A program made the position numbers and the translations under genes. A stretch of DNA of 64,000 nt from Euzebya rosea (lineage in GTDB: Bacteria; Actinomycetota; Nitriliruptoria; Euzebyales; Euzebyaceae): positions 124,001-188,000 of the forward strand of contig NZ_PGDQ01000012.1 in NCBI RefSeq assembly GCF_003073135.1, given 5' to 3'. A model generated the notes under the pieces. It worked only from the letters and a program-made list of their open reading frames with translations. It made no database searches and was not told where the DNA came from. Shown in pieces: positions 1 to 64,000 of this stretch (position 1 is the first letter of the stretch; the number at the start of each line of letters is the position of its first letter).

Positions 1-838
1 CGACTTCGCTGTCCTTCCACACCATGAAGCGCCGCTCGGCGACACCGACGAGGTAGTTGACAGTGATGGCGATGGCGGCCACGTAGACAAGCCCGGCGAG
101 GACTCCCGTCGTGTCGAAGAAGCTCGACGCGTTGTTGATGATGTACCCGAGACCCTGGCTGGAGCTGATGAGCTCACCGACGATGGCGCCGATGAGCGCG
201 TAGGGCACGGCCACCTTCAGGCCGGTGAACACCCAGATGCTCGACGATGGCAGGATCACCTTGAGGTACACGTCGCGTCGGTTGCCGCCCATGATCTTCA
301 GGGCGTTGATGTACAGCCGGTCGACGTCCCGGACGCCGGCGTAGGTGTTGAAGAACACGAGGAAGAACACGATCAGACCGACCAGGACCACCTTCGACAG
401 CAGCCCGATGCCGAACCAGAGGATGAACAGCGGGGCGAGCGCCAACTTCGGGAGGCTGTAGACGGCGGTGATGAAGGGGTCGGCGATGGCAGCGAGCATG
501 CCTGCCCGGCCGAGGACGAACCCGACCACGATGCCGAGGACCGATCCCGCGAGGAGGCCGAGCCCCATCTCCCGCAGGGTCGCGCCGAGGTGGACCCAGA
601 TGTAGCCGGTGCTGAGCCACTCCCATACGCGGACGCCGATCAGGGACGGGGCGCTGGAGAAGAAGGGGTCGATCAGCGTGCCGCTGGCGAGCTCCCAGGT
701 CCCGAGCCAGACCACGAGGGCGACGACGCGCCACACCCGGATCATGCGCTTGCGGTGTCGTGCCTGGCGCTCCGCTTCGAGGGAGGCCTCGCTTCGTTCG
801 GGCGCGGCTGTCGGGAGCGGACTGGTAGTGGTGCTCAT
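1..838 (-). CDS. ABC transporter permease, NitT/TauT (SsuC-like) family, 3' end cut by window
   Basis: Inner-membrane permease of a nitrate/sulfonate/taurine-type importer. The reading frame starts MSTTTSPLPT at an ATG preceded by GAGG five bases upstream and stays open to the window edge, giving 279 codons. The family is normally about 250-290 residues, so only the last few residues are missing. After a charged N-terminus there are about six hydrophobic segments. The cytoplasmic EAA loop is visible as the stretch around NALKIMGGNRRDVYLKV, followed by LPSSSIWVFTGLKVAVPYA, typical of this family. It lies 7 bases after the ATPase gene and is the last visible gene of the import operon. The substrate cannot be read from the permease; the hydantoinase upstream suggests a cyclic amide or pyrimidine. 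Confidence 0.88.
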   Translation of the reverse strand, partial: MSTTTSPLPTAAPERSEASLEAERQARHRKRMIRVWRVVALVVWLGTWELASGTLIDPFFSSAPSLIGVRVWEWLSTGYIWVHLGATLREMGLGLLAGSVLGIVVGFVLGRAGMLAAIADPFITAVYSLPKLALAPLFILWFGIGLLSKVVLVGLIVFFLVFFNTYAGVRDVDRLYINALKIMGGNRRDVYLKVILPSSSIWVFTGLKVAVPYALIGAIVGELISSSQGLGYIINNASSFFDTTGVLAGLVYVAAIAITVNYLVGVAERRFMVWKDSEV

Positions 839-845
839 GCGGACC

Positions 846-1700
846 TCACTCGATCACGATCTCGTCCTGGAGCTCCGCCCAGACGGTGCGGCGGGCTTCC
901 TGGAACTCCGGGGTGTCCCTGATCGTCTTGGGATCGCGTGGTCGGTCCAGGACGATGGGTACCTCGGCCTTGATCCGCCCGGGACGGGCGCTCATCACGA
1001 CGACCCGATCGGCGAGGGTCACGGCCTCGTCGAGATCATGGGTCACCAGCAGGACGTTGCGCACGCTGGTCTCCTCGGCGTCGATCATGGCCATCAGCTC
1101 GGCCTGGAGACCGAGCTTCAGCATCGCGTCGAGGGCCCCGAAGGGCTCGTCGAGGAGGATGGTCTCGGGGTCGTAGACGAGGGTCTGGGCCAGGCCAACG
1201 CGCTTGCGCATGCCGCCCGACAGCTGTGAGGGGTAGCTGTCCTCGAAGCCGGTGAGCTGTACGAGGTCGAGCATGCGGGCGGCCTTCTCGCGCCGCACCT
1301 CGCGGTCCAAGCCGCGCAGCTCGAGCGGCAGCATCACGTTGTCCAGGACGGTCCGCCACGGGAAGACCGAGTCCTGCTGGGTCATGTAGGCGATGCGGGT
1401 GTTGATCGACTCGATCGGCACGTCGTCGTAGGACACCGTGCCCGTGGTCGGGTGGATCAGCCCCGCCACCATGTTCAGCAGCGTGGACTTGCCACAGCCC
1501 GACGGGCCGATGAGCGCGACGAACTCGCCGTCGGGCATGGTCCAGTCCACGTCGTGCAGCGCCACGACGTCGCCGCGCTTCGACGGGAAGATCTTGGTGA
1601 CCCCCTGGGCGCGGACGATGGGGCCACGGGTGCTGATGTCGGTGTTGTGCACAGCGCTCCTGGGGTCGGTCTCGGGCCGGGCCGGCAGCGTGGTCACCAT
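846..1700 (-). CDS. ABC transporter ATP-binding protein, NitT/TauT (SsuB/TauB-like) family
   Basis: Cytoplasmic ATPase that powers the neighbouring importer. The 284-residue protein has Walker A GPSGCGKST (residues 65-73), a Q-loop in YMTQQDSVFPW (about 105-115), signature LSGGMRKR (160-167), Walker B ILLDEP (181-186) and the switch histidine in VTHD (221). The Q-loop followed by PW is typical of the nitrate/taurine/sulfonate subfamily. It begins seven bases inside the end of the cupin gene, so the two are probably translationally coupled, and the permease follows after 7 bases. An N-terminal extension of about 28 residues precedes the ABC fold; a later start is possible. Confidence 0.93.
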   Translation of the reverse strand: MVTTLPARPETDPRSAVHNTDISTRGPIVRAQGVTKIFPSKRGDVVALHDVDWTMPDGEFVALIGPSGCGKSTLLNMVAGLIHPTTGTVSYDDVPIESINTRIAYMTQQDSVFPWRTVLDNVMLPLELRGLDREVRREKAARMLDLVQLTGFEDSYPSQLSGGMRKRVGLAQTLVYDPETILLDEPFGALDAMLKLGLQAELMAMIDAEETSVRNVLLVTHDLDEAVTLADRVVVMSARPGRIKAEVPIVLDRPRDPKTIRDTPEFQEARRTVWAELQDEIVIE

Positions 1701-2503
1701 GCCACCGCCTGCGGCACCGAGGGTGCGGGCAGGTTCCGGTACGCGTCGGCGATGAGGGTGTCGAGGTCGTGACCCTCAACGGGTTCCCGGTAATCGGTGG
1801 ACCCGAAGGCGTTCTTGCGGATGATCGACATGTTGCCGGTCCGCGAGTAGAGGGGGCCGTGCCAAGAGAGCGGGGGACGGAAGAAGTAGCCCCCAGGCCG
1901 GACGATGCCCCGACGCCCCAGCAGGAAGTCGCCGTACAGCTTGAACGACTCCTCGTACACCGGGTGGTTCTCCTCCATGGGGGCGCGCCAGCCCGGGAGC
2001 ATGGCGACAACGAAGGCAGTGCCGAGGCGCTCGTCCTGTCGCAGCCACTTGATCTTCACCGCGGGGTTCGGTTCCTCGTCGCCGCGCCAGCCCATGTCGG
2101 TCCACGACAGGTTGTCGACGTCGATGACCTCCACGTCGTCACGAGCGCCGGTCTCGACGTCCAGGCCGGGGGTTCCGAAGGACCCCATGTAGAGCACCAG
2201 GGGGGCGATGTCGGGCGTCAGCTCGATCGCGGCGCCGGCCGGGACGTGCACGAACGCGCTCCCGGGCATCGGCGTGCCGTTGAGGGTGGCCGACCCCGAC
2301 ACCACGTAGAGGTCCACCGCCGAGGTCAGGGTCCCCACGATCGGACTGGTGACCCTGACCACCGCCGTCTCCGCACCGTCCTCCGGGTCGCGGCTGAGGA
2401 CCTGCTTCAGACCGGTCTCGGTCCCGCCCAGCTGGTCGGGGCCGATCGGTTGCCAGGGCAGGAGCTTGGTGGTGACGAAGTCGACGGCGGGTCTGTTCCA
2501 CAT
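1694..2503 (-). CDS. Cupin-domain protein (DUF4437-like) inside the ABC import operon
   Basis: The 269-residue protein appears to contain two cupin folds. One covers about residues 45-110 (PMPGSAFVHVPAGAAIEL, the usual glycine/proline-bounded cupin strand) and the second about 150-235 (GWRAPMEENHPVYEESFKLYGDFLLG, then RPGGYFFRPPLSWHGPLYSRTG). The second half keeps several His and Glu residues that could bind a metal (NHPVYEES, SWHGP). ATG is preceded by GAGGA eight bases away. It sits between the binding-protein and ATPase genes, an unusual position for a non-transport protein, and overlaps the ATPase gene. I infer an enzyme acting on the imported compound, possibly a metal-dependent isomerase or amidohydrolase-like cupin, but no reaction can be assigned. 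Confidence 0.75.
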   Translation of the reverse strand: MWNRPAVDFVTTKLLPWQPIGPDQLGGTETGLKQVLSRDPEDGAETAVVRVTSPIVGTLTSAVDLYVVSGSATLNGTPMPGSAFVHVPAGAAIELTPDIAPLVLYMGSFGTPGLDVETGARDDVEVIDVDNLSWTDMGWRGDEEPNPAVKIKWLRQDERLGTAFVVAMLPGWRAPMEENHPVYEESFKLYGDFLLGRRGIVRPGGYFFRPPLSWHGPLYSRTGNMSIIRKNAFGSTDYREPVEGHDLDTLIADAYRNLPAPSVPQAVAW

Positions 2504-2557
2504 GGGCGGGTCCTCGGGTCGTGCGGCGGGGCCGCAGGGGGGTCGGGTGCTGGCGGT

Positions 2558-3745
2558 CTAGCTGACCTGGGCCATCGCCTCGGTTGCGACCTCGGCGTTG
2601 AAGGCGTCGTCGAACTCGAGGGCCTGTGCACCGCTGGAGTCCTGGTTCTGAACCTCGAACGACAGGACGAGGAACTCCTTCGCCTGCTCGAACTGTTCCT
2701 GGGTCGGCACGATGCTGGAGCCGTAGATGCCCTTGTTGGCCTCGAAACCGACTTCGAAGATCTCCGGGTCCACACCCTCAAAGAGGCCCTCCATGATGCT
2801 GCGGAACTCCTCGGGCTCCTCCTGGATGAAGATCAGGGCGCGCTGGAGGGCGCGGCAGTAGGCCAGGACGTGGTCGCGGTTGGACTCCAGGTACTCGGGA
2901 CGGCAGGACGCCACGATGTAGAGGTAGTTGACGAGCTCCTCGATGGGGTCCTCGGCCATGTTGAACAGGTACCGCATGCCGAAGTCCGTCGTGCCTTGGT
3001 CCGAGGTCGGGGAGGAGAGGCAGAATCCATCGACCTGACCGTTCTCCACCGCCGCGAGGATGGGACCGCCGCCACCCTGTACGGGGACGAGGGTGACGTC
3101 GTTCTCGGGGTCCAGGCCACCGAGCTCGGAAGCAACGTAGCGGATGAGCAGGTCGGGGCCGGCGCCGGGGCCAGTCGTGGCCATGCGAAGCCCGTTGAGG
3201 GCAGCGGCCCGCTCCTCGTTGGAGCTGTCGTCGGTGAGCCCGGCTGCCTCGAAGGCCTCGCCCGTGATCACGATGTTGCTCGCGTAGGTGGTGACCATGG
3301 CGGCGAAGGTCGTGAGCGTCTGGCCGGCCAAGGTGGCCTTCATGGGGCCAACGGGGCTGCCGACGATCATCTCGGCGTCACCGCCCACGACCAGGCCCGC
3401 GACCTCGCCCTGGCCGATGGCCTCTCCGGCCTGGTCCAGACCTTCGTCGGCGAAGAAGCCGGCCTGCTCGGCCACGAGGAACGGGGCCCACAGCCACGAC
3501 ACCTCCGAGGACCGGACGGTACGAACCTGGCCATCGAGGGCGACGGCCGTCTCCGACCCCTCCACTGGGGTTGCGGGATCGGTGGCAGCCGGGGCGGTCG
3601 CCGATCCGGATGCCGAGCTCGACCCGCTGTCGGACGCGCAGGCCGCGAGGAATCCCCCGAGCGAGGTCGCGCCGAGGACTGCGCCGCCGAGGCGGATGAA
3701 GTCCCGTCGTGTGCTGCCGCCCCCGGGTGTTGTGGTGTTCTCCAC
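2558..3745 (-). CDS. ABC substrate-binding lipoprotein, NMT1/SsuA-like, Tat-exported
   Basis: Extracytoplasmic receptor of the importer, 395 residues. The N-terminus carries a twin-arginine motif STRRDFIRLGG (Arg13-Arg14), a short hydrophobic stretch and a lipobox FLAAC with Cys36, so it is predicted to fold in the cytoplasm, leave by Tat and be lipid-anchored. A Ser/Ala/Pro linker follows. The NMT1/SsuA-like domain runs from about residue 65, with the family-typical start RSSEVSWLWAPFLVAEQAGFF. The start is GTG with GGAGAA nine bases upstream. A promoter and an inverted repeat lie directly upstream, so this importer can be transcribed apart from the catabolic genes. The ligand is inferred only from context. 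Confidence 0.9.
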   Translation of the reverse strand: MENTTTPGGGSTRRDFIRLGGAVLGATSLGGFLAACASDSGSSSASGSATAPAATDPATPVEGSETAVALDGQVRTVRSSEVSWLWAPFLVAEQAGFFADEGLDQAGEAIGQGEVAGLVVGGDAEMIVGSPVGPMKATLAGQTLTTFAAMVTTYASNIVITGEAFEAAGLTDDSSNEERAAALNGLRMATTGPGAGPDLLIRYVASELGGLDPENDVTLVPVQGGGGPILAAVENGQVDGFCLSSPTSDQGTTDFGMRYLFNMAEDPIEELVNYLYIVASCRPEYLESNRDHVLAYCRALQRALIFIQEEPEEFRSIMEGLFEGVDPEIFEVGFEANKGIYGSSIVPTQEQFEQAKEFLVLSFEVQNQDSSGAQALEFDDAFNAEVATEAMAQVS

Positions 3746-3779
3746 GGCCTTCTCCTTTGTTCCACTGATAGAAACGTCG

Positions 3780-3794
3780 TACCGACTAGCGGTA
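3780..3794. promoter_or_regulatory. Inverted repeat, candidate operator for the importer promoter
   Basis: TACCG-ACTAG-CGGTA is an inverted repeat with perfect 5-base arms. It sits directly downstream of the -10 box of the binding-protein promoter and shares its last base with it, where a repressor would block initiation. No dedicated regulator is encoded in the visible part of the cluster. Confidence 0.45.
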
Positions 3795-3823
3795 CACTAG
3801 GTGTGTCGTAGCGCTGACGTCAA
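3794..3823 (-). promoter_or_regulatory. Sigma-70-type promoter for the ABC import genes
   Basis: Read on the minus strand, TTGACG (3823-3818) and TAGTGT (3799-3794) are separated by 18 bases. The -35 box overlaps the stop codon of the racemase-like gene. About 45 bases separate the -10 box from the GTG start of the binding-protein gene. The same -10 hexamer, TAGTGT, occurs upstream of the branched-chain-type transporter in this window. Confidence 0.55.
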
Positions 3824-4557
3824 GGGGTCGACTGAAGCAAGCCCAGTCGAACGGCCAGATCAGCGAGCACCGCGCCCACGGGAGGTGCGACTGCGTCGAG
3901 GGCCTTGGCGGTCCGCCATGCGCCGCAGACCGCGCTGGACACCACGGGCACCCCCAGCTGCTCGGTCAGGCGGACGCACGCTGCGATCGTCGGCACCCCG
4001 GTCCCGCTGAGGAGCACCGCGTCGGGGCGTGCCCCCACGAGGGCGTCACCGAGCGCAACGAGGTCGGCGGACCCCAAGGCGTAGATGCCGTTCGGGGCCT
4101 CCAGCCGGTGCACGTCGACGACGTCCAGTCCGGCGTCGGTCCAGTAGGTCTCGGCGGCATCGGTGAGGAAGTCGGGGTAGGGCGAGACCACGGCGACATG
4201 AGTCGCATCGAGCTCGGCGAGGGTGTCGACTATCGCGTCCGCGGCGGTCACGGGCGCCCCTGCGTCGGCGAGGGCGTCACGGAGCACCTGCTCTTCGGAC
4301 CGACGGTTGAGATAGGAGGCCCCGGTGCAGGCGTAGTGGACTGCGGACAGTGTGAGGGACCCGAACCGATGGACCGTCTGCCGCAGCGTGTGGTTGTAGT
4401 GGCGCAGGCGCTCGTCGAGCGTGCCTTCGACAACGGGAAGGCGCGCCACGTGGAGCGCGACACCCTCGCCCAGCAGGCGTCGGATCTCCGGTTCCGACGT
4501 GGGGTTCGCGGGCGGGACGATGAGTCCGACCGAACCGTCGGGGCTGTACTCGGACAT
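3820..4557 (-). CDS. Asp/Glu racemase superfamily enzyme (maleate isomerase / arylmalonate decarboxylase-like)
   Basis: Cytoplasmic enzyme of 245 residues. The N-terminus GSVGLIVPPANPTSEPEIRRLL is the hallmark of the maleate cis-trans isomerase and arylmalonate decarboxylase branch. Both catalytic cysteines of two-base racemases are present: Cys77 in HYACTGASYL and one near residue 211 in SSAVCGAWR. In this family the two cysteines act on opposite faces of the substrate carbon. The gene lies 50 bases after the hydantoinase gene on the same strand and ends at the importer promoter. A role in racemizing a hydantoin, carbamoyl amino acid or related acid is inferred from the neighbour; maleate isomerization is equally compatible with the motifs. 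Confidence 0.82.
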   Translation of the reverse strand: MSEYSPDGSVGLIVPPANPTSEPEIRRLLGEGVALHVARLPVVEGTLDERLRHYNHTLRQTVHRFGSLTLSAVHYACTGASYLNRRSEEQVLRDALADAGAPVTAADAIVDTLAELDATHVAVVSPYPDFLTDAAETYWTDAGLDVVDVHRLEAPNGIYALGSADLVALGDALVGARPDAVLLSGTGVPTIAACVRLTEQLGVPVVSSAVCGAWRTAKALDAVAPPVGAVLADLAVRLGLLQSTP

Positions 4558-4607
4558 GGTGCGCTGACCTCCTGGCGTGGCTACGTGGCGTCGCGTGGCG
4601 ACGGGCG

Positions 4608-6083
4608 TCAGCTGCTGCGGTCGGTGGGACGACGCAGGTACTGGCCACAGGGCTGGCCGACGACGGCGCCGTCCTCGACGATCCGGGTGCCCCGGAGGAA
4701 GACGTCGGTGACCGCCGCGGTCAGCTCGACCCCCTCGAACGGGGTGTACTCCTGGGTGGACTCGGAGTCCTCGGCCCGGACGGTCCATGTGCGGTCCGGG
4801 TCCAGGATGGCGATGTCGGCGTCGTAGCCGGGGGCGATGGTGCCCTTGCTGCCCAGGCCGTAGCGCTGGGCGGGGTTCCAGCTGATCAGCTTGGCGACGG
4901 TGGCGGGGGCGAGGCCCCGCTTGGTGCCTTCGCTGAACAACCCGGGCAGCAGGTACTCGGTCCCGCCGAAGCCGGACTTGGCGAGGAAGACGTCGTCGGC
5001 GTCGTCGCCGAACTTCATCTCCTCGCGGCAGCAGGCATGGTCGGAGACCACCCAGTCGACGTGCCCGTCCAGCAGGTGCGCCCACAGGGCCTCGACGTCC
5101 TCACGGGGGCGGATCGGCGGGTTGACCTTGGCGCCGATGGTGGTCGACTCGATGTCGGTCAACAGGTGCCCGATGGTCACCTCCCGCCGGAAGTTGATGT
5201 GGGGGAACGCCGACGCCATCGTCATCGCTGCCTCCATCGCCTTGGCCGACGACAGGTGCAGCAGGTTGATGTTGGCCAGGTTGGTCTCGTGCGCCAGGTA
5301 GCTGGCGATTGTGATGGCCAGACCTTCGGAGTGCGGCGGTCGCGACTCGTGGTACGCCCGCAGGCCCGTGTGTTGACCCTCCTCCTCCACCATCTTCGTG
5401 TAGGCCGCCATGATCTCGGCGGTCTCGCAGTGCAACGAGAGGCTCAGCTGGTCAGCCAGCTCGGGACGCTCCTCGCGGACCTTCTGGAGTCCACGCATCA
5501 CGAACTCGAAGTGGGCGTAGTCGTACCGCTCGTCGGGCGGGGTCATCAGGAACTCGCTCTGGTCCGACGACCGACCGTGCAGTCCGTGGGAGCCGTAGAA
5601 CATGAAGATCTTGAACGAGGCCACCCCGAAGTCGTCGACCAGCATTCCCAGCTCATCGATGTGCTCGCGCATCATCGGCGCCAGGTGGAAGGCGTAGTCG
5701 ATGTGAGCGTTGCCGTCGGCCTGCTCGAGCACCTCGGGGAAGAACTCCGCGTACGGCCCACCCTTGTAGAGGTAGTACTGCCCGGTCCGCATGTAGGTGA
5801 TGCCGGTGGTCACGCCACCCTGCGCCGATGCCCGGCTCTCCGACACCGCGTCCTCGGGGAGGGGGTTGTAGATGCCCCAGTGCTGATGCGCGTCGACGGC
5901 CCCCGGGAAGGCGAAGCGACCCTTGCCGTCCATGACCTCGCGAGCGGTCGTCGGGTCGATACCCCCCTCCACCGCGGCCACCCGACCTTCGGTGATGGCG
6001 ATATCCGCGTCGATCGTTGCGTCGAGGTGTGGCTGGACCACACGGACGTTGCGGATGAGGAGATCGAACATTGCGCGGTGCAC
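4608..6083 (-). CDS. Dihydropyrimidinase/hydantoinase-type cyclic amidohydrolase
   Basis: Binuclear-metal amidohydrolase of 491 residues that should hydrolyse a cyclic amide ring. Metal ligands are visible in order: HxH in DAHQHWG (His66, His68), the carbamylated lysine candidate in SFKIF (Lys158), His218 in LHCET, His276 in LHLSSA and Asp348 in SDHAC. The length and C-terminal barrel strands (GTIAPGYDADIAILDP) fit the D-hydantoinase/dihydropyrimidinase/allantoinase group. A Met at residue 5 (MFDLLIRN) is an alternative start. It heads the catabolic half of the cluster and has a repeated candidate operator upstream. The exact substrate (hydantoin, dihydropyrimidine or another ureide) cannot be decided from sequence. 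Confidence 0.9.
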   Translation of the reverse strand: MHRAMFDLLIRNVRVVQPHLDATIDADIAITEGRVAAVEGGIDPTTAREVMDGKGRFAFPGAVDAHQHWGIYNPLPEDAVSESRASAQGGVTTGITYMRTGQYYLYKGGPYAEFFPEVLEQADGNAHIDYAFHLAPMMREHIDELGMLVDDFGVASFKIFMFYGSHGLHGRSSDQSEFLMTPPDERYDYAHFEFVMRGLQKVREERPELADQLSLSLHCETAEIMAAYTKMVEEEGQHTGLRAYHESRPPHSEGLAITIASYLAHETNLANINLLHLSSAKAMEAAMTMASAFPHINFRREVTIGHLLTDIESTTIGAKVNPPIRPREDVEALWAHLLDGHVDWVVSDHACCREEMKFGDDADDVFLAKSGFGGTEYLLPGLFSEGTKRGLAPATVAKLISWNPAQRYGLGSKGTIAPGYDADIAILDPDRTWTVRAEDSESTQEYTPFEGVELTAAVTDVFLRGTRIVEDGAVVGQPCGQYLRRPTDRSS

Positions 6084-6117
6084 CCTTCGTCGAACGTTCG
6101 GTCACCCTACCACCAAT

Positions 6118-6154
6118 GTTCCTTTCAGCGCAACGTTGTTCCTTTCAATGGAAC
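6118..6154. promoter_or_regulatory. Two direct repeats with palindrome, candidate operator of the hydantoinase gene
   Basis: GTTCCTTTCA occurs at 6118-6127 and again at 6138-6147, exactly 20 bases or about two helical turns apart. The second copy is part of the perfect inverted repeat GTTCCTTTCAATGGAAC (6138-6154). The arrangement suits two dimers bound on one DNA face about 40 bases upstream of the hydantoinase start codon. The regulator is not identifiable in this window; an IclR-type protein would be one candidate. Confidence 0.5.
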
Positions 6155-6219
6155 GGGTTGAGGCGCAGGCCACACGCGACTGGTCCTCGGCCGAACGTTG
6201 GGCTTGACCGACCCATCCC

Positions 6220-6529
6220 GATGGAATCGACTCCGATCCGGCGTCGGGTGCCGGCCTCGCCGAGTCGATTCCATCCGCTCGACCCCGGGTTCCCGGGGTT
6301 TCCGCTCGTGGCCCCGGGCGATTCCGTCCACTGGCGGAGGCGATTCCATCCGCGGGGCAGACCGACCCGGTCGTCAGCGGCGTGTCAGAAGGGGATGCGG
6401 TGGAATCGTCCCCACTTCGCAGGTCGGCGGCCGGGGGTGGGGACGATTCCGTCGTGTCAGCCACGCGTTCGAGGCGCACCGGCCCCGAGGGTGGGGACGA
6501 GTCCACCCGCGGGTGGGGACGAATCCGTC
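6220..6529. repeat. Cluster of eight dispersed short repeats with GATTCC core
   Basis: Related copies occur at 6220-6233 (reverse), 6262-6275, 6319-6329, 6341-6351, 6400-6413 (reverse), 6437-6453, 6491-6504 and 6513-6529. The most complete form is GTGGGGACGATTCCGTC. The first two form a perfect 14-base inverted repeat (GATGGAATCGACTC / GAGTCGATTCCATC) around 28 bases. Later copies share a GTGGGGACGA prefix with variation in the TTCC part. No coding frame explains the pattern. Confidence 0.65.
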
Positions 6530-6553
6530 AAGGGGTGGGCCGGAGCGGCGGCC

Positions 6554-6572
6554 CCGGGGGAGGAACCCCCGG
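6554..6572 (-). terminator. Hairpin terminator after the P-type ATPase gene
   Basis: CCGGGGG-AGGAA-CCCCCGG forms a perfect seven-base-pair stem with a five-base loop, three bases beyond the stop codon. There is no T-run, as is usual in such GC-rich genomes. Confidence 0.55.
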
Positions 6573-6575
6573 ACG

Positions 6576-9320
6576 TCAGCGGCGGGCGAGCCAGCCGCGG
6601 ACGGTCGTGGCCAGCTGGCCGATGACGAGGACCGAGCCACCGCCGGCGGCGATCAGGGCCCACATCGTGGCGTCCGGGACGACGACGCCGAGGATGTCGG
6701 CGAGCGGGGTCACGAAGACACCGAGGGCGGTCAGGCCGGCCGACACTCCCAGCGCGGCCCACACGATCGGGGAACGGACGATGGGGTTGGTGAACAGAGG
6801 CTCGTCGGGGGCGCGCATGTTGAACGTGTGCACCAGGCGGGCCACCACGAATCCGAGGAAGGACACGGTGACGGCAGCCTCCTCCTCCATCTCGAGCGGA
6901 CCGAGCGCGATGGCGAAGGTGCCCAGCGTCGCCGCGGCGATCAGGACCGACCAGACGATCGTCTCGGTCCAGCGGGCGCGGTCGAGGATGGCCTCGTCGG
7001 GGTCACGGGGATCACGGTCCAGCACGTGGTCGTCGCCCTTGACCAGGCCGAGCGCGGCAGCGGGGAAGACGTCGGAGACGAGGTTGATGAAGAGGATCTG
7101 GAGGGGCAGCAGCGGCAGGGCGAACCCACCGACGGCGGCCAGGGTGACGGCGAGGATCTCGCCGAGGTTGCCGCTCAGCAGGTAGACGACGAACCGGCGG
7201 ATGTTCTCGAAGATCGTCCGGCCCTCGCGGATCGCCGCGACGATGGACTCGAAGGCGTCGTCCTGCAGCACGATGTCGGCGGAGTCACGGGCCACCTGCG
7301 TGCCCTTGTCCCCCATGGCGATGCCGATGTCGGCCGACTTGAGGGCCGGCGCGTCGTTGACGCCGTCACCGGTCATGCCGACGACGTGGCCACGTGACTG
7401 GGCCAGGGCGATCAGGTCGAGCTTCTGGCGGGGGTCCAGCCGGGCGAACACCCGCGTGTTGGCCAGCTGCTCCCGGCGGGCGTCGTCCCACTCCTCGGCG
7501 GGCTCCAGGTCGGCGCCACGGATGACCTCGTCCTCGCCCTCGCCGTCGGGGTCCAGCAGGCCGACCTGCCGGGCGATGGCCGCCGCAGTGGCGGGCTGGT
7601 CGCCGGTGACCATGACGACCTCGACACCGGCCCGGTGGCAGTCCGCCACGGCCTTTGCGGTGGCCTCGCGCGGCGGGTCCAGCAGGCCGACCATGCCGAG
7701 CAGCTGCAGGTCCTCGTACGGCTCGATCGAGCCGGCGTCGTCGGCGTCCTCGACCACCCGCCGGGCCAGCGCGAGGACTCGCAGTCCGCGGCCGGCCAGC
7801 TGGCGCTGTCGGTCCAGCCACTCCTCACGATCGGCGTCGGTCAGCGGGTCGTCGTCCCACCCGCGGGTGGCGCTGGCGACCACGGCACCGGGAGCACCCT
7901 TGACGGCCACCAGCATCGACCTCGGCGGCAGGCCCGGCCCGCCGTCGGCCCCGACCCGGTGGTAGGTCGCCATCATCTTGGTGTCACGGTCGAACGCGAC
8001 CTCGCGCTCCTCCGGGGCCAGCGACAGCAGGTCCTCGCGGCTGCCGACGCCCGCGGTGATCGCCGCCCGCTGCAGCGCGGTTTCCATGGGGTCGCCCACG
8101 TCGTCGGCAGGGTCGTCCTTCCCGAGGGTGGCGTTGCCGCACAGCGCCGCGACGGCCAGCGCGGCGCGAGCCCGCTCGTCGTCCTCCCCCACCTCCGACA
8201 GCTCCACTGCCGACGATCCGGTCTGCAGCATCGTGACCGTCATCCGCCCCTCGGTCAGCGTGCCGGTCTTGTCGGTGAACACCACGGCGGCCGACCCCAG
8301 CGTCTCCACCGACGACAGCCGCTTGACCAGCGCGTTGCGGCGGGACATGCGCACCACACCGCGGGCGAGGGCGAGCGTGGCGACGACGGGCAGGCCCTCG
8401 GGCACCGCGGCAACGGCCAGCGCGATGGCGGTCTCGATCATCTCCTGCACGTCCTGGCCGACGGCGATGCCGACGCCGGCCACGACCGCGCCCACCGCGA
8501 TCACCGCGACGATCAGTGCACGGCCGAGCTTGTCGAGCTGCCGCTCCAGCGGCGTCTCGTTGCCGTCGTCGGCCTGCTCGACCAGGCTGGCGACCTCGCC
8601 GATCTGGGTGTCGGCGCCGGTCGCGACGACCACGCCGCTGCCCGACCCGACGGTGACGCGGGTGCCCTTGAAGACCATCGACCCTCGCTCGGCCAGCGGG
8701 GTGGCGGCGTCGACCGGGTCGACGGCCTTGGCCTGCGGCGCGGACTCGCCGGTCAGGGGGGCTTCGTCGACCTGCAGGTTGGCCACCTCGATCAGGCGCA
8801 GGTCACCGGGGACGACGTCCCCCTCCTCGAGCTGCACGATGTCGCCGGGCACCAGGTCGGCTGCGGGGATCTCGGTCGGTGTGCCGTCGCGGGTGACCAC
8901 GGCGGTGGTCCGGCCCAGCTCGCGCAGGGACTCCACCGACTGCAGCGCCCGGTACTCGGTGACGAACCCGATCACGGCGTTGATCAGCACCGCGATGAGG
9001 ACGGCGACCGCCTCGACGATCTCACCGGCGAGCAACGCCGCCAGCCCCGCGGCCACCAGGACACCCACGATCGGGGAGAGGAACTGGTTGACCACCAGCC
9101 GCCAGAGCGACGTGCCCTCCTCCTGCGCCACCTCGTTGGGCCCGTGCGCCTCCAGCCGTCGCCGCGCTTCGCGGCCCGACAGGCCCTCATCGGGGTCGAC
9201 GTCGAGAGCACGCGCGACCTCCTCCACCGGGGTCGTCCACGGCTGCTCGGGGCCGTCGAGCGCGGAGGGGCCGGAGGAGTCGGTGGGCGCGGGCGATCGG
9301 TCGGTGGTGGCGGCGGACAT
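6576..9320 (-). CDS. Cation-translocating P-type ATPase, calcium (P2) type
   Basis: Membrane pump of 914 residues, the usual length for bacterial SERCA/PMCA-like enzymes. In order: N-terminal cation-ATPase domain (about residues 28-95), actuator loop with LTGES, M4 motif VPEGLP (about 302), phosphorylated Asp350 in DKTGTLT, nucleotide-binding domain, hinge TGDGVNDAPAL (about 648), M6 segment FINLVSDVFPA with the Asn and Asp that bind Ca2+ in P2 pumps, and a C-terminal transmembrane domain. I choose the ATG beginning MSAATTDRSP because it has GGAAGGA just upstream; the frame stays open further 5' but would overlap the divergent DUF2237 gene. Probable role is Ca2+ (or Mn2+) export. Confidence 0.93.
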   Translation of the reverse strand: MSAATTDRSPAPTDSSGPSALDGPEQPWTTPVEEVARALDVDPDEGLSGREARRRLEAHGPNEVAQEEGTSLWRLVVNQFLSPIVGVLVAAGLAALLAGEIVEAVAVLIAVLINAVIGFVTEYRALQSVESLRELGRTTAVVTRDGTPTEIPAADLVPGDIVQLEEGDVVPGDLRLIEVANLQVDEAPLTGESAPQAKAVDPVDAATPLAERGSMVFKGTRVTVGSGSGVVVATGADTQIGEVASLVEQADDGNETPLERQLDKLGRALIVAVIAVGAVVAGVGIAVGQDVQEMIETAIALAVAAVPEGLPVVATLALARGVVRMSRRNALVKRLSSVETLGSAAVVFTDKTGTLTEGRMTVTMLQTGSSAVELSEVGEDDERARAALAVAALCGNATLGKDDPADDVGDPMETALQRAAITAGVGSREDLLSLAPEEREVAFDRDTKMMATYHRVGADGGPGLPPRSMLVAVKGAPGAVVASATRGWDDDPLTDADREEWLDRQRQLAGRGLRVLALARRVVEDADDAGSIEPYEDLQLLGMVGLLDPPREATAKAVADCHRAGVEVVMVTGDQPATAAAIARQVGLLDPDGEGEDEVIRGADLEPAEEWDDARREQLANTRVFARLDPRQKLDLIALAQSRGHVVGMTGDGVNDAPALKSADIGIAMGDKGTQVARDSADIVLQDDAFESIVAAIREGRTIFENIRRFVVYLLSGNLGEILAVTLAAVGGFALPLLPLQILFINLVSDVFPAAALGLVKGDDHVLDRDPRDPDEAILDRARWTETIVWSVLIAAATLGTFAIALGPLEMEEEAAVTVSFLGFVVARLVHTFNMRAPDEPLFTNPIVRSPIVWAALGVSAGLTALGVFVTPLADILGVVVPDATMWALIAAGGGSVLVIGQLATTVRGWLARR

Positions 9321-9385
9321 GGTCCTTCCCGTACCCACGCAGCGCCGACGTCGAACGCGTCCCGCAGCACGAGGGATACTGCGGC

Positions 9386-9751
9386 ATGGCGAAGAACGTG
9401 CTCGGTGGCGAGCTGGCCGACTGCTCCCGCGACCCGATGACCGGCTACTACCGTGACGGCTGCTGCAACACCGGCACCGGCGACACGGGGGTCCACACCG
9501 TCTGCGCGGTGATGACCGCGGAGTTCCTGGCCTACTCGGCCTCGGTCGGCAACGACCTGGCCACGCCGATGCCCGAGTTCGGCTTCGCGGGCCTGAGCCC
9601 CGGTGATCAATGGTGCCTGTGCGCCCCACGCTGGCAGGAGGCGCTGGAGGCCGGCGCCGCGCCGAAGGTCGTGCTGGCCGCCACCCACATCCTGACGCTG
9701 GAGTGGTGCGGCCTGGCGGACCTGACGGCCCACGCCGTCGACGCCCCGTAG
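9386..9751 (+). CDS. DUF2237 family protein
   Basis: A 121-residue soluble protein matching the DUF2237 pattern throughout: NVLGGELADCSRDPMTGYYRDGCC, then HTVCAVMTAEFLAYSASVGNDLATP, then GLSPGDQWCLCAPRW and a C-terminal VLAATH. The repeated Cys and His residues (DGCCNTG, HTVC, WCLC) are conserved in the family and may bind metal, but no function is established. It is transcribed away from the P-type ATPase, 65 bases between starts. GAGGGA lies about ten bases before the ATG. Confidence 0.9.
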   Translation: MAKNVLGGELADCSRDPMTGYYRDGCCNTGTGDTGVHTVCAVMTAEFLAYSASVGNDLATPMPEFGFAGLSPGDQWCLCAPRWQEALEAGAAPKVVLAATHILTLEWCGLADLTAHAVDAP

Positions 9752-9755
9752 GGGC
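9743..9755 (+). terminator. Short hairpin overlapping the DUF2237 stop codon
   Basis: GCCCC-GTA-GGGGC is a five-base-pair stem with a three-base loop that includes the TAG stop. It is a weak but well-placed terminator candidate. Confidence 0.35.
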
Positions 9756-10059
9756 TGGGCCCGCCGGTCGCGGCGGCGAAGACCGTCCTCTGGTGGACGC
9801 TCGTGCAACCTGGTCGACGTGCGTGGCTCGTGCACCTCTGCCGGCACGGCGGTCAAGCTGCACATCCCGGGCCCGTATGGGTGCAGGCCGGCCGGGATGC
9901 TGGTCCAGCTGCACAATTCGGGCCGACCCGGCCGGACCGCGCCGGACCGCGCCGAGCCGACCGGACCGCGCCAATCGGGCCGGACCGCGCGGACCGCGCC
10001 GACCGGGCCGGACCGCGCCGGACCGGACCGGGCCGGACCGCGCCGGTGGGACCGAGGCG
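9752..10059. other. Gene-free 308-base region with two kinds of repeats
   Basis: The region separates the ends of two convergent genes. Its first half has imperfect repeats around GCTGCACA (for example GTCAAGCTGCACATCCCGGG near 9852 and GTCCAGCTGCACAATTCGGG near 9902). Its second half is a near-tandem GGACCGCGCC array. Long open frames crossing it have no recognisable protein content. Confidence 0.6.
9934..10044. repeat. Near-tandem GGACCGCGCC array
   Basis: The decamer GGACCGCGCC, exact or with one change, starts at 9934, 9944, 9963, 9982, 9991, 10010, 10025 and 10035, with 9-10 base spacers of similar composition (GAGCCGACC, AATCGGGCC, GACCGGGCC). It lies just beyond the end of the PHP/PolX-like gene. 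It could act as a strong structured transcription barrier or be slippage-generated satellite DNA. Confidence 0.7.
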
Positions 10060-11718
10060 TCAGGCGGGGTGGGCGTTGCGGATCAGGTGGAGGGGTGCGC
10101 CGCCGCGTTGCGCGGTCAGGACCGCCTCGACGACGTAGTCAAGCTCGCGGGCCCGATGGGCGTCGGAGTCCAGGACCAGCGTGGCCCCGGCGGCGACGGC
10201 GATCGCCACCATCTCCGCGTCGAGGTCCAGCCGGCGGGGCGACCCGTTGACCTCCAGCGCCGTGCCCGTCTCGGCGGCCGCCTGGGCGATGGCGTGGATG
10301 TCGATGCGGTACCCCGGCCGCATCCCGAGCAGCCGGCCGACGGGATGCCCGATCGCGTGGACCGCCGGGTGGGCCACCGCAGCGAGGATCCGCTCGGTCT
10401 GGACGGGCTCGGGCCGCTGGAAGACCGAGTGCACACTGGCGACGCACCAGTCCTGAGCGAGCAACGTCTCCTCGTCGTAGTCCAGGCCGCCGTCCAGCCC
10501 GATGTTCAGCTCGAGCCCCCTGAGCAGCCGGACGTCAGGATGGCGTTCGCGGGCCTCCTCGATAGCAGCGTCCCGACGACGGAGCGCCTCCCGGGTCAGG
10601 CCGTTCATCGTCAGGTTCTCCGCGTGGTCGGTCAGGGCGATCCACTCGTACCCGCGTGCCCGGGCGGCGGTCGCCAGCGTGTCGATGGAGTCGTGGCCGT
10701 CCCCCGACCACTCGGTGTGCACGTGTCCGTCGCCGACCAGGTCAGCGAGCGTGATCAGGCGGTCGGGCACGGGCGGGCCGGCCACCTCGCGAAGGGGAGG
10801 CGGGACGGGCGTCATGTCCGCCGGGGCGTACGCCGTCGGTTCGTCCGGTGCCGCGCCGTCCATCCCTCGCTCCCGCAGGACCCGGACGTGTGCCTCGCTG
10901 CCGGTGGCGACGACGAGCGCCGACCCCGCGCGACGCTCGGCGGTGAGGTGCACGACCAGGTGACGCCCCGCCGAGGTCAGCAGGTCCACCCTGTCCCCGG
11001 TGTCGACCAGCGTCCTGATGCAGCCGTCGTGCTCGCACACCGCAACGGCGACCTGCGGGATCGGGTCGGTGCAGACCAGCAGCACATCCAGCGCCGTCGG
11101 CTGCTGCACCCCCCGTCGCACCTGCCCGGCCACGACGGCCCGGGCCACACCCGGCAACCCGCCCAGCGCCACCGCCCAGCGTTCGGCCTCCAGCCGTGCC
11201 TGCCGCAGCACGGGCATGCCGGCGCCGCGGTGGTCGATGCGTCCGAGCCCGTCGGCGATGACCTCGGCGGTCCGTTCCCGCACGCCGGGCACGTCGAGGA
11301 TGCTGCCGTCCTCGACGAGGGCGGCCAACCCGTCACGGTCCACGACCCCGCGCGAGGACAGCTCGCGGGCCAGCCTGGTCGACACACCCATCACCTGCAC
11401 CAGCTGGCCGAACCCTTCCGGTTCCTCCTCCCGCAGCCGCGCCAGGTAGCCGCTGACCCCGTCCTCCAGATGGCTCCGGATGGCCCGTGCCACCGCGTCG
11501 CCGACGCCGTCGAGGGCACGCAGCTCCTCCTCAGCCAGCTGGTCCACCGGCAGGGGAAGCGCGGCCACCATCCGGCCGGCGGTGCGGAAGGCGCGTGCGC
11601 GGAAGCGCTCGCCGCGGCGGGACGACAGGATCGCCGCGATCTCCGCGAGATCGTCGGCGACGGCGTCGTTGACACCTCGGTCGACGTTGTCCACAGCCAC
11701 GGCCGGATCCTGCCCCAT
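10060..11718 (-). CDS. PHP-domain protein with degenerate DNA polymerase X-like N-terminal part
   Basis: A 552-residue protein laid out like bacterial PolX: N-terminal 8-kDa/HhH region (VADDLAEIAAILSSRRGERFRARAF, then LRALDGVGDAVARAI), palm-like region and a C-terminal PHP phosphoesterase. The PHP metal motifs look intact: DGHVHTEWSGDG (about 330), LTDHAENL, RGLELNI, ASVHSVF, IGHPVGR and DSDAHR. The polymerase centre is altered: where PolX has a GDIDIL-type Asp pair, this protein reads TALDVLL (about 207-212), so one catalytic Asp appears lost. I infer nuclease or phosphatase activity without polymerization. The start is uncertain; Met codons 5 and 11 residues upstream and a GTG downstream are alternatives. 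Confidence 0.8.
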   Translation of the reverse strand: MGQDPAVAVDNVDRGVNDAVADDLAEIAAILSSRRGERFRARAFRTAGRMVAALPLPVDQLAEEELRALDGVGDAVARAIRSHLEDGVSGYLARLREEEPEGFGQLVQVMGVSTRLARELSSRGVVDRDGLAALVEDGSILDVPGVRERTAEVIADGLGRIDHRGAGMPVLRQARLEAERWAVALGGLPGVARAVVAGQVRRGVQQPTALDVLLVCTDPIPQVAVAVCEHDGCIRTLVDTGDRVDLLTSAGRHLVVHLTAERRAGSALVVATGSEAHVRVLRERGMDGAAPDEPTAYAPADMTPVPPPLREVAGPPVPDRLITLADLVGDGHVHTEWSGDGHDSIDTLATAARARGYEWIALTDHAENLTMNGLTREALRRRDAAIEEARERHPDVRLLRGLELNIGLDGGLDYDEETLLAQDWCVASVHSVFQRPEPVQTERILAAVAHPAVHAIGHPVGRLLGMRPGYRIDIHAIAQAAAETGTALEVNGSPRRLDLDAEMVAIAVAAGATLVLDSDAHRARELDYVVEAVLTAQRGGAPLHLIRNAHPA

Positions 11719-11786
11719 CCGTCCCGCCGGCATCCGTACCGCGCCGGGCATGGATCCCAGCACCCCCCGTAGACTGGTCCTCGACG

Positions 11787-12374
11787 ATGACCGACCTGAT
11801 CCGTCCCGATGAGGGAGTCCGTGTCCGCGGGCTCCGCCGGGTGGAGTTCGAGCAGATGGTCGCGCAGGGCATGTTCGAGGGCGAACCGATCGAGCTGCTC
11901 GGCGGGGAGCTGGTCTGGGTGAGCCCGCAGGGTTCACCCCACGGCTGGGCCATCACACGACTGACCGCCATGCTGGCGCCGCTGATGGCCCGAGGGCTGG
12001 ACGTCCGGATCCAGCTGCCCCTGGCCGTCGATGACGTCTCCCTGCCCGAACCCGACGTCGCCGTGACCGACACCACCACCCCGCTCGCCCATCCGCTGGC
12101 CGCGCACGCCGCGATCGAGGTCTCGGTCACCAGCCAACGGCTGGACCTCGTGCACAAGGCGCCGCGGTACGCCGCGGCGGGCATCCCCCTCTACGTCGTC
12201 CTCGACATGGCCCGGGCCCGGGCGCTCGTGCACCACGACCCCACTCCCGACGGCTACGGGCGCGTCGACGAGCTGGGACCCGACGACGAGCTGGACGTCC
12301 TGGGGGCGCCGATCGACCTTGCCCTGCTGCTCGCCGACCGCTGGACGGCCGACGGGACCCGCGTCACGGACTGA
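11787..12374 (+). CDS. Uma2 family (DUF820) putative restriction-endonuclease-fold protein
   Basis: A 195-residue protein with the Uma2 layout: N-terminal RVEFEQMVAQGMFEGEPIELLGGEL, central LPEPDVAVTD supplying the first catalytic acidic residue, then AIEVSVTSQRLDLVHKAPRYAAAGIPLYVVLD with the Glu and Lys of a PD-(D/E)XK-like centre. The family is abundant in cyanobacteria and actinobacteria; its substrate is unknown. The gene is divergent from the PHP/PolX-like gene with about 70 bases between starts, and convergent with the SEC-C gene. Confidence 0.85.
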   Translation: MTDLIRPDEGVRVRGLRRVEFEQMVAQGMFEGEPIELLGGELVWVSPQGSPHGWAITRLTAMLAPLMARGLDVRIQLPLAVDDVSLPEPDVAVTDTTTPLAHPLAAHAAIEVSVTSQRLDLVHKAPRYAAAGIPLYVVLDMARARALVHHDPTPDGYGRVDELGPDDELDVLGAPIDLALLLADRWTADGTRVTD

Positions 12375-12395
12375 GGGACGTGCACCGCGACGGGG

Positions 12396-13688
12396 TCAAC
12401 GGCCGCAGCACTTCTTGAACTTCTTGCCGCTGCCGCAGGGGCACGGGTCGTTGCGGCCGACCTTGCTCGTGGGCTGCGGCGGCTCCTCGCCGATGCGCTC
12501 GAGTCCCTGCTCGGCGACCTCGGCGATCATCGGCTGACCCGACGCCAGCCCGCGGGTCCACGCCCTGCGGTACAGCGCGGTGGCCGTCTCGTGGTCGTCG
12601 AGCCGTTCGTGCATCTCCGCCGCACCCAGGATCGCCCCCGGCTCGTCGGCGTGGTCGGCCAGCACGTGGTCCAGCAGCTGCCGTTGCCGGGGGTCGTCCT
12701 GCTCGAGCCAGACCAGGGCGTCCATGTCGACCAGCCAGCAGGCCTCGGGGACGAGGAAGCGCAGGTCGTCCAGCGCCGCCAACCCGGCCTCGACCCCCTC
12801 CGCCTCCTTGATGTCCTGGGTGGCGCGTTCGAGCACGCCCGCCAGGTCGTCGTCGTCGATGTAGACCGGCGAGAGACGGCCGGGCTCGTCGAACCAGGTC
12901 CGCGCGCGGCGCAGCAGCTCCGTCGGCGTCGACTCGCCGCGGTCGATGGCGGCGATCCCTGCCCCGACGCCGCTGACGTACACCGCTTCCATGTCGATGA
13001 TGAGCGAGTGGAGGGTGTGCAGCTCCTCCTCCGCCATCGGCAGGTGATCGGCGATCCAGCTCTCGTGCTGGCGCTGGTGGGTCGGGCAGAGGCCGAGGAC
13101 CACCTCCAGCGGGATGTGGGGAGGGTGCAGGACGGTGCCCGCACAGCCGGCGCAGTCGTCGATCCGCTTGGGCGGCGTCGTCGGGACCAGCGGCTCGGCG
13201 GGGAACCCCAGCGGGCCGTCCTCGGCCTCGGCGATGTCGATGAGCACGCCGACGGAGTAGGGCAACCACTCCCCCACCTGCCAGCCGTCGATCGGTGCCG
13301 GCTCGGCCGGCAGGTCGGCGAGCGGGTCCTCGCCGTGGGCTGCACCGGTCGCGCCATCCGAGCCGGCCATGGCCTCGGCGACCGCGCGTGCCGCACGGCC
13401 GAGCAGCGCGGCCCAGCCTGCGTCGGCGGCGTCGAGCTCGGCCTGCCCCAGGGAGACGTAGCCGATGACCTCGCGTCCGTCGGGGGTCGGGTGGGCGGCC
13501 ACGAAGCGGTCGGCGCCCTGCCGATCCCCCTCCAGCGGGTCGGCGGCGAGGATGCGCAGACGCACCTCCGTCGGCGTCCCGCCGACGTCCACGGGGCCGA
13601 CGAGGTCGAGGACCATCGGCTCGTCACGCGGTACCTCGGCGAGGCGGTCGACGAGGTCGGCGGGAAGGTCGGCGGTGAGGTCGTTCAT
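12396..13688 (-). CDS. SEC-C zinc-motif protein of unknown function
   Basis: A large, acidic, probably cytoplasmic protein ending in the SEC-C motif RNDPCPCGSGKKFKKCC, a zinc-binding tail shared with SecA and many uncharacterized proteins. A second CxxC (DDCAGCAGTVLH, followed by a CPTHQRQH segment) lies near the middle. The C-terminal third looks helical and TPR-like (AEMHERLDDHETATALYRRAW). I place the start at the ATG of MNDLTADLPADL (430 residues); a GTG 57 bases upstream would add a low-complexity Ala/Pro stretch. Neither start has a strong Shine-Dalgarno sequence. Function is unknown beyond metal binding. Confidence 0.78.
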   Translation of the reverse strand: MNDLTADLPADLVDRLAEVPRDEPMVLDLVGPVDVGGTPTEVRLRILAADPLEGDRQGADRFVAAHPTPDGREVIGYVSLGQAELDAADAGWAALLGRAARAVAEAMAGSDGATGAAHGEDPLADLPAEPAPIDGWQVGEWLPYSVGVLIDIAEAEDGPLGFPAEPLVPTTPPKRIDDCAGCAGTVLHPPHIPLEVVLGLCPTHQRQHESWIADHLPMAEEELHTLHSLIIDMEAVYVSGVGAGIAAIDRGESTPTELLRRARTWFDEPGRLSPVYIDDDDLAGVLERATQDIKEAEGVEAGLAALDDLRFLVPEACWLVDMDALVWLEQDDPRQRQLLDHVLADHADEPGAILGAAEMHERLDDHETATALYRRAWTRGLASGQPMIAEVAEQGLERIGEEPPQPTSKVGRNDPCPCGSGKKFKKCCGR

Positions 13689-13772
13689 GAGGCCGGCAGG
13701 GTACCCGGGCGGTGCGTCAGGCCCCGCCGCGGCCGGTGTGGTCACGAGTGCTGGTGGTCGCCGGCCGTGTGG

Positions 13773-14033
13773 TCACGAATCCTGGCGCCGGCGGCGCGCC
13801 CGGCGGACCGCGATGCGACCCAGCGACCCGATGAGCATGCCGAACGAGCCGACGATGAACAGCCACACCCCGGCGGTCTTGAGCGACTCGAACAGGAAGA
13901 AGACCGAGCCGACGAAGAACGCGACGTTGCCGATGACGCCGAGCATGGTGTGGAACCACTCGTAGTCCTGCACCACCTCCTCGACGGGATGGGTGGACAG
14001 GCTGACGTCGTCGTGGTCGAGGTCGGTGGTCAC
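13773..14033 (-). CDS. YrhK-like small membrane protein
   Basis: An 86-residue protein with two hydrophobic segments (LGVIGNVAFFVGSVFFLF and AGVWLFIVGSFGMLIGSLG) joined by a short loop, then a strongly basic tail RRARRRRQDS. The YEWFHTMLGVIGNVAFFVGS start and the WLFIVGSFGMLIGS segment match the YrhK family, which has no established function. It lies downstream of the thioredoxin gene but beyond a strong hairpin, so it may have its own promoter. Confidence 0.82.
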   Translation of the reverse strand: MTTDLDHDDVSLSTHPVEEVVQDYEWFHTMLGVIGNVAFFVGSVFFLFESLKTAGVWLFIVGSFGMLIGSLGRIAVRRARRRRQDS

Positions 14034-14043
14034 GCAGAACTCC

Positions 14044-14082
14044 GGATGGGTCGGACGAACGAGGTGTTCATCCGACCCATCC
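14044..14082 (-). terminator. Strong hairpin between thioredoxin and YrhK-like genes
   Basis: GGATGGGTCGGA and TCCGACCCATCC form a perfect 12-base-pair stem around a 15-base loop, 26 bases beyond the thioredoxin stop codon. It also sits just upstream of the YrhK-like start, so attenuation is an alternative role. Confidence 0.65.
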
Positions 14083-14108
14083 CCGGTCCTGCGACCGGCA
14101 AACGACGA

Positions 14109-14483
14109 TCAGGCCTGCTGGCTGGCCTCGGCCTCGGCGACCTTGGCGTGCACGTCCTCCATGTCGAGCTCGCGGACCTGCTCGATCAGCTGGTCCATCG
14201 CCTGCTGGGGCAGGGCGCCGGACTGGCGGAAGACCATCACGCCCTCGCGGAAGACCATGAGGGTCGGGATGGACTGGATGCCGGCTGCGCCGGCGAGGGC
14301 CTGCTCGGCCTCGGTGTCGACCTTGCCGAACACGATGTCGGGGTTGGACTCCGAGGTCGCCTCGTAGACGGGGGCGAAGGACTTGCAGGGGCCACACCAC
14401 TCGGCCCAGAAGTCGACCATCACGATGTCGTTGTCGGTGACGGTGTCCTGGAAGCTGTCGGCGGTCAGGGTGACGGTGCTCAT
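14109..14483 (-). CDS. trxA: Thioredoxin
   Basis: Cytoplasmic disulfide reductase of 124 residues. The WCGPC active site is at residues 29-33 (VDFWAEWCGPCKSF) and the cis-proline loop at SIPTLMVFREG. The ATG is preceded by GGAG at good spacing; the frame is open upstream but those codons lie under the divergent flavoprotein gene. A C-terminal extension of about 15 residues (EDVHAKVAEAEASQQA) goes beyond the usual 105-110. It is a stand-alone gene closed by a hairpin terminator. Other thioredoxin paralogues may exist in the genome, so the symbol is by family. Confidence 0.9.
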   Translation of the reverse strand: MSTVTLTADSFQDTVTDNDIVMVDFWAEWCGPCKSFAPVYEATSESNPDIVFGKVDTEAEQALAGAAGIQSIPTLMVFREGVMVFRQSGALPQQAMDQLIEQVRELDMEDVHAKVAEAEASQQA

Positions 14484-14594
14484 GGGGTTCTCCTCTGTTC
14501 GAGCCGTACGTCGATCCATCCCCCCAACACCAGCTGCCCAACCGATGTTCCGAACCGCCCGTCGACGGGCCCGGAGCCCTCTACAGTCAGGTCC

Positions 14595-15017
14595 ATGGAG
14601 ATCAGCGACGCCATCGGCTTCCTGTCCGAACGGCACCACGCGGTGATCGTGACCCTCTCCGAGGGGGAGGTTCCCCACGCCACCAACGTGGTCTACGCCT
14701 TCGATGGCACGACCTTCCGCGTCTCCGTGACCGACGGGCGCGTCAAGACCGACAACCTGCGCCGCCGGCCGCTGGCGGTCATGCATGTCGCCAGCGACGA
14801 CTTCTGGTCCTACGTGGCGGCGACCTGCGACGTGGAGCTCTCGCCGGTCTCGACCGAACCGGGTGACGCCACCGGGCAGGAGCTGATGACCGTGTTCGAG
14901 GCCGTCCAGGGCAAACCCCACCCGGACCCCGAGGAGTTCATGCAGGCGATGGTCGACGACCGCCGCCTGGTGGTGCGGCTGACCCCGACCGCGGTCCACG
15001 GCCAGCTGCCTCGCTGA
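14595..15017 (+). CDS. Pyridoxamine 5'-phosphate oxidase-fold (PPOX class, F420/FMN) protein
   Basis: A 140-residue split-beta-barrel flavoprotein. The start MEISDAIGFLSERHHAVIVTLSEGEVPHATNVVYAFDG and the following strand RVSVTDGRVKTDNLRRRPLAVMHV match the PPOX F420-dependent group, where the KTDNLRRRP stretch contacts the cofactor phosphate. Actinobacterial members reduce varied substrates with F420H2 or bind FMN; the specific reaction cannot be inferred. It is divergent from the thioredoxin gene (111 bases between starts), so a shared redox-related control region is possible. Confidence 0.85.
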   Translation: MEISDAIGFLSERHHAVIVTLSEGEVPHATNVVYAFDGTTFRVSVTDGRVKTDNLRRRPLAVMHVASDDFWSYVAATCDVELSPVSTEPGDATGQELMTVFEAVQGKPHPDPEEFMQAMVDDRRLVVRLTPTAVHGQLPR

Positions 15018-15050
15018 GGATCAGCTGGGCGATGGGAGCAGCCGACCGGT

Positions 15051-15078
15051 GGTCAGCTGCTCGAAGGTCAGCTGCTCG
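15051..15078. repeat. Two-copy short direct repeat between convergent genes
   Basis: GGTCAGCTGCTCG occurs at 15051-15063 and 15066-15078, with further AGCTG/AGCTC echoes on both sides. It lies between the ends of the PPOX and exporter genes. No clear terminator hairpin is present here. Confidence 0.45.
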
Positions 15079-15082
15079 GGAG

Positions 15083-16165
15083 TTAGCTCGGCTGCGGGAC
15101 CGGGTGCGGGTCGACGGTGGGGGCCCCGTCGGGGGCGGTCAGCGCGTCCGCGGCGGAGTCGGGGTCGCCGTGCACGAGCGCCACGCCGACCATGATGCAC
15201 AGGCCGCCCACCAGCTGGATCGCGACGGGCAGCTGACCCAGCAGCACCCACGCGGCGAGCACCGCGAACAGCACCTCCGTCAGGCCGACGAAGGACGCCA
15301 CGCGCGACCCCAGGCGACCGGCCGCGACGATGCCGGTGAGGTAGGCGAGCACCGAGGACACCAGCACCAGCACGACGACCGGCACGATCCAGCTCGTCGT
15401 GCGGCCCATCAGCTGCACCGACGCGGTCGACGCGTGCAGCGGCAGCACGCCGGCGACGCCGAGCAGCGCGATGGCGATGCTGCCGACGGCCAACCCGCCG
15501 CCGGCCAGCAGCACGGGCGGCAGGTCATCGGAGACCCTCGCCGACAGCAGGAAGTACGCGGACAGGCAGACCGCGGCGCCCAGTCCCCAGAGCACGCCGA
15601 TCGGGTCGACGTCGACGGCGCCGCCGATGTCGAGCACCAGCACCAGGCCGACCATGGACACGACGGAACCGACGAGGGTCCGGCGGCCCGGGGCCGTCCG
15701 GGTGCGGGCCCAGGCCAGCCCGACGAGCAGGACCGGGGCGAGGTACTCCAGCAGCAGCGCCACCCCGACCGACAGCGTCTGAACAGCCGAGAAGTAGCAG
15801 ATCTGGGCACCGGCGACGGCGATGACGCCATAGGCCAGGACGACGCGGGTGTCACGCCGGGCCGGACGCTTGCGACGCCAGACCACGACGAGGGCCGGCA
15901 GCAGGACGAGGGCAGCACCTCCGACACGGACGAGGACTGCGGCGGAGGGCGACCAACCCGACTCCAGCAGCGCCTTGGCGAACGGACCCGACAACCCGAA
16001 CGTCAGGGCCGAGACCAGGGCCAGGAGGATCGCCCCGACCGAGCCGCCCTGTGGTGCGGGTCCACCGGCTCGACGCAGGCGCAGCCCGGCAAGCGACCCT
16101 GCCCGCAGGCGGGTGGGGATCCTGGGACGCAGGGTCGACATCGACCTCAGCACGGCGGTCGTCAC
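15083..16165 (-). CDS. EamA/DMT-family transporter
   Basis: Inner-membrane exporter of the drug/metabolite transporter superfamily, 360 residues with about ten transmembrane helices arranged as two EamA repeats (first from about residue 42, ILLALVSALTFGLSGPFAKALLES; second from about 190, LWGLGAAVCLSAYFLL). The end of the second repeat, SFVGLTEVLFAVLAAWVLLGQ, is the conserved EamA tail. The GTG start is chosen because AGGAGG lies nine bases upstream; ATG 24 bases downstream is possible. It faces a CGNR regulator across a perfect palindrome, which suggests that regulator controls it. Likely substrates are amino acids or metabolites. Confidence 0.9.
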   Translation of the reverse strand: MTTAVLRSMSTLRPRIPTRLRAGSLAGLRLRRAGGPAPQGGSVGAILLALVSALTFGLSGPFAKALLESGWSPSAAVLVRVGGAALVLLPALVVVWRRKRPARRDTRVVLAYGVIAVAGAQICYFSAVQTLSVGVALLLEYLAPVLLVGLAWARTRTAPGRRTLVGSVVSMVGLVLVLDIGGAVDVDPIGVLWGLGAAVCLSAYFLLSARVSDDLPPVLLAGGGLAVGSIAIALLGVAGVLPLHASTASVQLMGRTTSWIVPVVVLVLVSSVLAYLTGIVAAGRLGSRVASFVGLTEVLFAVLAAWVLLGQLPVAIQLVGGLCIMVGVALVHGDPDSAADALTAPDGAPTVDPHPVPQPS

Positions 16166-16222
16166 GGGGCGGCTCCTCCTGGCCAGCCCCTTCGGACCGG
16201 CATGTCATGAGTCAAGTAGCAT

Positions 16223-16238
16223 TACGGTCATGACCGTA
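16223..16238. promoter_or_regulatory. Perfect 16-base palindrome between exporter and CGNR regulator
   Basis: TACGGTCATGACCGTA is a perfect palindrome in the 98-base gap between two divergent genes, flanked by further TCATGA motifs. It is a good candidate operator for the adjacent CGNR regulator. Confidence 0.6.
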
Positions 16239-16263
16239 GCGCCACAGTATGTCAGGAGTCAAC

Positions 16264-16824
16264 GTGCGTTTCACCCATGACACGGAGATGGCGCTGCTGG
16301 CGACGGCTGCGCTGGTCAACACCGCCCCGAACGCCTCGGACAGCGGTGAGGACGAGATGCGCACCGCCGAGCAGCTGGAGGCGTTCGTCGCCGACAACCA
16401 GTACTCGGGATCGCGGACCCGCGACGATGTCGAGCTGGACGAGGTCCGGGACCTCCGCCCACGGCTCCGGGAGCTGTGGGATGACGACGTCGAGGCCGTG
16501 GTCGATCGGGTCAACACCCTGCTCCGCGAGCACGATGCGTTGCCGCAGCTGGTGCGCCACGACGGGTGGGACTGGCACATCCACGCGGTGGGGGCTGACC
16601 ATCCGTTGGCCGAACGCATCGCCGTCGAGGCGGCGCTGGCCGTCGTCGACCTGGTCCGCGCCGACGAGCTGTCGCGCCTGCGGCTGTGCGCGGCCGAGGA
16701 CTGTGATGCCGTGCTGATCGACCTCTCCCGCAACCGGTCCAAGCGCTACTGCGACGTGGGCAACTGCGGCAACCGGGCGAACGTGGCGGCCTACCGGGCG
16801 CGGAAGGCCGCCGGGGAACGATGA
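16264..16824 (+). CDS. CGNR zinc-finger transcriptional regulator (ABATE domain)
   Basis: A 186-residue protein with an N-terminal ABATE domain (FTHDTEMALLATAALVNT) and a C-terminal CGNR zinc finger. The ligand cysteines appear in order in LCAAEDCDAVL and RYCDVGNCGNRANVAAYRAR. The finger is known from stress and metabolic regulators in actinobacteria. I choose the GTG with AGGAG five bases upstream; an ATG 15 bases further upstream would overlap this Shine-Dalgarno. It is divergent from the EamA exporter and probably regulates it and itself. Confidence 0.85.
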   Translation: MRFTHDTEMALLATAALVNTAPNASDSGEDEMRTAEQLEAFVADNQYSGSRTRDDVELDEVRDLRPRLRELWDDDVEAVVDRVNTLLREHDALPQLVRHDGWDWHIHAVGADHPLAERIAVEAALAVVDLVRADELSRLRLCAAEDCDAVLIDLSRNRSKRYCDVGNCGNRANVAAYRARKAAGER

Positions 16825-16856
16825 CCCCGGCGGCTCCACCCCCCTCCGTCGGGGTC
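16823..16856. terminator. Bidirectional hairpin between CGNR and protease genes
   Basis: GACCCCGGCGG and CCGTCGGGGTC form an 11-pair stem with one G-T wobble around a 12-base loop, lying between the ends of two convergent genes. Confidence 0.55.
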
Positions 16857-16860
16857 GGTA

Positions 16861-19800
16861 CTAGGGGCTGATGCCGAGCAGGTCGGCCACGTCGTCACAC
16901 GCCGTGCGCGAGGCCGAGCAGACGACCTCGGCCCCCTCGGCCACGGCAGCGGCGAGGAAGTCGGCGGTGACCTCGGGGACGGTGTCGCCGTCGAGCAGCA
17001 CGATCGGGGCATCCCGCTCGGCGGACAGCCGTGCGGCAGAGAACCCGGCGGTCCAGCCGAACGCCGAGCCGCCATCGATCACCACGACCGCATCGGCGGG
17101 GTCAGCGGCCGTGGCGCCGCGCGCCTCGGCCACCGCGACGGCGGTGTGGAAGCGGGTCGGTCCAGCGACCCGATCGGTGTCGGCCACGATGGCAGCTGCC
17201 GCCACGGCGACGGGGTCGGACAGGGCTGCCTCGCCGCCGACGAGCCGGAGCGAACCCAACGATCCCTGCTCGAGGGCGCTCGTCGTCGTGGCGCTCAGCT
17301 GGTCGGTCTCGCTGAGCAGGACGGGGCCGCCCGACGTGGCAGCCCATCCGCCCAGGGCGAGGGAGTCGGCGAACGCCTGCGTCGGCTGGTCCGCCGACGC
17401 AGGGAACGCGCGGGCGAGGAAGCCGTCGTCGGAGGCGGCGAGGAGGGCGACAGCCGCTGCCGTCTCCAGCCTCGTCTCACCAGCGGTCCGGCCGACGGTG
17501 AACCCCTCGGCCATCAGCGCGTCGGCCACGGCCGGGCTGACGGCGAGCTCTCCCCCGAGGATGCGAACAGAGGTCGCCCCGATGCGTTGCAGCTCTGCCA
17601 GCACCTCGTCCTCGAGCTCGTCCGGGTCGGTCAGCAGGAGGGTGCGGGTGTCCTGGAGGGTTCCGGAGGCCAGCGCGTCAGCGAAGACGGCCTCGCTGGC
17701 GAGCAGCACCTCGACTTCCTGGACGCCGAGGATCCGCTGGGCGAACCCGGAGGGCCCGTTCGGCGTGGTCAGCTGGCTGAAGTCGATCGACACGTCCGAA
17801 CCGCCACCGTCACCGTCGGCGGGGGGCACGTAGATCAGGCCGTCATCCGGCGGCGCCGTTTCGGTCGGCGTCGGGGTCGGCGTGGGTGTCGGGGGTGGGG
17901 GTGGGGGTGGGGGTGGGGGCGGCGGAGGAGGTGGGGGCGGCGCCGTCGGGGTGACCGCCCCTGACGGCGCGGATTCCGGGCCCTCACCGAGCGCGTTGGT
18001 CGCCGACACGGTGAACGTGTAGGGCGTGCCGTTCGTCAGGCCGGTCAGCTGGGTCTGGGTGGACCCGGCGCCGACGTCAACGGGGCCGGCAGCAAGGACG
18101 GCACCGTCGTACGCCCGCACCCGGAACCCGGTCAACGCGCTGCCGCCGTCGTCGGCCGGAGCGGTCCACGACACGGTCGCACGGGCGTTTCCGGCGACGG
18201 CACCCACGCCCGTCGGGGCTGCGGGGACGTCAGCGGGGGTGTAGGGACCGGCCTCGGCCGACTCCGGCCCCTCACCGATGGCGTTGACCGCCGAGACCGT
18301 GAACGTGTACGGCGTCCCGTTGGTCAGGCCGGTGATGGCGCCCGGGGTGTCGGTGAACGTCTCGAAGCCGCCCATCTGGACGCCGCCGTCGAAGGTGCGG
18401 ACGCGGTACTCGGTGATGGGGCTGCCGCCGGTGTCGGCTGGGGGGTTCCAGGTGAGGGACACCTGTCCCGGGCCCGGCGTCCCGGACAGGTCCATCGGGG
18501 CATCGGGTGCCGTCGGGGCAGGGACGACGCCGGCGCTCTCGTCGGACTCCAGTACCTCACCGGACGTGGTCAGTGCCGCGACGGTGAAGGTGTAGGTCGT
18601 GCCGTTGGTGAGGCCCGGGACGGTCGCGGAGGTGGCGGCGGGCACGTCGAGGGGGGCGCCCATCTGCACGCCCGTGTCGAAGGTGCGGATCCGGTAGCCG
18701 GTGATGGTCCCGGGTTCGTTGGCCGGGGCGTTCCAGGTGAGGTCCACGTGGCCGTTGCCCGGTGTGCCCGCGACCGCGGAGGGGCGCAGGGCATCGAGGG
18801 CTGCATGGGCGTCCACGCGGCCGGCACCGACGGCGTCGGCGGGGGCGTTCATCGGCGTGGCCGTGTCCTCCAGCAGCTGGTGGATCTGCGCCGGCGTCAT
18901 GTCCGGCGCCGCGTCGACGACGAGGGCCGCGACCGCAGCCGCGTGGGGCGCGGCGGCGGACGTGCCGAAGAAGCGGTTGCAACCGTCGAAGAACTGGCCG
19001 AAGAAGGTCGTGCAGGTGCCGTCGGTGGCGGTGATGTCCGGCTTGTCCAGCACGTTCGGGGTGGCGAGCGGTGCCGATGGCGTGCCGGTGCCGGGGAAAC
19101 CAGGGCCCACGGTGTCGGTCGGCTCGAAGTAGTGCGTGACGGGTCCGTGGGAGCTGAACGTCTCCGGCAGGAGGCCGATGTCGTCGTACGGGGTCGCTGC
19201 GAGGGACAGGGCGTTCTCCGCCCCGTTGTGACCGAAGATGGTCGGGCCGACGATGTCGCCGTTGACCCCGTCGGGGTACTCCGCACCAACGATCCGGCTG
19301 CGCCCGAAGTTGAGGTTGATCCGGGGAGTGCCCGGGGTGGGCGATGGCCATCTGGCGACGACCACCGATACCTCCTGCTGGGCCCCACCGTTGACGAACT
19401 CGGTGCGCTCGAACGGCTGGACGCCGATGGGGTTGGTGGACGCGGCGACGCTGTTGCCCGAGGCGTTCAGGAAGACCACGTCGAGGTCGGTGACGACTCC
19501 GTGCCACGGCTCTGCCCACTGCGACAGCGACCGGAGGAACCCACCGACGGGCACGGTCAGCCCCAGGGTCGGGTCAGTGCCCGCGCCCGCATCGAAGTCG
19601 TGGCAGTCGAGGTAGCCCGCACCGTTGAACGCTGGTGGACATGCCGTCGGGCGGTATGCCGGAGCCTCGTAGCTGGCGACGTTCTTGCCACCGACGATCA
19701 CGTTGCTGTTGCCGGCGCTCGACAGGTACACCGCACCGCCGGCAACCACATCGTCGACCGCAACCGAGATGGGTCCCTCCTGGAATACCGGCTCGACGAA

Positions 19801-20658
19801 GTACGTGATGTCGTCGACGATGACGTCCGCGCCCGCCGTGCGCAGGTCACGGATGCGGTCGGCGAACTGGTAGAGCCCCTCGAACGCCGTCGCGAACGAC
19901 AGGTCGGCCTCGGGTGCGAGGTCGTGCACGAGCTGGGCCATGGCCCGGCCCTCGTCGATACCGCCGTTCAGGTCGGCCAGGACGTCGACCGCCGTGGTCC
20001 GTCCGCATGGGTTCGCTGCTCCGGGAAGGTCGTTGGACAGGATGTCGTCCGACTCGTCCGTGGCGTCGGTCGTGGTGGTGTCGTAGGTGTCCGACAGCAC
20101 GCCGACCGTCACTCCGCTCCCGTCGACACCGAAGTCCCGGCGGGCGATGTCGGCCTGCAGCTGGATGTCGGCGGTGCTGTTGATGCCCGTCGCACATGCC
20201 CCGGTGACCGTGCCGTCGTCGTTGACGTCGGGGGCCCACGCCTCCTGGAGCGACACGACGCCGTCGACGGCGGCAACCGCTCGCAGGTCCGCCGGGGCCA
20301 CGTACGCCGTCACGACCCGGTATTCGTCGGCCACATGGGTGATCTCGGCGCCCGCATCCTCCAAGGCGGCCTCGATACCCGCGTCGATGGCACGGTCGGC
20401 CTGCACGTAGACCAACAACCGTCTGCCGTCGTTGATGATCGAGTCCGGGACCGGGCGAACCCCCGGCTCGCTGCTGCTCGTGCCGACCTGGGCGACCTCG
20501 CCACGGGCGTAGTCGCTGAGGACCTGGCTGAGCCCCTGTTCGTTCCCGCGCGGATCGGAGGCCGGGCGGTCCTGTGCACCTGCGGGTACTGACAGCAGCG
20601 CGGCCAACAGGCCGAACAGCGCCGCGAACGCGAACCGACGGATACGAGACACGTGCAT
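16861..20658 (-). CDS. Secreted subtilase/sedolisin-like serine protease with three Fn3 domains and cell-wall-binding repeats
   Basis: A 1265-residue exported protein. Layout: signal peptide ending PAGAQ (residues 1-29), propeptide-like region, protease domain about 170-650, three fibronectin type III domains about 655-930 (each with LTNGTxYTFTV), a Pro/Thr linker, and about three cell-wall-binding repeat 2 units in the last 300 residues. Catalytic candidates are Asp190 (VGVLSDTYD), Ser567 (GTSAAAPH) and, instead of a classical HGT motif, a helix GIDEGRAMAQLVHDLAPEA with Glu236 and Asp246. This suits an S53-like Glu/Asp/Ser centre. The start is fixed by GGAGGG upstream of MHVSRIRRF. It probably acts anchored on the cell surface. 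Confidence 0.88.
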   Translation of the reverse strand: MHVSRIRRFAFAALFGLLAALLSVPAGAQDRPASDPRGNEQGLSQVLSDYARGEVAQVGTSSSEPGVRPVPDSIINDGRRLLVYVQADRAIDAGIEAALEDAGAEITHVADEYRVVTAYVAPADLRAVAAVDGVVSLQEAWAPDVNDDGTVTGACATGINSTADIQLQADIARRDFGVDGSGVTVGVLSDTYDTTTTDATDESDDILSNDLPGAANPCGRTTAVDVLADLNGGIDEGRAMAQLVHDLAPEADLSFATAFEGLYQFADRIRDLRTAGADVIVDDITYFVEPVFQEGPISVAVDDVVAGGAVYLSSAGNSNVIVGGKNVASYEAPAYRPTACPPAFNGAGYLDCHDFDAGAGTDPTLGLTVPVGGFLRSLSQWAEPWHGVVTDLDVVFLNASGNSVAASTNPIGVQPFERTEFVNGGAQQEVSVVVARWPSPTPGTPRINLNFGRSRIVGAEYPDGVNGDIVGPTIFGHNGAENALSLAATPYDDIGLLPETFSSHGPVTHYFEPTDTVGPGFPGTGTPSAPLATPNVLDKPDITATDGTCTTFFGQFFDGCNRFFGTSAAAPHAAAVAALVVDAAPDMTPAQIHQLLEDTATPMNAPADAVGAGRVDAHAALDALRPSAVAGTPGNGHVDLTWNAPANEPGTITGYRIRTFDTGVQMGAPLDVPAATSATVPGLTNGTTYTFTVAALTTSGEVLESDESAGVVPAPTAPDAPMDLSGTPGPGQVSLTWNPPADTGGSPITEYRVRTFDGGVQMGGFETFTDTPGAITGLTNGTPYTFTVSAVNAIGEGPESAEAGPYTPADVPAAPTGVGAVAGNARATVSWTAPADDGGSALTGFRVRAYDGAVLAAGPVDVGAGSTQTQLTGLTNGTPYTFTVSATNALGEGPESAPSGAVTPTAPPPPPPPPPPPPPPPPPTPTPTPTPTETAPPDDGLIYVPPADGDGGGSDVSIDFSQLTTPNGPSGFAQRILGVQEVEVLLASEAVFADALASGTLQDTRTLLLTDPDELEDEVLAELQRIGATSVRILGGELAVSPAVADALMAEGFTVGRTAGETRLETAAAVALLAASDDGFLARAFPASADQPTQAFADSLALGGWAATSGGPVLLSETDQLSATTTSALEQGSLGSLRLVGGEAALSDPVAVAAAAIVADTDRVAGPTRFHTAVAVAEARGATAADPADAVVVIDGGSAFGWTAGFSAARLSAERDAPIVLLDGDTVPEVTADFLAAAVAEGAEVVCSASRTACDDVADLLGISP

Positions 20659-20774
20659 CGAGGTCCCTCCACCTTCTGCCGTTGGCACAGCGATCGCGCC
20701 TGGGCGTCGCACGCTACGACTGCGTCCACGGATCCACAACAGGCCGTAAGGAGTGGGCACGCGCAGTCGAACCC

Positions 20775-20799
20775 AAGGTCCTGAACGCGCCGGGACCTT
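20775..20799. promoter_or_regulatory. Inverted repeat in the divergent protease/membrane-protein region
   Basis: AAGGTCC-N11-GGACCTT is a perfect seven-base inverted repeat in the 183-base gap between the protease gene and the divergent membrane-protein gene. It could be an operator or leader hairpin; no clear sigma-70 boxes flank it. Confidence 0.35.
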
Positions 20800-20841
20800 C
20801 GGTCATGGTCATCGTCGCCGGGATCCTCGACGCTGGCCGTC

Positions 20842-22164
20842 GTGTCCATCGAGCCCAGCACCCCGCCGTCGCGGCCGCGGACCATCCGCGGCCACCGCGA
20901 GGGACGCCTGGGACGGTCACCGTTCGGGCCCACCGGCCCCGCCGTCCTGCTCGCCGTCGGCTACGGCGTCGCCGTGGCGGCATGGACGCTGGCGGGTGAC
21001 GTCCTGCCGGGTGGCCGGTGGCTGGCGGTGCACCTGTTCACCCTCGGTGTCCTCTCCAACCTCGTGCTGGCGTTCGCCGACCACTTCGGGACGACCCTGA
21101 CCCGCAGCCCGGCCGCCAACCTCACAGGCCGTCTGGTCGTGGCCAACGTCGGCGCGGTGCTGATGCTGACCGGGGTCGTCCAGGGTCGACGGGCCCTGCT
21201 GGGCGTCGGTGCCACGGCGCTGACGGGCGCCGTCATGTGGTCCTGGTGGCAGCTTCGGCGCATGCGCCGGCGCGCGGTCGGCGCTCGGTTCGCCTGGATC
21301 GTGCGGGTGTACGAGCGAGCCCACGGCATGTTCGTCCACGGTGCCCTGCTCGGGGTGCTGATGGGCCTCGGCGTGCTGTCGGGCCCCTGGTACGTCTCCG
21401 CCCGTGTCGCCCACCTGCACGTCAACGTGCTCGGCTGGGGCGGGCTGACGTTGTTGTCCACCGTCGTCTTCTTCGGGCCGACACTTGCCCGCACCCGGAT
21501 CGAGCCAGGAGCCGACGACCGTGCCGCCGTCGTGCTGCGTCACGGCGCGACCGGCCTGAGCGTCGGCACCCTCCTGCTGCTCGGATCCGGCGTCGGTGGG
21601 GTGCTCGGGGTCGTCGTCCGATGCCTGGCGGCGGTCGCGTTGGGGGTCTTCGCCTGGGCTGCCACGACGACGTGCAGCGCGGTCGTGCGGGCGGCGCTGC
21701 GGTCTCGTGGCGCGCCGGCGAGGTGGTCGGTCGTCGCGGTCGGCCTGTGGTTCCCCGCGATGGTGTGGGCGGACGTGGCCGTGGTCGCCTACGGCTGGTG
21801 GGACCGTCTGGATGCCCTGGGCGTGGCCGTCGGCATGGGCGTGCTGCTGCAGGCGATCGTCGGCGCGCTGACCCACGTCGCCCCCATGCTCCGGGGCCGC
21901 ACCTTCGCCGGACGGGACCGGATGGTCGCCAGGTTCGAGCGGTTGGCCACGATCCGTGTGGCGCTGTTCAACGCCGGTCTGCTCGCGGTCGTCGTCGCCA
22001 TAACGATCGGCGGTGCCGCCGGGGCAGTGATGTCCAGGGTCGGCTGGGGCACGGTCGGCGCCGTCGTCACCAGCCACCTGCTGGCCGGCCTGGTCCCCGC
22101 GCGCACCTCCCCCGAATCCCCGGTGGTCTCCCGGGTGGCGTCGCGCTACCGACGGGACGGCTGA
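20842..22164 (+). CDS. Polytopic membrane protein related to the NirK-associated/NnrS-like membrane domain
   Basis: A 440-residue protein that is almost entirely hydrophobic, with about 12 predicted helices. Conserved-looking histidines are placed in helices: VHLFTLGVLSNLVLAFADHF, AHGMFVHGALLG, AHLHVNVLGWGGLTLLSTVVFFGPTLA and LTHVAPMLRG. The AHxxxNxxGWxGLT helix resembles the membrane domain found with actinobacterial copper nitrite reductases and related heme-copper-like proteins. I do not see a copper domain in this protein. Role in binding heme or metal is inferred from the histidines only. The start is a GTG with no strong Shine-Dalgarno, so it may begin slightly later. Confidence 0.65.
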   Translation: MSIEPSTPPSRPRTIRGHREGRLGRSPFGPTGPAVLLAVGYGVAVAAWTLAGDVLPGGRWLAVHLFTLGVLSNLVLAFADHFGTTLTRSPAANLTGRLVVANVGAVLMLTGVVQGRRALLGVGATALTGAVMWSWWQLRRMRRRAVGARFAWIVRVYERAHGMFVHGALLGVLMGLGVLSGPWYVSARVAHLHVNVLGWGGLTLLSTVVFFGPTLARTRIEPGADDRAAVVLRHGATGLSVGTLLLLGSGVGGVLGVVVRCLAAVALGVFAWAATTTCSAVVRAALRSRGAPARWSVVAVGLWFPAMVWADVAVVAYGWWDRLDALGVAVGMGVLLQAIVGALTHVAPMLRGRTFAGRDRMVARFERLATIRVALFNAGLLAVVVAITIGGAAGAVMSRVGWGTVGAVVTSHLLAGLVPARTSPESPVVSRVASRYRRDG

Positions 22165-22246
22165 CCGTCGCCCTCGATGATCGCCGGCGATCCCGAGGGA
22201 AGCGCAAACCCGTGGCGAGGAGGAGCAGCGCGAGCGCCGGTCGGCA

Positions 22247-23404
22247 TCAGGCGCCGCCTGAGGACGGGGTGACGTGCACCGCCAGCCAACGCGTCCCGGC
22301 GGTCGTGGCCAGGACACGGTGCGGGGTGCCGGCCGGCAGGACGATCCAGTCGCCCGCCGCCAGCGTCCGTGGCTCGCCGGCCACCTCGAGCTCAGCGCTG
22401 CCGTCGAGCACGACCACCCACTCGTCGGCCTCGCCGACCTGCACGCCGGTGTCCGGGGTGGCGGAGGACGTGATCTGCTCCACGGTCACGCCGGGCAGGC
22501 GAAGCAGCGTGGCGAACGCCTCTCCCTCCACCGGTACGTCCGTGGCGGTGGCCAGCGTGCCCGCCCGCAGCGTGGCTCCGCGCGGGTCGTGGCGCAGCAT
22601 CGCCACCTCCTTGTCGGCGGCGTGGGCGAGCCGCCCCATCTCCTCGAACCCCATCTCGGCATGGAAGTCCAGGGACGCGTCGTTGCGAGGGATGGTGTTG
22701 ACCTCGGCCAGCACGGGCAGGTCACCGGCCTCGTCGATGACCCGGTGGTACAGCGCCCTGCCGACGCCGCGTCGCCGGTGGTCGGGGGCGACGACGACCC
22801 GGTCGACGTAGAGGAAGGCCGGGACCCGCTCGGCGAACCATCGGTAGTTGGGGCTGGCGTAGTCCGACCCCTCGCGGACCAGGACGACGAAGCCGGCGAT
22901 CGATCCGCCGCGGCGGATGACGATGGTCCGGTCGGCCTGTGCGAGCAGCCGGTCGAACCCGGCCCGGTCCAACGAGCCGACGGCCGGGACCTCCGCCTCG
23001 TTGAGCGCCAGGAGGTGGTCGATGTCCTCGGGCGTGGCCGGCGCGAGGACGGGGGCGTCGATCGGGCGGGCGAGGGACAGCTCGTGCCCGTCGGGGTCGG
23101 TGCAGTGCACGTAGCGTTCACCCCACGGCGCGTCGGCCGGCTGACCATCCAGCACCCCGCCGGCCGCCACCGCTACGCGGGCCATGGCGTCGACGTCGTC
23201 GACCCAGACGATGACCCGTCCCCAGCCCGACGGGGACGGTCCCGGGACCTGCTGGAGGTTGATGAACCCCTCCCCGCAGCGGTAGGAGGTGAAGTCGGCC
23301 TGGTGATGGACGCGCTCGAGGCCCAGCGCGTCGTAGAAGGTGGTCGATCGGTCCATGTCGGCCACGGCGAGCGTCACCGCGCTCAACGATTCGATACGTG
23401 CCAT
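22247..23404 (-). CDS. VOC (glyoxalase-like) - GNAT acetyltransferase - cupin fusion protein
   Basis: A 385-residue three-part protein. Residues 1-120 form a VOC/glyoxalase-type domain (ESLSAVTLAVADMDRSTTFYDALGL, ending HCTDPDGHELSLARP). Residues about 125-280 are a GNAT N-acetyltransferase with the acetyl-CoA loop VVVAPDHRRRGVGRALYHRV and SLDFHAEMGFEEMGR. Residues about 290-385 form a cupin (TGVQVGEADEWVVVLDGSAELEV, then LAAGDWIVLPAGTPHRV) with His residues suited to metal binding. The GNAT and cupin parts often occur as separate enzymes; combination with a VOC domain suggests a detoxification or antibiotic-resistance-type role, but the substrate is unknown. An upstream extension is open but not protein-like. 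Confidence 0.82.
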   Translation of the reverse strand: MARIESLSAVTLAVADMDRSTTFYDALGLERVHHQADFTSYRCGEGFINLQQVPGPSPSGWGRVIVWVDDVDAMARVAVAAGGVLDGQPADAPWGERYVHCTDPDGHELSLARPIDAPVLAPATPEDIDHLLALNEAEVPAVGSLDRAGFDRLLAQADRTIVIRRGGSIAGFVVLVREGSDYASPNYRWFAERVPAFLYVDRVVVAPDHRRRGVGRALYHRVIDEAGDLPVLAEVNTIPRNDASLDFHAEMGFEEMGRLAHAADKEVAMLRHDPRGATLRAGTLATATDVPVEGEAFATLLRLPGVTVEQITSSATPDTGVQVGEADEWVVVLDGSAELEVAGEPRTLAAGDWIVLPAGTPHRVLATTAGTRWLAVHVTPSSGGA

Positions 23405-23423
23405 CCCGGGACCGTACCGGCGC

Positions 23424-23462
23424 GTGTCGGGCAACCACGACGGGCGGCCCGGAACCCGACAC
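23424..23462. other. Imperfect direct repeat and long hairpin upstream of VOC-GNAT-cupin gene
   Basis: GTGTCGGG (23424-23431) and CCCGACAC (23455-23462) can pair around a GC-rich loop. The loop's GGCAACCACGACGGGCGGCCC is nearly repeated about 55 bases downstream. It occupies part of the 158-base divergent gap before the diguanylate cyclase gene; function unknown. Confidence 0.35.
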
Positions 23463-23562
23463 ACGTCCGTGACCGGCCCACCCCCGGCAACCACCGCGGG
23501 CGGCCCCCACGAAAGGACGCGGGACGCCTCAGGTCTCGTTCGCGGCCGCCGATCGGAGGCCG

Positions 23563-25023
23563 ATGGGCGACCCAACACCGACACGGGGGATGGCTGCGGC
23601 GCGCCCTCGACCGTGGCTCGTGGTCGGCGCAGTCCTGGCCATCGGGGCCATGCTCGTCGGCGACGAGGCACGGGTGGCCGCGCGAGGGCTGCAGTACCTG
23701 CTCGCGGCTGCGGCCGGCACGACGAGCCTCCTCCGTGTCCGTCGCGCCAACGGTCCTCGACTTCCGGCCTTCTGGTTGCTCGTCGGGTCCTGCACGCTGT
23801 ACGCCCTCAGCAACGGTGCCCGGTTCGCCCTGCCCGACGGCGGGCCGGGTGAGCTGCTCAACGGACTCGCAAGCCTCCTGCTGCTGACGGCCGGTGCGGT
23901 CTTCGTCCGCGGCATCCGCCCGGGTCACGGCCGCCACATCGTCCTCGACGGCCTGATCGTGGGCCTCATCGCCGCGATGGGCCTGCGCGAGCTCGCCGCC
24001 CTGACCGGCGACCCGACGGTGGCGGACTCGCTGCCCTCCACGATGCTGGTCATCGGCTTGGTCGGGACCAGCCTGTGGCTGCGTGCCATCGCCACCGACC
24101 CCTCCGGCGCGGTGAAGTCCTTCGCCCTGGCTGCCGGGCTCGCGATGCCCGGGACGATCCTCACGGCGCTGCAGGACCTCGGGCCCGTACGGCCGCGGTC
24201 GATCGACATCTGGACGGTCGTCTCGAGCCTGCTGCTCGTCCATGCCCTGTCCCACCGCGACCTGTCGACCATCCGTCCCGGTCCGGCGCCGGTGTACCGG
24301 CGGGTGACCGCGGCGTCGGTGTCGCTGATGTGCGTCGCGCTGGCGGCGGCACCGGCACTGATGTGGTCACGTGTGGCGCTGGACACACCACCCGATGTCG
24401 GACTCGCGACGGGCCTGACACTGCTGTCGGCCCTGTGGGTCATGCGCTTCTCGCTGATGCTGATCGACCGCGACCTCGACCGTGCACGGCTGGACGAGGA
24501 GCTCGCAACCGACCCGTTGACGGGGGTTGCCAGCCGCCGGCAGCTGACCGACCACCTCGACAGCCTGCTGGGCGACCCCCACGTCGCCCGTGACGTGGCC
24601 GTCCTCATGGCCGACGTCGACGAGTTCAAGGCCGTCAACGACCGTCACGGGCACCGGGCCGGCGACCAGGCGCTGATCGCGGTCGCCCAGCACCTCGAGG
24701 AGGCCGTCGGCGGCCGAGGGCTGGTCGCCCGGTTGTCGGGCGACGAGTTCACCGTCGTCGTCCGGACTCCCGACCCGCTGACGCTCCACAAGGAGGTCAC
24801 CGCCGCCCTCAACGACGTCCCCGTGGCCACCGACCCACCCATCCGGGTCCGGGTCAGCGTCGGCATGGCCATCGCCACACCCGGCGAGACATCATCACAC
24901 GCGCTGATGGAGCGCGCCGACCAGGCGATGTACCGCCACAAGCGTCAACGGTTCGACTCACCGCCCCGTGTCGACCTCGACGACGCGACCGACCCGCCCG
25001 CCGTCGGACGCCACACCCCTTAG
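23563..25023 (+). CDS. Membrane-bound diguanylate cyclase (GGDEF, SGDEF variant)
   Basis: A 486-residue protein. The first about 300 residues hold eight or nine hydrophobic helices, a probable membrane sensor. A GGDEF domain follows from about residue 320 (ATDPLTGVASRRQL, then LMADVDEFKAVNDRHGHRAGDQAL). The active-site loop reads LSGDEF (Ser392-Phe396), so the first Gly is Ser; SGDEF is known in some active cyclases. Product would be c-di-GMP. No EAL or HD-GYP domain is attached. GGAGG stands three bases before the ATG. A second, canonical GGDEF protein is encoded elsewhere in this window. Confidence 0.87.
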   Translation: MGDPTPTRGMAAARPRPWLVVGAVLAIGAMLVGDEARVAARGLQYLLAAAAGTTSLLRVRRANGPRLPAFWLLVGSCTLYALSNGARFALPDGGPGELLNGLASLLLLTAGAVFVRGIRPGHGRHIVLDGLIVGLIAAMGLRELAALTGDPTVADSLPSTMLVIGLVGTSLWLRAIATDPSGAVKSFALAAGLAMPGTILTALQDLGPVRPRSIDIWTVVSSLLLVHALSHRDLSTIRPGPAPVYRRVTAASVSLMCVALAAAPALMWSRVALDTPPDVGLATGLTLLSALWVMRFSLMLIDRDLDRARLDEELATDPLTGVASRRQLTDHLDSLLGDPHVARDVAVLMADVDEFKAVNDRHGHRAGDQALIAVAQHLEEAVGGRGLVARLSGDEFTVVVRTPDPLTLHKEVTAALNDVPVATDPPIRVRVSVGMAIATPGETSSHALMERADQAMYRHKRQRFDSPPRVDLDDATDPPAVGRHTP

Positions 25024-25035
25024 CCAGCCGACGAC

Positions 25036-25353
25036 TCAGCTGCCGGCCACGATCCCGTCAGCGGTCGCGGCGAGCGTGTCGGCGAGGTCGGCCGCCATGG
25101 GCACGGCCACGAGCACGACCAGCAGGGCCGGCACGAGGAACAGCAGGGCGATGCGCAGCAGGGTCCTGGCCGACGGCGCCTGCAGCGTGCGGGCGGTCCG
25201 GTCGGCGGTCCCTCGCACGGCCTGCATGACCGGTGCCACGGAGGCGAAGTCGACGGCTCCGACGGCCGCACGCGACGACCGTGGCTCCGAGGTGGGCGCG
25301 ACGAAGTAGCCGCGGAGCTCGGACCGGAGACGGTGGACGACATCGTTGTGCAT
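25036..25353 (-). CDS. Hypothetical protein with one C-terminal membrane helix
   Basis: I do not recognise this 105-residue protein. The N-terminal half is hydrophilic (MHNDVVHRLRSELRGYFVAP, then SRAAVGAVDFASVAPVMQAV); a hydrophobic helix covers about residues 66-90 (LLRIALLFLVPALLVVLVAVP). It may be a small signal-anchored or tail-anchored protein. It runs convergent with the diguanylate cyclase, 12 bases apart, and divergent from the UbiA gene. Support rests on composition and its fit between neighbours; the Shine-Dalgarno is weak. Confidence 0.55.
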   Translation of the reverse strand: MHNDVVHRLRSELRGYFVAPTSEPRSSRAAVGAVDFASVAPVMQAVRGTADRTARTLQAPSARTLLRIALLFLVPALLVVLVAVPMAADLADTLAATADGIVAGS

Positions 25354-25512
25354 GGCGACAGGGATGCCCGTCGGCGACGACCCCGAACCGTCGCCGTCCC
25401 CGGTCACCCCGTCGACGCCGCGACACCCCCGGCGACGTAGCCTGCGCCCCAGTCCCGCAGACCAGCCTGCAGCGGCCCACACCGGGTCGCACACACCAAC
25501 GGAGGTCCACCG

Positions 25513-26337
25513 ATCGCACGCGCAGCCGGGGTACGGGCGTTGCTGGGTGCCGCACACCTCGAGCCCTCGCTCGTCGTCGTCGCCGTGACGGCCGGCCTCG
25601 CGGTGGGCGTCGGCATGGATGGCGGACAGCTCGCCCTGCTGATGGGTGCCGTCCTCAGCGGCCAGCTGTCGGTGGGGTGGTCCAACGACTGGATCGACGC
25701 CCGCCGGGGCCGTGACGACGGCCGCCCAGACAAGCCGGCGGCAACCGGGGCCGTGGCTCGAACAACCGTGCAGCGGGCGGCGGTCGGCGCGCTGGCAGTG
25801 ACGATCGCCACCTCGTCGGTGCTCGGGGTGGTCCCCGGAAGCCTGCACCTGCTGGCCGTCGCGCTGGCGTGGGCCTACAACGCCGCCCTCAAGGACACGG
25901 TGTGGAGCCCGGTCAGCTACCTGGTCGCCTTCGGCCTGCTGCCGGTGGTGGTCACGACGGCGGCGGGTGCGGGCTGGCCGGCGTGGTGGGCCGTGGTCGC
26001 CGCGGCGTGCTTCGGGGCCGGGGTCCATGCGGCGAACGTCCTGCCCGACCTCGAACGCGATCGGGCCCAGGGGATCGGCGGACTCCCCCAGCGACTGGGT
26101 GCCAGCGGCGCCGTCGCCATGGCTGTGGGCTTCCTCGGGACCGGCACGGCAACCGCGCTGCTCGGCCCGGGGCACGGGACACCTCTCGTCGCCGCGGCGA
26201 CCACGCTCGTCCTGCTGATCGCCGTGGTCGCTGCGCATCGGGCGGGCCGGGCTCGCCTTGCGTTTCGGCTGAGCATGGCGACGGGTCTGCTGCTGGTCGC
26301 CACGCTCGTCGCACGGGGTTCCCAGCTGACCGGCTGA
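25513..26337 (+). CDS. UbiA-family prenyltransferase, possible rare ATC start
   Basis: Integral-membrane aromatic prenyltransferase, about 274 residues and eight or nine helices. The two Asp-rich motifs are NDWIDARRGRDDGRPDKP (first) and NVLPDLERDRAQGIGG (second), both needed for Mg2+-prenyl-diphosphate binding. GGAGG at 25501-25505 is followed seven bases later by ATC, and the sequence after it (ARAAGVRALLGAAH) looks like a normal UbiA N-terminus. No ATG or GTG occupies that place; the next conventional option is TTG at 25540, giving 265 residues. The acceptor is not identifiable; menaquinone-like quinone or lipid synthesis is the family default. Confidence 0.82.
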   Translation: MARAAGVRALLGAAHLEPSLVVVAVTAGLAVGVGMDGGQLALLMGAVLSGQLSVGWSNDWIDARRGRDDGRPDKPAATGAVARTTVQRAAVGALAVTIATSSVLGVVPGSLHLLAVALAWAYNAALKDTVWSPVSYLVAFGLLPVVVTTAAGAGWPAWWAVVAAACFGAGVHAANVLPDLERDRAQGIGGLPQRLGASGAVAMAVGFLGTGTATALLGPGHGTPLVAAATTLVLLIAVVAAHRAGRARLAFRLSMATGLLLVATLVARGSQLTG

Positions 26338-26370
26338 GCCGTTCGAGGACGACACACCGTCCGTGGCGCG

Positions 26371-27294
26371 TCAGGCCAGCAGCACCGCCAGGCCGAACAC
26401 GACGTACTCGGCGAAGAACAGCCGCCAGATGTCGCGGTAGAACACGACCAGCGTCGTCGGGTCGGAGAGCTGGACACGACGGGTGATCCCCACGGTGGCG
26501 GCCAGCAGGGCGGCATGCCCGACCGCCAGCGCCGGCCCGTTGACCCCGTCGAGCCCGACGATGCCGGCGGCGATCAGGGAGAGGTAACACGCGGCGAGGA
26601 CGCCCAGGCCCAACGCCAGGACCCGCCGGACACCCAGCCGCAGGACGAGCGTGGCGATGCCGTGCCTGGCGTCACCGACCATGTCAGGGACGTCCTTGAA
26701 CCAGGCGATCGCGATGGTCAGCCCGAGCACCATCCCGGTCAGCGCCCACACGTGCCGCGGGACGGATGGCGCCGGTCCCAGCACGTCGGTGAAGTGGGCG
26801 AACAGCAGCAGGTTGACCACCACCGCCCGGACCGACGTGATGGCCGCCGCCGCGCCGAGGTGGAACCGCTTCAGCCGGATGGGCGGCAACGAGTAGGCGG
26901 TGCCGACCGCCAGCCCCACGAGGATCGCCGCCAACAGGTACGGGCCGCTGAGGAGGGCCAGGCCGACCGCGAGCAACGCCGAGATCGCCACCAGCGCCCG
27001 TGCCGCCGGCAGGCCGAGCTCGCCGGACGCCACCGGCAGCTCGGGTTTGTTGATCCGGTCGATCTCGACGTCGGTCAGCTGGTTGATCCCGACGATGTAG
27101 ACGTTGGTCGCCAGGGCCGCGAGGAGGGTGACGACCAGCACGGGGAGCGCGGCACGGACGTCGGCGTCGACCAGCGCCACGGCCATGCCCCAGAGCACGA
27201 CGGTCGCGAGCGTCGTCCCGATGAGGGTGTGGGGACGGCCGAACGCCACGACGATCGCGACCGGCCCTCGGTCGTGCACGACGGACGAGCTCAC
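26371..27294 (-). CDS. UbiA-family prenyltransferase (homogentisate phytyltransferase-like)
   Basis: A 307-residue membrane enzyme with about nine helices. Motifs are NQLTDVEIDRINKPELPVASGEL (first Asp motif followed by the typical NKPxLPxASGE) and AWFKDVPDMVGDARHGIATL (second). The NQ-xD-x3-D-x-INKP form is seen in homogentisate phytyl/solanesyl transferases and in some archaeal and actinobacterial UbiA proteins. GTG is chosen with GGAGG seven bases upstream. It converges on the other UbiA gene only 33 bases away. A prenylated quinone or tocopherol-like product is possible but not shown. Confidence 0.82.
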   Translation of the reverse strand: MSSSVVHDRGPVAIVVAFGRPHTLIGTTLATVVLWGMAVALVDADVRAALPVLVVTLLAALATNVYIVGINQLTDVEIDRINKPELPVASGELGLPAARALVAISALLAVGLALLSGPYLLAAILVGLAVGTAYSLPPIRLKRFHLGAAAAITSVRAVVVNLLLFAHFTDVLGPAPSVPRHVWALTGMVLGLTIAIAWFKDVPDMVGDARHGIATLVLRLGVRRVLALGLGVLAACYLSLIAAGIVGLDGVNGPALAVGHAALLAATVGITRRVQLSDPTTLVVFYRDIWRLFFAEYVVFGLAVLLA

Positions 27295-27413
27295 CGCCGC
27301 ACCTCCACCCCGTGCACACCGCACCGCGCCTGTGCGACACAGCGGTGGTGTGGACGTCGTCCCTGGGCGGGCATCACGACCGTACGCCCCCCGACTCCAG
27401 AGGACACGTCACC

Positions 27414-27935
27414 ATGATCGATCGCCCCACCCCCGGCCAGCCCGCCCCCGACCTGAACGTCGACCTCGTCGGCGGTGGCAGCTGGAAGCTGGCCGACCGG
27501 ACGCCAGACGCCTTCTCCATGCTGGTGTTCTACCGCGGGCTGCACTGCCCGGTCTGCCGGAGCTACAACCGGACGCTCGACCGCATGGCCGGCGACTTCG
27601 CCGAGGCAGGGGTCGAGCCCATCGCCATCAGCATGGACACCCAGTCGCGTGCGACGGAGTCGGTCGAGGAGTGGGGCATCGAGCACCTGCCCGTCGGCTA
27701 CGGCCTCAGCGAGGACGACGCGAGGACGTGGGGCCTCTACATCTCCACCGCCATCAAGGACGGCGAGCCGGCACGCTTCAGTGAACCCGGCCTGTTCCTG
27801 ATCTCCCCGGACCGGTCGTTGTTCTACGCGGCGGTCAACTCCATGCCGTGGGGCCGCCCCGATCCCGAGGAGCTGCTGAAGGCCATCGGGTGGGTCAAGG
27901 AGCACGACTACCCCTCGCGCGGTCGGGCCAGCTGA
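27414..27935 (+). CDS. Peroxiredoxin-like (AhpC/TSA) protein
   Basis: A 173-residue thioredoxin-fold protein. The active region is LVFYRGLHCPVCRSYNRTL with Cys45 and Cys48, giving a CxxC centre instead of the single peroxidatic Cys in a PxxxT/SxxC motif. The later Asp/Met-rich stretch SMDTQSRATESVEEWGIEHLPVGYGLSED is typical of AhpC/TSA-like proteins that follow the pattern of bacterial 'peroxiredoxin-like' families. It probably reduces peroxides or disulfides with thioredoxin-type partners. It lies divergent from the UbiA gene and convergent, 11 bases away, with a flavin disulfide oxidoreductase that could be its electron source. Confidence 0.85.
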   Translation: MIDRPTPGQPAPDLNVDLVGGGSWKLADRTPDAFSMLVFYRGLHCPVCRSYNRTLDRMAGDFAEAGVEPIAISMDTQSRATESVEEWGIEHLPVGYGLSEDDARTWGLYISTAIKDGEPARFSEPGLFLISPDRSLFYAAVNSMPWGRPDPEELLKAIGWVKEHDYPSRGRAS

Positions 27936-27946
27936 CCGGCCGGCCA

Positions 27947-29362
27947 TCACCGGTCCAGCGCCTTCCGCAGCTCGTGGAGGGCGTAGCCGAACCCCTCCGA
28001 CCAGGTCGGGAACGGGTGGATCAGCTCGGCCAGCCGGTCCACGTCGACCTCGGCCCTGATGGCCAGCGCAAACTCGCTGATCGACTCGCCGGCGGCCGGC
28101 GCAAGCAACGACGCCCCGAGCAGCAGTCGTGACGACCGGTCGGCGACGAGCACCAGCCGGCCGGCGTCCTCGGGGTCGACGCTGCCGCGTGCGGTGTCGC
28201 CGAGGTCGAAGGTGACGTGGACGACGTCGTGGCCCTCCTCCTCCGCCCGTGCACGGGTGATGCCCACCGCGGCCAGCTCGGGTGAGGTGTAGACGGTCCG
28301 TGGGATGCCCCGGTGGTCGGCCGCAGTGGGCCGGCCGAGCAGGTTCTGGGCGGCAACCCATCCCTGGTGGTTGGCGGTGTGGGTGAACGGGGCGATCGTG
28401 GTGACGTCGCCGATGGCCCACAGGTGGTCCACCCCACGCACCCGGCAGGCCTCGTCGATGGCGAGGTCCTCGCCGGGGTCCAGCCCCAGGTGCTCCAGGC
28501 CCAGGCCGTCGACCACCGGGGCCTTGCCGGTCGCCACGACGATGCGCTCCACCGTCACGGTGTCGCCCCCGTCGACCGTCACCCGCCACCCCTCTCCCGG
28601 CCCTGCAGGGTCGACCCGGGTGACCTCGGCCTGCGTGCGCACGTCCACCCCGTCGGCGCGCAGCAGCGCCGCGAGGTCCTCGGCGGTCTCGGGTTCGACG
28701 CCGCCGCCCATGAGCTCGCTGCCCTCGACGAGCGTGACCGCGGTGCCGAAGCGCACGTGGGCCTGGGCGATCTCGCAGCCCACCGCGCCGCCCCCGATGA
28801 CCAGCATCGACGCCGGTCGTTCCGTGGCCGTCCACGCCTCGACGAACGTCCACGGCTCGGCGTCGGCCAGGCCGGGGATGTCGGGCACGACGACCGTCGA
28901 CCCGGTCGCGAGGACCAGCTCGTCGAAGCCCAGCTCGTGCGGTCCGTCGTCGGTATCGATGGACAGCCGTCCCGGTCCGCACACCCGCCCCTCACCCCTG
29001 ATGACGTGCACACCCTTGTCCTCCAGGGACCGGACGTGGTCGCGATCGTCGTGGTTCGCCGCCGCGTCGTCGCGGCGTCTGGCGGCGGTGCGGTAGGCCT
29101 CGGCGCCGTCACCGGCATCGAGCGGCGCAGCTGCGGCCCCGATGTCGTGGGCACGGCCGATCGCGTGGCGGGCCGCCGCGGTCAGGAGCATCACCTTGGA
29201 GGGGATGCAGGCGTAGTACGGGCACTCGCCGCCCACGAGGTGGCGTTCGACGACGGCGACGTCGACGCCACCGCTGGCCAGGAGTCCGGCGAGCCGTTCG
29301 GCAGCCGATCCACCCCCGAGGACGGCGACGCGGACGTGTTCGGGCATGTCGGTGGTGGGCAT
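27947..29362 (-). CDS. FAD-dependent pyridine nucleotide-disulfide oxidoreductase (mercuric reductase/LPD-like)
   Basis: A 471-residue class I flavin disulfide reductase. The N-terminal FAD site reads RVAVLGGGSAAERLAGLL, the redox-active pair is Cys47/Cys52 in GGECPYYACIPSK, the NAD(P) site is MLVIGGGAVGCEIAQ, the second FAD contact is HLWAIGDVTTIAP, and the C-terminal dimerization domain ends with HPFPTWSEGF holding the catalytic His-Glu pair. GECPYYACIPSK resembles the mercuric-reductase-like branch more than dihydrolipoamide dehydrogenase. Metal-binding N-terminal and C-terminal Cys pairs of true MerA are absent. Three nearby Met codons make the start uncertain by up to 15 bases. Confidence 0.88.
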   Translation of the reverse strand: MPTTDMPEHVRVAVLGGGSAAERLAGLLASGGVDVAVVERHLVGGECPYYACIPSKVMLLTAAARHAIGRAHDIGAAAAPLDAGDGAEAYRTAARRRDDAAANHDDRDHVRSLEDKGVHVIRGEGRVCGPGRLSIDTDDGPHELGFDELVLATGSTVVVPDIPGLADAEPWTFVEAWTATERPASMLVIGGGAVGCEIAQAHVRFGTAVTLVEGSELMGGGVEPETAEDLAALLRADGVDVRTQAEVTRVDPAGPGEGWRVTVDGGDTVTVERIVVATGKAPVVDGLGLEHLGLDPGEDLAIDEACRVRGVDHLWAIGDVTTIAPFTHTANHQGWVAAQNLLGRPTAADHRGIPRTVYTSPELAAVGITRARAEEEGHDVVHVTFDLGDTARGSVDPEDAGRLVLVADRSSRLLLGASLLAPAAGESISEFALAIRAEVDVDRLAELIHPFPTWSEGFGYALHELRKALDR

Positions 29363-29394
29363 GGCCGTTCTCATACCCGCCGAGGGGGTCACCC

Positions 29395-29417
29395 AACGCC
29401 AGTCGCCGGGTCGCGTA
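29395..29417 (+). promoter_or_regulatory. Possible ECF-type autoregulatory promoter of the sigma-factor gene
   Basis: CCAAC (AAC at 29395-29397) and GCGTA (CGT at 29414-29416) are separated by 16 bases, matching the general AAC...CGT form of ECF promoters. It lies directly before the sigma gene start, implying a very short leader, so support is modest. Confidence 0.33.
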
Positions 29418-29430
29418 GCTTTTCCGAGCA

Positions 29431-30087
29431 GTGACGCAGGAGGAAGGGGCCCGCGCCGGGACCGCCGGCACCACCTCGGACGGCGAGCCGGCCGACGAGG
29501 TGTTGCTTCGCGCGGCGTCGGAGGGCGACCACGCCGCCTTCACCACCCTCGTCCACCGGCACCGCGACCGGGTGTACGCCATCTGCCTGCGGTACTTCCG
29601 CAACCCCACCGACGCGCAGGACGCGACCCAGGAGACGTTCCTGGCGCTGCACCGGGGGGCCGGATCGTTCACGGGGCGGTCGTTGTTCACCACGTGGCTG
29701 TACCGGATCGCCTCCAACACCTGCCACGACATCACGCGCAAGCGTGACCGGCGCCCGAAGACCGTCGCGTTCGACCCCGACTGGACCGGAACCGCCGACG
29801 ACGACGTGCGCGCGCTGGAGCTCGGCATGGACCTGTCCCGTGCGCTGGAGACGCTGAACGAGGACCACCGGCAGGCCGTCGTGCTGCACTCCTACTACGG
29901 CTACACCTACGTCGAGATCGCCGAGCACACGGGATCGGCGGTCGGGACGATCAAGTCGCGGGTGCACCGCGGGCTCGCGCAGGTCGCCCGTGCGCTGGCC
30001 GATGCCGATGACGAACGCGATGTCGATCGGATGGAACCTTCCGGCCCGTCCGTGCATCCAAGTCCCGACCCTCCTTCCCCATCATGA
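29431..30087 (+). CDS. ECF RNA polymerase sigma factor
   Basis: A 218-residue group 4 sigma factor. Region 2 covers about residues 25-100 (ASEGDHAAFTTLVHRHRDRVYAICLRYFRNPTDAQDATQETFLALHRGAGSF in pieces), with the -10-binding helix, and region 4 about 130-190 (LETLNEDHRQAVVLHSYYGYTYVEIAEHTGSAVGTIKSRVHRGL split by the helix-turn-helix). No C-terminal SnoaL extension is present. The next gene overlaps it by four bases (ATGA) and encodes a membrane protein with anti-sigma features, so activity is probably controlled by that partner. The start is GTG. Confidence 0.9.
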   Translation: MTQEEGARAGTAGTTSDGEPADEVLLRAASEGDHAAFTTLVHRHRDRVYAICLRYFRNPTDAQDATQETFLALHRGAGSFTGRSLFTTWLYRIASNTCHDITRKRDRRPKTVAFDPDWTGTADDDVRALELGMDLSRALETLNEDHRQAVVLHSYYGYTYVEIAEHTGSAVGTIKSRVHRGLAQVARALADADDERDVDRMEPSGPSVHPSPDPPSPS

Positions 30088-31481
30088 CGCCCACCGACGC
30101 ACAGCTGACGGCCTGGCTGGCCGGCGACCTCGATCCCGTCGCCGACGCCGAGGTCAGCGCTGCCGTGGAGTCCGACCCGGTCGTGGCGGCCCGCGCCGAC
30201 GCGCTGGCCGGGGTGATGGCGGGGTTGGCGATGGCCGCGGCCGACCCGCCCCCGGCGGGATTCGCCGACGCGCTGGACGCGGGCCTGGCCGCAGCGCTTG
30301 GACTGCCCTCGCCCACCCCGGCGCCGACGCCCTCGGCCCCGGGCCCGGCGGTCGTCGCTCCGGTGACCCCACCGCCGCCGCCCGCGGTCTCGCAGCGTCC
30401 GACGGGGCGCCGCGACCCCAGCCGCCCGGGCGGGTCGCGTTCGTCGCGTCGCCTCCAGCGGCTGACGTCGAGCCTGGCCGTGCTGCTGCTCGTCGTGACC
30501 AGCGGTGGCCTGCTGGTCCGCACCCTCCGCGACGGCCCCGACAGCGTGCTGCCGACCGACCCCGACGTCGTCACCGCCGACCCGGATCCCTCGCGGTCCG
30601 AGGGTGACGCGACGAGCGGTGTCCCTTCACCCGATCCCGCCCCCACCACACCGATCACCGGTGACGATGGCGATCAGGGGGACGACGTCCGGCCGGACGA
30701 GCCCACGGAGGACCCCGCAGTCGACGACGACGCGACCCAACCGACGACCGGATCCACGCTCGAGCCAGCCGACGGGTCGACCGACCCGTCCACCGGCGGC
30801 ACCGGGGGGACCACCCGCCCCGACGACGCCGCCGACGCCCCCTCCCCTCCTGTGGTCGCCGGCGGGCCCACGACCGGCGACGGGGACGAGGGGACCACCA
30901 CGCCCACGCCGGCCCCGACCGCACCTTCGTCCGCGGAGCCGTCGGCCACGGAGGACGGGGCCGCGTCGGGCAGCGACCCGGCCGATGGCGACGCGCAGCC
31001 CGGTGACACCGACGCCGCACCGCCGCCCCCGACGGAGGCCGACGATGCCGCCGGCGAGCCGGCCCCGCAGCCCGAGGCCGCGCCGGCCGCACCCCCGACC
31101 ACCCACCCCACCGTCGCCGACAGCCGGGCCGACCTGCCCACCGACGACGACGTGCGTGCGTGGTTCGGCGGCCGTGAGGAGACCCGCCAGCTGCTCGGGC
31201 TGCCGGAGGAGGAGGCCCGCGACCGGGCGGCCGAGCACCGTGCGGTGGTGGAGAAGTCCGGATCGTTCGCCTCGGGCGCCCACCCGGCGACCTGCCTCGA
31301 CGAGGCCCTCGCCGGCAACGGGCCCGCCGTCGTGGCGGCCGTGGAGTCGGTGGTGCACGACGGCCAGGACGCGCTGGCCTACCTCGTGGTCCGCGGTACC
31401 CCGGAGCTGGACCGGGCCGACGTGCTGGTCGCCACCCCCTCGGGCTGCGCCGTCCTCTTCGACGGCCCGGTCACCGCCTGA
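30084..31481 (+). CDS. Putative membrane anti-sigma factor with long Pro/Thr/Asp-rich linker and C-terminal domain
   Basis: A 465-residue protein translationally coupled to the ECF sigma gene. Residues 1-70 (LTAWLAGDLDPVADAEVSAAVESDPVVAARADAL) look like the small cytoplasmic anti-sigma domain but lack the zinc His-x3-Cys-x2-Cys motif. One membrane helix is at about 127-148 (SSLAVLLLVVTSGGLLV). Then comes about 220 residues of low-complexity Pro/Thr/Ser/Asp/Gly, probably outside the cell, and a folded C-terminal domain from about 350 (DDDVRAWFGGREETRQLLGLPEEEARD, later PATCLDEALAGNGP) with two Cys that could form a disulfide. I infer an extracytoplasmic signal sensor; the ligand is unknown. 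Confidence 0.78.
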   Translation: MTPTDAQLTAWLAGDLDPVADAEVSAAVESDPVVAARADALAGVMAGLAMAAADPPPAGFADALDAGLAAALGLPSPTPAPTPSAPGPAVVAPVTPPPPPAVSQRPTGRRDPSRPGGSRSSRRLQRLTSSLAVLLLVVTSGGLLVRTLRDGPDSVLPTDPDVVTADPDPSRSEGDATSGVPSPDPAPTTPITGDDGDQGDDVRPDEPTEDPAVDDDATQPTTGSTLEPADGSTDPSTGGTGGTTRPDDAADAPSPPVVAGGPTTGDGDEGTTTPTPAPTAPSSAEPSATEDGAASGSDPADGDAQPGDTDAAPPPPTEADDAAGEPAPQPEAAPAAPPTTHPTVADSRADLPTDDDVRAWFGGREETRQLLGLPEEEARDRAAEHRAVVEKSGSFASGAHPATCLDEALAGNGPAVVAAVESVVHDGQDALAYLVVRGTPELDRADVLVATPSGCAVLFDGPVTA

Positions 31482-31573
31482 CGTCCCGACCTCGCGAGCG
31501 GCCGTGTCGTCGATGGGACGGGCACGAGGCATGATCCGTCGCACGCCCATCCCGTCATCCCGAGGAGCCAGTC

Positions 31574-32017
31574 GTGCGCAACGTCCTGCTGATCGTCCAC
31601 ATCGCTGCCATCGCCGTGTGGTTCGGCGGTTCGATCATGAACGGCGTCATCAACGCCAGGATCGCGGGGACCAACGACATGTCGGCCAAGGCCACGCTGG
31701 CCCGGTCCGAGGTCAACCTCGGCACGCAGGTCTACATGCCGGTCGCCATCCTCACCCTGCTGTCCGGCATCGGCCTCGTCGTGGTCGGCGATTTCCAGTT
31801 CGAGTCGATCTGGGTGTCCTTCGGCTTCCTCACCATCATCGTCTCCGCGGTGCTCGGCCCCGTGAAGTTCAAGCCGCTCAGCGAGAGGATCGCCACCGGC
31901 TACGAAGGTGGCGACGTCGCCGCCGCCGACGCAGCGACGAAGCAGATCACCATGTGGTCCTCCATCAACACCGCCCTGCTGTTCATCGCCATCGTGCTGA
32001 TGGTCATCAAGCCCTGA
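31574..32017 (+). CDS. Small polytopic membrane protein (DUF2269/CopD-like)
   Basis: A 147-residue protein with four membrane helices. The start NVLLIVHIAAIAVWFGGSI, with His and Trp in the first helix, and LGTQVYMPVAILTLLSGIGLVVV resemble DUF2269 and CopD-like membrane proteins. GTG is preceded by GAGGAG seven to eight bases away. Function is unknown; heme or copper handling is only suggested by family resemblance. It stands alone between the anti-sigma and RecQ genes on the same strand. Confidence 0.78.
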   Translation: MRNVLLIVHIAAIAVWFGGSIMNGVINARIAGTNDMSAKATLARSEVNLGTQVYMPVAILTLLSGIGLVVVGDFQFESIWVSFGFLTIIVSAVLGPVKFKPLSERIATGYEGGDVAAADAATKQITMWSSINTALLFIAIVLMVIKP

Positions 32018-32075
32018 CCGACCGGCCGCCAACAGGCCGAGGTTGAGGAGGAGGGCCGGCGGGCATCCCCTCCCC

Positions 32076-33785
32076 GTGTCCGACAACCACACGCCCGCCG
32101 ACGGCGACAGACCGACCAGCAGCGCCGACAGCACCGACGCCGACGCAGAGCGCGAGCTGCTGCTGGAGGAGGTGGCCCGGGCCGCCCTCGGCCACGACGA
32201 GCTCCGGCCCGGCCAGGCCGAAGCGGCCAGCGCCGTCGTGGCCGGCCGGGACGTCCTGGCGGTCATGCCGACCGGCTCGGGCAAGTCCGCGATCTACCAG
32301 CTGGCCGGCTCCCTGGCGTCCGGCACCGTGATCGTCATCTCGCCGCTGCTGGCCCTGCAACGCGACCAGATATCGGCCCTCGACGGCCGCATGGGCGGGG
32401 CCCGGGCGCTGAACTCGACGCTGACCGCCAAGGAACATCGCGAGCTGCTGGACGCCGCCGAGGCCGGTGAGGTCCGGTTCCTGCTGATGGCGCCGGAGCA
32501 GCTCGCCAACGCCGACACCCTGTCCCGCCTCGCCGAGATCGGGGTGGCGCTGATGGTCGTCGACGAGGCCCACTGCATCGCCAGCTGGGGCCACGACTTC
32601 CGGCCCGAGTACCTGATGCTCGGCGAACGCCGGCACGCCCTCGGCGACCCGCCGGTGCTGGCCCTGACCGCGACCGCGTCCCCGCCCGTCCGCAGCGAGA
32701 TCGCCGCCGAGCTGCGGATGGAGGATCCCGTCGTCGTCACCGCCGGGGTCCTGCGTCCCAACATCCGGCTGGCCGTCATCGACACCGCCGAGCGCGACCG
32801 GGCGTTCGAGCTCGCGGTCGAGCAGGCGTCGGAGCTGGACGGCACCGGCATCGTCTACGTGCCCACCCGCGCCGGCGCGACCGACATGGCCGCCCGGATC
32901 GACCGGCCCGACCGGCCCGCTGTCGCCTACCACGCGGGCCTGCCGCGGGACGACCGCGAGGACGTCGAGCGTCGGTTCTCCTCCGGCGAGCACATGGTCG
33001 TCGTCGCCACCACCGCCTTCGGGATGGGCATCGACCGGCCGGACGTCCGGTTCGTCGTGCACCACCAGGCGCCGGACTCCCTCGACAGCTACTACCAGGA
33101 GCTCGGGCGTGCGGGCCGCGACGGGGAACCGGCCGACGCGGTGCTGGTGCGGACCGTCGCCGACGGCAGCGCCCGGGCGTTCCAGGGCGGCACCACCGTC
33201 GTCGAGCGGTCGACGTTCGACCGGGTCGTCCGGGGCGTGTCGGCCATCGACCAACCCGTGGAGGTCGAGGCCATCCGCGACGACCTCGGCCTGCCCCGCA
33301 CCCACCTCATGATCGTCGTCGAGCACCTCTCCCGACTCGACGCCGTCCACGTCGACGCCGACGGCCAGCTGTCGTGGACCGACGGCACGGACCCCGAGGA
33401 CGCCGTCGAGCGGGCCCACGGGCTGCACGAACGCGACCAGAGCCTGTCCCGGTCCGCCCGGCAGATGCTGGCGCAGTACCTCGACACCTCCAGCTGCCGG
33501 TGGCGGTTCATCGCCAGCTACTTCGGTGCCGACATCGACGCCGACTGCGGCCGCTGCGACGTCTGCGAACGCCCGGGGCACGCCGAGTCCCGTCCGGCCG
33601 ACGCCGACCCCGAGCACGGGTTCCGCACCGGCCAGCAGCTGCACCACCGCTCCTTCGGCGAGGGCGTCGTCGAGGGGGTCGACGGCGACCGCCTGACCGT
33701 GGTGTTCGCCGAGGTCGGCCACCGCTCGTTGTCGGCGAGGGTGCTGGCCGACAACGACCTGCTGGTCAGCCCGGGCGCTGACTAA
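32076..33785 (+). CDS. RecQ-family ATP-dependent DNA helicase with UvrD/PcrA-like C-terminal Tudor-type module
   Basis: A superfamily 2 3'-5' helicase of about 569 residues. Motif I is MPTGSGKS (about 64-71), motif II VVDEAHC (Asp163), motif III ALTATA, motif VI YYQELGRAGRDG. The RecQ zinc site follows: SSCRWRFIASYFG and CGRCDVC. No HRDC domain is present. The last 50 residues, GQQLHHRSFGEGVVEGVDGDRLTVVFAEVGHRSL, resemble the small beta module at the end of UvrD/PcrA-type helicases, known there to contact RNA polymerase. The GTG (VSDNHTPADG) is preferred over TTG 33 bases upstream. The gene tail overlaps the opposing DNA ligase gene by four bases. Confidence 0.9.
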   Translation: MSDNHTPADGDRPTSSADSTDADAERELLLEEVARAALGHDELRPGQAEAASAVVAGRDVLAVMPTGSGKSAIYQLAGSLASGTVIVISPLLALQRDQISALDGRMGGARALNSTLTAKEHRELLDAAEAGEVRFLLMAPEQLANADTLSRLAEIGVALMVVDEAHCIASWGHDFRPEYLMLGERRHALGDPPVLALTATASPPVRSEIAAELRMEDPVVVTAGVLRPNIRLAVIDTAERDRAFELAVEQASELDGTGIVYVPTRAGATDMAARIDRPDRPAVAYHAGLPRDDREDVERRFSSGEHMVVVATTAFGMGIDRPDVRFVVHHQAPDSLDSYYQELGRAGRDGEPADAVLVRTVADGSARAFQGGTTVVERSTFDRVVRGVSAIDQPVEVEAIRDDLGLPRTHLMIVVEHLSRLDAVHVDADGQLSWTDGTDPEDAVERAHGLHERDQSLSRSARQMLAQYLDTSSCRWRFIASYFGADIDADCGRCDVCERPGHAESRPADADPEHGFRTGQQLHHRSFGEGVVEGVDGDRLTVVFAEVGHRSLSARVLADNDLLVSPGAD

Positions 33786-34855
33786 CCGGCGCCCAGGACC
33801 TCGCTGATCGGGACCGGCGCCGGCTCGGCCAGCTGATCGGTCGAGCACGACTCCGGGTCCCGGTCGGGCCGCCAGCGCAGCATCTTCGTGGTCCCCCGGA
33901 ACCGTCCCGACGTCGCCCAGCTGTAGGACACCTCCACGACCCGCTCGGGCCGCAGGGGGATCCACGAGTGGTCCCGTCCGTTGGCGCCGCTCCACCGGTT
34001 CGGGGCACCGGGCATGGACCCGTCGGCGTTGGCCTCGGCGTCCATCCAGGCCGCCCACGGGTGGGCCGACCGGTCCTCCAGCACCAGCTCGGCGACCTCG
34101 TCGAGCAGCTCGACGCGCTTCTTGGCGGTGAAGCTGGCGGCCACGCCGACGTGCCACAGCTGGCCCGCGGGCGAGAACAGGCCGAGGATCAGCGAGCCGA
34201 CCCCGTCGCCGGACTTGTGGACGCGGTAGCCGGCGACCACGCAGTCGGCGGAGCGGATGTGCTTGAGCTTCAGCTGGGTGCGCTTGTCGGGGACGTACGG
34301 GTCGTTGACGGGCTTGAGGATCAGGCCGTCCAGGCCTGCACCCTCGAACCGTTCGAACCACTGCAGGGCGAGGGTGCGGTCGCGGGTGGCCGGGGCGAGG
34401 TGCACGGGCGGGGCGAACCCCTCGGCGACCCCCTCCAGCCTGACCCGTCGGTCGGCGAAGGGCAGGTCCACGAGCGACTCGTCGCCCAGCGCGAGGACGT
34501 CGAATGCGATGAAGTCCGCGGGGGTCCTCTCGGCCAGCATGGACACGCGGGACTCGGCCGGGTGGATGCGCTGGCCGAGGGCGTCGAAGTCGAGGACCCC
34601 GTCGACGGCCACGATGACCTCGCCGTCCACGACACACCGGTCGGGCAGGCTCTGGCGGAACGGTTCGAGCAGCTCGGGGAAGTACCGGTTGAGCGGCTTG
34701 GTGTTGCGCGACCCCATGACGACCTCGTCGCCGTCCCGGAAGACGATGCACCGGAAGCCGTCCCACTTGGGCTCGAACGACAGCTCGCCGTCGGGCAGCA
34801 CCTTCGACGGCTTGGCCAGCATGGGCTTGAGGGGTGGCATGACGGGGAGGTCCAC
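33782..34855 (-). CDS. ATP-dependent DNA ligase (LigC-like)
   Basis: A 357-residue nucleotidyltransferase. The adenylation motif is EPKWDGFR near residue 30 with the active-site Lys, followed by the RNTKPLNRYFPEL stretch, VVDGEVIV, and DGLILKP and KLKHIR (motifs IV-V); an OB-fold domain covers about residues 215-330 (VVAGYRVHKSGDGVGSLILGLF). It lacks the polymerase and nuclease domains of LigD, so it resembles the stand-alone LigC-type repair ligases of actinobacteria. The start is GTG; ATG 15 bases inside is an alternative. Tail-to-tail overlap with recQ suggests paired repair functions but opposite transcription. Confidence 0.9.
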   Translation of the reverse strand: MDLPVMPPLKPMLAKPSKVLPDGELSFEPKWDGFRCIVFRDGDEVVMGSRNTKPLNRYFPELLEPFRQSLPDRCVVDGEVIVAVDGVLDFDALGQRIHPAESRVSMLAERTPADFIAFDVLALGDESLVDLPFADRRVRLEGVAEGFAPPVHLAPATRDRTLALQWFERFEGAGLDGLILKPVNDPYVPDKRTQLKLKHIRSADCVVAGYRVHKSGDGVGSLILGLFSPAGQLWHVGVAASFTAKKRVELLDEVAELVLEDRSAHPWAAWMDAEANADGSMPGAPNRWSGANGRDHSWIPLRPERVVEVSYSWATSGRFRGTTKMLRWRPDRDPESCSTDQLAEPAPVPISEVLGAG

Positions 34856-34918
34856 GTCGCGCAGGCTACCCCCGGCCGAGGTCTCAGGCCGGCGGTCGGC
34901 CGGCCGATCGTCGAAGGG

Positions 34919-36547
34919 ATGACCTCCCTGCGATCGTCCAGCCGTACCGTCCGTACCGCGACCGGCGTCGGTGGTCCCGCACTGGTCATCGTGTCAGCCG
35001 TCGCCGCGGCCGCGCTGGTCATCGGACCGCTCGTGTGGGCGGGTGGCCAGTCACAGCAGGCCGTCGCCGCCGAGGAGGACGCGCGCTGGGCCGAGCTCGT
35101 CGCGACGGTGCACCTGGTGAACAGCGCGGCGCTGGACGAGCTGAACGCGATGCTCGCCGATGGCCTCGCCGACCCCTCCGGCGAGGGCCCCTCGGGCACC
35201 GACGTCGCCGCAGCCGCGGAGGCCCGGGCCGTCGCCGTGCTCGATGCCGAGGCGTGGCTCGACCGAGTACTGGAGGATCCCGTGGTCGGGCCGACCGCCG
35301 AGACGGTGTCGGACCTCGTGCTGGAGCTGCCCGACCGCCCCGACCACCACCCCCATCCCGACGACGTCCTCGGGATCGTGGAGGAGGCCGAGCTGATCCT
35401 GGAGTCCGCCGTCGCCGCCGACGCCGAGCTGCTGGCGCTCGCCGACCTCGTGCAGCACGCGTCACTCCCGCGCCTGGTCGTCAACGACGCCATCGACGTG
35501 ACCTGGCTGGTCCAGCACGACCGCGTCGCAGCCCCGTGGACCGACGGGTACTTCGACACCTCCGAGGCCTACATCACCGACGGCGACGGTGGATGGCTGG
35601 GCGAGGACACGATGGTGCCGTCCCCCTTCGTGCAGTCCGCGAACCTCCGCACCCACCTCCCCGGGCTCTGGGAGCGCCTGGCGGCCCTGACCAGCGGTGG
35701 CGACGACGTGGCCACCCTGCTGGAGTTCGACGGCTGGGTGCAGCGCTGGACCAGCCGGTCCAGCCACACGCCACCGGTTGCGCTGTCGGCGGTCCGGGAC
35801 GCGGCCCGGACGGTGACCGAGCGCGTGGATCCCTTCGTGCGGGACGCCCTGCGCGACCGGTCCGACACCTCGCGTCGGGAAGCCGCCGCCCTGCGGGACC
35901 GTCGCACCGCCGTGGTCCTCGTCGGCCTGCTGCTCGCCGCATCGCTGATCGTGGTCGTCGTCCGAGTCGGTCGTGTGCAGCTCGGCCGCGTCCGTGGCTG
36001 GCGTCGCGCCGCCCTGGTCGACCAGCTGACGGGAATCGCGAACCGCCGAGGGCTCGAGGAGCACGCCGCGGCAATCGTCGAACCCGACCGGGACGCCCAC
36101 GCACTGCTGCTGTTCGACCTCGACCACTTCAAGGGCATCAACGACCGGTACGGCCACGCGGTCGGTGACGACGCCCTCCAGTCGGTGGCCGCTGCGGCCG
36201 GACGGGCCGCGGCGACGCTGCCGGGCGAGGCCATCGCGGCACGCCTCGGCGGTGACGAGTTCGTCGTGCTCGCCCACGACCTGACCGACCCCGGGGCGCA
36301 GGCCGGGCATGCCGCCCAGCAGCTGATCGAGACCGTCCGGCGGCAGCGCATCCGCACCGACGGCGAGCCCGTGTCGTTGTCGATCAGCGTGGGCGTCGCC
36401 ACCTGCGTCGGTCCGCTGGACCTGACCAACCTGCTGATGAAGGCCGACATCGCCCTCTACGAGGTCAAGCGCGGGGGTCGAGGCGCCCATCGGGCGTACG
36501 ACCCGTCGGCTCAGACCGCCGCCGTACCTGCCGATCCGGAGCGTTGA
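34919..36547 (+). CDS. Membrane diguanylate cyclase with periplasmic sensor region
   Basis: A 542-residue signalling protein. A first helix lies at about residues 20-45, a long exported region follows to about 330 (acidic, helical, no recognised ligand fold), then a second helix (about 335-358, VVLVGLLLAASLIVVVVRV), and a GGDEF domain from about 370 (LVDQLTGIANRRGLEEH, FDLDHFKGINDRYGHAVGDDAL). The active loop LGGDEF (Gly444-Phe448) is canonical, so c-di-GMP synthesis is likely. The RxxD inhibitory site is not obvious. The next gene, a histidine-kinase-like protein, starts about 40 bases downstream and may share the signalling path. Confidence 0.88.
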   Translation: MTSLRSSSRTVRTATGVGGPALVIVSAVAAAALVIGPLVWAGGQSQQAVAAEEDARWAELVATVHLVNSAALDELNAMLADGLADPSGEGPSGTDVAAAAEARAVAVLDAEAWLDRVLEDPVVGPTAETVSDLVLELPDRPDHHPHPDDVLGIVEEAELILESAVAADAELLALADLVQHASLPRLVVNDAIDVTWLVQHDRVAAPWTDGYFDTSEAYITDGDGGWLGEDTMVPSPFVQSANLRTHLPGLWERLAALTSGGDDVATLLEFDGWVQRWTSRSSHTPPVALSAVRDAARTVTERVDPFVRDALRDRSDTSRREAAALRDRRTAVVLVGLLLAASLIVVVVRVGRVQLGRVRGWRRAALVDQLTGIANRRGLEEHAAAIVEPDRDAHALLLFDLDHFKGINDRYGHAVGDDALQSVAAAAGRAAATLPGEAIAARLGGDEFVVLAHDLTDPGAQAGHAAQQLIETVRRQRIRTDGEPVSLSISVGVATCVGPLDLTNLLMKADIALYEVKRGGRGAHRAYDPSAQTAAVPADPER

Positions 36548-36588
36548 GGCCCGACCTCCCCTCCCACCCAGCCAGGCCTGCTTCCCCC

Positions 36589-38373
36589 ATGGACACCCAG
36601 CTCAAGGACTACCTCCTTCGCACCGTCCGCATCGGTGTCCTCGTCACCGTGGCCGTCGTCGGGCTCCTCGTCGTGCTGCCGTGGCTACCGGGAACCCCCG
36701 TGGCCGACCGGACGACGTACCTGGTGGTCGTGGCTGTCACCGCCGCCGGGGCGCTGGTCGTCGGACGGGTGCCGTGGCCGTCGATCATCGACCGCGGCTG
36801 GGGCCATCACCTGCTGTACCTGTGGTCGATCGGCGACATCCTGCTGGTGACCGCGCTCCTGGTGCCCACCGGGGGTGCCGACTCACCGCTGTTCTGGACC
36901 TACGCGCTGACCACCGTGTTCTTCGCAGCGTCCTACCCGCTGAGCGGCCAGGGCACGCTGGTCGCCCTCACCGTCGCCTGCTACCTGGCCGTCGGGGCCG
37001 TCACCGACACGATGCCGGCGGTCGCCGACGTGGTCGAACGGCTCGTGCTGCTCGGCCTGATCGCATGGATGTGTTCGTTCCTGTCCCGTGAGCTCCTCGA
37101 TGCCGCGTCCGGCCACGCCGCTGCCCGCGACCGCGCCGAACGGCACGCCGCACTCCTCGCCCAGGTGGCGGACTCGGCACGTCACGTCCACGACCTCGAC
37201 CCCGAACGGGCGAAGCTGGCGGTGCTCACCGCCCTGGACCGCCTCGGGTTCCACACCGCGGCGCTGGTCGTCCGCGTCGACGACGTTGGCTACCGGGTCG
37301 ACGCCGCCACCGGATGGCCGGAGGACTGCCAGGACGACGTGATCCCCATGGACGTGGGTGTGGTCGGCGAGGTGTTCCGGACGGGCCGGACGATCATGCT
37401 CGAGGAGTATCCCGGCGACGACCGGTCGGTGGCGTCCATCCGCGATCAGGGGATCGTGGAGTTCGTGGCCGTGCCCATCCACCTCGACGGGGTCGTCGTC
37501 GCCGTGCTGCTGGGAGGGACCGCCACCCGTGGGCTGGTCCAGCAGGACCACGCCGGCGAGTTCGAGCTGCTGGCCAGCTTCGCCGCCCAGGCGATGGAGA
37601 ACGCCGACCGGTTCCGGGCCGAACGCGAGGCGCACGAACGGCTGGCCGCCCTCGACGCGATGAAGACCGACTTCCTGGCAACCGTGTCACGTGAGCTGCG
37701 GACCCCCCTGACGGTGATCGCCGGGGCGGGCCGCATGCTGGCGGCGGAGTGGGACTCCATCGACGATCGGACCCGGCAGGAGCTGCTGGTGCAGTCCAAC
37801 GCCAGCGTCGACCACCTCAGTCGCGTCATCCGGACGATGCTGGACCTGTCGGCCATGCAGGCCGGCGAGCTGCGTCCCGACATCGGACCCGTCGACCTCG
37901 GCGGCCTCGTCACGACCGTGCTGGACGGGCTGGTCGATGACCTGGATCGCCACCAGGTGGTGGTCCAGGGCACCGCTGATGTGGTGGTCCTGGCCGATCG
38001 TGGCCTGCTCGCCCGGGTCCTCGACGACCTGCTGCGCAACGTTGCGCTGTACACCCCGGCCGGCACGCTCGTGGCCGTCACCGCCCGACCGGTCGACGGC
38101 GACGTCGAGCTGGAGGTGCTCGACCGCGGTCCGGGCATCCCCCGGGCCGTCCTCGAGGGGTTGGGCACGCCGTTCCTGCGAGCCGGCCAGATCAACACCC
38201 GTGGCCGCGGCCTCGGCCTCGGGCTGGCCATGGCGAAGGAGACCTTGCGCCTGCACGGTCGCGAGATGGTGATCACGAGCACGCCCGGCCTGGGAACCCG
38301 CGTCCGCCTGACCCTCCCGGCCGCAGCCACCCCGCCGACCGGCAGGACCGTTCGCCGGAGCCTCACCGCCTGA
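36589..38373 (+). CDS. Histidine-kinase-like sensor with phospho-acceptor His replaced by Arg
   Basis: A 594-residue membrane protein. Five or six helices (about 12-165) are followed by a GAF domain (about 195-345) and a DHp/HATPase module. The H-box reads TVSRELRTPL instead of SHELRTPL; the codon at 37690-37692 is CGT, so Arg368 occupies the phospho-acceptor position. The ATP-binding boxes look intact: LDDLLRNVALYTP (N box), EVLDRGPGIP (G1), GRGLGLGLAMAKETL (G2). No response regulator lies next to it. It may bind ATP and regulate by partner binding, or phosphorylate nothing. A TTG overlapping the previous stop codon could add 15 residues. Confidence 0.88.
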   Translation: MDTQLKDYLLRTVRIGVLVTVAVVGLLVVLPWLPGTPVADRTTYLVVVAVTAAGALVVGRVPWPSIIDRGWGHHLLYLWSIGDILLVTALLVPTGGADSPLFWTYALTTVFFAASYPLSGQGTLVALTVACYLAVGAVTDTMPAVADVVERLVLLGLIAWMCSFLSRELLDAASGHAAARDRAERHAALLAQVADSARHVHDLDPERAKLAVLTALDRLGFHTAALVVRVDDVGYRVDAATGWPEDCQDDVIPMDVGVVGEVFRTGRTIMLEEYPGDDRSVASIRDQGIVEFVAVPIHLDGVVVAVLLGGTATRGLVQQDHAGEFELLASFAAQAMENADRFRAEREAHERLAALDAMKTDFLATVSRELRTPLTVIAGAGRMLAAEWDSIDDRTRQELLVQSNASVDHLSRVIRTMLDLSAMQAGELRPDIGPVDLGGLVTTVLDGLVDDLDRHQVVVQGTADVVVLADRGLLARVLDDLLRNVALYTPAGTLVAVTARPVDGDVELEVLDRGPGIPRAVLEGLGTPFLRAGQINTRGRGLGLGLAMAKETLRLHGREMVITSTPGLGTRVRLTLPAAATPPTGRTVRRSLTA

Positions 38374-38382
38374 GGGGGGCGC

Positions 38383-38400
38383 CCCCGGGTATGCCCGGGG
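38383..38400. terminator. Hairpin between convergent kinase-like and hydrolase genes
   Basis: CCCCGGG-TATG-CCCGGGG is a perfect seven-pair stem with a four-base loop in the 34-base gap between two gene ends, and can serve both strands. Confidence 0.5.
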
Positions 38401-38407
38401 CGACGCC

Positions 38408-39346
38408 TCAGCGTCCCCCGGTGACCGCCCGTTCCACCGCGTCGGCGACCGCCGCCGCACCGATCGGCGACGTCGTGATCGTGTAGTGGTTGGTCCCCGC
38501 GACCCTGACGATGTCGAGCAAGGGGTTGTCGGCCCGCAGCTGCTGCACGACGGCGTCGGGGTACAGCGGGTCGGGACCGTCGGTGAACCCGCGCTCGGCG
38601 ACGAGCATCCGTGTGGGCACCGACAGCCGGTGGACGGCGCGCAGCACCTCCGTGTCGACCAGCGTGTCGTGGGCGTCGGCCAGCACCTGCTCCCGCACCA
38701 CCCGACATCGCACCCCGGTCCCCCCGTCGACCGGTCCGGCGTCATGGGTGGCGTAGGCGTCCAGCAGCCAGCCAGGCGTGCCTGCCGCCACACCGGGGTG
38801 GCCCTCCCACAACGTTCGGTAGGCGGCCCGATCGGGGAAGGTCCGGTCCAGCCGGGCGAGGGCCGGGCCGACGACGGCCCGGAGGACCTCCTCGACGCGC
38901 TCCTCCGCCACCGGGTCCGCGGTCAGCGGCGGGCCACCGTCGACCAGCACGACCGCCCGTGCCCGCTCCGGGCGACGGGTGGCGGCGACCGCCACCACGA
39001 ACCCGCCCATGGAGTGGCCCAGCAACGTCGCCCGCTCCGTGCCGAGGCTGTCGAGGACGGCCCACACGTCCTCGGCGTGCCGGCCGATCGACGCGTCGCC
39101 GAGGCCGGCGGAGTCCCCCCTCCCCCGCAGGTCCGGCGCGACCAGCCTGATCTCCCTGCTGGCCAGCGCCTGCCCGACCAGCGCCCACGACACCGCGTTG
39201 GCGGTGATGCCGTGGACGGCGACGACCACTGCGCCGTCGTCGGGCCCCCAGCTGCGGCAGGCCAGCGTGCCGCCGGACACGTCGACGGCCAGCGGGACCC
39301 CCAGGTCATGGGCGACCCGGTCGTCCGGCACCCGGTCGTTCGTCAC
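38408..39346 (-). CDS. Alpha/beta-fold hydrolase
   Basis: A 312-residue hydrolase. The oxyanion motif is VAVHGITAN (about 43-51), the nucleophile elbow GHSMGG with Ser112, an acid follows near the DGGPPL/MLVAERGFTDGPDP strand and the terminal His is in VAGTNHYTI. The closest fold group is the 2-hydroxymuconate semialdehyde hydrolase/haloperoxidase-like family. Its GTG start overlaps the TetR stop by four bases, so it is the last gene of the seven-gene transporter operon. It probably hydrolyses an ester or ring-cleavage product of the imported substrate; the substrate is unknown. Confidence 0.87.
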   Translation of the reverse strand: MTNDRVPDDRVAHDLGVPLAVDVSGGTLACRSWGPDDGAVVVAVHGITANAVSWALVGQALASREIRLVAPDLRGRGDSAGLGDASIGRHAEDVWAVLDSLGTERATLLGHSMGGFVVAVAATRRPERARAVVLVDGGPPLTADPVAEERVEEVLRAVVGPALARLDRTFPDRAAYRTLWEGHPGVAAGTPGWLLDAYATHDAGPVDGGTGVRCRVVREQVLADAHDTLVDTEVLRAVHRLSVPTRMLVAERGFTDGPDPLYPDAVVQQLRADNPLLDIVRVAGTNHYTITTSPIGAAAVADAVERAVTGGR

Positions 39347-40002
39347 TGCACCTCCACGTCGTCACGGGCGCCGAGTCCCCGACGGATGAACGCCATCATC
39401 TCGTCGAAGACGTCCGTCGGGATCGTCCGGGCGTCGTTCCACAGCACCCAGCGCATGCCGACGATCTCGCCGATGCCCATCAGCATCCAGCCGATCAGCT
39501 CGGGGTTGCCGCGCAGGATGTCCCCCCGGTCCATGGCCTCGTTGAGCCCGTCCACGTAGCCGGTCGCGATGCGGTCGTAGTGCAGGTGCAGCGCGGCGGG
39601 CGAGGCGAACTCGGCCTGGCGGATGATCCGGTACAGGGCGGGATGTTCGGCGGTGAACTCGAAGAAGGCACGGAAGCCTCCCTCCTCCTTCTCCGAGCGG
39701 GTGGTCCCGGTCGCGGCACCCTCGCTCATCGCCTGCCGCACCCGCCGGTTGAGGTCCACGACGACCTCGTCGAAGATGGCCTGCTTGGACGGGAAGTAGC
39801 GGTAGAAGGTGCCCTGGGCGACCCCGGCGGCCTCGGTGATCTTGACGATCGACGCGTCGTGCCAGCCCTCCTCGGCGAAGGTCGCCTCGGCCGCGTCCAT
39901 CAGCTTGCGCCGTGTCCGCAGACCGCGGGCGGACAGGGCCTGCCCGTCCACGCCCAGCGGTTCGACGTCGCGATCGATCGGTGTGGTCTGTCCGATGCTC
40001 AT
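39343..40002 (-). CDS. TetR-family transcriptional regulator in the transporter operon
   Basis: A 219-residue repressor-type protein. The N-terminal HTH is complete: RRKLMDAAEATFAEEGW, then ASIVKITEAAGVAQGTFYRYFPSKQAIFDEV (about residues 35-85). The C-terminal ligand domain contains FRAFFEFTAEHPALYRIIRQAEF. It overlaps LivM upstream (ATGA) and the hydrolase downstream (GTGA) by four bases each, so it is made with the transporter and probably autoregulates the operon from the promoter upstream of the binding-protein gene. The inducer is presumably the transported compound or its acyl/CoA derivative (inference). Confidence 0.9.
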   Translation of the reverse strand: MSIGQTTPIDRDVEPLGVDGQALSARGLRTRRKLMDAAEATFAEEGWHDASIVKITEAAGVAQGTFYRYFPSKQAIFDEVVVDLNRRVRQAMSEGAATGTTRSEKEEGGFRAFFEFTAEHPALYRIIRQAEFASPAALHLHYDRIATGYVDGLNEAMDRGDILRGNPELIGWMLMGIGEIVGMRWVLWNDARTIPTDVFDEMMAFIRRGLGARDDVEVQ

Positions 40003-41141
40003 GGCGGGGTCCCGGGGGCTCGAGGGGTGGGAGCAGCACCGTCGGCGCGGCGCAGGGTGCTGCGCAGCCGGTCGCTGATACCCGCCATCCCGCCGGGGGC
40101 GAACAACATCAGCAGCACGAAGAGCGTACCGAGGACGAAGAGCGGTTCGGAGAGCACTCCCTCGATCGGATCGGGCAACCCGTCGAGCACCCCGGAGGTC
40201 CCCAGCGCCGAGAGGCGAAGGGTGAGCAACCCGTAGACCATGCCGCCGATCGCGGCGCCCCACAGCCGGCCGGCCCCGCCGAGGACGACCATGACGAGCA
40301 ACGCCAGGGTGAAGTCGGCGCTGGCCAGCGACGGGTTGGCCCCGCGGACCAGCAGCAGGTACACCCCACCGCCGAGGGTCGCCAGCGACGCGCCGATGAC
40401 GAAGGAGACCAGCTTGAACGGCAGGGGCTTCAGGCCCAGCAGCTCCACGCGGTCCTCGTTCTCGCGGATGGCCTCCCACACCCGACCGGCCCGCGACGCG
40501 GTGACCATGCGGGCGATCGCGTAGGCGATGACGAGGAACACCAGCGCCAGCCAGTACCGGTTGCGGATGTTGACGACGCCGCGCAGCAGGTCGGGGACGC
40601 CGTCGCTGACGAGGGCCAGGCCCTCCTCACCACCGGAGATCCGCAGGGGGTCGGCGAGCAGCAGGATGGAGAAGACCTCGGCGTAGGCGAGGGTGACCAT
40701 GGCGAAGGCCACACCGCCCACGCGAAGGGCCACGCCGCCGAGCAGTGCCGCGATCACCGCGACCACCAGCACGGTCAACGGGACCGCAGCCACGTAGGGC
40801 AGGCCGGTGGACTCCATGAGCAGGTTGGTGCCGTAGGCGCCGAGCGCGACGAACAGCGCATGCCCGAACGACAGCAGGCCGGTGAACCCGAAGACGATGT
40901 CGTAGCTGACGGCGATGCCGGCGAAGACCAGGCCGATGGCGAGGACCTGCAGGCTGCCCGGGCTGGAGATCGCACCCGGCAGGACGCCGGGGATCGGGAT
41001 GCCGACGAAGGGCAGGACCGCGAGCACGGCGACGACGACGAGGGCGATCAACCCACCGCGTGCGGTGGTGGCCCGGGTGGTCGGCAACGGGGCCGCGGCG
41101 GGCGAGGTGGGACGGACGGTGGTGTCGGCGGTGTCGGTCAT
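39999..41141 (-). CDS. Branched-chain amino acid-type ABC permease LivM
   Basis: A 380-residue inner-membrane permease with about ten helices after a polar N-terminal tail. Family signatures are SYDIVFGFTGLLSFGHALFVALGAYGTNLL and GRVWEAIRENEDRVELLGL, with KLVSFVIGASLATLGGGVY and a final segment LGTLFVLLMLFAPGGMAGI. It overlaps LivH and TetR genes by four bases at each end. In such systems LivM and LivH form the pore heterodimer. Substrates of this family range from amino acids to urea, amides and aromatic acids. Confidence 0.92.
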   Translation of the reverse strand: MTDTADTTVRPTSPAAAPLPTTRATTARGGLIALVVVAVLAVLPFVGIPIPGVLPGAISSPGSLQVLAIGLVFAGIAVSYDIVFGFTGLLSFGHALFVALGAYGTNLLMESTGLPYVAAVPLTVLVVAVIAALLGGVALRVGGVAFAMVTLAYAEVFSILLLADPLRISGGEEGLALVSDGVPDLLRGVVNIRNRYWLALVFLVIAYAIARMVTASRAGRVWEAIRENEDRVELLGLKPLPFKLVSFVIGASLATLGGGVYLLLVRGANPSLASADFTLALLVMVVLGGAGRLWGAAIGGMVYGLLTLRLSALGTSGVLDGLPDPIEGVLSEPLFVLGTLFVLLMLFAPGGMAGISDRLRSTLRRADGAAPTPRAPGTPP

Positions 41142-42025
41142 CGTGCGGTCCTTCCCAGCAGGCCCTGCGGTCGGACCAGCAGCACCAGCGCGAGCAGGGC
41201 CACGACGGCGATGTCGCCCACGCCGGTGGCGACGTAGAAGTTGCCCATCTGCTGGACCAGGGCGACGACGACGGCCGCGATGGCGGTTCCGGTGATCGAG
41301 CCGAGGCCGCCGATGACGACGACGATGAAGGCGAAGATCAGCTGGGTGGTGCCAAGTCCCGGGGTGATGCCGTTGAAGTAGACGGCCCCGAGGGTCCCGC
41401 CGACGGCGGCGAGCATCCCGCCGATGCCGAAGACCAGGGTGAAGGACCGGCCGACGTCGATGCCGAGGGCCTGGACCATCTGTCGGTTCTCGACCCCGGC
41501 CCGGATGATCAGGCCGTGCCTGGTCCGGTTGAGGAAGGTCAGCAGGCCGACGAGGACGACGACGGCGACCGCGAAGATCAGCATGCGGCTGTTGGGGATG
41601 CGGGCGCCGAGGACGGTCGTGGTGTCGGCGAACCACTCGGGTTGTGCCAGGGACCGGGGGTCGTAGCTGTACAGGCCGCCGAGGAGGGCGACGCCGGCGA
41701 AGCCGAGCCCGAGGGTGACGAGGATCTGTACGAGGTGGTCGCCGTAGTTGCGGGCGATCAGGAGCCGCTCGACGACCACCCCGACGAGGTAGCCCACCGC
41801 GGCGGCGATGACGAGGGCGAGGAGGAACCGGAGCCCGACGGGTTCGATGACGTCGAGGGCGTCCATGGCGGTCCACGCGGCGTACCCGCCGAGGGCGAAG
41901 AAGGCCCCGTGGGCCAGGTTGAGGACGTCCATCAGCCCGAAGATCAGGCTGAGGCCGGCGGCGAGGAGGAAGTAGAGGCCGGCGAGGCCGAGGCCGGTGG
42001 CGACGAGGAGGACGAAGGTGCTCAC
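41138..42025 (-). CDS. Branched-chain amino acid-type ABC permease LivH
   Basis: A 295-residue permease. The start GLAGLYFLLAAGLSLIFGLMDVLNLAHGAFFALGGY is the hallmark of LivH, and RHGLIIRAGVENRQMVQALGIDVGR is the coupling loop for the ATPases. It starts with GTG overlapping the LivF stop codon and ends overlapping the LivM start, both four bases. It has about eight helices and partners LivM in the membrane. Confidence 0.93.
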   Translation of the reverse strand: MSTFVLLVATGLGLAGLYFLLAAGLSLIFGLMDVLNLAHGAFFALGGYAAWTAMDALDVIEPVGLRFLLALVIAAAVGYLVGVVVERLLIARNYGDHLVQILVTLGLGFAGVALLGGLYSYDPRSLAQPEWFADTTTVLGARIPNSRMLIFAVAVVVLVGLLTFLNRTRHGLIIRAGVENRQMVQALGIDVGRSFTLVFGIGGMLAAVGGTLGAVYFNGITPGLGTTQLIFAFIVVVIGGLGSITGTAIAAVVVALVQQMGNFYVATGVGDIAVVALLALVLLVRPQGLLGRTAR

Positions 42026-42774
42026 GCGCCGCTCACCCCCAGGTAGCGCTGCGTCAGCGCCTCGTCGGCGAACAGGTCGGCCATCCCCCCGTCGTGCACG
42101 ACCGTCCCGTGGTCCAGCACGACGACGTCGCTGGCCAGCCGGTGGGCAACCCGCAGGTTCTGCTCGACCAGCAGGATCGTGGTCTCGGCGGCGGCGCGCT
42201 CGAGCGCCTCGACGACGTCGATCACGACGGCGGGGGCCAGCCCCTTGGAGGGTTCGTCCACCAGCAGGAGCCGGTTGGGGTTCAGCAGCGCCCGCGCGAT
42301 GGCGAGCATCTGCTGCTGGCCACCCGACAGCGTGCCGGCCGCCTGCGCGCGGCGGTCGTGCAGGATCGGGAACACGTCGTGGACCAGGTCCATGCGGCCG
42401 GTGGCCTCTGGGGTGCGCGCGGCCAGCTTGAGGTTCTCCGCGACCGTCAGCTCGCTGAAGACCTCGCGGTCCTCCGGCACGTAGCCGATGCCGCTGGCGA
42501 CGATGCGGTGGGTCGGCATGCCGAGCAGCTGCTCGCCGTCGACGGTGACCGAGCCGGTGCCGGGCAGCAGCCCGAGGATCGCCAGCAGGGTGGTGGTCTT
42601 GCCGGCGCCGTTGCGGCCCAGCAGGGCGGTGACCCGGTTGGCGGCGACGGTGAAGGACAGGCCGTGCAGGACGTGGGCCTCGCCGCGGTGCACGTGCAGG
42701 TCGTCGACCTGCAGGGCCGGCCGTGTGGCGTTGTCGCTGCGAGGTGCGACCGCGGGGGTGGGGGTGGGCGTCAC
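42022..42774 (-). CDS. Branched-chain amino acid-type ABC ATPase LivF
   Basis: A 250-residue ATPase. Walker A is GRNGAGKTT (about 53-61), signature LSGGQQQ, Walker B LLLVDEPSKGLAP, and the switch His is replaced by the VEQN motif that is usual for LivF-type proteins. A 15-residue low-complexity N-terminus precedes the fold. It starts with GTG inside the LivG stop codon. With LivG it forms the heterodimeric motor of the importer. Confidence 0.93.
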   Translation of the reverse strand: MTPTPTPAVAPRSDNATRPALQVDDLHVHRGEAHVLHGLSFTVAANRVTALLGRNGAGKTTTLLAILGLLPGTGSVTVDGEQLLGMPTHRIVASGIGYVPEDREVFSELTVAENLKLAARTPEATGRMDLVHDVFPILHDRRAQAAGTLSGGQQQMLAIARALLNPNRLLLVDEPSKGLAPAVVIDVVEALERAAAETTILLVEQNLRVAHRLASDVVVLDHGTVVHDGGMADLFADEALTQRYLGVSGA

Positions 42775-43562
42775 AGCTCGGCCCCCAGGTAGGCGTCACG
42801 GACCCGTTCGTCGGCGACGACCACGTCCGGGACGTCGCAGGCGAGCAGCTCGCCGCGGTGGACGACGGCGATGCGGTCGCTGACATCCAGGACGATCTCC
42901 ATGCGGTGCTCGACCATGACGACGGTCCGCCCGCGGCCGTGCACGTCGCGGACGACGTCGACCAACGGGCCGACCTCCTCCGCCGACACACCCGCGGTGG
43001 GTTCGTCCAGCAGGAGCACCTTCGGTTCGGTGCACAGCACGATCGCGATCTCCAGCTTCCTCTTGTCGCCGTGGGGCAGGTCGGTGACCGGTTGGTCGGC
43101 CCGATCGGCGAGCCCCACCTCGGTGATGCGGTCCATGGCCGTCGTGGTGGCCAGGTCGTTGCGCTTCGGTCGGCGGACGAGGTCGAGGCTGCCGCCGAGC
43201 GCCGCCTGCGAGGCGAGCCGGGCGTTCTCCAGCACCGTCAGCCCCGGGAAGAGGCTGGAGGTCTGGAAGGTCCGCCCGATGCCGCGCCGCGTTCGGTCGG
43301 CCGGACGCAGCGTCGTGATGTCCTCGCCGCTCGTGAAGATCCGGCCGTCCGACGCCGAGTGCACGCCGGACAGCAGGTTGATCAGGCTGGACTTCCCGGC
43401 CCCGTTGGGTCCGATGACGGACAGGAACTCGCCGTCGTGGATGTCCAGGTCGATCCCACGGATGATCTCGAACCCGCCGACCCGCCAACGAAGGCCCTCG
43501 GTGGAGAGGACCGCCGTCGGCTGGGCCGGCCCGGCCCGGTCCGACACGGACTCGACGGTCAT
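42771..43562 (-). CDS. Branched-chain amino acid-type ABC ATPase LivG
   Basis: A 263-residue ATPase. Walker A is GPNGAGKSS (51-59), a RGIGRTFQTSSLFPGLTV stretch forms the Q-loop, and Walker B VLLLDEPTAGVSAEE is typical. The signature is divergent, LPHGDKRKLE instead of LSGG/LSYG, a form seen in some members of this family. The switch segment is VMVEHRME. It begins inside the end of the binding-protein gene (ATGA). The relaxed signature may alter ATPase symmetry with LivF. Confidence 0.92.
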   Translation of the reverse strand: MTVESVSDRAGPAQPTAVLSTEGLRWRVGGFEIIRGIDLDIHDGEFLSVIGPNGAGKSSLINLLSGVHSASDGRIFTSGEDITTLRPADRTRRGIGRTFQTSSLFPGLTVLENARLASQAALGGSLDLVRRPKRNDLATTTAMDRITEVGLADRADQPVTDLPHGDKRKLEIAIVLCTEPKVLLLDEPTAGVSAEEVGPLVDVVRDVHGRGRTVVMVEHRMEIVLDVSDRIAVVHRGELLACDVPDVVVADERVRDAYLGAEL

Positions 43563-44866
43563 CCGGCCTCGGGCGGCGCAACCGCCTCGGGCTCGAGGGT
43601 GTCCAGCAGGGTCGCGGCGTCGCCCTCGAGGCTGGCCGTGAACATGGGCTGCAGCATCGCGTGGTCGCTGGCCCGGATCGTCTGGGTGCCCTTGGGTGCC
43701 TCGAACTCCCAGCCCTCGAGCGCCGCGATCATGCTGGCGGTGTCGTCGGGGGACCCCTCGGTCAGGGCCTGCACGATCATCTGCGCGGCCACGAACCCGT
43801 CGGGGGTGAACAGGTCGGCGTCGGGCACGGCCTCGACCAGTGCAGCGTTGGCCTCGGTGTCGGGCGCCTCGGCGAAGTAGTGGGACAGGAACTCGACCCC
43901 GGCGGCGTACACCGGCCAGACGGCGCGGTCGGCCAGGCCGGTGGCGACGGTGACGGCCTCGGGCACGCCCTGCTGCTCGAGCGCCTGCCACATGGCGGGG
44001 GCGGTGTCGCCGGCCCAGGCCACGAAGAGCAGGTCGGGGGCGGCGTCGATCACCTGCTGGGCGAACGGCGTGAACTCGCTGGTGTTCAGCGGGACGAGCA
44101 GCGAGTCGACGCTGCCGACGGTGTCGCCGAGGACGGCCTCGACCGCCGCGACGTTGCCGGCACCGAACTCCGAGTCCTGGGCGAACACGAGGACGCTTCC
44201 GCCGTCGACGTCGTCGAGCAGGCTGGCTGCGGTGGCGACGTCCTGGTAGCTCTGCCGGCCGGACCGGAAGGTGTGGCCGTTGAGGCCCGTGATGGCGTCG
44301 GACGCCGCCGGACCGGAGATGTAGAGGACGTCGTTCTCCTCCGCGAACGGGCCCAGCTGGGTGGCCACGCCGGAGGAGACGGTGCCGGCCAGGATAGTGA
44401 CGCCCTGCCCGACCAGGTCGGTGGCTGCGGTGATCGCCTGCTCGGCGTCGCCGCCGTCGTCGACGATCTCCAGCTCGATCGGGCGGCCGTTGACCGCGCG
44501 GGTGCCGTCGGTGGCGTAGTCCATGCCGGCCTCGAGGCCCGCCAGGTACTGCTCGCCGAAGCCGCCGAGCAACCCGCTGGTGGAGGTCACGATGCCGACC
44601 ACGATGGGCTCGCCGTCAGCTGCTGGTTCGTCGGCCGGCTCCTCCTCGGTCGCCTCGTCGGCGTCGGCGTCGTCGGTGGCCTCTTCGGTCGCGTCGTCGG
44701 CGGGTTCGTCGGCGGCGTCGTCCGTCGCGTCGTCCGCAGCGGTGTCGTCGGCGGCGGTGTCATCGCCGGCGCTGTCGTCGGCCGTGGTGTCGTCGGTCCC
44801 GCTGCACGCGACGGCGAACAGCAGGAGGAAGGCAGCAAGAAGGGAGAGCAGGCTCGAGCGTCTCAT
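43559..44866 (-). CDS. Branched-chain amino acid-type ABC substrate-binding lipoprotein
   Basis: Receptor of the importer, 435 residues. The signal peptide ends in lipobox FAVAC with Cys21, followed by an unusually long acidic linker of about 60 residues made of DDTA/DDAA/EEAT repeats. The periplasmic-binding type I domain runs from about residue 85 (IVVGIVTSTSGLLGGFGEQYLAGLEAGMDYA) and includes GPAASDAITGLNGHTFRSGRQSYQD. ATG is preceded by AGGAG. It is the first gene of the seven-gene operon and has a promoter directly upstream. The ligand is unknown; the hydrolase and TetR in the operon argue for a catabolic substrate and not only leucine. Confidence 0.92.
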   Translation of the reverse strand: MRRSSLLSLLAAFLLLFAVACSGTDDTTADDSAGDDTAADDTAADDATDDAADEPADDATEEATDDADADEATEEEPADEPAADGEPIVVGIVTSTSGLLGGFGEQYLAGLEAGMDYATDGTRAVNGRPIELEIVDDGGDAEQAITAATDLVGQGVTILAGTVSSGVATQLGPFAEENDVLYISGPAASDAITGLNGHTFRSGRQSYQDVATAASLLDDVDGGSVLVFAQDSEFGAGNVAAVEAVLGDTVGSVDSLLVPLNTSEFTPFAQQVIDAAPDLLFVAWAGDTAPAMWQALEQQGVPEAVTVATGLADRAVWPVYAAGVEFLSHYFAEAPDTEANAALVEAVPDADLFTPDGFVAAQMIVQALTEGSPDDTASMIAALEGWEFEAPKGTQTIRASDHAMLQPMFTASLEGDAATLLDTLEPEAVAPPEAG

Positions 44867-44913
44867 GGGGGCTCCTGGGGTGGTGATCGGGGGTGGACGC
44901 AACTCGTGGCGGG

Positions 44914-44944
44914 ACACTAACATGAGAGGTGATTCATCTGTCAA
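44914..44944 (-). promoter_or_regulatory. Promoter of the branched-chain-type transporter operon
   Basis: On the minus strand, TTGACA (44944-44939) is followed after 18-19 bases by TTAGTG/TAGTGT (-10 near 44920-44914), 48 bases before the binding-protein ATG. The spacer contains TGAATCA and TCATG elements that could bind the operon's TetR protein. Confidence 0.55.
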
Positions 44945-44956
44945 GTAGGAGCCTCG

Positions 44957-47404
44957 ATGAGCCGGTTCGCAGTCCTCGTTCTTGCCCTCGTGCTGCTCGG
45001 TGCCGCACAGGAGCCCCCCGGTGCACCGCCGTCCGGGGGCGTGGAGGGTGTGGCGGTCGACGACGCCGTCGACCGCTTGCTGGCACTCCCCTACACCCCG
45101 CTGTACCAGCCACAGGGCACCGACTCGGCCTTCGGTGACGACGGCTACCCGTCGGCCTTCCCGGCCACCGACACCGCCGGTGGCGAGGGCTGCTGTGTCG
45201 GACCGGTGCCGGACCAGCCACCGCTGGCCGACCTGGCCCCACCCTTCGCGGACTTCCCCGCGACGTTCGACCGGATCCAGCTGACCTCGGCCGACGGCAC
45301 GCCGCTGCACGCGATGATCTCGATCGTGCCGGGCGCCCCCGGGATCGTGGTTGCGCAGGGGTTCAACACCAACGGCAAGCACTCGATCGTGCGCTACGCC
45401 GCGTTCCTGCGCGCCAACGGCTACAGCGTCATCGCCCCCGATCACCGTGACATGGGCCGCGAGTGGGTGCGAGGCGGATCGTGGCATCCCTCGGGGGAAC
45501 GGCGCGGCCAGACGATCGGCTGGAAGGAGGGACAGGACTTCCTGGCGGCTGCGCAGGAGCTGCACGACCGGGGCGTCCCGGCGATCGGCATGCTCGGCTT
45601 CTCCGAGGGCGCCCAGAACACGCTGCTGGCCCTGGCGGAGGACCATCACGGCGTCATCGACGCCGTGATGACGTTCTCGGGCCCGGCCGACCAGGCAACC
45701 CAGGGAACCCGCAACGACGTGGCCACGGCGGCCCTGCTGACCACGGTCGTCAACAACCCGGACCTGTGCGGCTACCTCCAGGGGGTCGGTGCCCGCGAGG
45801 AGTTCAGCGCGTCCCCCAACCACATCCTGCGCCACGGGTCCGCCGTCGACGCCGTCGACGGGATCATCGGCGGTGCCCCGGTCGACCGGGTGCCGGGCGT
45901 GCACTTCTACGCCGCCGACGACACGCTCGTGCAGGACTACCACGCGACGCTGCTGGCCTCCCGTACCAACGAGCTCCAGCACCACCGCACCGTGCTGGTC
46001 CGAGCCGGCAACCACGCCTACTTCTACGACCGCTGGTGGACCCAGGCCGCGGCGCTGGAGTGGTTCGGGACGTGGCTGGATCCCGACGGGATGACCACCG
46101 CGCAACCGACGGTCGCCCAGTCAGCGGGCGGCGCCCCGATGGCCGACCAGGTGACCGACCTGTCGACGGTCAGCCGGGCCGACGGAGACGCCGAGCGCAG
46201 TCCCGTGGATGCGTGTCCAGCCGCGGACGATCCGGTGGGGCCGACCGCGCTGGCGCAGGCGGTCGTGACCGACGAGGGGGCGGTCACGGTCGACCTGCGC
46301 CGGTCGTGGGCCGGCTGGGACGACCACCGGCTGGTGGGCTGGTCGGTCGACTGGACCGACGGCACCACCGACGAGGGCGATGACATCGCCGACGGGCTGG
46401 TCACCCACACCTTCGCCGAGCCCGGTCCACGGACGATCGTGGTGTCGGTGACCGACGACACCGGCGCCACCGACCGTGCCCACGTGGCCGTCGACGTGCC
46501 CGGCCGTGTCGAACGGCTCGCCGGCCCGGGACGGGTCGCAACCGCGCTGGCGGTGTCGCGGGCGACGTTCGAGGCAGCCGACCGGGTGGTCGTGGCGTCG
46601 GCCGACGGGTTCGCCGACGCCCTTGCCGCGGCACCGCTGGCGTTCCAGCTGGGCAGCCCGATCCTGCTCGTCGGCGACACGCTGGAACCGGCGGTCGTCG
46701 CCGAGCTGATCCGCCTGCGTGCGCTGGAGGTGCAGCTTGTCGGGGGCACGGCGGCGATCGGCGAGGACGTCGAGGCCGCCCTCGTGGCGGCCGGCTTCAC
46801 GGTGCGACGGACCGGCGGCCCCGACCGGTACGCGACCGCCGCGCTGCTGGCGGCGGAGGTGGGCGGCGCCGCCGGCGGCGTCCTCGTCGTGGACGGCACG
46901 TCGTTCCCCGACGCGGTCGCCGCGTCGGGGCTCGCGGCCCGCGGCGGCATGCCGCTGCTGCTGGTCGAGGGGGGCCCGACGGGGTCGGTGCCGACGGCGA
47001 CGGCGACGGCCCTGCAGCTGCTGGACCCGGCGACCGTCACCGTCGTCGGCGGCGAAGCCGTGGTGCCCGCCGACGTCGCGGAGGCCGTCGGCGCGACCGC
47101 CCGGCTGGCCGGGGCGGACCGCTACACCACCTCGATCGCCGTGGCCGACGCGAGCCTGGCGCTGGGCCTGCGGCCGACACGGACGTGGCTGGCCACCGGC
47201 ACCGACTTCCCGGACGCGCTGGCCGTCGGTGTCGCGTCGGCCCGGTCGGGCGACGTGATGCTGCTGGTCGACGGCGCCACACCGGCGGATGACGTGAGCG
47301 ACGTCGCGGCGTGGCTGGCCGACCACGGCGTGGTGCGCCTGACCGTCGCGGGCGGCGAGGACGCAGTCGTGCCGTCGTCGGTCGACGGGATCCTTCCCGG
47401 GTGA
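44957..47404 (+). CDS. Secreted alpha/beta hydrolase with PKD-like domain and three cell-wall-binding repeats
   Basis: An 815-residue exported protein. A short signal peptide (RFAVLVLALVLLGAAQ) is followed by a hydrolase domain to about residue 380: oxyanion region IVVAQGFNTNGKHS, nucleophile Ser216 in GFSEGAQN, and His in RAGNHAYFYDRWW. A PKD-like beta domain covers about 420-515 (SWAGWDDHRLVGWSVDWTDGTT). The last 300 residues hold cell-wall-binding repeat 2 units (RVATALAVSR, DRYATAALLA, DRYTTSIAVAD). AGGAG is five bases before the ATG. It is divergent from the transporter operon, start to start 90 bases. It is probably a surface esterase or lipase that may supply the imported substrate. 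Confidence 0.87.
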   Translation: MSRFAVLVLALVLLGAAQEPPGAPPSGGVEGVAVDDAVDRLLALPYTPLYQPQGTDSAFGDDGYPSAFPATDTAGGEGCCVGPVPDQPPLADLAPPFADFPATFDRIQLTSADGTPLHAMISIVPGAPGIVVAQGFNTNGKHSIVRYAAFLRANGYSVIAPDHRDMGREWVRGGSWHPSGERRGQTIGWKEGQDFLAAAQELHDRGVPAIGMLGFSEGAQNTLLALAEDHHGVIDAVMTFSGPADQATQGTRNDVATAALLTTVVNNPDLCGYLQGVGAREEFSASPNHILRHGSAVDAVDGIIGGAPVDRVPGVHFYAADDTLVQDYHATLLASRTNELQHHRTVLVRAGNHAYFYDRWWTQAAALEWFGTWLDPDGMTTAQPTVAQSAGGAPMADQVTDLSTVSRADGDAERSPVDACPAADDPVGPTALAQAVVTDEGAVTVDLRRSWAGWDDHRLVGWSVDWTDGTTDEGDDIADGLVTHTFAEPGPRTIVVSVTDDTGATDRAHVAVDVPGRVERLAGPGRVATALAVSRATFEAADRVVVASADGFADALAAAPLAFQLGSPILLVGDTLEPAVVAELIRLRALEVQLVGGTAAIGEDVEAALVAAGFTVRRTGGPDRYATAALLAAEVGGAAGGVLVVDGTSFPDAVAASGLAARGGMPLLLVEGGPTGSVPTATATALQLLDPATVTVVGGEAVVPADVAEAVGATARLAGADRYTTSIAVADASLALGLRPTRTWLATGTDFPDALAVGVASARSGDVMLLVDGATPADDVSDVAAWLADHGVVRLTVAGGEDAVVPSSVDGILPG

Positions 47405-47475
47405 CCCCCTGCGGATGGACGGGGTGGGCTCCCCGGCAGGAGTGATGTCGTCCGTACACTCAGTACTCCTGCTCG

Positions 47476-47498
47476 CGCGCCGATCGAGTGAAGGCGCG
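47476..47498 (+). other. Hairpin in the leader of the SulP gene
   Basis: CGCGCC and GGCGCG form a six-pair stem with an 11-base loop, about 95 bases before the SulP start, downstream of a TACACT that could be a -10 box. No known riboswitch pattern is recognised in this 188-base gap. Confidence 0.3.
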
Positions 47499-47592
47499 TA
47501 GCCGTCTACTCCAGTTCACGCATCGCCGTCGTCAACGACGACACGGCTGGCCGAGGTGCGCACACCACACCCGCCACCGAAGGCTTTTCGCT

Positions 47593-49128
47593 GTGACCTC
47601 CCTCCCCTCCATCTCCCCTGCGCGCGTGCGCCGGTCCGTCGTCGCGGAGCTCCGCGACGCGATCCGCACCAACCCGCGGGCCGACCTGCTCTCGGGGCTG
47701 GTCGTCGCGCTGGCCCTGATCCCCGAGGCCATCTCGTTCTCGATCATCGCCGGTGTCGACCCGAAGGTGGGCCTGTACGCCTCCTTCTCCATCGCGATCG
47801 TCATCGCCATGACGGGCGGCCGACGCGGCATGATCTCCGCCGCCACGGGCGCCATGGCCCTGGTCGTCGTCCCGCTCGTCGCCGAGCACGGCGTGGGATA
47901 CCTGTTCGCCGCCACCGTGCTGGCCGGGGTGCTGCAGATCGGCCTCGGCGTCCTCGGGGTCGGCTCGCTGATGCGGTTCATCCCGCGCACGGTGATGACC
48001 GGGTTCGTCAACGCCCTGGCCATCCTCATCTTCATGGCGCAGATCCCCCACATCCTGCTGACCGACGAGGCCGACGCGGCGTCGATGCTGCCGATGAACC
48101 TGGCGTTCATCGCCGCTGGCCTCGTCATCATCTACGGGCTGCCGCGCATCACGAAGGCCGTGCCCGCGCCGCTGGTCGCCATCGTCGCCCTGTCCGGCCT
48201 GGCCATCGGTGCCGGCATCGACCTGCCGACCGTCGGCGACATGGGTGCGCTGCCCGACACGCTGCCGGGCCTGTCGCTGCCCGACGTGCCGTTCACGCTG
48301 GCGACCCTCCAGATCATCCTCCCGTTCTCCATCACCCTGGCGCTGGTCGGCCTGCTCGAGTCGTTGCTGACCGCCCAGCTGCTGGACGACATGACCGACA
48401 CCAACTCCAACAAGAACATGGAGTCACGCGGGCAGGGCATCGCCAACGTCATCACCGGCTTCCTCGGTGGCATGGCCGGCTGCGCCATGATCGGCCAGTC
48501 GATGATCAACCACCGCTCCGGCGGTCGGACGCGCCTGTCGACGCTGGCCTCCGGTGTCTTCCTGCTGATCCTCATCCTGGTCCTCGGCGACCTCGTCGCC
48601 GCCATCCCCATGGCCGCCCTGGTCGCCGTGATGATCATGGTGTCGGTCGGCACGTTCGACTGGAAGAGCATCACGCCGCGCGCGCTCGAGCACATGCCGC
48701 GGGCCGAGACCGCCGTCATGGTCGTGACCGTCGGCATCGTGGTGCTGACCCACAACCTGGCCTACGGCGTCGGCGCCGGCGTCGTGCTGTCCGCGGTGTT
48801 CTTCGTCCGCAAGGTCGTGCACGTCGTCAACGTCACCAGCGTCGTCGACCCCGACGGCCACGAGCGGCTGTACGCCGTCAGCGGCGAGCTGTTCTTCGCC
48901 TCGACCAACGAGCTCATCCACGCCTTCGACTACGACGCCGTCCAGGTCAAGCAGGTCGAGATCGACCTGTCGGAGGCCCGGGTGTGGGACACCTCCGCCG
49001 TGGTCGCCCTGGACACCGTCGTGGCCAAGTTCGCCGAGCGCGGCATCCTCGCCGAGGTCGTCGGCCTGAACGAACACGCCGAGCGGCTGCACGCCCGCAC
49101 CACCGACGTGGTCTCCGCCGGCCACTGA
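47593..49128 (+). CDS. SulP-family anion transporter with STAS domain
   Basis: A 511-residue membrane transporter. The opening ADLLSGLVVALALIPEAISFSIIAGVDPKVGLYASF is the SulP signature, followed by about ten more helices, a loop MTDTNSNKNMESRGQGIANVITGFLGGMAGCAMIGQSMIN typical of the family, and a C-terminal STAS domain (about 415-505, LYAVSGELFFAS, then DLSEARVWDTSAVVALD). Bacterial SulP proteins carry bicarbonate, sulfate, dicarboxylates or molybdate; nothing here fixes the ion. GTG is chosen as the start. No carbonic anhydrase is fused. Confidence 0.92.
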   Translation: MTSLPSISPARVRRSVVAELRDAIRTNPRADLLSGLVVALALIPEAISFSIIAGVDPKVGLYASFSIAIVIAMTGGRRGMISAATGAMALVVVPLVAEHGVGYLFAATVLAGVLQIGLGVLGVGSLMRFIPRTVMTGFVNALAILIFMAQIPHILLTDEADAASMLPMNLAFIAAGLVIIYGLPRITKAVPAPLVAIVALSGLAIGAGIDLPTVGDMGALPDTLPGLSLPDVPFTLATLQIILPFSITLALVGLLESLLTAQLLDDMTDTNSNKNMESRGQGIANVITGFLGGMAGCAMIGQSMINHRSGGRTRLSTLASGVFLLILILVLGDLVAAIPMAALVAVMIMVSVGTFDWKSITPRALEHMPRAETAVMVVTVGIVVLTHNLAYGVGAGVVLSAVFFVRKVVHVVNVTSVVDPDGHERLYAVSGELFFASTNELIHAFDYDAVQVKQVEIDLSEARVWDTSAVVALDTVVAKFAERGILAEVVGLNEHAERLHARTTDVVSAGH

Positions 49129-49137
49129 CCGACGGGC

Positions 49138-49157
49138 GCCCCCTCAGCCGAGGGGGC
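49138..49157. terminator. Bidirectional hairpin between SulP and FAD/Rieske genes
   Basis: GCCCCCTC-AGCC-GAGGGGGC forms a perfect eight-pair stem with a four-base loop. It overlaps the stop codon of the FAD/Rieske gene and can end both convergent transcripts. Confidence 0.6.
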
Positions 49158-50616
49158 GGTTGGCCGGGCCGTGGCGCACGTCCCCGTCGTGCTCGAACCG
49201 GCTGCCGTGCAACGGGCAGTCCCACGTGCGGTCGCCGTCGTTCCACGTGACGATGCCGCCGAGGTGGGGGCAGATGGCCCGGTTGTCGTGGCGTTCGCCG
49301 TCCACCCGGCAGGACGCGACGACGTCGACGCCCCTGCGGCCGACGACCCCGTCGCCCTCGGCCAGCTCGTCGGGCACGCGCTTCAGCACCGCGCCGGCCC
49401 AGCCGCCGGTCATGTGCGTGCCGACCTTGGCGTTGGCCTGCACGACGGTCCTCGCGCCGGACAGGTCCGGCAGCCGGCGGGGATGGACTGCCCGGTCGAA
49501 CGGGGTCGGCGCCTCGCCGAGGATCGCCCGCGAGACGGTGGCGGCGCAGGCGGCGCCGAGGGTGAACCCCCACTTGGACATGCCGGTGATGACGAAGCTG
49601 CCGTCGCCGACGCGGTTGAGGGGACCGGCGAACGGCAGCCGGTCGGGCGACATGAAGTCCATCGCGCTCCAGCGGGCAACGACGTCGCCGACGCCGTCGA
49701 GGTTGTCGCGTGCCCACGACTCCAGCGCCGTGTATCGCTGGCTGGTCAGCCCTCCGGCGCCGGTGCGGTGGGGTTGTCCACCGACCAGCACCAGCCGATC
49801 GTCCGGCGTGGCGCCGGGCACCCACCGGATCGACACCTTGGGGTCGCCGGTGGTGATCAGCATGTCCCCGCCCTCGCCCGGGTGCCGCATGGCCACGAGG
49901 TAGCTGGACTCCGGCTCGCAGAGGGCGAAGTAGCCCCCGCGGTCGAAGACGGGCATGCCGGTGGCGACGACCACGTGGGCGGCCCGGACCGTGCGGTTGC
50001 CGAACCGGACGATCCTGCCACCGGGGGCCGGCAGCAGGCCGGTCGCCCGGGTGTGCTCGGCGACCGTGACCGCGTCGGTCAGCTCGGCGCGCATGCGTCC
50101 GGCCAGCGCGACGGGGTCGACCTGTCCCTGCCCGGTCAGGCGCATGCCACGGTGCGGGTCCGGCCAGTCGTCGGAGGCGCTGTCGAGGACGTCCAGGCCC
50201 GCCTGTCGTGCGGCGTCGATCTCCTCCCCGAGCTGCTGGCGTTCGTCGGCGTCGCGGGCGACCGTGACGGCGTCGCGTGGCTGCCAGACGTCGCCGGCGA
50301 GCTCGCGGAGCCAGCCGAGGGCCTCGGTGTTTGCCTCGGCGTAGGCCCGTGCGGTCTCGGGCCCGTGCCGGTCGGCGAGGTCGGCGTAGATGGTCTGGTG
50401 CAGGGCCGTGACCTTGCTGTTGCTGCGGCCCGTCACGCCGCCGCCGACGACATCGGCGGTGGCCAGCAGTGTCCGCACGCCGGCGCGGCCGAGCCGTACG
50501 GCGGTCGACAGGCCGGCGATGCCCGCGCCGATGACGACGACCTGCACGCGGTCCGGCAGCGCCGGCGGTGCCGACGGGGTGGGGTGGCTGGTCCAGACGG
50601 GGTCGTGGCTGCTCAT
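49144..50616 (-). CDS. FAD-dependent oxidoreductase with C-terminal Rieske [2Fe-2S] domain
   Basis: A 490-residue protein. An N-terminal DAO-type FAD domain (VQVVVIGAGIAGLSTAVRLGRAG at about 25-47) ends near residue 395. The Rieske domain follows with ICPHLGG and WDCPLHGSRF giving the Cys-x-His and Cys-x2-His ligands. The layout matches actinobacterial 'FAD-dependent oxidoreductase/Rieske' proteins of unknown substrate. It overlaps the sulfotransferase gene by four bases (ATGA) and is the last gene of this operon. It may oxidise an amine or deliver electrons to a partner oxygenase; not determinable here. Confidence 0.87.
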   Translation of the reverse strand: MSSHDPVWTSHPTPSAPPALPDRVQVVVIGAGIAGLSTAVRLGRAGVRTLLATADVVGGGVTGRSNSKVTALHQTIYADLADRHGPETARAYAEANTEALGWLRELAGDVWQPRDAVTVARDADERQQLGEEIDAARQAGLDVLDSASDDWPDPHRGMRLTGQGQVDPVALAGRMRAELTDAVTVAEHTRATGLLPAPGGRIVRFGNRTVRAAHVVVATGMPVFDRGGYFALCEPESSYLVAMRHPGEGGDMLITTGDPKVSIRWVPGATPDDRLVLVGGQPHRTGAGGLTSQRYTALESWARDNLDGVGDVVARWSAMDFMSPDRLPFAGPLNRVGDGSFVITGMSKWGFTLGAACAATVSRAILGEAPTPFDRAVHPRRLPDLSGARTVVQANAKVGTHMTGGWAGAVLKRVPDELAEGDGVVGRRGVDVVASCRVDGERHDNRAICPHLGGIVTWNDGDRTWDCPLHGSRFEHDGDVRHGPANRPLG

Positions 50617-51449
50617 CGGTGGGTGGTCCTGACTGCGGGGGGACGGGGGCCGGTGGCGCCGTGTGGCCGCGGGCCGGGGATGCGCTGCAGGCGGTGGCGG
50701 GCGTCGGCGCAGCGGCGGCACCCTCGGGTTGCCTGCTCCCAGCGCTCCAGCACCTGGGCGGTCGCCTGGTCGCGCTGGGGGCGAAGTGCCGTCGTGGCCG
50801 TCGCACCGAGCAGGTCGACGTCGAGGCGGTCGGCGATGTCGCCGATCAGCCGCAGGGGTCGCGGGGACCAGCGTTCGTAGGCGGCCTCGATCCAGGGGAT
50901 CTCGTCCAGCGAGAGGCGTCGGCGCCAGGTCTGCTCCTCGTCGTGCTTGCGGTCGTGCAGCTCGCTGATGCGGTCGATGTCGGCGGCGGCGGGGTCGATG
51001 GGCTGCACGGCACGTTCGGCGCGGCTGGACCACTCGCCGGTGACCTCGGCCCGCCACTGCGAGACGGCAGCCGCGACCTTGTCCTCGCGGGTCAGCAGGA
51101 CCGCCAGCGGGTCGGGCATCGCCCGCAGGCCGACGCCCTCGGTGACCCGGTCGACCTCGGCGAGCTGGTCGGCCATGATCTTGGCGGCGAAGACGCCGTT
51201 GCGGGTCGTCCCGTCGTGCAGGACGCGATGGAGGAAGGTCGACAGGTCGACGTCGTCGGGGAAGTTCCACGCGCGGAGGAACGTGTGGCGTGCCTGGGGC
51301 AGGAAGAACTCCTTGGGATACCCGAGCCGGTCGGTCGTGGTCAGCAGGTCGCACAGCATGGTGGTACCGACCCGCTGCACGCCGCAGAGGAGCAGTGATC
51401 GGGACGGTCGTGTGGACCCCGAGCGGCGGGTCTCGACGTGGCGGATCAC
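50613..51449 (-). CDS. Stf0-family sulfotransferase
   Basis: A 278-residue PAPS-dependent sulfotransferase. The 5'-phosphosulfate loop is LLCGVQRVGTTMLCDLL (about 20-36) and is followed by GYPKEFFLPQ, where Stf0 proteins have a conserved Glu. Another landmark is FAAKIMADQL. The family includes mycobacterial trehalose 2-sulfotransferase. RVGTT replaces the more common RSGST. The GTG start overlaps the glycosyltransferase stop (GTGA). The obvious proposal is that it sulfates the sugar added by the adjacent glycosyltransferase. Confidence 0.85.
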   Translation of the reverse strand: MIRHVETRRSGSTRPSRSLLLCGVQRVGTTMLCDLLTTTDRLGYPKEFFLPQARHTFLRAWNFPDDVDLSTFLHRVLHDGTTRNGVFAAKIMADQLAEVDRVTEGVGLRAMPDPLAVLLTREDKVAAAVSQWRAEVTGEWSSRAERAVQPIDPAAADIDRISELHDRKHDEEQTWRRRLSLDEIPWIEAAYERWSPRPLRLIGDIADRLDVDLLGATATTALRPQRDQATAQVLERWEQATRGCRRCADARHRLQRIPGPRPHGATGPRPPAVRTTHR

Positions 51450-52609
51450 GAGGCCGCTGCGGCGGTCGGCACGGGCGCGCCGGCGCGGGTCAGGTCGATG
51501 ACGCGTTCGCCGTCGTCCGGCGGGCCGTCGTCGCCGGTCGGGTCGGGCCGGGTCGTGGTGTCGGCGGGTTCGGCGAGCCGTGCGATCGCCCGCCGGTAGA
51601 CGGCCTCGTGGGCGCGGGCGATGTCCAGTCGCTGCGCGTCGCGCCAGCGGGGCTGGGCCGGCCGGGGCCGGCTGCCGTGGCGAAGGCGATCGATCACGCC
51701 GGCCAGGGCGTCGCGGTCGGGACGTCCCTCGGCGTCGGTGTGCAGGGGAAGGACCCGGGGCGGTGGGTGCTGGTCGACGATCGGCATGTGCGCGGGGGCG
51801 GCCACCGGCGTGCCGAGGTCGACGCAGGCCTCGGCCCAGCCCGAGTGGGTTCCGAGCCGGTAGGGCAGCACGACCAGGTCCACGTCGGAGAGGTACCGCC
51901 AGAGGTCGGCGTCGTCGAGCCAGCCGGTGTGGTGGAACGCCACGCGCGGATGGGACGCGGCGGCGGCCAGGTGGCGGTACTCCTCCGGCGCGCTGTCGAC
52001 CAGGTCGGGGGCGACGTCGAGCCTGAGGTGCACGTCGGCACGGTCCGCCATGACGTCGAGGACGGCGTCGACGAACGGTCGGGCGTCGATGCCGACCCGC
52101 TGGTCCTTGCCGTGGATGGCCACGGTGAAGGTGTCGCGTCGTGGTCGGACGGTGGCCGCGATCGTGTCGAGGTCGGCGACGTGGGGGTGGGGGATGACGG
52201 TCGCGCGGCGACCGGTGCGCTGGCGGACCCGGTCGGCGGCGGCGTGGGTCAGGGTGATGACCTCGTCGGCGGTGCGGCACAGGAACGCGACCTGTCGATG
52301 GTGGCGCTCCTGGTCGGCGACGTGGGGGTTGTCCAGGTCGTGGACGGTGTACACGAGGGGGATGCGGTGAGCGGCGAGGGCAGCCCGCCACTGGCGCCAG
52401 TCCCGGTCGGCGACGTCGCCGAACCCGAAGTGCACGTGCGCCACGTCGACGCCCTCGGCGTGCACCTGCACCCATTCCGCCGTGATCATCTGCGTGGCCC
52501 GGTACGTCTCGGCCGGGGTGGCGACGCGAGCCACCGGAACCGCCGGGTGCGCCAGATGGCGCGTGTAGACGTGGCGGGCGGGAACGGAGGCGACGACGAG
52601 CGGCTGCAT
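51446..52609 (-). CDS. Glycosyltransferase, GT4-like (GT-B fold)
   Basis: A 387-residue enzyme. The N-terminal Rossmann half has VVASVPARHVYTRHL and DVAHVHFGFGDVADRDWRQW; a VIPHPHVADL strand links to the C-terminal half with FTVAIHGKDQRVG and the nucleotide-sugar region YLSDVDLVVLPYRLGTHSGWAEACVDLGTPVAA, which holds the Glu of GT4 enzymes. The start at MQPLVVASVP is chosen; the frame is open a little further upstream. It overlaps the sulfotransferase gene by four bases and starts 73 bases after the M50 gene. Donor and acceptor are unknown. Confidence 0.83.
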   Translation of the reverse strand: MQPLVVASVPARHVYTRHLAHPAVPVARVATPAETYRATQMITAEWVQVHAEGVDVAHVHFGFGDVADRDWRQWRAALAAHRIPLVYTVHDLDNPHVADQERHHRQVAFLCRTADEVITLTHAAADRVRQRTGRRATVIPHPHVADLDTIAATVRPRRDTFTVAIHGKDQRVGIDARPFVDAVLDVMADRADVHLRLDVAPDLVDSAPEEYRHLAAAASHPRVAFHHTGWLDDADLWRYLSDVDLVVLPYRLGTHSGWAEACVDLGTPVAAPAHMPIVDQHPPPRVLPLHTDAEGRPDRDALAGVIDRLRHGSRPRPAQPRWRDAQRLDIARAHEAVYRRAIARLAEPADTTTRPDPTGDDGPPDDGERVIDLTRAGAPVPTAAAAS

Positions 52610-52682
52610 GGGCCCAAGCGATACCCCTGTTCCGGGGGCGTTCACACCACGGGCCACGGCCGCGTGGGGGTCGCCTGGCGGA

Positions 52683-55340
52683 TCACATGGCCACCCGCTC
52701 GCCCGACGTGGAGGGCGTGTCGGCGGTCACGACGAGCCCCTGTCGTCCGAGCGGCGCGACTGGAGGCGGGTCGGCGACCGTCGGGGCCGGGGACGACTCC
52801 GCCGTGCCGGGCTCCTCGCTCGCCGTGGGTACTTCGGATGCCACCTCGTCCGCCACGACCGGCTCGTCCGGGGACACATGCACGTCACCCACGAGGGGGT
52901 CCGCGGACGGGATGGGCTCCTCGGACGGGACGGGCTCCTCGATCGGGACGGGCTGCTCGATCGGGACGGGCTGCTCGATCGGGACGGGCTGCTCGGACGG
53001 GAGTGGCGCGAGGTCGTCGGCGAGCTCGGGGGCCTCCATCGGGACTCGGCGCTCGACCGGTCCGGCGGACGCCGTCGTCTCGACCGGCTCCAGCGGTCCG
53101 GCCGACTGCATCGAGGCTGCCGGCTCTCCGGGATCGGTCGACGCGGTCGATGCGCCCCGGCGGCCGATGGGGCCGGCGGGCTGCAGCGTGCCGTCGCCAC
53201 GTCGCTCGGCGTAGGTGGGTCCGGCGACCGACTCGGGGTCGTCCGGGTCCGCGGGCAGCTCCACGCCCAGGGTGGTCAGGATCTCGTCCTGCAGTCGGAC
53301 GAGCTCGCCGTGCACGACCTCCAGCGAGGCCGACTCGACGGTGGACTGCAGGGCGTCGACCTGCGCCCACAACGCCTCGATGGCCTCCATGGTCTCCACC
53401 GACGGCATCTCCTCCAGCGTCACCATCATCTGCACGGCCAGGGCCTCGGTGGTGCAGCCGACGCAGACGTGGTTGACCGCCACGGCCTGGTTGTTCGGGA
53501 CGGCCACGTCCACTCGTCCGGTCGCGAGGAGCACCTGGAACGCCACGGCCCGGCTGCTGCAGCCGACGCAGCTGGCGGCGGCGTAGGCGACGTTGTGCTC
53601 GTCGACCACGGACTGGTCGTCGAGCCACTGCAGCTGGGCGACGAAGTCGGTGATGGACGTGCCGTCCACGGTGTTGACGGCCAGCACCACGTTGTCGCCG
53701 GGCCGAGCGTCAGCCGGCGGATCGAAGGGGAAGGGCCACGCGTCGACGGACGCCACCACCACTGCAGCGGTCGGCTGGGCCGTGCCCGCCCGATCCCCGC
53801 GGAGGGACGCCAGCCGCTCGCCCGACAGCACCAGCCAGCGGGCGGTCTGGTCCGCCAGCGGACGGGACTCGGGTACGGCGTGTTCGGTGGCGGCCGGTTC
53901 CACGGCCACCGTCCAGCGGTCGGGATCGATCGTGGCCGGGGTCGTGGCGGCTGCCCGGGGCAGGGGCAGGGAGGACGCCAGCATCGGACCGGCTGGCTGG
54001 GGCGCGGGCATCCAGCTGGTCGTGGTCGCCAGCAGCAACCCGAGCACGGCCACGCTGGCCAGGCCACGGGCGGCGGGACGTCCCTCGGTGGCGCCCCACA
54101 GGGCGGTTGCGCTGCGAGTCGACACCCGGCCGAGCAGGTAGACCATGCCGAGCGGCACCAGCCCGACGGTCAGGATGGCCACTGCGCCGAGGGCCACCCG
54201 CACGCCGTCGCCGGCGCCGAGGTTGGTTCGCAGCTGCGTCACGTGGAACGCGATGCTCTCCCCCGCCGACGCCAGCACGGACGGCAGCCCGATGACGGCG
54301 AGGACCAGCAGGGCCAGCAACGACGGGACGACGAGCAGGACCCAGCCGGTGACGACGGCCCGGACCCACGGGCGCAGCGCCTGCTGGGATCCGTCGCCGC
54401 GGCCGACGACGCCGAGCAGGATCGGCTTGATGCGGGCGAACAGGTCGGGCACGCCGGTCAGGTCCGCGAGGATGTGGTACCCGTCGAACCGCACGAGGGG
54501 GATCAGCTGCCGCAGCATCTGCAGCAGCTGGACGGGGAGGAGGACCAGGAGGGCGTCCTGGCGGGTGACCCCCCAGGCGGCGACGGCGCCGACGGCGAAC
54601 AGGACGTTGAAGTACAGCCCGCCGAGGTCGACCCGCAGCCGTCCTCGCTTGTCCAGGCGGTAGGAGTCGGTCACGTCTGTCCAGAAGACCGGCCAGACCA
54701 GGTACAGCGCGGCGCCCATCGCGCCGGGGGTGGCGCCGCCGTAGCGGCAGGCCGCGGCATGGCCCAGCTCGTGGAACGCCGCGGACACCACGGTGCTGGC
54801 GATGACCAGCAGCAGCATCTCGGGGCGCTGGAGCACGTCGTCCAGCGCCATGCCGAGGCCACGGTCGACCATCACCCACCAGGTCATCAGGGCGAACGTC
54901 ACGAGGACGGGCACGACCGCCCACCAGGCGAACAGCCAGGCGAACGGACGGACCAGCCACTGGGTGACCCTCGGGTTGCTGACGACCAGCCGCCACCGCA
55001 GGCCGAGCAGCGGGTTGCTGCGCCGCGGGGTCGGCTGGCTGCCGTCGGGACGGACCAGCAGCCCGGCCGGCGCCAGCTTCTCCGTGGCCAGGTACTGCAC
55101 GTCGTCGGCCGTGACCGGCCGGACGATCCGATCGGCCACCACCGCCGCCACCTCGTCCCAGGAGCGCTGGCCGTCGATCGCGGACAGCACCTCGTACAGC
55201 AGCGGGCTGAGCTGCACGGTCTGGCCGTCGACACGACGGACGAGCAGGGGCGGGCGGACGTACCCCGACCCCTGCATGGGGCCGAGGAGGGCGACCCCCG
55301 ACGCACGTTCGGGCGGTCGGGGGGTGGCGGTGGTGGTCAT
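52683..55340 (-). CDS. PqqD-like/M50 membrane zinc metalloprotease with paired CxxC domain and repeat tail
   Basis: An 885-residue polytopic protein. Residues about 25-95 form a PqqD-like winged domain (QLSPLLYEVLSAIDGQRSWDEVAAVV). A membrane M50 protease follows: HELGH at 190-194 in VVSAAFHELGHAAACRYGG and the third-ligand region LVRFDGYHILADLTGVP, with at least eight more helices to about 465. A duplicated extracytoplasmic unit has CVGC near 591 and CVGC near 625, each followed by xxxAxxxQ. The tail contains PVPIEQ/PVPIEE hexapeptide repeats and ends without a known sorting motif. This matches actinobacterial 'putative peptide zinc metalloprotease' proteins. It follows a repeat protein by 22 bases and probably processes or exports it (inference). 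Confidence 0.88.
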   Translation of the reverse strand: MTTTATPRPPERASGVALLGPMQGSGYVRPPLLVRRVDGQTVQLSPLLYEVLSAIDGQRSWDEVAAVVADRIVRPVTADDVQYLATEKLAPAGLLVRPDGSQPTPRRSNPLLGLRWRLVVSNPRVTQWLVRPFAWLFAWWAVVPVLVTFALMTWWVMVDRGLGMALDDVLQRPEMLLLVIASTVVSAAFHELGHAAACRYGGATPGAMGAALYLVWPVFWTDVTDSYRLDKRGRLRVDLGGLYFNVLFAVGAVAAWGVTRQDALLVLLPVQLLQMLRQLIPLVRFDGYHILADLTGVPDLFARIKPILLGVVGRGDGSQQALRPWVRAVVTGWVLLVVPSLLALLVLAVIGLPSVLASAGESIAFHVTQLRTNLGAGDGVRVALGAVAILTVGLVPLGMVYLLGRVSTRSATALWGATEGRPAARGLASVAVLGLLLATTTSWMPAPQPAGPMLASSLPLPRAAATTPATIDPDRWTVAVEPAATEHAVPESRPLADQTARWLVLSGERLASLRGDRAGTAQPTAAVVVASVDAWPFPFDPPADARPGDNVVLAVNTVDGTSITDFVAQLQWLDDQSVVDEHNVAYAAASCVGCSSRAVAFQVLLATGRVDVAVPNNQAVAVNHVCVGCTTEALAVQMMVTLEEMPSVETMEAIEALWAQVDALQSTVESASLEVVHGELVRLQDEILTTLGVELPADPDDPESVAGPTYAERRGDGTLQPAGPIGRRGASTASTDPGEPAASMQSAGPLEPVETTASAGPVERRVPMEAPELADDLAPLPSEQPVPIEQPVPIEQPVPIEEPVPSEEPIPSADPLVGDVHVSPDEPVVADEVASEVPTASEEPGTAESSPAPTVADPPPVAPLGRQGLVVTADTPSTSGERVAM
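52905..52994. repeat. Five tandem 18-base units coding hexapeptide repeats
   Basis: Units start at 52905, 52923, 52941, 52959 and 52977; the last three are identical, GATCGGGACGGGCTGCTC. On the minus strand they encode PVPIEQ/PVPIEE/PVPSEE/PIPSAD-like hexapeptides in the tail of the M50 protein. The nearly perfect DNA identity suggests recent slippage expansion. Confidence 0.8.
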
Positions 55341-55362
55341 CGGAGGCGCAGCGGGGACGGTG

Positions 55363-56193
55363 CTACTGCAGGACCTCGGCGTCCTGGTCGGCAACAGCCT
55401 CGGCCACGACGTCGTCCAGGTTCTGGGTGATGATGGCGGTCTGGTCGGTGACCGCGGTGGCCTGGGAGGCGACGGCGCCGATGTTGGCCGACACCGCAGC
55501 CGTGATCGGGGCAGCGACGTTGGCGTTGGCCGCGATGGCGCCGGCAACCGGAGCGGCCAGGGCCGCGTCGAGGTTGGCGTTGACGTCGACGTTCAGCAGG
55601 CCGTCCTGGAGCAAGTTGCTCGTGTCGAGCTGACCGACGGCATCGGTCACGGCACCGCCGAGCTCCTCGGCCGCTTCGCCCACGACATCGGTCAGGTCGC
55701 CCGCCGCGTCGGTCACCCCGTCGGTGACGTCCCCGGTCGTGTCGGTGACGTCCCCGACCGCGTCGGTCACGGGATCGGTCACGTCGCCGGTCGCAGGCTG
55801 CACGACGTCGAAGCTGCGCGGGGCCACCATGCCGCCGTCGGCCCCGCCGCTCGTGCCGCCGCCGGTCTGGTCGACCACGGCCGACTGGGGCGCCTGGGCC
55901 GAGGCCTCCCCGGAGATGGTCTGCTCGATCGTGGCGTTCTGGCTGCCCATGGACTGCGAGATCGAGTCGACGGTCAGGACGTCGGCGGCGACCGCAGCGT
56001 CGATCGGGGCTGCCACGTTGGCGTTCGCTGCCACGGCCAGGTCGATCGGGGCGGCCAGGTCCAGCATCAGGTCGAGGTCGACGTTGAGGTTCAGCAGGGA
56101 CAGCACCTCCTTGTCGGGAAGCGGCTGGGCCAGCTCGGCGTCCAGCTCGGCGCGGGAGAGGCGTGCGCCCTGTGCGGGCAGGCGGTCGTGCAT
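55363..56193 (-). CDS. Ala/Asn/Asp-rich repeat protein paired with M50 protease
   Basis: A 276-residue, Cys-free, very acidic protein with no classical signal peptide. An N-terminal leader-like part (MHDRLPAQGARLSRAELDAE, then LPDKEVLSLLNLNVDLDLML) is followed by two similar blocks: LAVAANANVAAPIDAAVAAD (about 50-75) and IAANANVAAPITAAVSANIG (about 210-235), each followed by QxAxIxQ-like segments. Between them lies a DVTDPVTDAVGDVTDTTGDV heptad-like repeat. AGGAG seven bases upstream fixes the start. Similar proteins sit next to M50/PqqD-domain proteins in other actinobacteria as far as I recall, without known function. I propose it is the substrate or structural product of this operon. Confidence 0.72.
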   Translation of the reverse strand: MHDRLPAQGARLSRAELDAELAQPLPDKEVLSLLNLNVDLDLMLDLAAPIDLAVAANANVAAPIDAAVAADVLTVDSISQSMGSQNATIEQTISGEASAQAPQSAVVDQTGGGTSGGADGGMVAPRSFDVVQPATGDVTDPVTDAVGDVTDTTGDVTDGVTDAAGDLTDVVGEAAEELGGAVTDAVGQLDTSNLLQDGLLNVDVNANLDAALAAPVAGAIAANANVAAPITAAVSANIGAVASQATAVTDQTAIITQNLDDVVAEAVADQDAEVLQ

Positions 56194-56340
56194 GGTTGTG
56201 CTCCTCGTGTTCGGACATGCCGACGGGGAAGCGACCCCGTTCGTCTCGTCGCGCACCCGCCGGTCGGCGAGCGCGGGAACCGGATACCCGCCGGCGCGGG
56301 CGGGCTAACTAGTCGATACGGGTGATGGTCACCGACATGG

Positions 56341-56370
56341 CCGAGGGCAGCCCGGCTGGGCTGCCCTCGG
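56341..56370 (-). terminator. Strong hairpin terminator
   Basis: CCGAGGGCAGCCC and GGGCTGCCCTCGG form a perfect 13-pair stem with a GGCT loop, 17 bases beyond the stop of the single-helix protein gene. It separates that gene from the repeat-protein/M50 operon, which therefore probably has its own promoter in the 150 bases that follow. Confidence 0.7.
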
Positions 56371-56386
56371 ATCCACGAGCTGATGG

Positions 56387-56827
56387 TCAGCGCTGGCAGA
56401 AGAGGATGGCGTCCTCACCCTCGCCTTCCTGGACCAGGCACGGCACCCCGTCGACGAGGACCGGGTCATCGCCGCCCTGGCTCTGCAGGGTGATGGTGTT
56501 GACCAGGACCAGCAGGAACGTGAGGGCGCTCAGCCCCGCGATGACCAGCAGGAGCTTGGCCCGGTTGTCCGGTTCGCGAAGGTCCTTGACGACGTCGGGT
56601 GTCCGGGCGTGTTCGTCACGCGCCTCGTGGCGATCGCCGAACCGGTGGCCGTCGTCGACGCGGTCGTCGGTGTACGGAGCCCGGTCGGCCACCTCGGTCC
56701 GCGGCAGCGGCACGGTCCGGGCCGCGCGGGCCCGGGCCACGGGGTCTGCCGGGTCGTCCGTCCGCTCGACCCGGAGCGGGTCGTCGGTCTCGCCGAGCGA
56801 ACTGTTGGGGCCGTGGATGCTGCTCAT
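56387..56827 (-). CDS. Hypothetical single-pass membrane protein with C-terminal Cys pair
   Basis: I do not recognise this 146-residue protein. Residues 1-90 are hydrophilic and highly charged (ADRAPYTDDRVDDGHRFGDR). A membrane helix covers about 92-112 (LLLVIAGLSALTFLLVLVNTI), and the short exported tail has two Cys (DGVPCLVQEGEGEDAILFCQ) that could form a disulfide. GGAGGGAA upstream supports the ATG. It lies upstream of the M50 operon on the same strand but behind a strong terminator, and is divergent from osmC. Confidence 0.65.
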   Translation of the reverse strand: MSSIHGPNSSLGETDDPLRVERTDDPADPVARARAARTVPLPRTEVADRAPYTDDRVDDGHRFGDRHEARDEHARTPDVVKDLREPDNRAKLLLVIAGLSALTFLLVLVNTITLQSQGGDDPVLVDGVPCLVQEGEGEDAILFCQR

Positions 56828-56981
56828 GTCGTGTTCCCTCCCGTGCTGTCGAACCCCTGATGAGCTCGTGGGTCGAAGCTCTTCCCCCTTGGACCCGTCC
56901 CCAACCCGGGGCGGCCCCCACGCGAGGGCAGTGCATCGTTCGTGTCCGTGCGCACGGGCGGTCGGGTGTGTGGTGGGATCG

Positions 56982-57009
56982 TTCGGGTACCACGATCGAC
57001 GTACCCGAA
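56982..57009. promoter_or_regulatory. Nine-base inverted repeat upstream of osmC-like gene
   Basis: TTCGGGTAC-N10-GTACCCGAA is a perfect inverted repeat whose centre lies about 50 bases upstream of the OsmC start. A further half-site-like CATACCCGAC follows at 57013-57022. It is a strong candidate operator for a dimeric regulator. Confidence 0.55.
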
Positions 57010-57045
57010 GCGCATACCCGACTCGACGAAGGAATGGGATCGCAG

Positions 57046-57474
57046 ATGACCGACCGCACCGCACGCACCGAATGGGAGGGCGGCCTCGCCAAGGGAAAGG
57101 GCCGCACCGAGTTCGCGTCCTCCGGCATCGGCACGTTCGACGTGTCCTGGCCCGCCCGCGCGGAGTCGCCCAACGGCATGACCAGCCCCGAGGAGATGCT
57201 CGCGGCGGCGCACAGCTCCTGCTACTCCATGGCGCTGTCCAACGAGATCAGCAAGGCCGGTGGCACCCCGGAGAACATCGAGACACGCGCCACGGTCACC
57301 TTCGACACCAACGCGGTGAAGATCACCACGGTCGCCCTCACCGTCCGCGCACGGGTCGACGGGCTGGACGCAGAGGGGTTCGAGGCGGCAGCCCAGGCCG
57401 CGAAGAACGGCTGCCCCGTCTCGCAGCTGTTCGCCGGGAACGCCGAGATCACGCTCGACGCCGCCCTGTCCTGA
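57046..57474 (+). CDS. OsmC/Ohr-family peroxide-stress protein
   Basis: A 142-residue OsmC-type hydroperoxide reductase. Both catalytic Cys are present, one in AAAHSSCYSMALSNEI and one in AKNGCPVSQLF, with the conserved Arg region near the N-terminus (GLAKGKGRTEF). It reduces organic hydroperoxides using lipoyl or thiol donors in known members. The ATG of MTDRTART is chosen; an ATG 12 bases upstream is too close to AAGGA. A perfect inverted repeat upstream suggests regulation. It is divergent from the single-helix protein and convergent with the chemoreceptor gene. Confidence 0.9.
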   Translation: MTDRTARTEWEGGLAKGKGRTEFASSGIGTFDVSWPARAESPNGMTSPEEMLAAAHSSCYSMALSNEISKAGGTPENIETRATVTFDTNAVKITTVALTVRARVDGLDAEGFEAAAQAAKNGCPVSQLFAGNAEITLDAALS

Positions 57475-57497
57475 CCTGACCGCGGGGTCCTGACACA

Positions 57498-57533
57498 CGA
57501 ACCGCCCGGTGCCGTCGTGGCCCGGGCGGTTCG
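57498..57533. terminator. Bidirectional hairpin between osmC and chemoreceptor genes
   Basis: CGAACCGCCCGG and CCGGGCGGTTCG form a perfect 12-pair stem around a 12-base loop in the gap between two convergent genes. Confidence 0.65.
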
Positions 57534-57565
57534 ATCGTCAGCGTCGCGTGTCGGTTCGTATGCGG

Positions 57566-59119
57566 TCAGACCCCGCTGAGCACGTCGTGGCGAACGGCGT
57601 CGTCCGTCCCGTCGGCGCCGTCGGGGCGCGAAGTGGGCTCGGCGACGTCGCGGGTGGGGGTCACCGGGGCAGGTGTCGGGGCGGTGCGACCAACGCGTCC
57701 GACCAGCCGGCTCAACCCGTCGGCCACGGTCAGCAGCTCCTCGGCGGTGTGGCGGACGCCGGCCGCCACGGCCGCCGTGTGCTCCGCGGTGCGAGCGGTC
57801 GCGTTGACGTCGTCGGCGATGGCCGAGGAGCGGGTTGCGACCGTGGTCACGCTGCGGGAGATCTCCGCGGTCGTGACCTGCTGCTCCTCCACCGCCGCCG
57901 CGATGGTCTGCTGGGTGTCGGCGACCTGGGCGATGACATCGGCGATGCGGCCGATCGCCCGAACAGCCTCCTCGGTGTCGACCTGGATCGCACCGATCTG
58001 GTCGGCGACCTGTTGGGTGGCGTGTGCGGTCTCCCGTGCCAGGTCCTTCACCTCGTTGGCGACGACCGCGAAGCCCTTGCCCGCAGCACCGGCCCGCGCC
58101 GACTCGATGGTGGCGTTGAGGGCCAGCAGGTTGGTCTGGTCGGCGATCGCGCTGATGACCTCCACGACCTTGCCGATCTCCGCGGAGTTCGTGCCGAGGC
58201 GGTTGATGGCGTCGCGTGTGGTCGCCGTCTCGGCGACCGCGCCGTCGGCCACCTGCGATGCGCTCGTGACGGCCCGGCCGATCTCGGCGACCGACGCGTT
58301 CAGCTGCTCCACCCCCGTGGCGACGGTGGCCAGGTGGCTGTGGACGTCCTCGGCGGATGCCCCGACCCGGCGGGCCTTCACGGTGGTCTCCGCTGACGCG
58401 CCGTCGACCGCCGCGCTCGACGACGACAGCCCCTCCGAGGCCACGTGGACTTCCTCGGCACGGCGGGCGATGTCCCGGGCCAACCGCCCGCCGATCCAGC
58501 GGCTCAAGCCCCCGACGATGGCCATGATCAGCAGCGCGGGAAGTCCGAACGCCCGGACCTTCGCCCAGAACTGGGCGTCGACGTCGTCGACGTAGATGCC
58601 GGTCCCGACGACCCATCCCCACGGCTCGAACCCGGCGACGTAGGAGATCTTCGGCTGCGCCTCCTCCTCGTCGGGCTTGGGCCACAGGTAGTCCACGAAC
58701 CCCTCCCCGCCGTCCCGGACGACGTCCACGAACTCCACGAAGAGCCGTGTCCCGTTCGCGTCCTCGAGGGTGGAGACGTCCTGGCCCTCGAGCTCCGGCT
58801 TGATCGGATGCATGACCACGGTCGGCGACATGTCGTTGATCCAGAAGTACTCGGTGCCGTCGTAGCGCAGGTCGCGGACCGCGTCGAGGGCCTCCTGCTG
58901 CGCCCCCTCCCGGGTCATCGCACCCGACTCCTCCAGGGCATGGAAGTGGCCGATGAGGGAGATGGCCAGCTCGGTGTGCTCGCGGGTCTTGACCCGCCGC
59001 GACTCCATCATGTCGTCGCGGGTGCCCAGCAGGCCGAACGTGATGACGACGAGGAGGCCCGCCAGCGCAACGGCGGTGATGGCGGCGAGTCGGGTCGAGA
59101 TGGTCGTGTGGGTGAGCAC
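57566..59119 (-). CDS. Methyl-accepting chemotaxis protein with Cache sensor
   Basis: A 517-residue chemoreceptor. First helix about residues 10-30, extracytoplasmic single-Cache domain about 35-185 ([24 protein letters not shown], then [24 protein letters not shown]), second helix about 188-210, and a cytoplasmic signalling coil with the conserved hairpin tip [20 protein letters not shown] followed by [18 protein letters not shown] is chosen with GGAG five bases upstream. The HAMP linker is weak. FWINDMxPxMxMHP is typical of Cache domains binding small carboxylates. Its presence implies Che-type signalling in this organism. Confidence 0.92.
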
Positions 59120-59254
59120 GGACGCTCCGGTTTCGGAGGGGGCACGGGACGCAGGACCGATCGGCCGCTCCACGCCGGACCTGAGCCGGGTGCACCGGAC
59201 GACGACAGGGCCCACGCCGGCGCGTCGCGTGCACGACACGTCATGATGGGCGAC

Positions 59255-60013
59255 ATGATGGACGTGGAGATCTGGTCGGACGTCGTGTGCCCGTGGTGTG
59301 CGGTCGGCAAGGTGCGCTTCGAGCGTGCGCTGGCCGCGTTCCCCCACCGTGAGCAGGTGACTGTGCGGTGGCGCAGCTTCGAGCTGGACCGGCATGCGCC
59401 GGCCAGCCGTGACGGCGACTACGCCTCGATGCTGGCCGCCAAGTACCGCACCTCGACCGATCAGGCCCAGGCGATGATCGACCGCATGGTGGAGCAGGGC
59501 GCGGCCGAGGGGCTGGACTTCCGCTTCGACATCGTGCGGCCCGGCAACACCTTCGACGCCCACCGCGTGCTGCACCTGGCGGCTGACCACGGCCTGCAGC
59601 ACGAGGTGAAGAACCGCTTCCTCGACGCCTACCACTCGCAGGGCGAGGAGGTCGGCGATCACGAGGTGCTGGCCCGCCTGGCCGCCGAGGCCGGGATGGA
59701 CGCCGAGGCGGTCCGGTCGATGCTGGCCACCGACGAGTACGCCGAGGCGGTCCGGGCCGACGAGGAGCAGGCGGTGGAGTACGGCATCTCCGGCGTGCCG
59801 TTCTTCGTGTTCGACCGGCGGATCGGGGTGTCCGGTGCCCAGCCGACCGAGGTCCTGCTGCAGGCGCTGGAGCAGGCCTGGGCCGCCCGGGGCGCGGACG
59901 CCGACCCGGCCGACGACCCGGCCAACCGCGGGGCCAACCACGAGCACGATGCCGACCACGAGCACGATGCCGGTGACGCGTGCGGCGTGGACGGCTGCGC
60001 GGTCGCCAGCTGA
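59255..60013 (+). CDS. FrnE-like DsbA-family oxidoreductase
   Basis: A 252-residue cytoplasmic thioredoxin-fold protein. The CPWC motif lies at residues 12-15 in [18 protein letters not shown], followed by the family's RWRSFELD, and the cis-Pro loop is in [22 protein letters not shown]. FrnE proteins act in polyketide maturation or oxidative-stress defence. The C-terminal tail is unusual: [20 protein letters not shown], a His/Asp/Cys-rich metal-binding-like end. Several tandem ATG codons exist; MMDVEIW is chosen. No signal peptide is present. Confidence 0.9.
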
Positions 60014-60038
60014 CGCCGGCCGGCCCACGACGGCGCTG

Positions 60039-61178
60039 ATGACCGATCCCCGCGTGCTGACCAGCGGCGTCGCCGCCTTCGACGCCCTGCTGGACGGGAT
60101 CGCCATCGGCGACAACCTGGTGCTGCTCGTCGGCGACGACACGCCGATCGACTGGTTCGTCGACGCCTACGTCCGGGCCTCCGATCCCGACCGGCTGGTC
60201 GTCGTCGACACATCCGGTCGCCACGAGGTGCACAGCGCTCGGGCCGTGCTCGAGTGGGCCGACGGATCCGTCGGCGTGGCACAGGGGCGTGCGGCGTTCG
60301 ATCGTGCCGACGAGCTGGTCGGGACCGACGCGCGGGTGGTGGTCGACTCGTTGACCGACGTGGCGGCCCGGTGGGGCAACGACGAGGCGCTGGACCTGTT
60401 CCTGGTGGCCTGCCCGCGGCTCTACCGGCGTCGCAGCATCGCGTTGTGGGTGCTCAAGCGCAGCGGCCACGACGAACGGTTCCTCCGTCGGCTGCGCGAC
60501 GTGACGCAGGTCGTCGTCGCCGTCGGTGGCACGGCCGATCGCCTTGGCCTGACCGTCGAGAAGGCGGCCGGGCGTCCACCACACGTCACCGGACGGACGC
60601 TGGGGGCAACCCTTGTCGACGGCCAGCTGGTCGACGTGGACTCCGGTCCGACCAGCGGCGCTCGCCTCGGGGACACCATCCGCCGGTGGCGGACCGACCG
60701 TGGGGTCGGCCAGGCCGAGCTGGCGAGGCGGATCGGCATCAGCCCCTCGGCGCTGTCCCAGGCCGAGCGAGGGGTTCGTGGGGTGTCGGGTGAGACCGTG
60801 CTGCGGCTGTGGGAGGCGCTCGGGGTGCCGGTCGATCCCAGCGACCACGCGGCCGTCGGCTATCACATCGGTCGCAGGACCGGGGAGGACGCCACCCGCT
60901 TGGCCCCGGGTGTCACCGGCCGCCGATTGGTGTCCAGCCCGTCGAGCACCGCATGGGAGGTCACGCTCGACGCGCGGGCACGCGGCCGCGGGCCGTTGTT
61001 CCCCGGCAAGGGCACCGAGACGGTGGTGCTGCGGGACGGGGTGCTGGACCTCGAGCTCGGGAAGGTCACGGAGACCCTCCAGGCCGGCGACGCCATCGTG
61101 CTCGACGCCGCGGTCATCGACGGCTGGTCGAATCCCGCGGACCATCCCGCGACCGCCGTCTGGACCATCACGGGCTGA
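60039..61178 (+). CDS. KaiC/RecA-like - HTH - cupin fusion regulator
   Basis: A 379-residue protein with three parts. Residues 1-195 resemble a RecA/KaiC-like ATPase fold ([34 protein letters not shown]) but the P-loop Gly-x4-Gly-Lys-Ser/Thr is missing. Residues about 205-265 are an XRE-type helix-turn-helix ([37 protein letters not shown]). Residues about 305-378 form a cupin ([23 protein letters not shown], then [19 protein letters not shown]). HTH-cupin proteins sense small metabolites; the added domain suggests a nucleotide or another signal. It begins 25 bases after the FrnE gene, possibly in one operon. Confidence 0.83.
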
Positions 61179-61191
61179 CCTTCTCCTTGTT

Positions 61192-61229
61192 GCTTCATGT
61201 TGGAGCTTGGATATGAAGCTATGCTTCAT
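61192..61229. promoter_or_regulatory. Inverted repeat with extra half-site upstream of the GreA-like gene
   Basis: ATGAAGC-TAT-GCTTCAT (61213-61229) is a perfect seven-base inverted repeat, and a further GCTTCAT half-site lies at 61192-61198, 31 bases before the last. The stretch is AT-rich for this genome. It fits an operator for the HTH-cupin protein encoded just upstream or for autoregulation of the Gre-like gene. Confidence 0.55.
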
Positions 61230-61265
61230 GGTTCAGAGGTTGCTCATCGGGAAAGGACGAGTGCC

Positions 61266-61697
61266 GTGACCAGGACCATGTCTGCCCGCCAAGTCGTGCT
61301 GACCAGCACCGGACGGGCCCAGCTGCAGGAGCGTGTCGCCGACGCGCGTCGCGCTGCCGCGCTCACGGAGGAGGCAAGCGGGGATCGCCAACGCATCCTC
61401 GCCGAGATCGCCGCCATGGAGGATGCGCTTCGCCAGGCCGTCGTCGTGGAGGAGGTCCAGGAGGATCCCACGATCGTCGAGCTCGGCGACGAGGTCGTCG
61501 TCAGGGACGCCGTCGGCGAGGAGGAGACCTTCCGCCTCGTGCATCCGCTGGAGGCACGGCTGGGCCCCGACCACATCTCCGTCGACTCCCCCCTCGCCCG
61601 CGCCCTCATGGGCCGCCGCCCCGGCGAGTGCGTCGTCGTCCAGGCGCCCGCCGGCCCCTACGAGCTGACGATCATCGATCGTCGCCGGCTCAGCTGA
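61266..61697 (+). CDS. GreA/GreB-family transcription factor-like protein
   Basis: A 143-residue protein. The N-terminal half is a coiled coil (TGRAQLQERVADARRAAALTEEASGDRQRILAEIAAMEDAL in two helices) and the C-terminal half is a GreA/GreB C-terminal domain (VELGDEVVVRDAVGEEETFRLVHPLEA, then SPLARALMGRRPGECVVV). Gre factors enter the RNA polymerase secondary channel; acidic tip residues are expected between the helices, where EEASGD stands. It is shorter than typical GreA (about 158-165). GTG with AAAGGA eight bases upstream is chosen. An AT-rich palindrome lies upstream. Confidence 0.85.
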   Translation: MTRTMSARQVVLTSTGRAQLQERVADARRAAALTEEASGDRQRILAEIAAMEDALRQAVVVEEVQEDPTIVELGDEVVVRDAVGEEETFRLVHPLEARLGPDHISVDSPLARALMGRRPGECVVVQAPAGPYELTIIDRRRLS

Positions 61698-61705
61698 TCC
61701 GCCGT

Positions 61706-62713
61706 TCAGCTGACGTCCCGGAGGCGGGTCTCCTGGTCCGCCTCCGGGACGACGCCGAAGCCATCGGCGTACAGCCCGGCGACCAGCTGTCGCTCCTCGT
61801 CGGTCAGGTTCGGGGCGGCTGACGCGCCGACGAACTCCTCGAGCTGGTCGACGTCGTAGATGTTGGGCAGGGTGGTGGCGACCCCGTCGTGGTCCAGGAC
61901 CCAGCGCAGCGCCGCCTGTCCGAGCGTCCGGTCGGTCCGCTCCAGGAACCGCAGCCGTTCGACCTTCTGCACGCCCTCCAGCAGCCAGCTGCGGGGACGG
62001 TGACGGCGGTGGTCGTTCGCGGGCAGGACCGTGTCAGCACGCATGTGGCCCTCGAGCAGCCCCGAGCTGTGGGGGACTCGCACGATCAGGCCGGTGTCGG
62101 TCTCGCGGGCCGCGGCGATGAGGTCCCGCCCGGGGTCCTGCTCGAGGATGTTGTGGATCAGGTGGACGACGTCGAGGTCGCGCGTGCGCATCGCGTGCAG
62201 GCCCTCGTCCCGCCAGCCGATCCGCGGGCCGAGGGCGATGGCGGTGGCCCGCACCTTGCCCTCCGCCTTCGCCTGCTGGAGGAACCCGAACAGGTCGTCG
62301 TCCTCGAGGTGCCCCATGCGGGGGTTGTGCAGCTGCCAGACGTCGACGACGTCGGTCCCGAGCCGTCGGAGCGAGTCGTCGAGGGCCCTCGCCACGCTGG
62401 CGACATCGGTGCGGTGCGGTCGCTCCTGCTGGCCACGGGACCCGGCGTCGCTGTCGAGGTCGTAGCCGAACTTCGTGCCGATGACGATCTCGTCCCTGAC
62501 CCCACCCAGGGCCTCGGCCAGCACCTCCTCGCCGTGGCCGTCACGGTAGACGCTGGCCGTGTCGAAGAACGTGACCCCGGCGTCGAAGGCCGCCCGGTGC
62601 AGGCCCACGGCCTCCTGGCGGGTGTACTCGCCCCACCAGCCCGTGGTGACGGTCCAGTTCCCGAAGCCGATCTCGCTGACCTCGATGTCGGGAGTGAGCT
62701 GACGCATGCGCAT
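61706..62713 (-). CDS. Aldo/keto reductase
   Basis: A 335-residue NADPH-dependent TIM-barrel oxidoreductase. The catalytic tetrad can be read: Asp51 and Tyr56 (FFDTASVYRDG), Lys81 (GTKFGYD) and His129 (WQLHNP). The C-terminal cofactor segment ATTLPNIYDVDQLEEFV is slightly modified compared with the usual IPGxxxxxxLxEN. The start MRMRQLTPDI has AAAGGG upstream. It is convergent with the Gre-like gene by 8 bases, and divergent-like genes are absent; it is 108 bases downstream of the HTH regulator on the same strand, so co-regulation is plausible. Substrate is unknown. Confidence 0.9.
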   Translation of the reverse strand: MRMRQLTPDIEVSEIGFGNWTVTTGWWGEYTRQEAVGLHRAAFDAGVTFFDTASVYRDGHGEEVLAEALGGVRDEIVIGTKFGYDLDSDAGSRGQQERPHRTDVASVARALDDSLRRLGTDVVDVWQLHNPRMGHLEDDDLFGFLQQAKAEGKVRATAIALGPRIGWRDEGLHAMRTRDLDVVHLIHNILEQDPGRDLIAAARETDTGLIVRVPHSSGLLEGHMRADTVLPANDHRRHRPRSWLLEGVQKVERLRFLERTDRTLGQAALRWVLDHDGVATTLPNIYDVDQLEEFVGASAAPNLTDEERQLVAGLYADGFGVVPEADQETRLRDVS

Positions 62714-62821
62714 TGGCGGTGCCCTTTCGTGGAGGGGTCGACGTCCTCGTGGTCGCCGACGGCAGGTCGTCGACGACGTCCGTGCGCCGACGTGGGCGGG
62801 GCCTCTCGGGCCCCCGGGGTC

Positions 62822-63466
62822 TCAGCTGGTCGACAGCCGCACGGTGCAGAGGCTGGGTTCGACGAACGGCACCATGGCATCGGCGGTGGTGGTCGACCCG
62901 AGGGCATCGAGCGCACCCCTGACGATGCCGAGGTGGGTCTGGCAGATCAGGTCCTCGTGGCCCCGTGCCAGGTCGGCGAACGGGCAGCGCCGCAGCAGCA
63001 CCGTGTCGTCCTCTCGGGACGGGGCGAACCCGAGCCGGTCGAGGAGCGCCACGACACGTTCGACCGCGTCGCTGTCGGACACGACGGTGCCGGGCCGGGG
63101 CGCATCGATCAGGTGGGCACCCCAGCGGCGTCCCGACTCCAGCGGCGAGGCCGGGCGATCCACCAGCTGGCTGAGCAGGATCTCGGCCAGCAGCCGGTAG
63201 CCACCGTCGGCCGACGTCGTCGCCGCGGGGGTCGTGGTCCAGGCGAGCGGCGGACGGCCCGGGGCATCGGTCACGACCCGCTCGGAGGTGACCAGGCCCG
63301 CGTCGTGGAGCACCTCGAGGTGCCCGCGGACCGTGGACACGTGCAGGCCGACCGCGTCGGCGATGTCGCGGATGCCCATCGGTTCGGGCGTCGCACGCAG
63401 CACGTCCACGATGTGGCTGCGACTGTCGTCGCCCATCGCGCGGTGCACCTTGGTCGCGTCACTCAT
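62822..63466 (-). CDS. HTH transcriptional regulator with cysteine-containing C-terminal domain
   Basis: A 214-residue winged-helix regulator. The N-terminal HTH is KVHRAMGDDSRSHIVDVLRATPEPMGIRDIADAVGLHVSTVRGHLEVLHDAGL (shown in order, residues about 6-58), ArsR/DeoR-like. The C-terminal half has three Cys in LLRRCPFADLARGHE, DLICQTHLGIV and PSLCTVRL. The layout resembles Fe-S-sensing SufR-type regulators, though spacing differs. GGAGA five bases upstream supports the ATG. It lies downstream of the cytochrome oxidase gene and upstream of the aldo/keto reductase on the same strand, so it may link respiration or redox state to their expression. Confidence 0.83.
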   Translation of the reverse strand: MSDATKVHRAMGDDSRSHIVDVLRATPEPMGIRDIADAVGLHVSTVRGHLEVLHDAGLVTSERVVTDAPGRPPLAWTTTPAATTSADGGYRLLAEILLSQLVDRPASPLESGRRWGAHLIDAPRPGTVVSDSDAVERVVALLDRLGFAPSREDDTVLLRRCPFADLARGHEDLICQTHLGIVRGALDALGSTTTADAMVPFVEPSLCTVRLSTS

Positions 63467-63522
63467 CGGTGTCTCCGCATGATCGCGGGTCACCACGTCG
63501 ATCGCCACGCCGGGAGGGGCAG

Positions 63523-64000
63523 TCACTGGCTGGCCCCGAGGTCAGCGGCCGCGCCGGTCGTCCGACCAGCCGTCCGATCCGGTTCCGTGCCGGGTTCGAT
63601 CGCCCAGCCGAGCATGCCACCCGCGACGAACATGCCGCCGATGACGAACAGCACGAGCTGGGCCGTCCCCTCGGTCAACACGCCGTAGGCCGCGATCGGC
63701 ATGCCGAGGGCGAGGACCAAGGGGAAGCACGACGGCGAGGGCATGTGGATCGACGTGGGGTCGACGGGTTCCGGCACCTGCAGCTGCCCGTCCCGCTGCT
63801 TGCGGAACCAGACCTCGTCGCGTTCGCTGATCTCGGGGATCGCGTCGAAGTTGTGGGGTGGCGCAGGGCAGGGAGTCAACCACTCGACGGTCCGGGCGTC
63901 CCACGGGTCCGGGGGCAGCTGCTGGTCGCTTCGGTACAGCCGCCAGCAGGCGAAGAGGAAGACCATGAAGGAGAGGGCGATGACGAACGCGCCGCTGCTG
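63523..64000 (-). CDS. ctaD: Cytochrome c oxidase subunit I, C-terminal end (5' part beyond window)
   Basis: The frame continues past the right edge. Visible parts are a membrane helix (SSGAFVIALSFMVFLFACWRL), then the conserved cytoplasmic segment DPWDARTVEWLTPCPAPPHNF and RDEVWFRKQ, which marks the end of helix 12 in heme-copper oxidase subunit I, and then two further hydrophobic segments (FPLVLALGMPIAAYGVL and LVLFVIGGMFVAGGMLGWAI). The last two helices resemble a fused subunit III/IV-like extension seen in some actinobacterial and cyanobacterial-type oxidases. Copper and heme ligands lie outside the window. Function: terminal oxidation of cytochrome c. Confidence 0.85.
   Translation of the reverse strand, partial: SSGAFVIALSFMVFLFACWRLYRSDQQLPPDPWDARTVEWLTPCPAPPHNFDAIPEISERDEVWFRKQRDGQLQVPEPVDPTSIHMPSPSCFPLVLALGMPIAAYGVLTEGTAQLVLFVIGGMFVAGGMLGWAIEPGTEPDRTAGRTTGAAADLGASQ

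Follow-up and report, generated by a model that had tools for sequence, protein, structure and literature searches.

The fusion of a RiPP recognition element (RRE) to a site-2 protease is an already known architecture. Daptide leaders are removed by MpaP, an RRE-dependent intramembrane peptidase with a fused site-2 protease (PMC10036551). EpeP, the membrane M50 protease of the epipeptides, is thought both to cleave and to export (PMC10885120). The precursors of TMcins consist of a leader, a transmembrane helix and a C-terminal segment and are cut by a site-2 protease. This protease of the site-2 clan works together with TmcE, a β-bearing partner that escorts the product (PMC13252029).

The locus described here lies in a stretch of 64,000 nucleotides of Euzebya rosea DNA (the window). 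It consists of five genes, which occupy exactly the positions given in the original prediction; these genes and all features listed below are on the minus strand. A repeat protein of 276 residues (55363–56193), composed of a leader and two core units, is followed after 22 bases by the gene of an RRE-fused site-2 (M50) intramembrane protease of 885 residues (52683–55340). After a further 73 bases there is a GT4 glycosyltransferase (387 residues, 51446–52609; Pfam GT4, 1e-7). Two overlaps of four bases join it to a Stf0-type sulfotransferase (278 residues, 50613–51449; Pfam Stf0, 1e-21) and the latter to a FAD-dependent oxidoreductase with a Rieske domain (490 residues, 49144–50616; Pfam DAO, 1e-36, and Rieske, 3e-8). 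The order of the five genes is the same in a congener (G003), and comparison with this genome yields dN/dS values of 0.12–0.22 for all five, corresponding to purifying selection. Most likely, with a probability of about 70%, the repeat protein and the RRE-site-2 protease constitute a two-gene, leader-directed maturation system; the other three genes are neighbors outside this system.

The best NCBIfam match of the protease is daptide_HExxH (4.7e-30). It spans residues 31–349 and takes in the RRE part, but its score of 105 bits is far from the curated cut-off of 300. The match to YydH/LiaK is weaker and also far under the cut-off. Neither the M50 nor the PqqD family of Pfam has a significant sequence match, and a search of the sequences of solved structures with the protease profile found no site-2 protease. 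The PqqD-like domain that had been proposed for this protein is nevertheless backed by its predicted structure. Residues 17–96 (55053–55292) adopt a β3-α3 fold in the model (pLDDT about 93), with strands at 17–21, 32–35 and 41–44 and helices at 46–54, 61–72 and 78–89. Foldseek aligns this putative leader binder with the lasso-peptide RRE TbiB1 (5v1u_B; probability 0.97, E 0.16, TM 0.60 normalized to the target), whose structure was solved together with its leader.

The membrane part, multi-helical in the model, comprises seven transmembrane segments predicted from hydropathy (residues 133–444; 54009–54944), and the positive-inside pattern places the C-terminus outside. The zinc motif HExxH (residues 190–194; 54759–54773) is located in a predicted helix formed by residues 173–200. 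The distal aspartate is Asp286 in the sequence FDGYH (54483–54485). His190, Glu191, His194 and Asp286 are invariant across 30 relatives, as expected for a site-2 (M50) protease. Judged by these residues and the predicted fold, the protein belongs to the intramembrane site-2 proteases and carries an RRE at its N-terminus; its closest counterpart is the daptide leader protease.

The original prediction described the product of the upstream gene as a Cys-free acidic repeat protein with duplicated blocks and without a signal peptide, and this description is accurate. It contains no Cys and 33 Asp plus 10 Glu against 5 Lys and Arg, and its N-terminus is not hydrophobic. The leader (residues 1–35; 56089–56193) carries the motif LSxxELxAExxxxLPDKExxS and is predicted to form two short helices (residues 14–21 and 27–34). 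Core unit 1 (residues 36–109; 55867–56088) comprises an Ala-rich AANANVAAPI segment, which is followed by β repeats. Core unit 2 (residues 200–276; 55366–55596) is 49% identical to it over 77 columns (E 1e-16). In the low-confidence model (mean pLDDT 56), each unit consists of a helix followed by strands. A fold search of the PDB with this model, a search of the sequences of solved structures with the precursor profile and searches of Pfam and NCBIfam with the repeat protein all returned no significant match, and no model of these two databases reaches its cut-off for any of the precursors. The motif QxxxIxQ occurs 344 times, compared with 36 times in shuffled sequences, and its spacing is mostly 18 residues.

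Scanning 84,980 species genomes with the N-terminal half of the protease yielded 295 relatives, 80 of which were kept. They belong to Mycolicibacterium, Arthrobacter, Pseudarthrobacter, Nocardioides, Actinokineospora, Geodermatophilus, Acidimicrobiia and others. Essentially all of those kept have a leader-bearing repeat protein directly upstream on the same strand, at a median distance of 41 bases. A leader profile, trained partly on the same 108 locus windows to which it was applied, detects a precursor in 104 of them (some loci are counted twice). Among the four remaining windows, two are contigs ending near the start of the protease (L035 and L093) and one has a weak but visible leader (L118). 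In the last one (L107, genome G193) the precursors are on another contig and not linked to the protease.

Whole genomes were also searched with a precursor alignment (A6), which tests the pairing more independently. Of 396 sampled actinobacterial genomes, 18 were matched, several of which (G048, G109, G119, G290 and G046) had contributed no sequences to A6. Both partners are present in 17 of the 396; 7 have just the protease, 1 has just the precursor and 371 have neither (Fisher, 2e-23); the protease thus occurs in 24 genomes, about 6% of the sample. All seven genomes with an apparently solitary protease have a divergent leader-bearing open reading frame beside it, one of them weak. The expected co-occurrence of the repeat protein with the PqqD/M50 protein was therefore found, with the two genes adjacent in nearly all relatives, and precursor and protease are a conserved unit. 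Clustering of the neighboring genes revealed no family other than the precursor in more than 11 loci, and those families that recur do so at varying offsets. Within four genes of the pair, an ABC-type gene is present in 2 of 74 loci, so a transporter is not conserved, and a CxxxCxxC gene is present in 1 of 74. No conserved tailoring enzyme was detected among the genes near the pair.

Precursors come in two formats: some are long two-unit proteins (median 249 residues in the top 80), others are short peptides of 60–75 residues encoded in tandem, two to four at a locus. All of them share the leader LSxxELxAExxxxLPxK/RExxS or a variant of it. The cores behind this common ELxxx...LPxR/K leader are of several types: Ala-rich (NANVAAPVNAAVAANVLS), Q/N-rich (L101, L103), Cys-bearing (L114–L117), His-rich (L113) and hydrophobic with GPxWLIG (L118, L119). 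Judged from these sequences, the family shares one general feature of RiPPs, namely a ribosomal precursor with a constant leader and a variable core, and this combination is the signature of leader-directed processing. The original prediction saw in the repeat protein a substrate that carries a leader and is processed by the PqqD/M50 protein; this part is supported by the pairing, the constant leader, the varied cores and the short multi-copy precursors; the decoration that it attached to this substrate is discussed below.

The C-terminal part of the protease includes a predicted extracytoplasmic β domain with two CxxC pairs (residues 548–645; 53406–53699), whose cysteines Cys591, Cys594, Cys626 and Cys629 are invariant in 30 relatives. 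Four loci (L012, L068, L104 and L112) encode this domain on its own, as a protein whose N-terminus resembles a signal peptide, which agrees with a location outside the membrane. Residues 610–639 (53424–53513; VDVAVPNNQAVAVNHVCVGCTTEALAVQMM) align without gaps over 30 profile columns with the core unit ANVAAPIDAAVAANIGSVDSxAxAVAxQ. None of 300 column shuffles reaches the score of this alignment, but hhalign assigns a probability of only 37%, the comparison is one of five of its kind and the composition is biased, so the resemblance is a lead rather than a proof. The CxxC domain seems to carry a Cys-bearing copy of the substrate core.

The pairing, the constant leader, the varied cores, the catalytic residues, the domain order and the predicted topology can be read from sequence, and they suggest the following course of events. 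The repeat protein would be made in the cytoplasm with its N-terminal leader, which would be captured in the cytosol by the RRE of the protease. The site-2 core, with its HExxH motif and distal Asp, would then cut C-terminal to the leader and close to the Ala-rich segment. By analogy with the proteases of daptides, epipeptides and TMcins, this capture and cleavage are probable. The Cys-free, Asp- and Gln-rich core would be set free outside the membrane, next to the CxxC domain; for this outward release, which is speculative and also proposed by analogy, the chances are about even. The Ala-rich segments include Asp, Asn and Pro, and with a Kyte-Doolittle value of no more than 1.48 their hydrophobicity is only mild. 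They are too polar by hydropathy for an ordinary transmembrane helix, which is thus unlikely, and this composition and hydropathy make their insertion into the membrane doubtful and the export step uncertain. Finally, the β-rich, core-like CxxC domain could hold or nucleate the core, giving rise to a β-rich assembly of peptides at the surface or in the extracellular space. That a structural assembly at the surface is nucleated in this way is speculative and rather doubtful. The same degree of doubt applies to a fibre machine that would combine leader reading by the RRE, an intramembrane cut, an exit without signal peptide or transporter and nucleation by a Cys-stapled copy of the subunit.

Three other explanations have to be weighed. 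According to the original prediction, all five genes form one system and the peptide is decorated with a sulfated sugar or an oxidised group. Such a five-gene operon is suggested by the common strand, the short gaps and overlaps and the order retained in G003. However, at all other loci of the pair, outside the genus, the glycosyltransferase, Stf0 and Rieske genes are missing. Together with an upstream gene (56387–56827), they adjoin the pair in just two genomes, this one and G003. Another congener, G001, lacks the pair; its glycosyltransferase and Stf0 genes are next to each other on contig 94, where the surroundings appear by eye to be glycosyltransferase-, acyltransferase- and sulfotransferase-like genes and resemble a glycan cluster; its FAD/Rieske homologue is found elsewhere, on contig 38. 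Since the adjacency is local to the genus, the decoration is unsupported. For these three genes the proposed single system reduces to chance adjacency, and a five-gene pathway to a sulfated-glycan-decorated, oxidised peptide is highly improbable.

The pair itself might instead be a minimal bacteriocin or TMcin-like system whose protease frees membrane-active peptides against competitors. The processing of TMcin precursors by a site-2 protease (PMC13252029) is in line with this, as are the tandem short precursors and the hydrophobic cores of L109, L118 and L119, two of which end in GPxWLIG. On the other hand, no conserved transporter or immunity gene was found near the pair. Bacteriocins diversify, whereas the predominant core type here shows strong conservation between classes and is acidic, Cys-free and often present in two units, which renders this explanation unlikely. 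Still less probable is regulated intramembrane proteolysis, with the repeat protein as a regulator and its site-2 cleavage as the signal. Many known bacterial site-2 proteases do serve in signaling, and the substrate has no signal peptide. But searches of Pfam and NCBIfam revealed neither a DNA-binding or anti-sigma domain nor any other domain typical of regulators, conserved neighbors of the pair include no regulator gene, and multi-copy precursors with a common leader and varied cores are unlike a regulator.

Leader-directed maturation by the two-gene system also has to be distinguished from the described families. With the daptides it shares the site-2 protease that has an RRE at its N-terminus, the occurrence of several short precursors with a leader and the EL...P motif of the leader. 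In contrast to daptide loci, the vicinity of the pair has no conserved gene for a decarboxylase, dehydrogenase, aminotransferase, methyltransferase or transporter, the neighbors in the window belong to other families, the CxxC domain is additional and the substrates include long repeat proteins. Considering also the daptide_HExxH score below the cut-off, the absence of MpaB/C/D/M-type genes near the pair and the lack of an invariant C-terminal Thr (the window precursor ends in VLQ, and a terminal Thr is present only in some short precursors), the pair was not assigned to the daptides. EpeP/YydH is likewise an M50 protease of the membrane that acts on a leader peptide, and it is matched weakly in NCBIfam; it differs by the RRE fusion and the CxxC domain found here, and with a CxxxCxxC gene near the pair in a single locus, a radical SAM epimerase is not conserved and membership in the epipeptides was rejected. 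In TMcins, too, a site-2-type protease takes the leader off a precursor at the membrane, but the DUF3267 protease, the Cys-bearing transmembrane substrate and the ABC transporter of those systems have no counterpart here. The search for PF11667 gave no match at E up to 1 and the window precursor is Cys-free, so the pair was not placed among the TMcins either.

Two families of surface proteins were compared as well. Chaplins (PF03777) use Sec signal peptides, unlike the window precursor. The precursors of L114–L117, taken as a set, display a chaplin-like VxVP[IV]xxxxN[VL]C...C pattern, and the chaplin profile scores against them above all 300 shuffles (hhalign probability 47%). The ChpA-C domain reaches at best 15.5 bits, in L116 only, compared with a Pfam cut-off of 21, and in a whole-genome search unrelated open reading frames attain equal scores. 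A chaplin origin of these divergent Cys-bearing precursors is possible. For the core of the window precursor it was rejected (hhalign probability 0.2%, no Pfam ChpA-C match). In curli, the subunit CsgA has a homologous nucleator, CsgB, which resembles the repeat-bearing, Gln-rich subunit. The present system is similar by analogy only, in having a putative nucleating partner that resembles a repeat-bearing subunit. No sequence similarity was found, the window repeat protein has no Pfam match to the curlin repeat family at E up to 1, and there is no Csg secretion machinery.

A literature search, which covered few subscription journals, retrieved no published description of the precursor-protease pair. 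What appears to be new is an RRE-site-2 protease with protein-sized repeat substrates, an outer CxxC domain and no conserved tailoring enzymes. Searches for leader-RRE systems that are keyed on tailoring enzymes would overlook such a pair. Leader recognition by an RRE is known from small modified peptides and is encountered here with whole repeat proteins. If the proposed maturation is correct, it would open to direct testing a route into intramembrane proteolysis that uses a soluble leader, and perhaps also a way to reach the cell surface without a signal peptide. The carriers include culturable Arthrobacter, Pseudarthrobacter and Mycolicibacterium.

The gene just upstream of the pair in the window (56387-56827, minus strand) encodes a single-pass membrane protein of 146 residues, which is genus-restricted and also present in the congener G003. 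Its short C-terminal tail contains two cysteines and the dN/dS of the gene is 0.32. In two relatives from the window's class, a giant LLDxLL-repeat protein is encoded immediately 5' of the pair (L011:3240-7091, plus strand; L010:8694-9065, minus strand), and the C-terminal end of the L011 protein is a LAWTG-like anchor.

The Cys-bearing cores of the precursors at loci L114-L117 and the chaplins have a VxVP[IV]xxxxN[VL]C...C-like pattern in common. The profile score of these precursors against chaplins exceeds that of 300 out of 300 shuffles, yet lies below the Pfam cut-off. Small leaderless proteins resembling the precursor core (NAVIAANVGEKGSVSHVSSKQRIVQR and similar; L012:10607-10825, L101:3830-3991 and L105:7828-8055, all on the minus strand) adjoin short-precursor clusters.

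Three contigs of genome G193 are involved (locus L107 on C2, L122 on C4 and L124 on C6): protease and precursors are located on separate ones, and the third carries a piece of the protease that an in-frame stop interrupts.

In the congener G001, homologues of the glycosyltransferase and Stf0 sulfotransferase are situated amid apparent glycan genes (L156:5307-8801), with a second sulfotransferase-like gene nearby. This gene context suggests that the target is a sulfated glycan and not a peptide.
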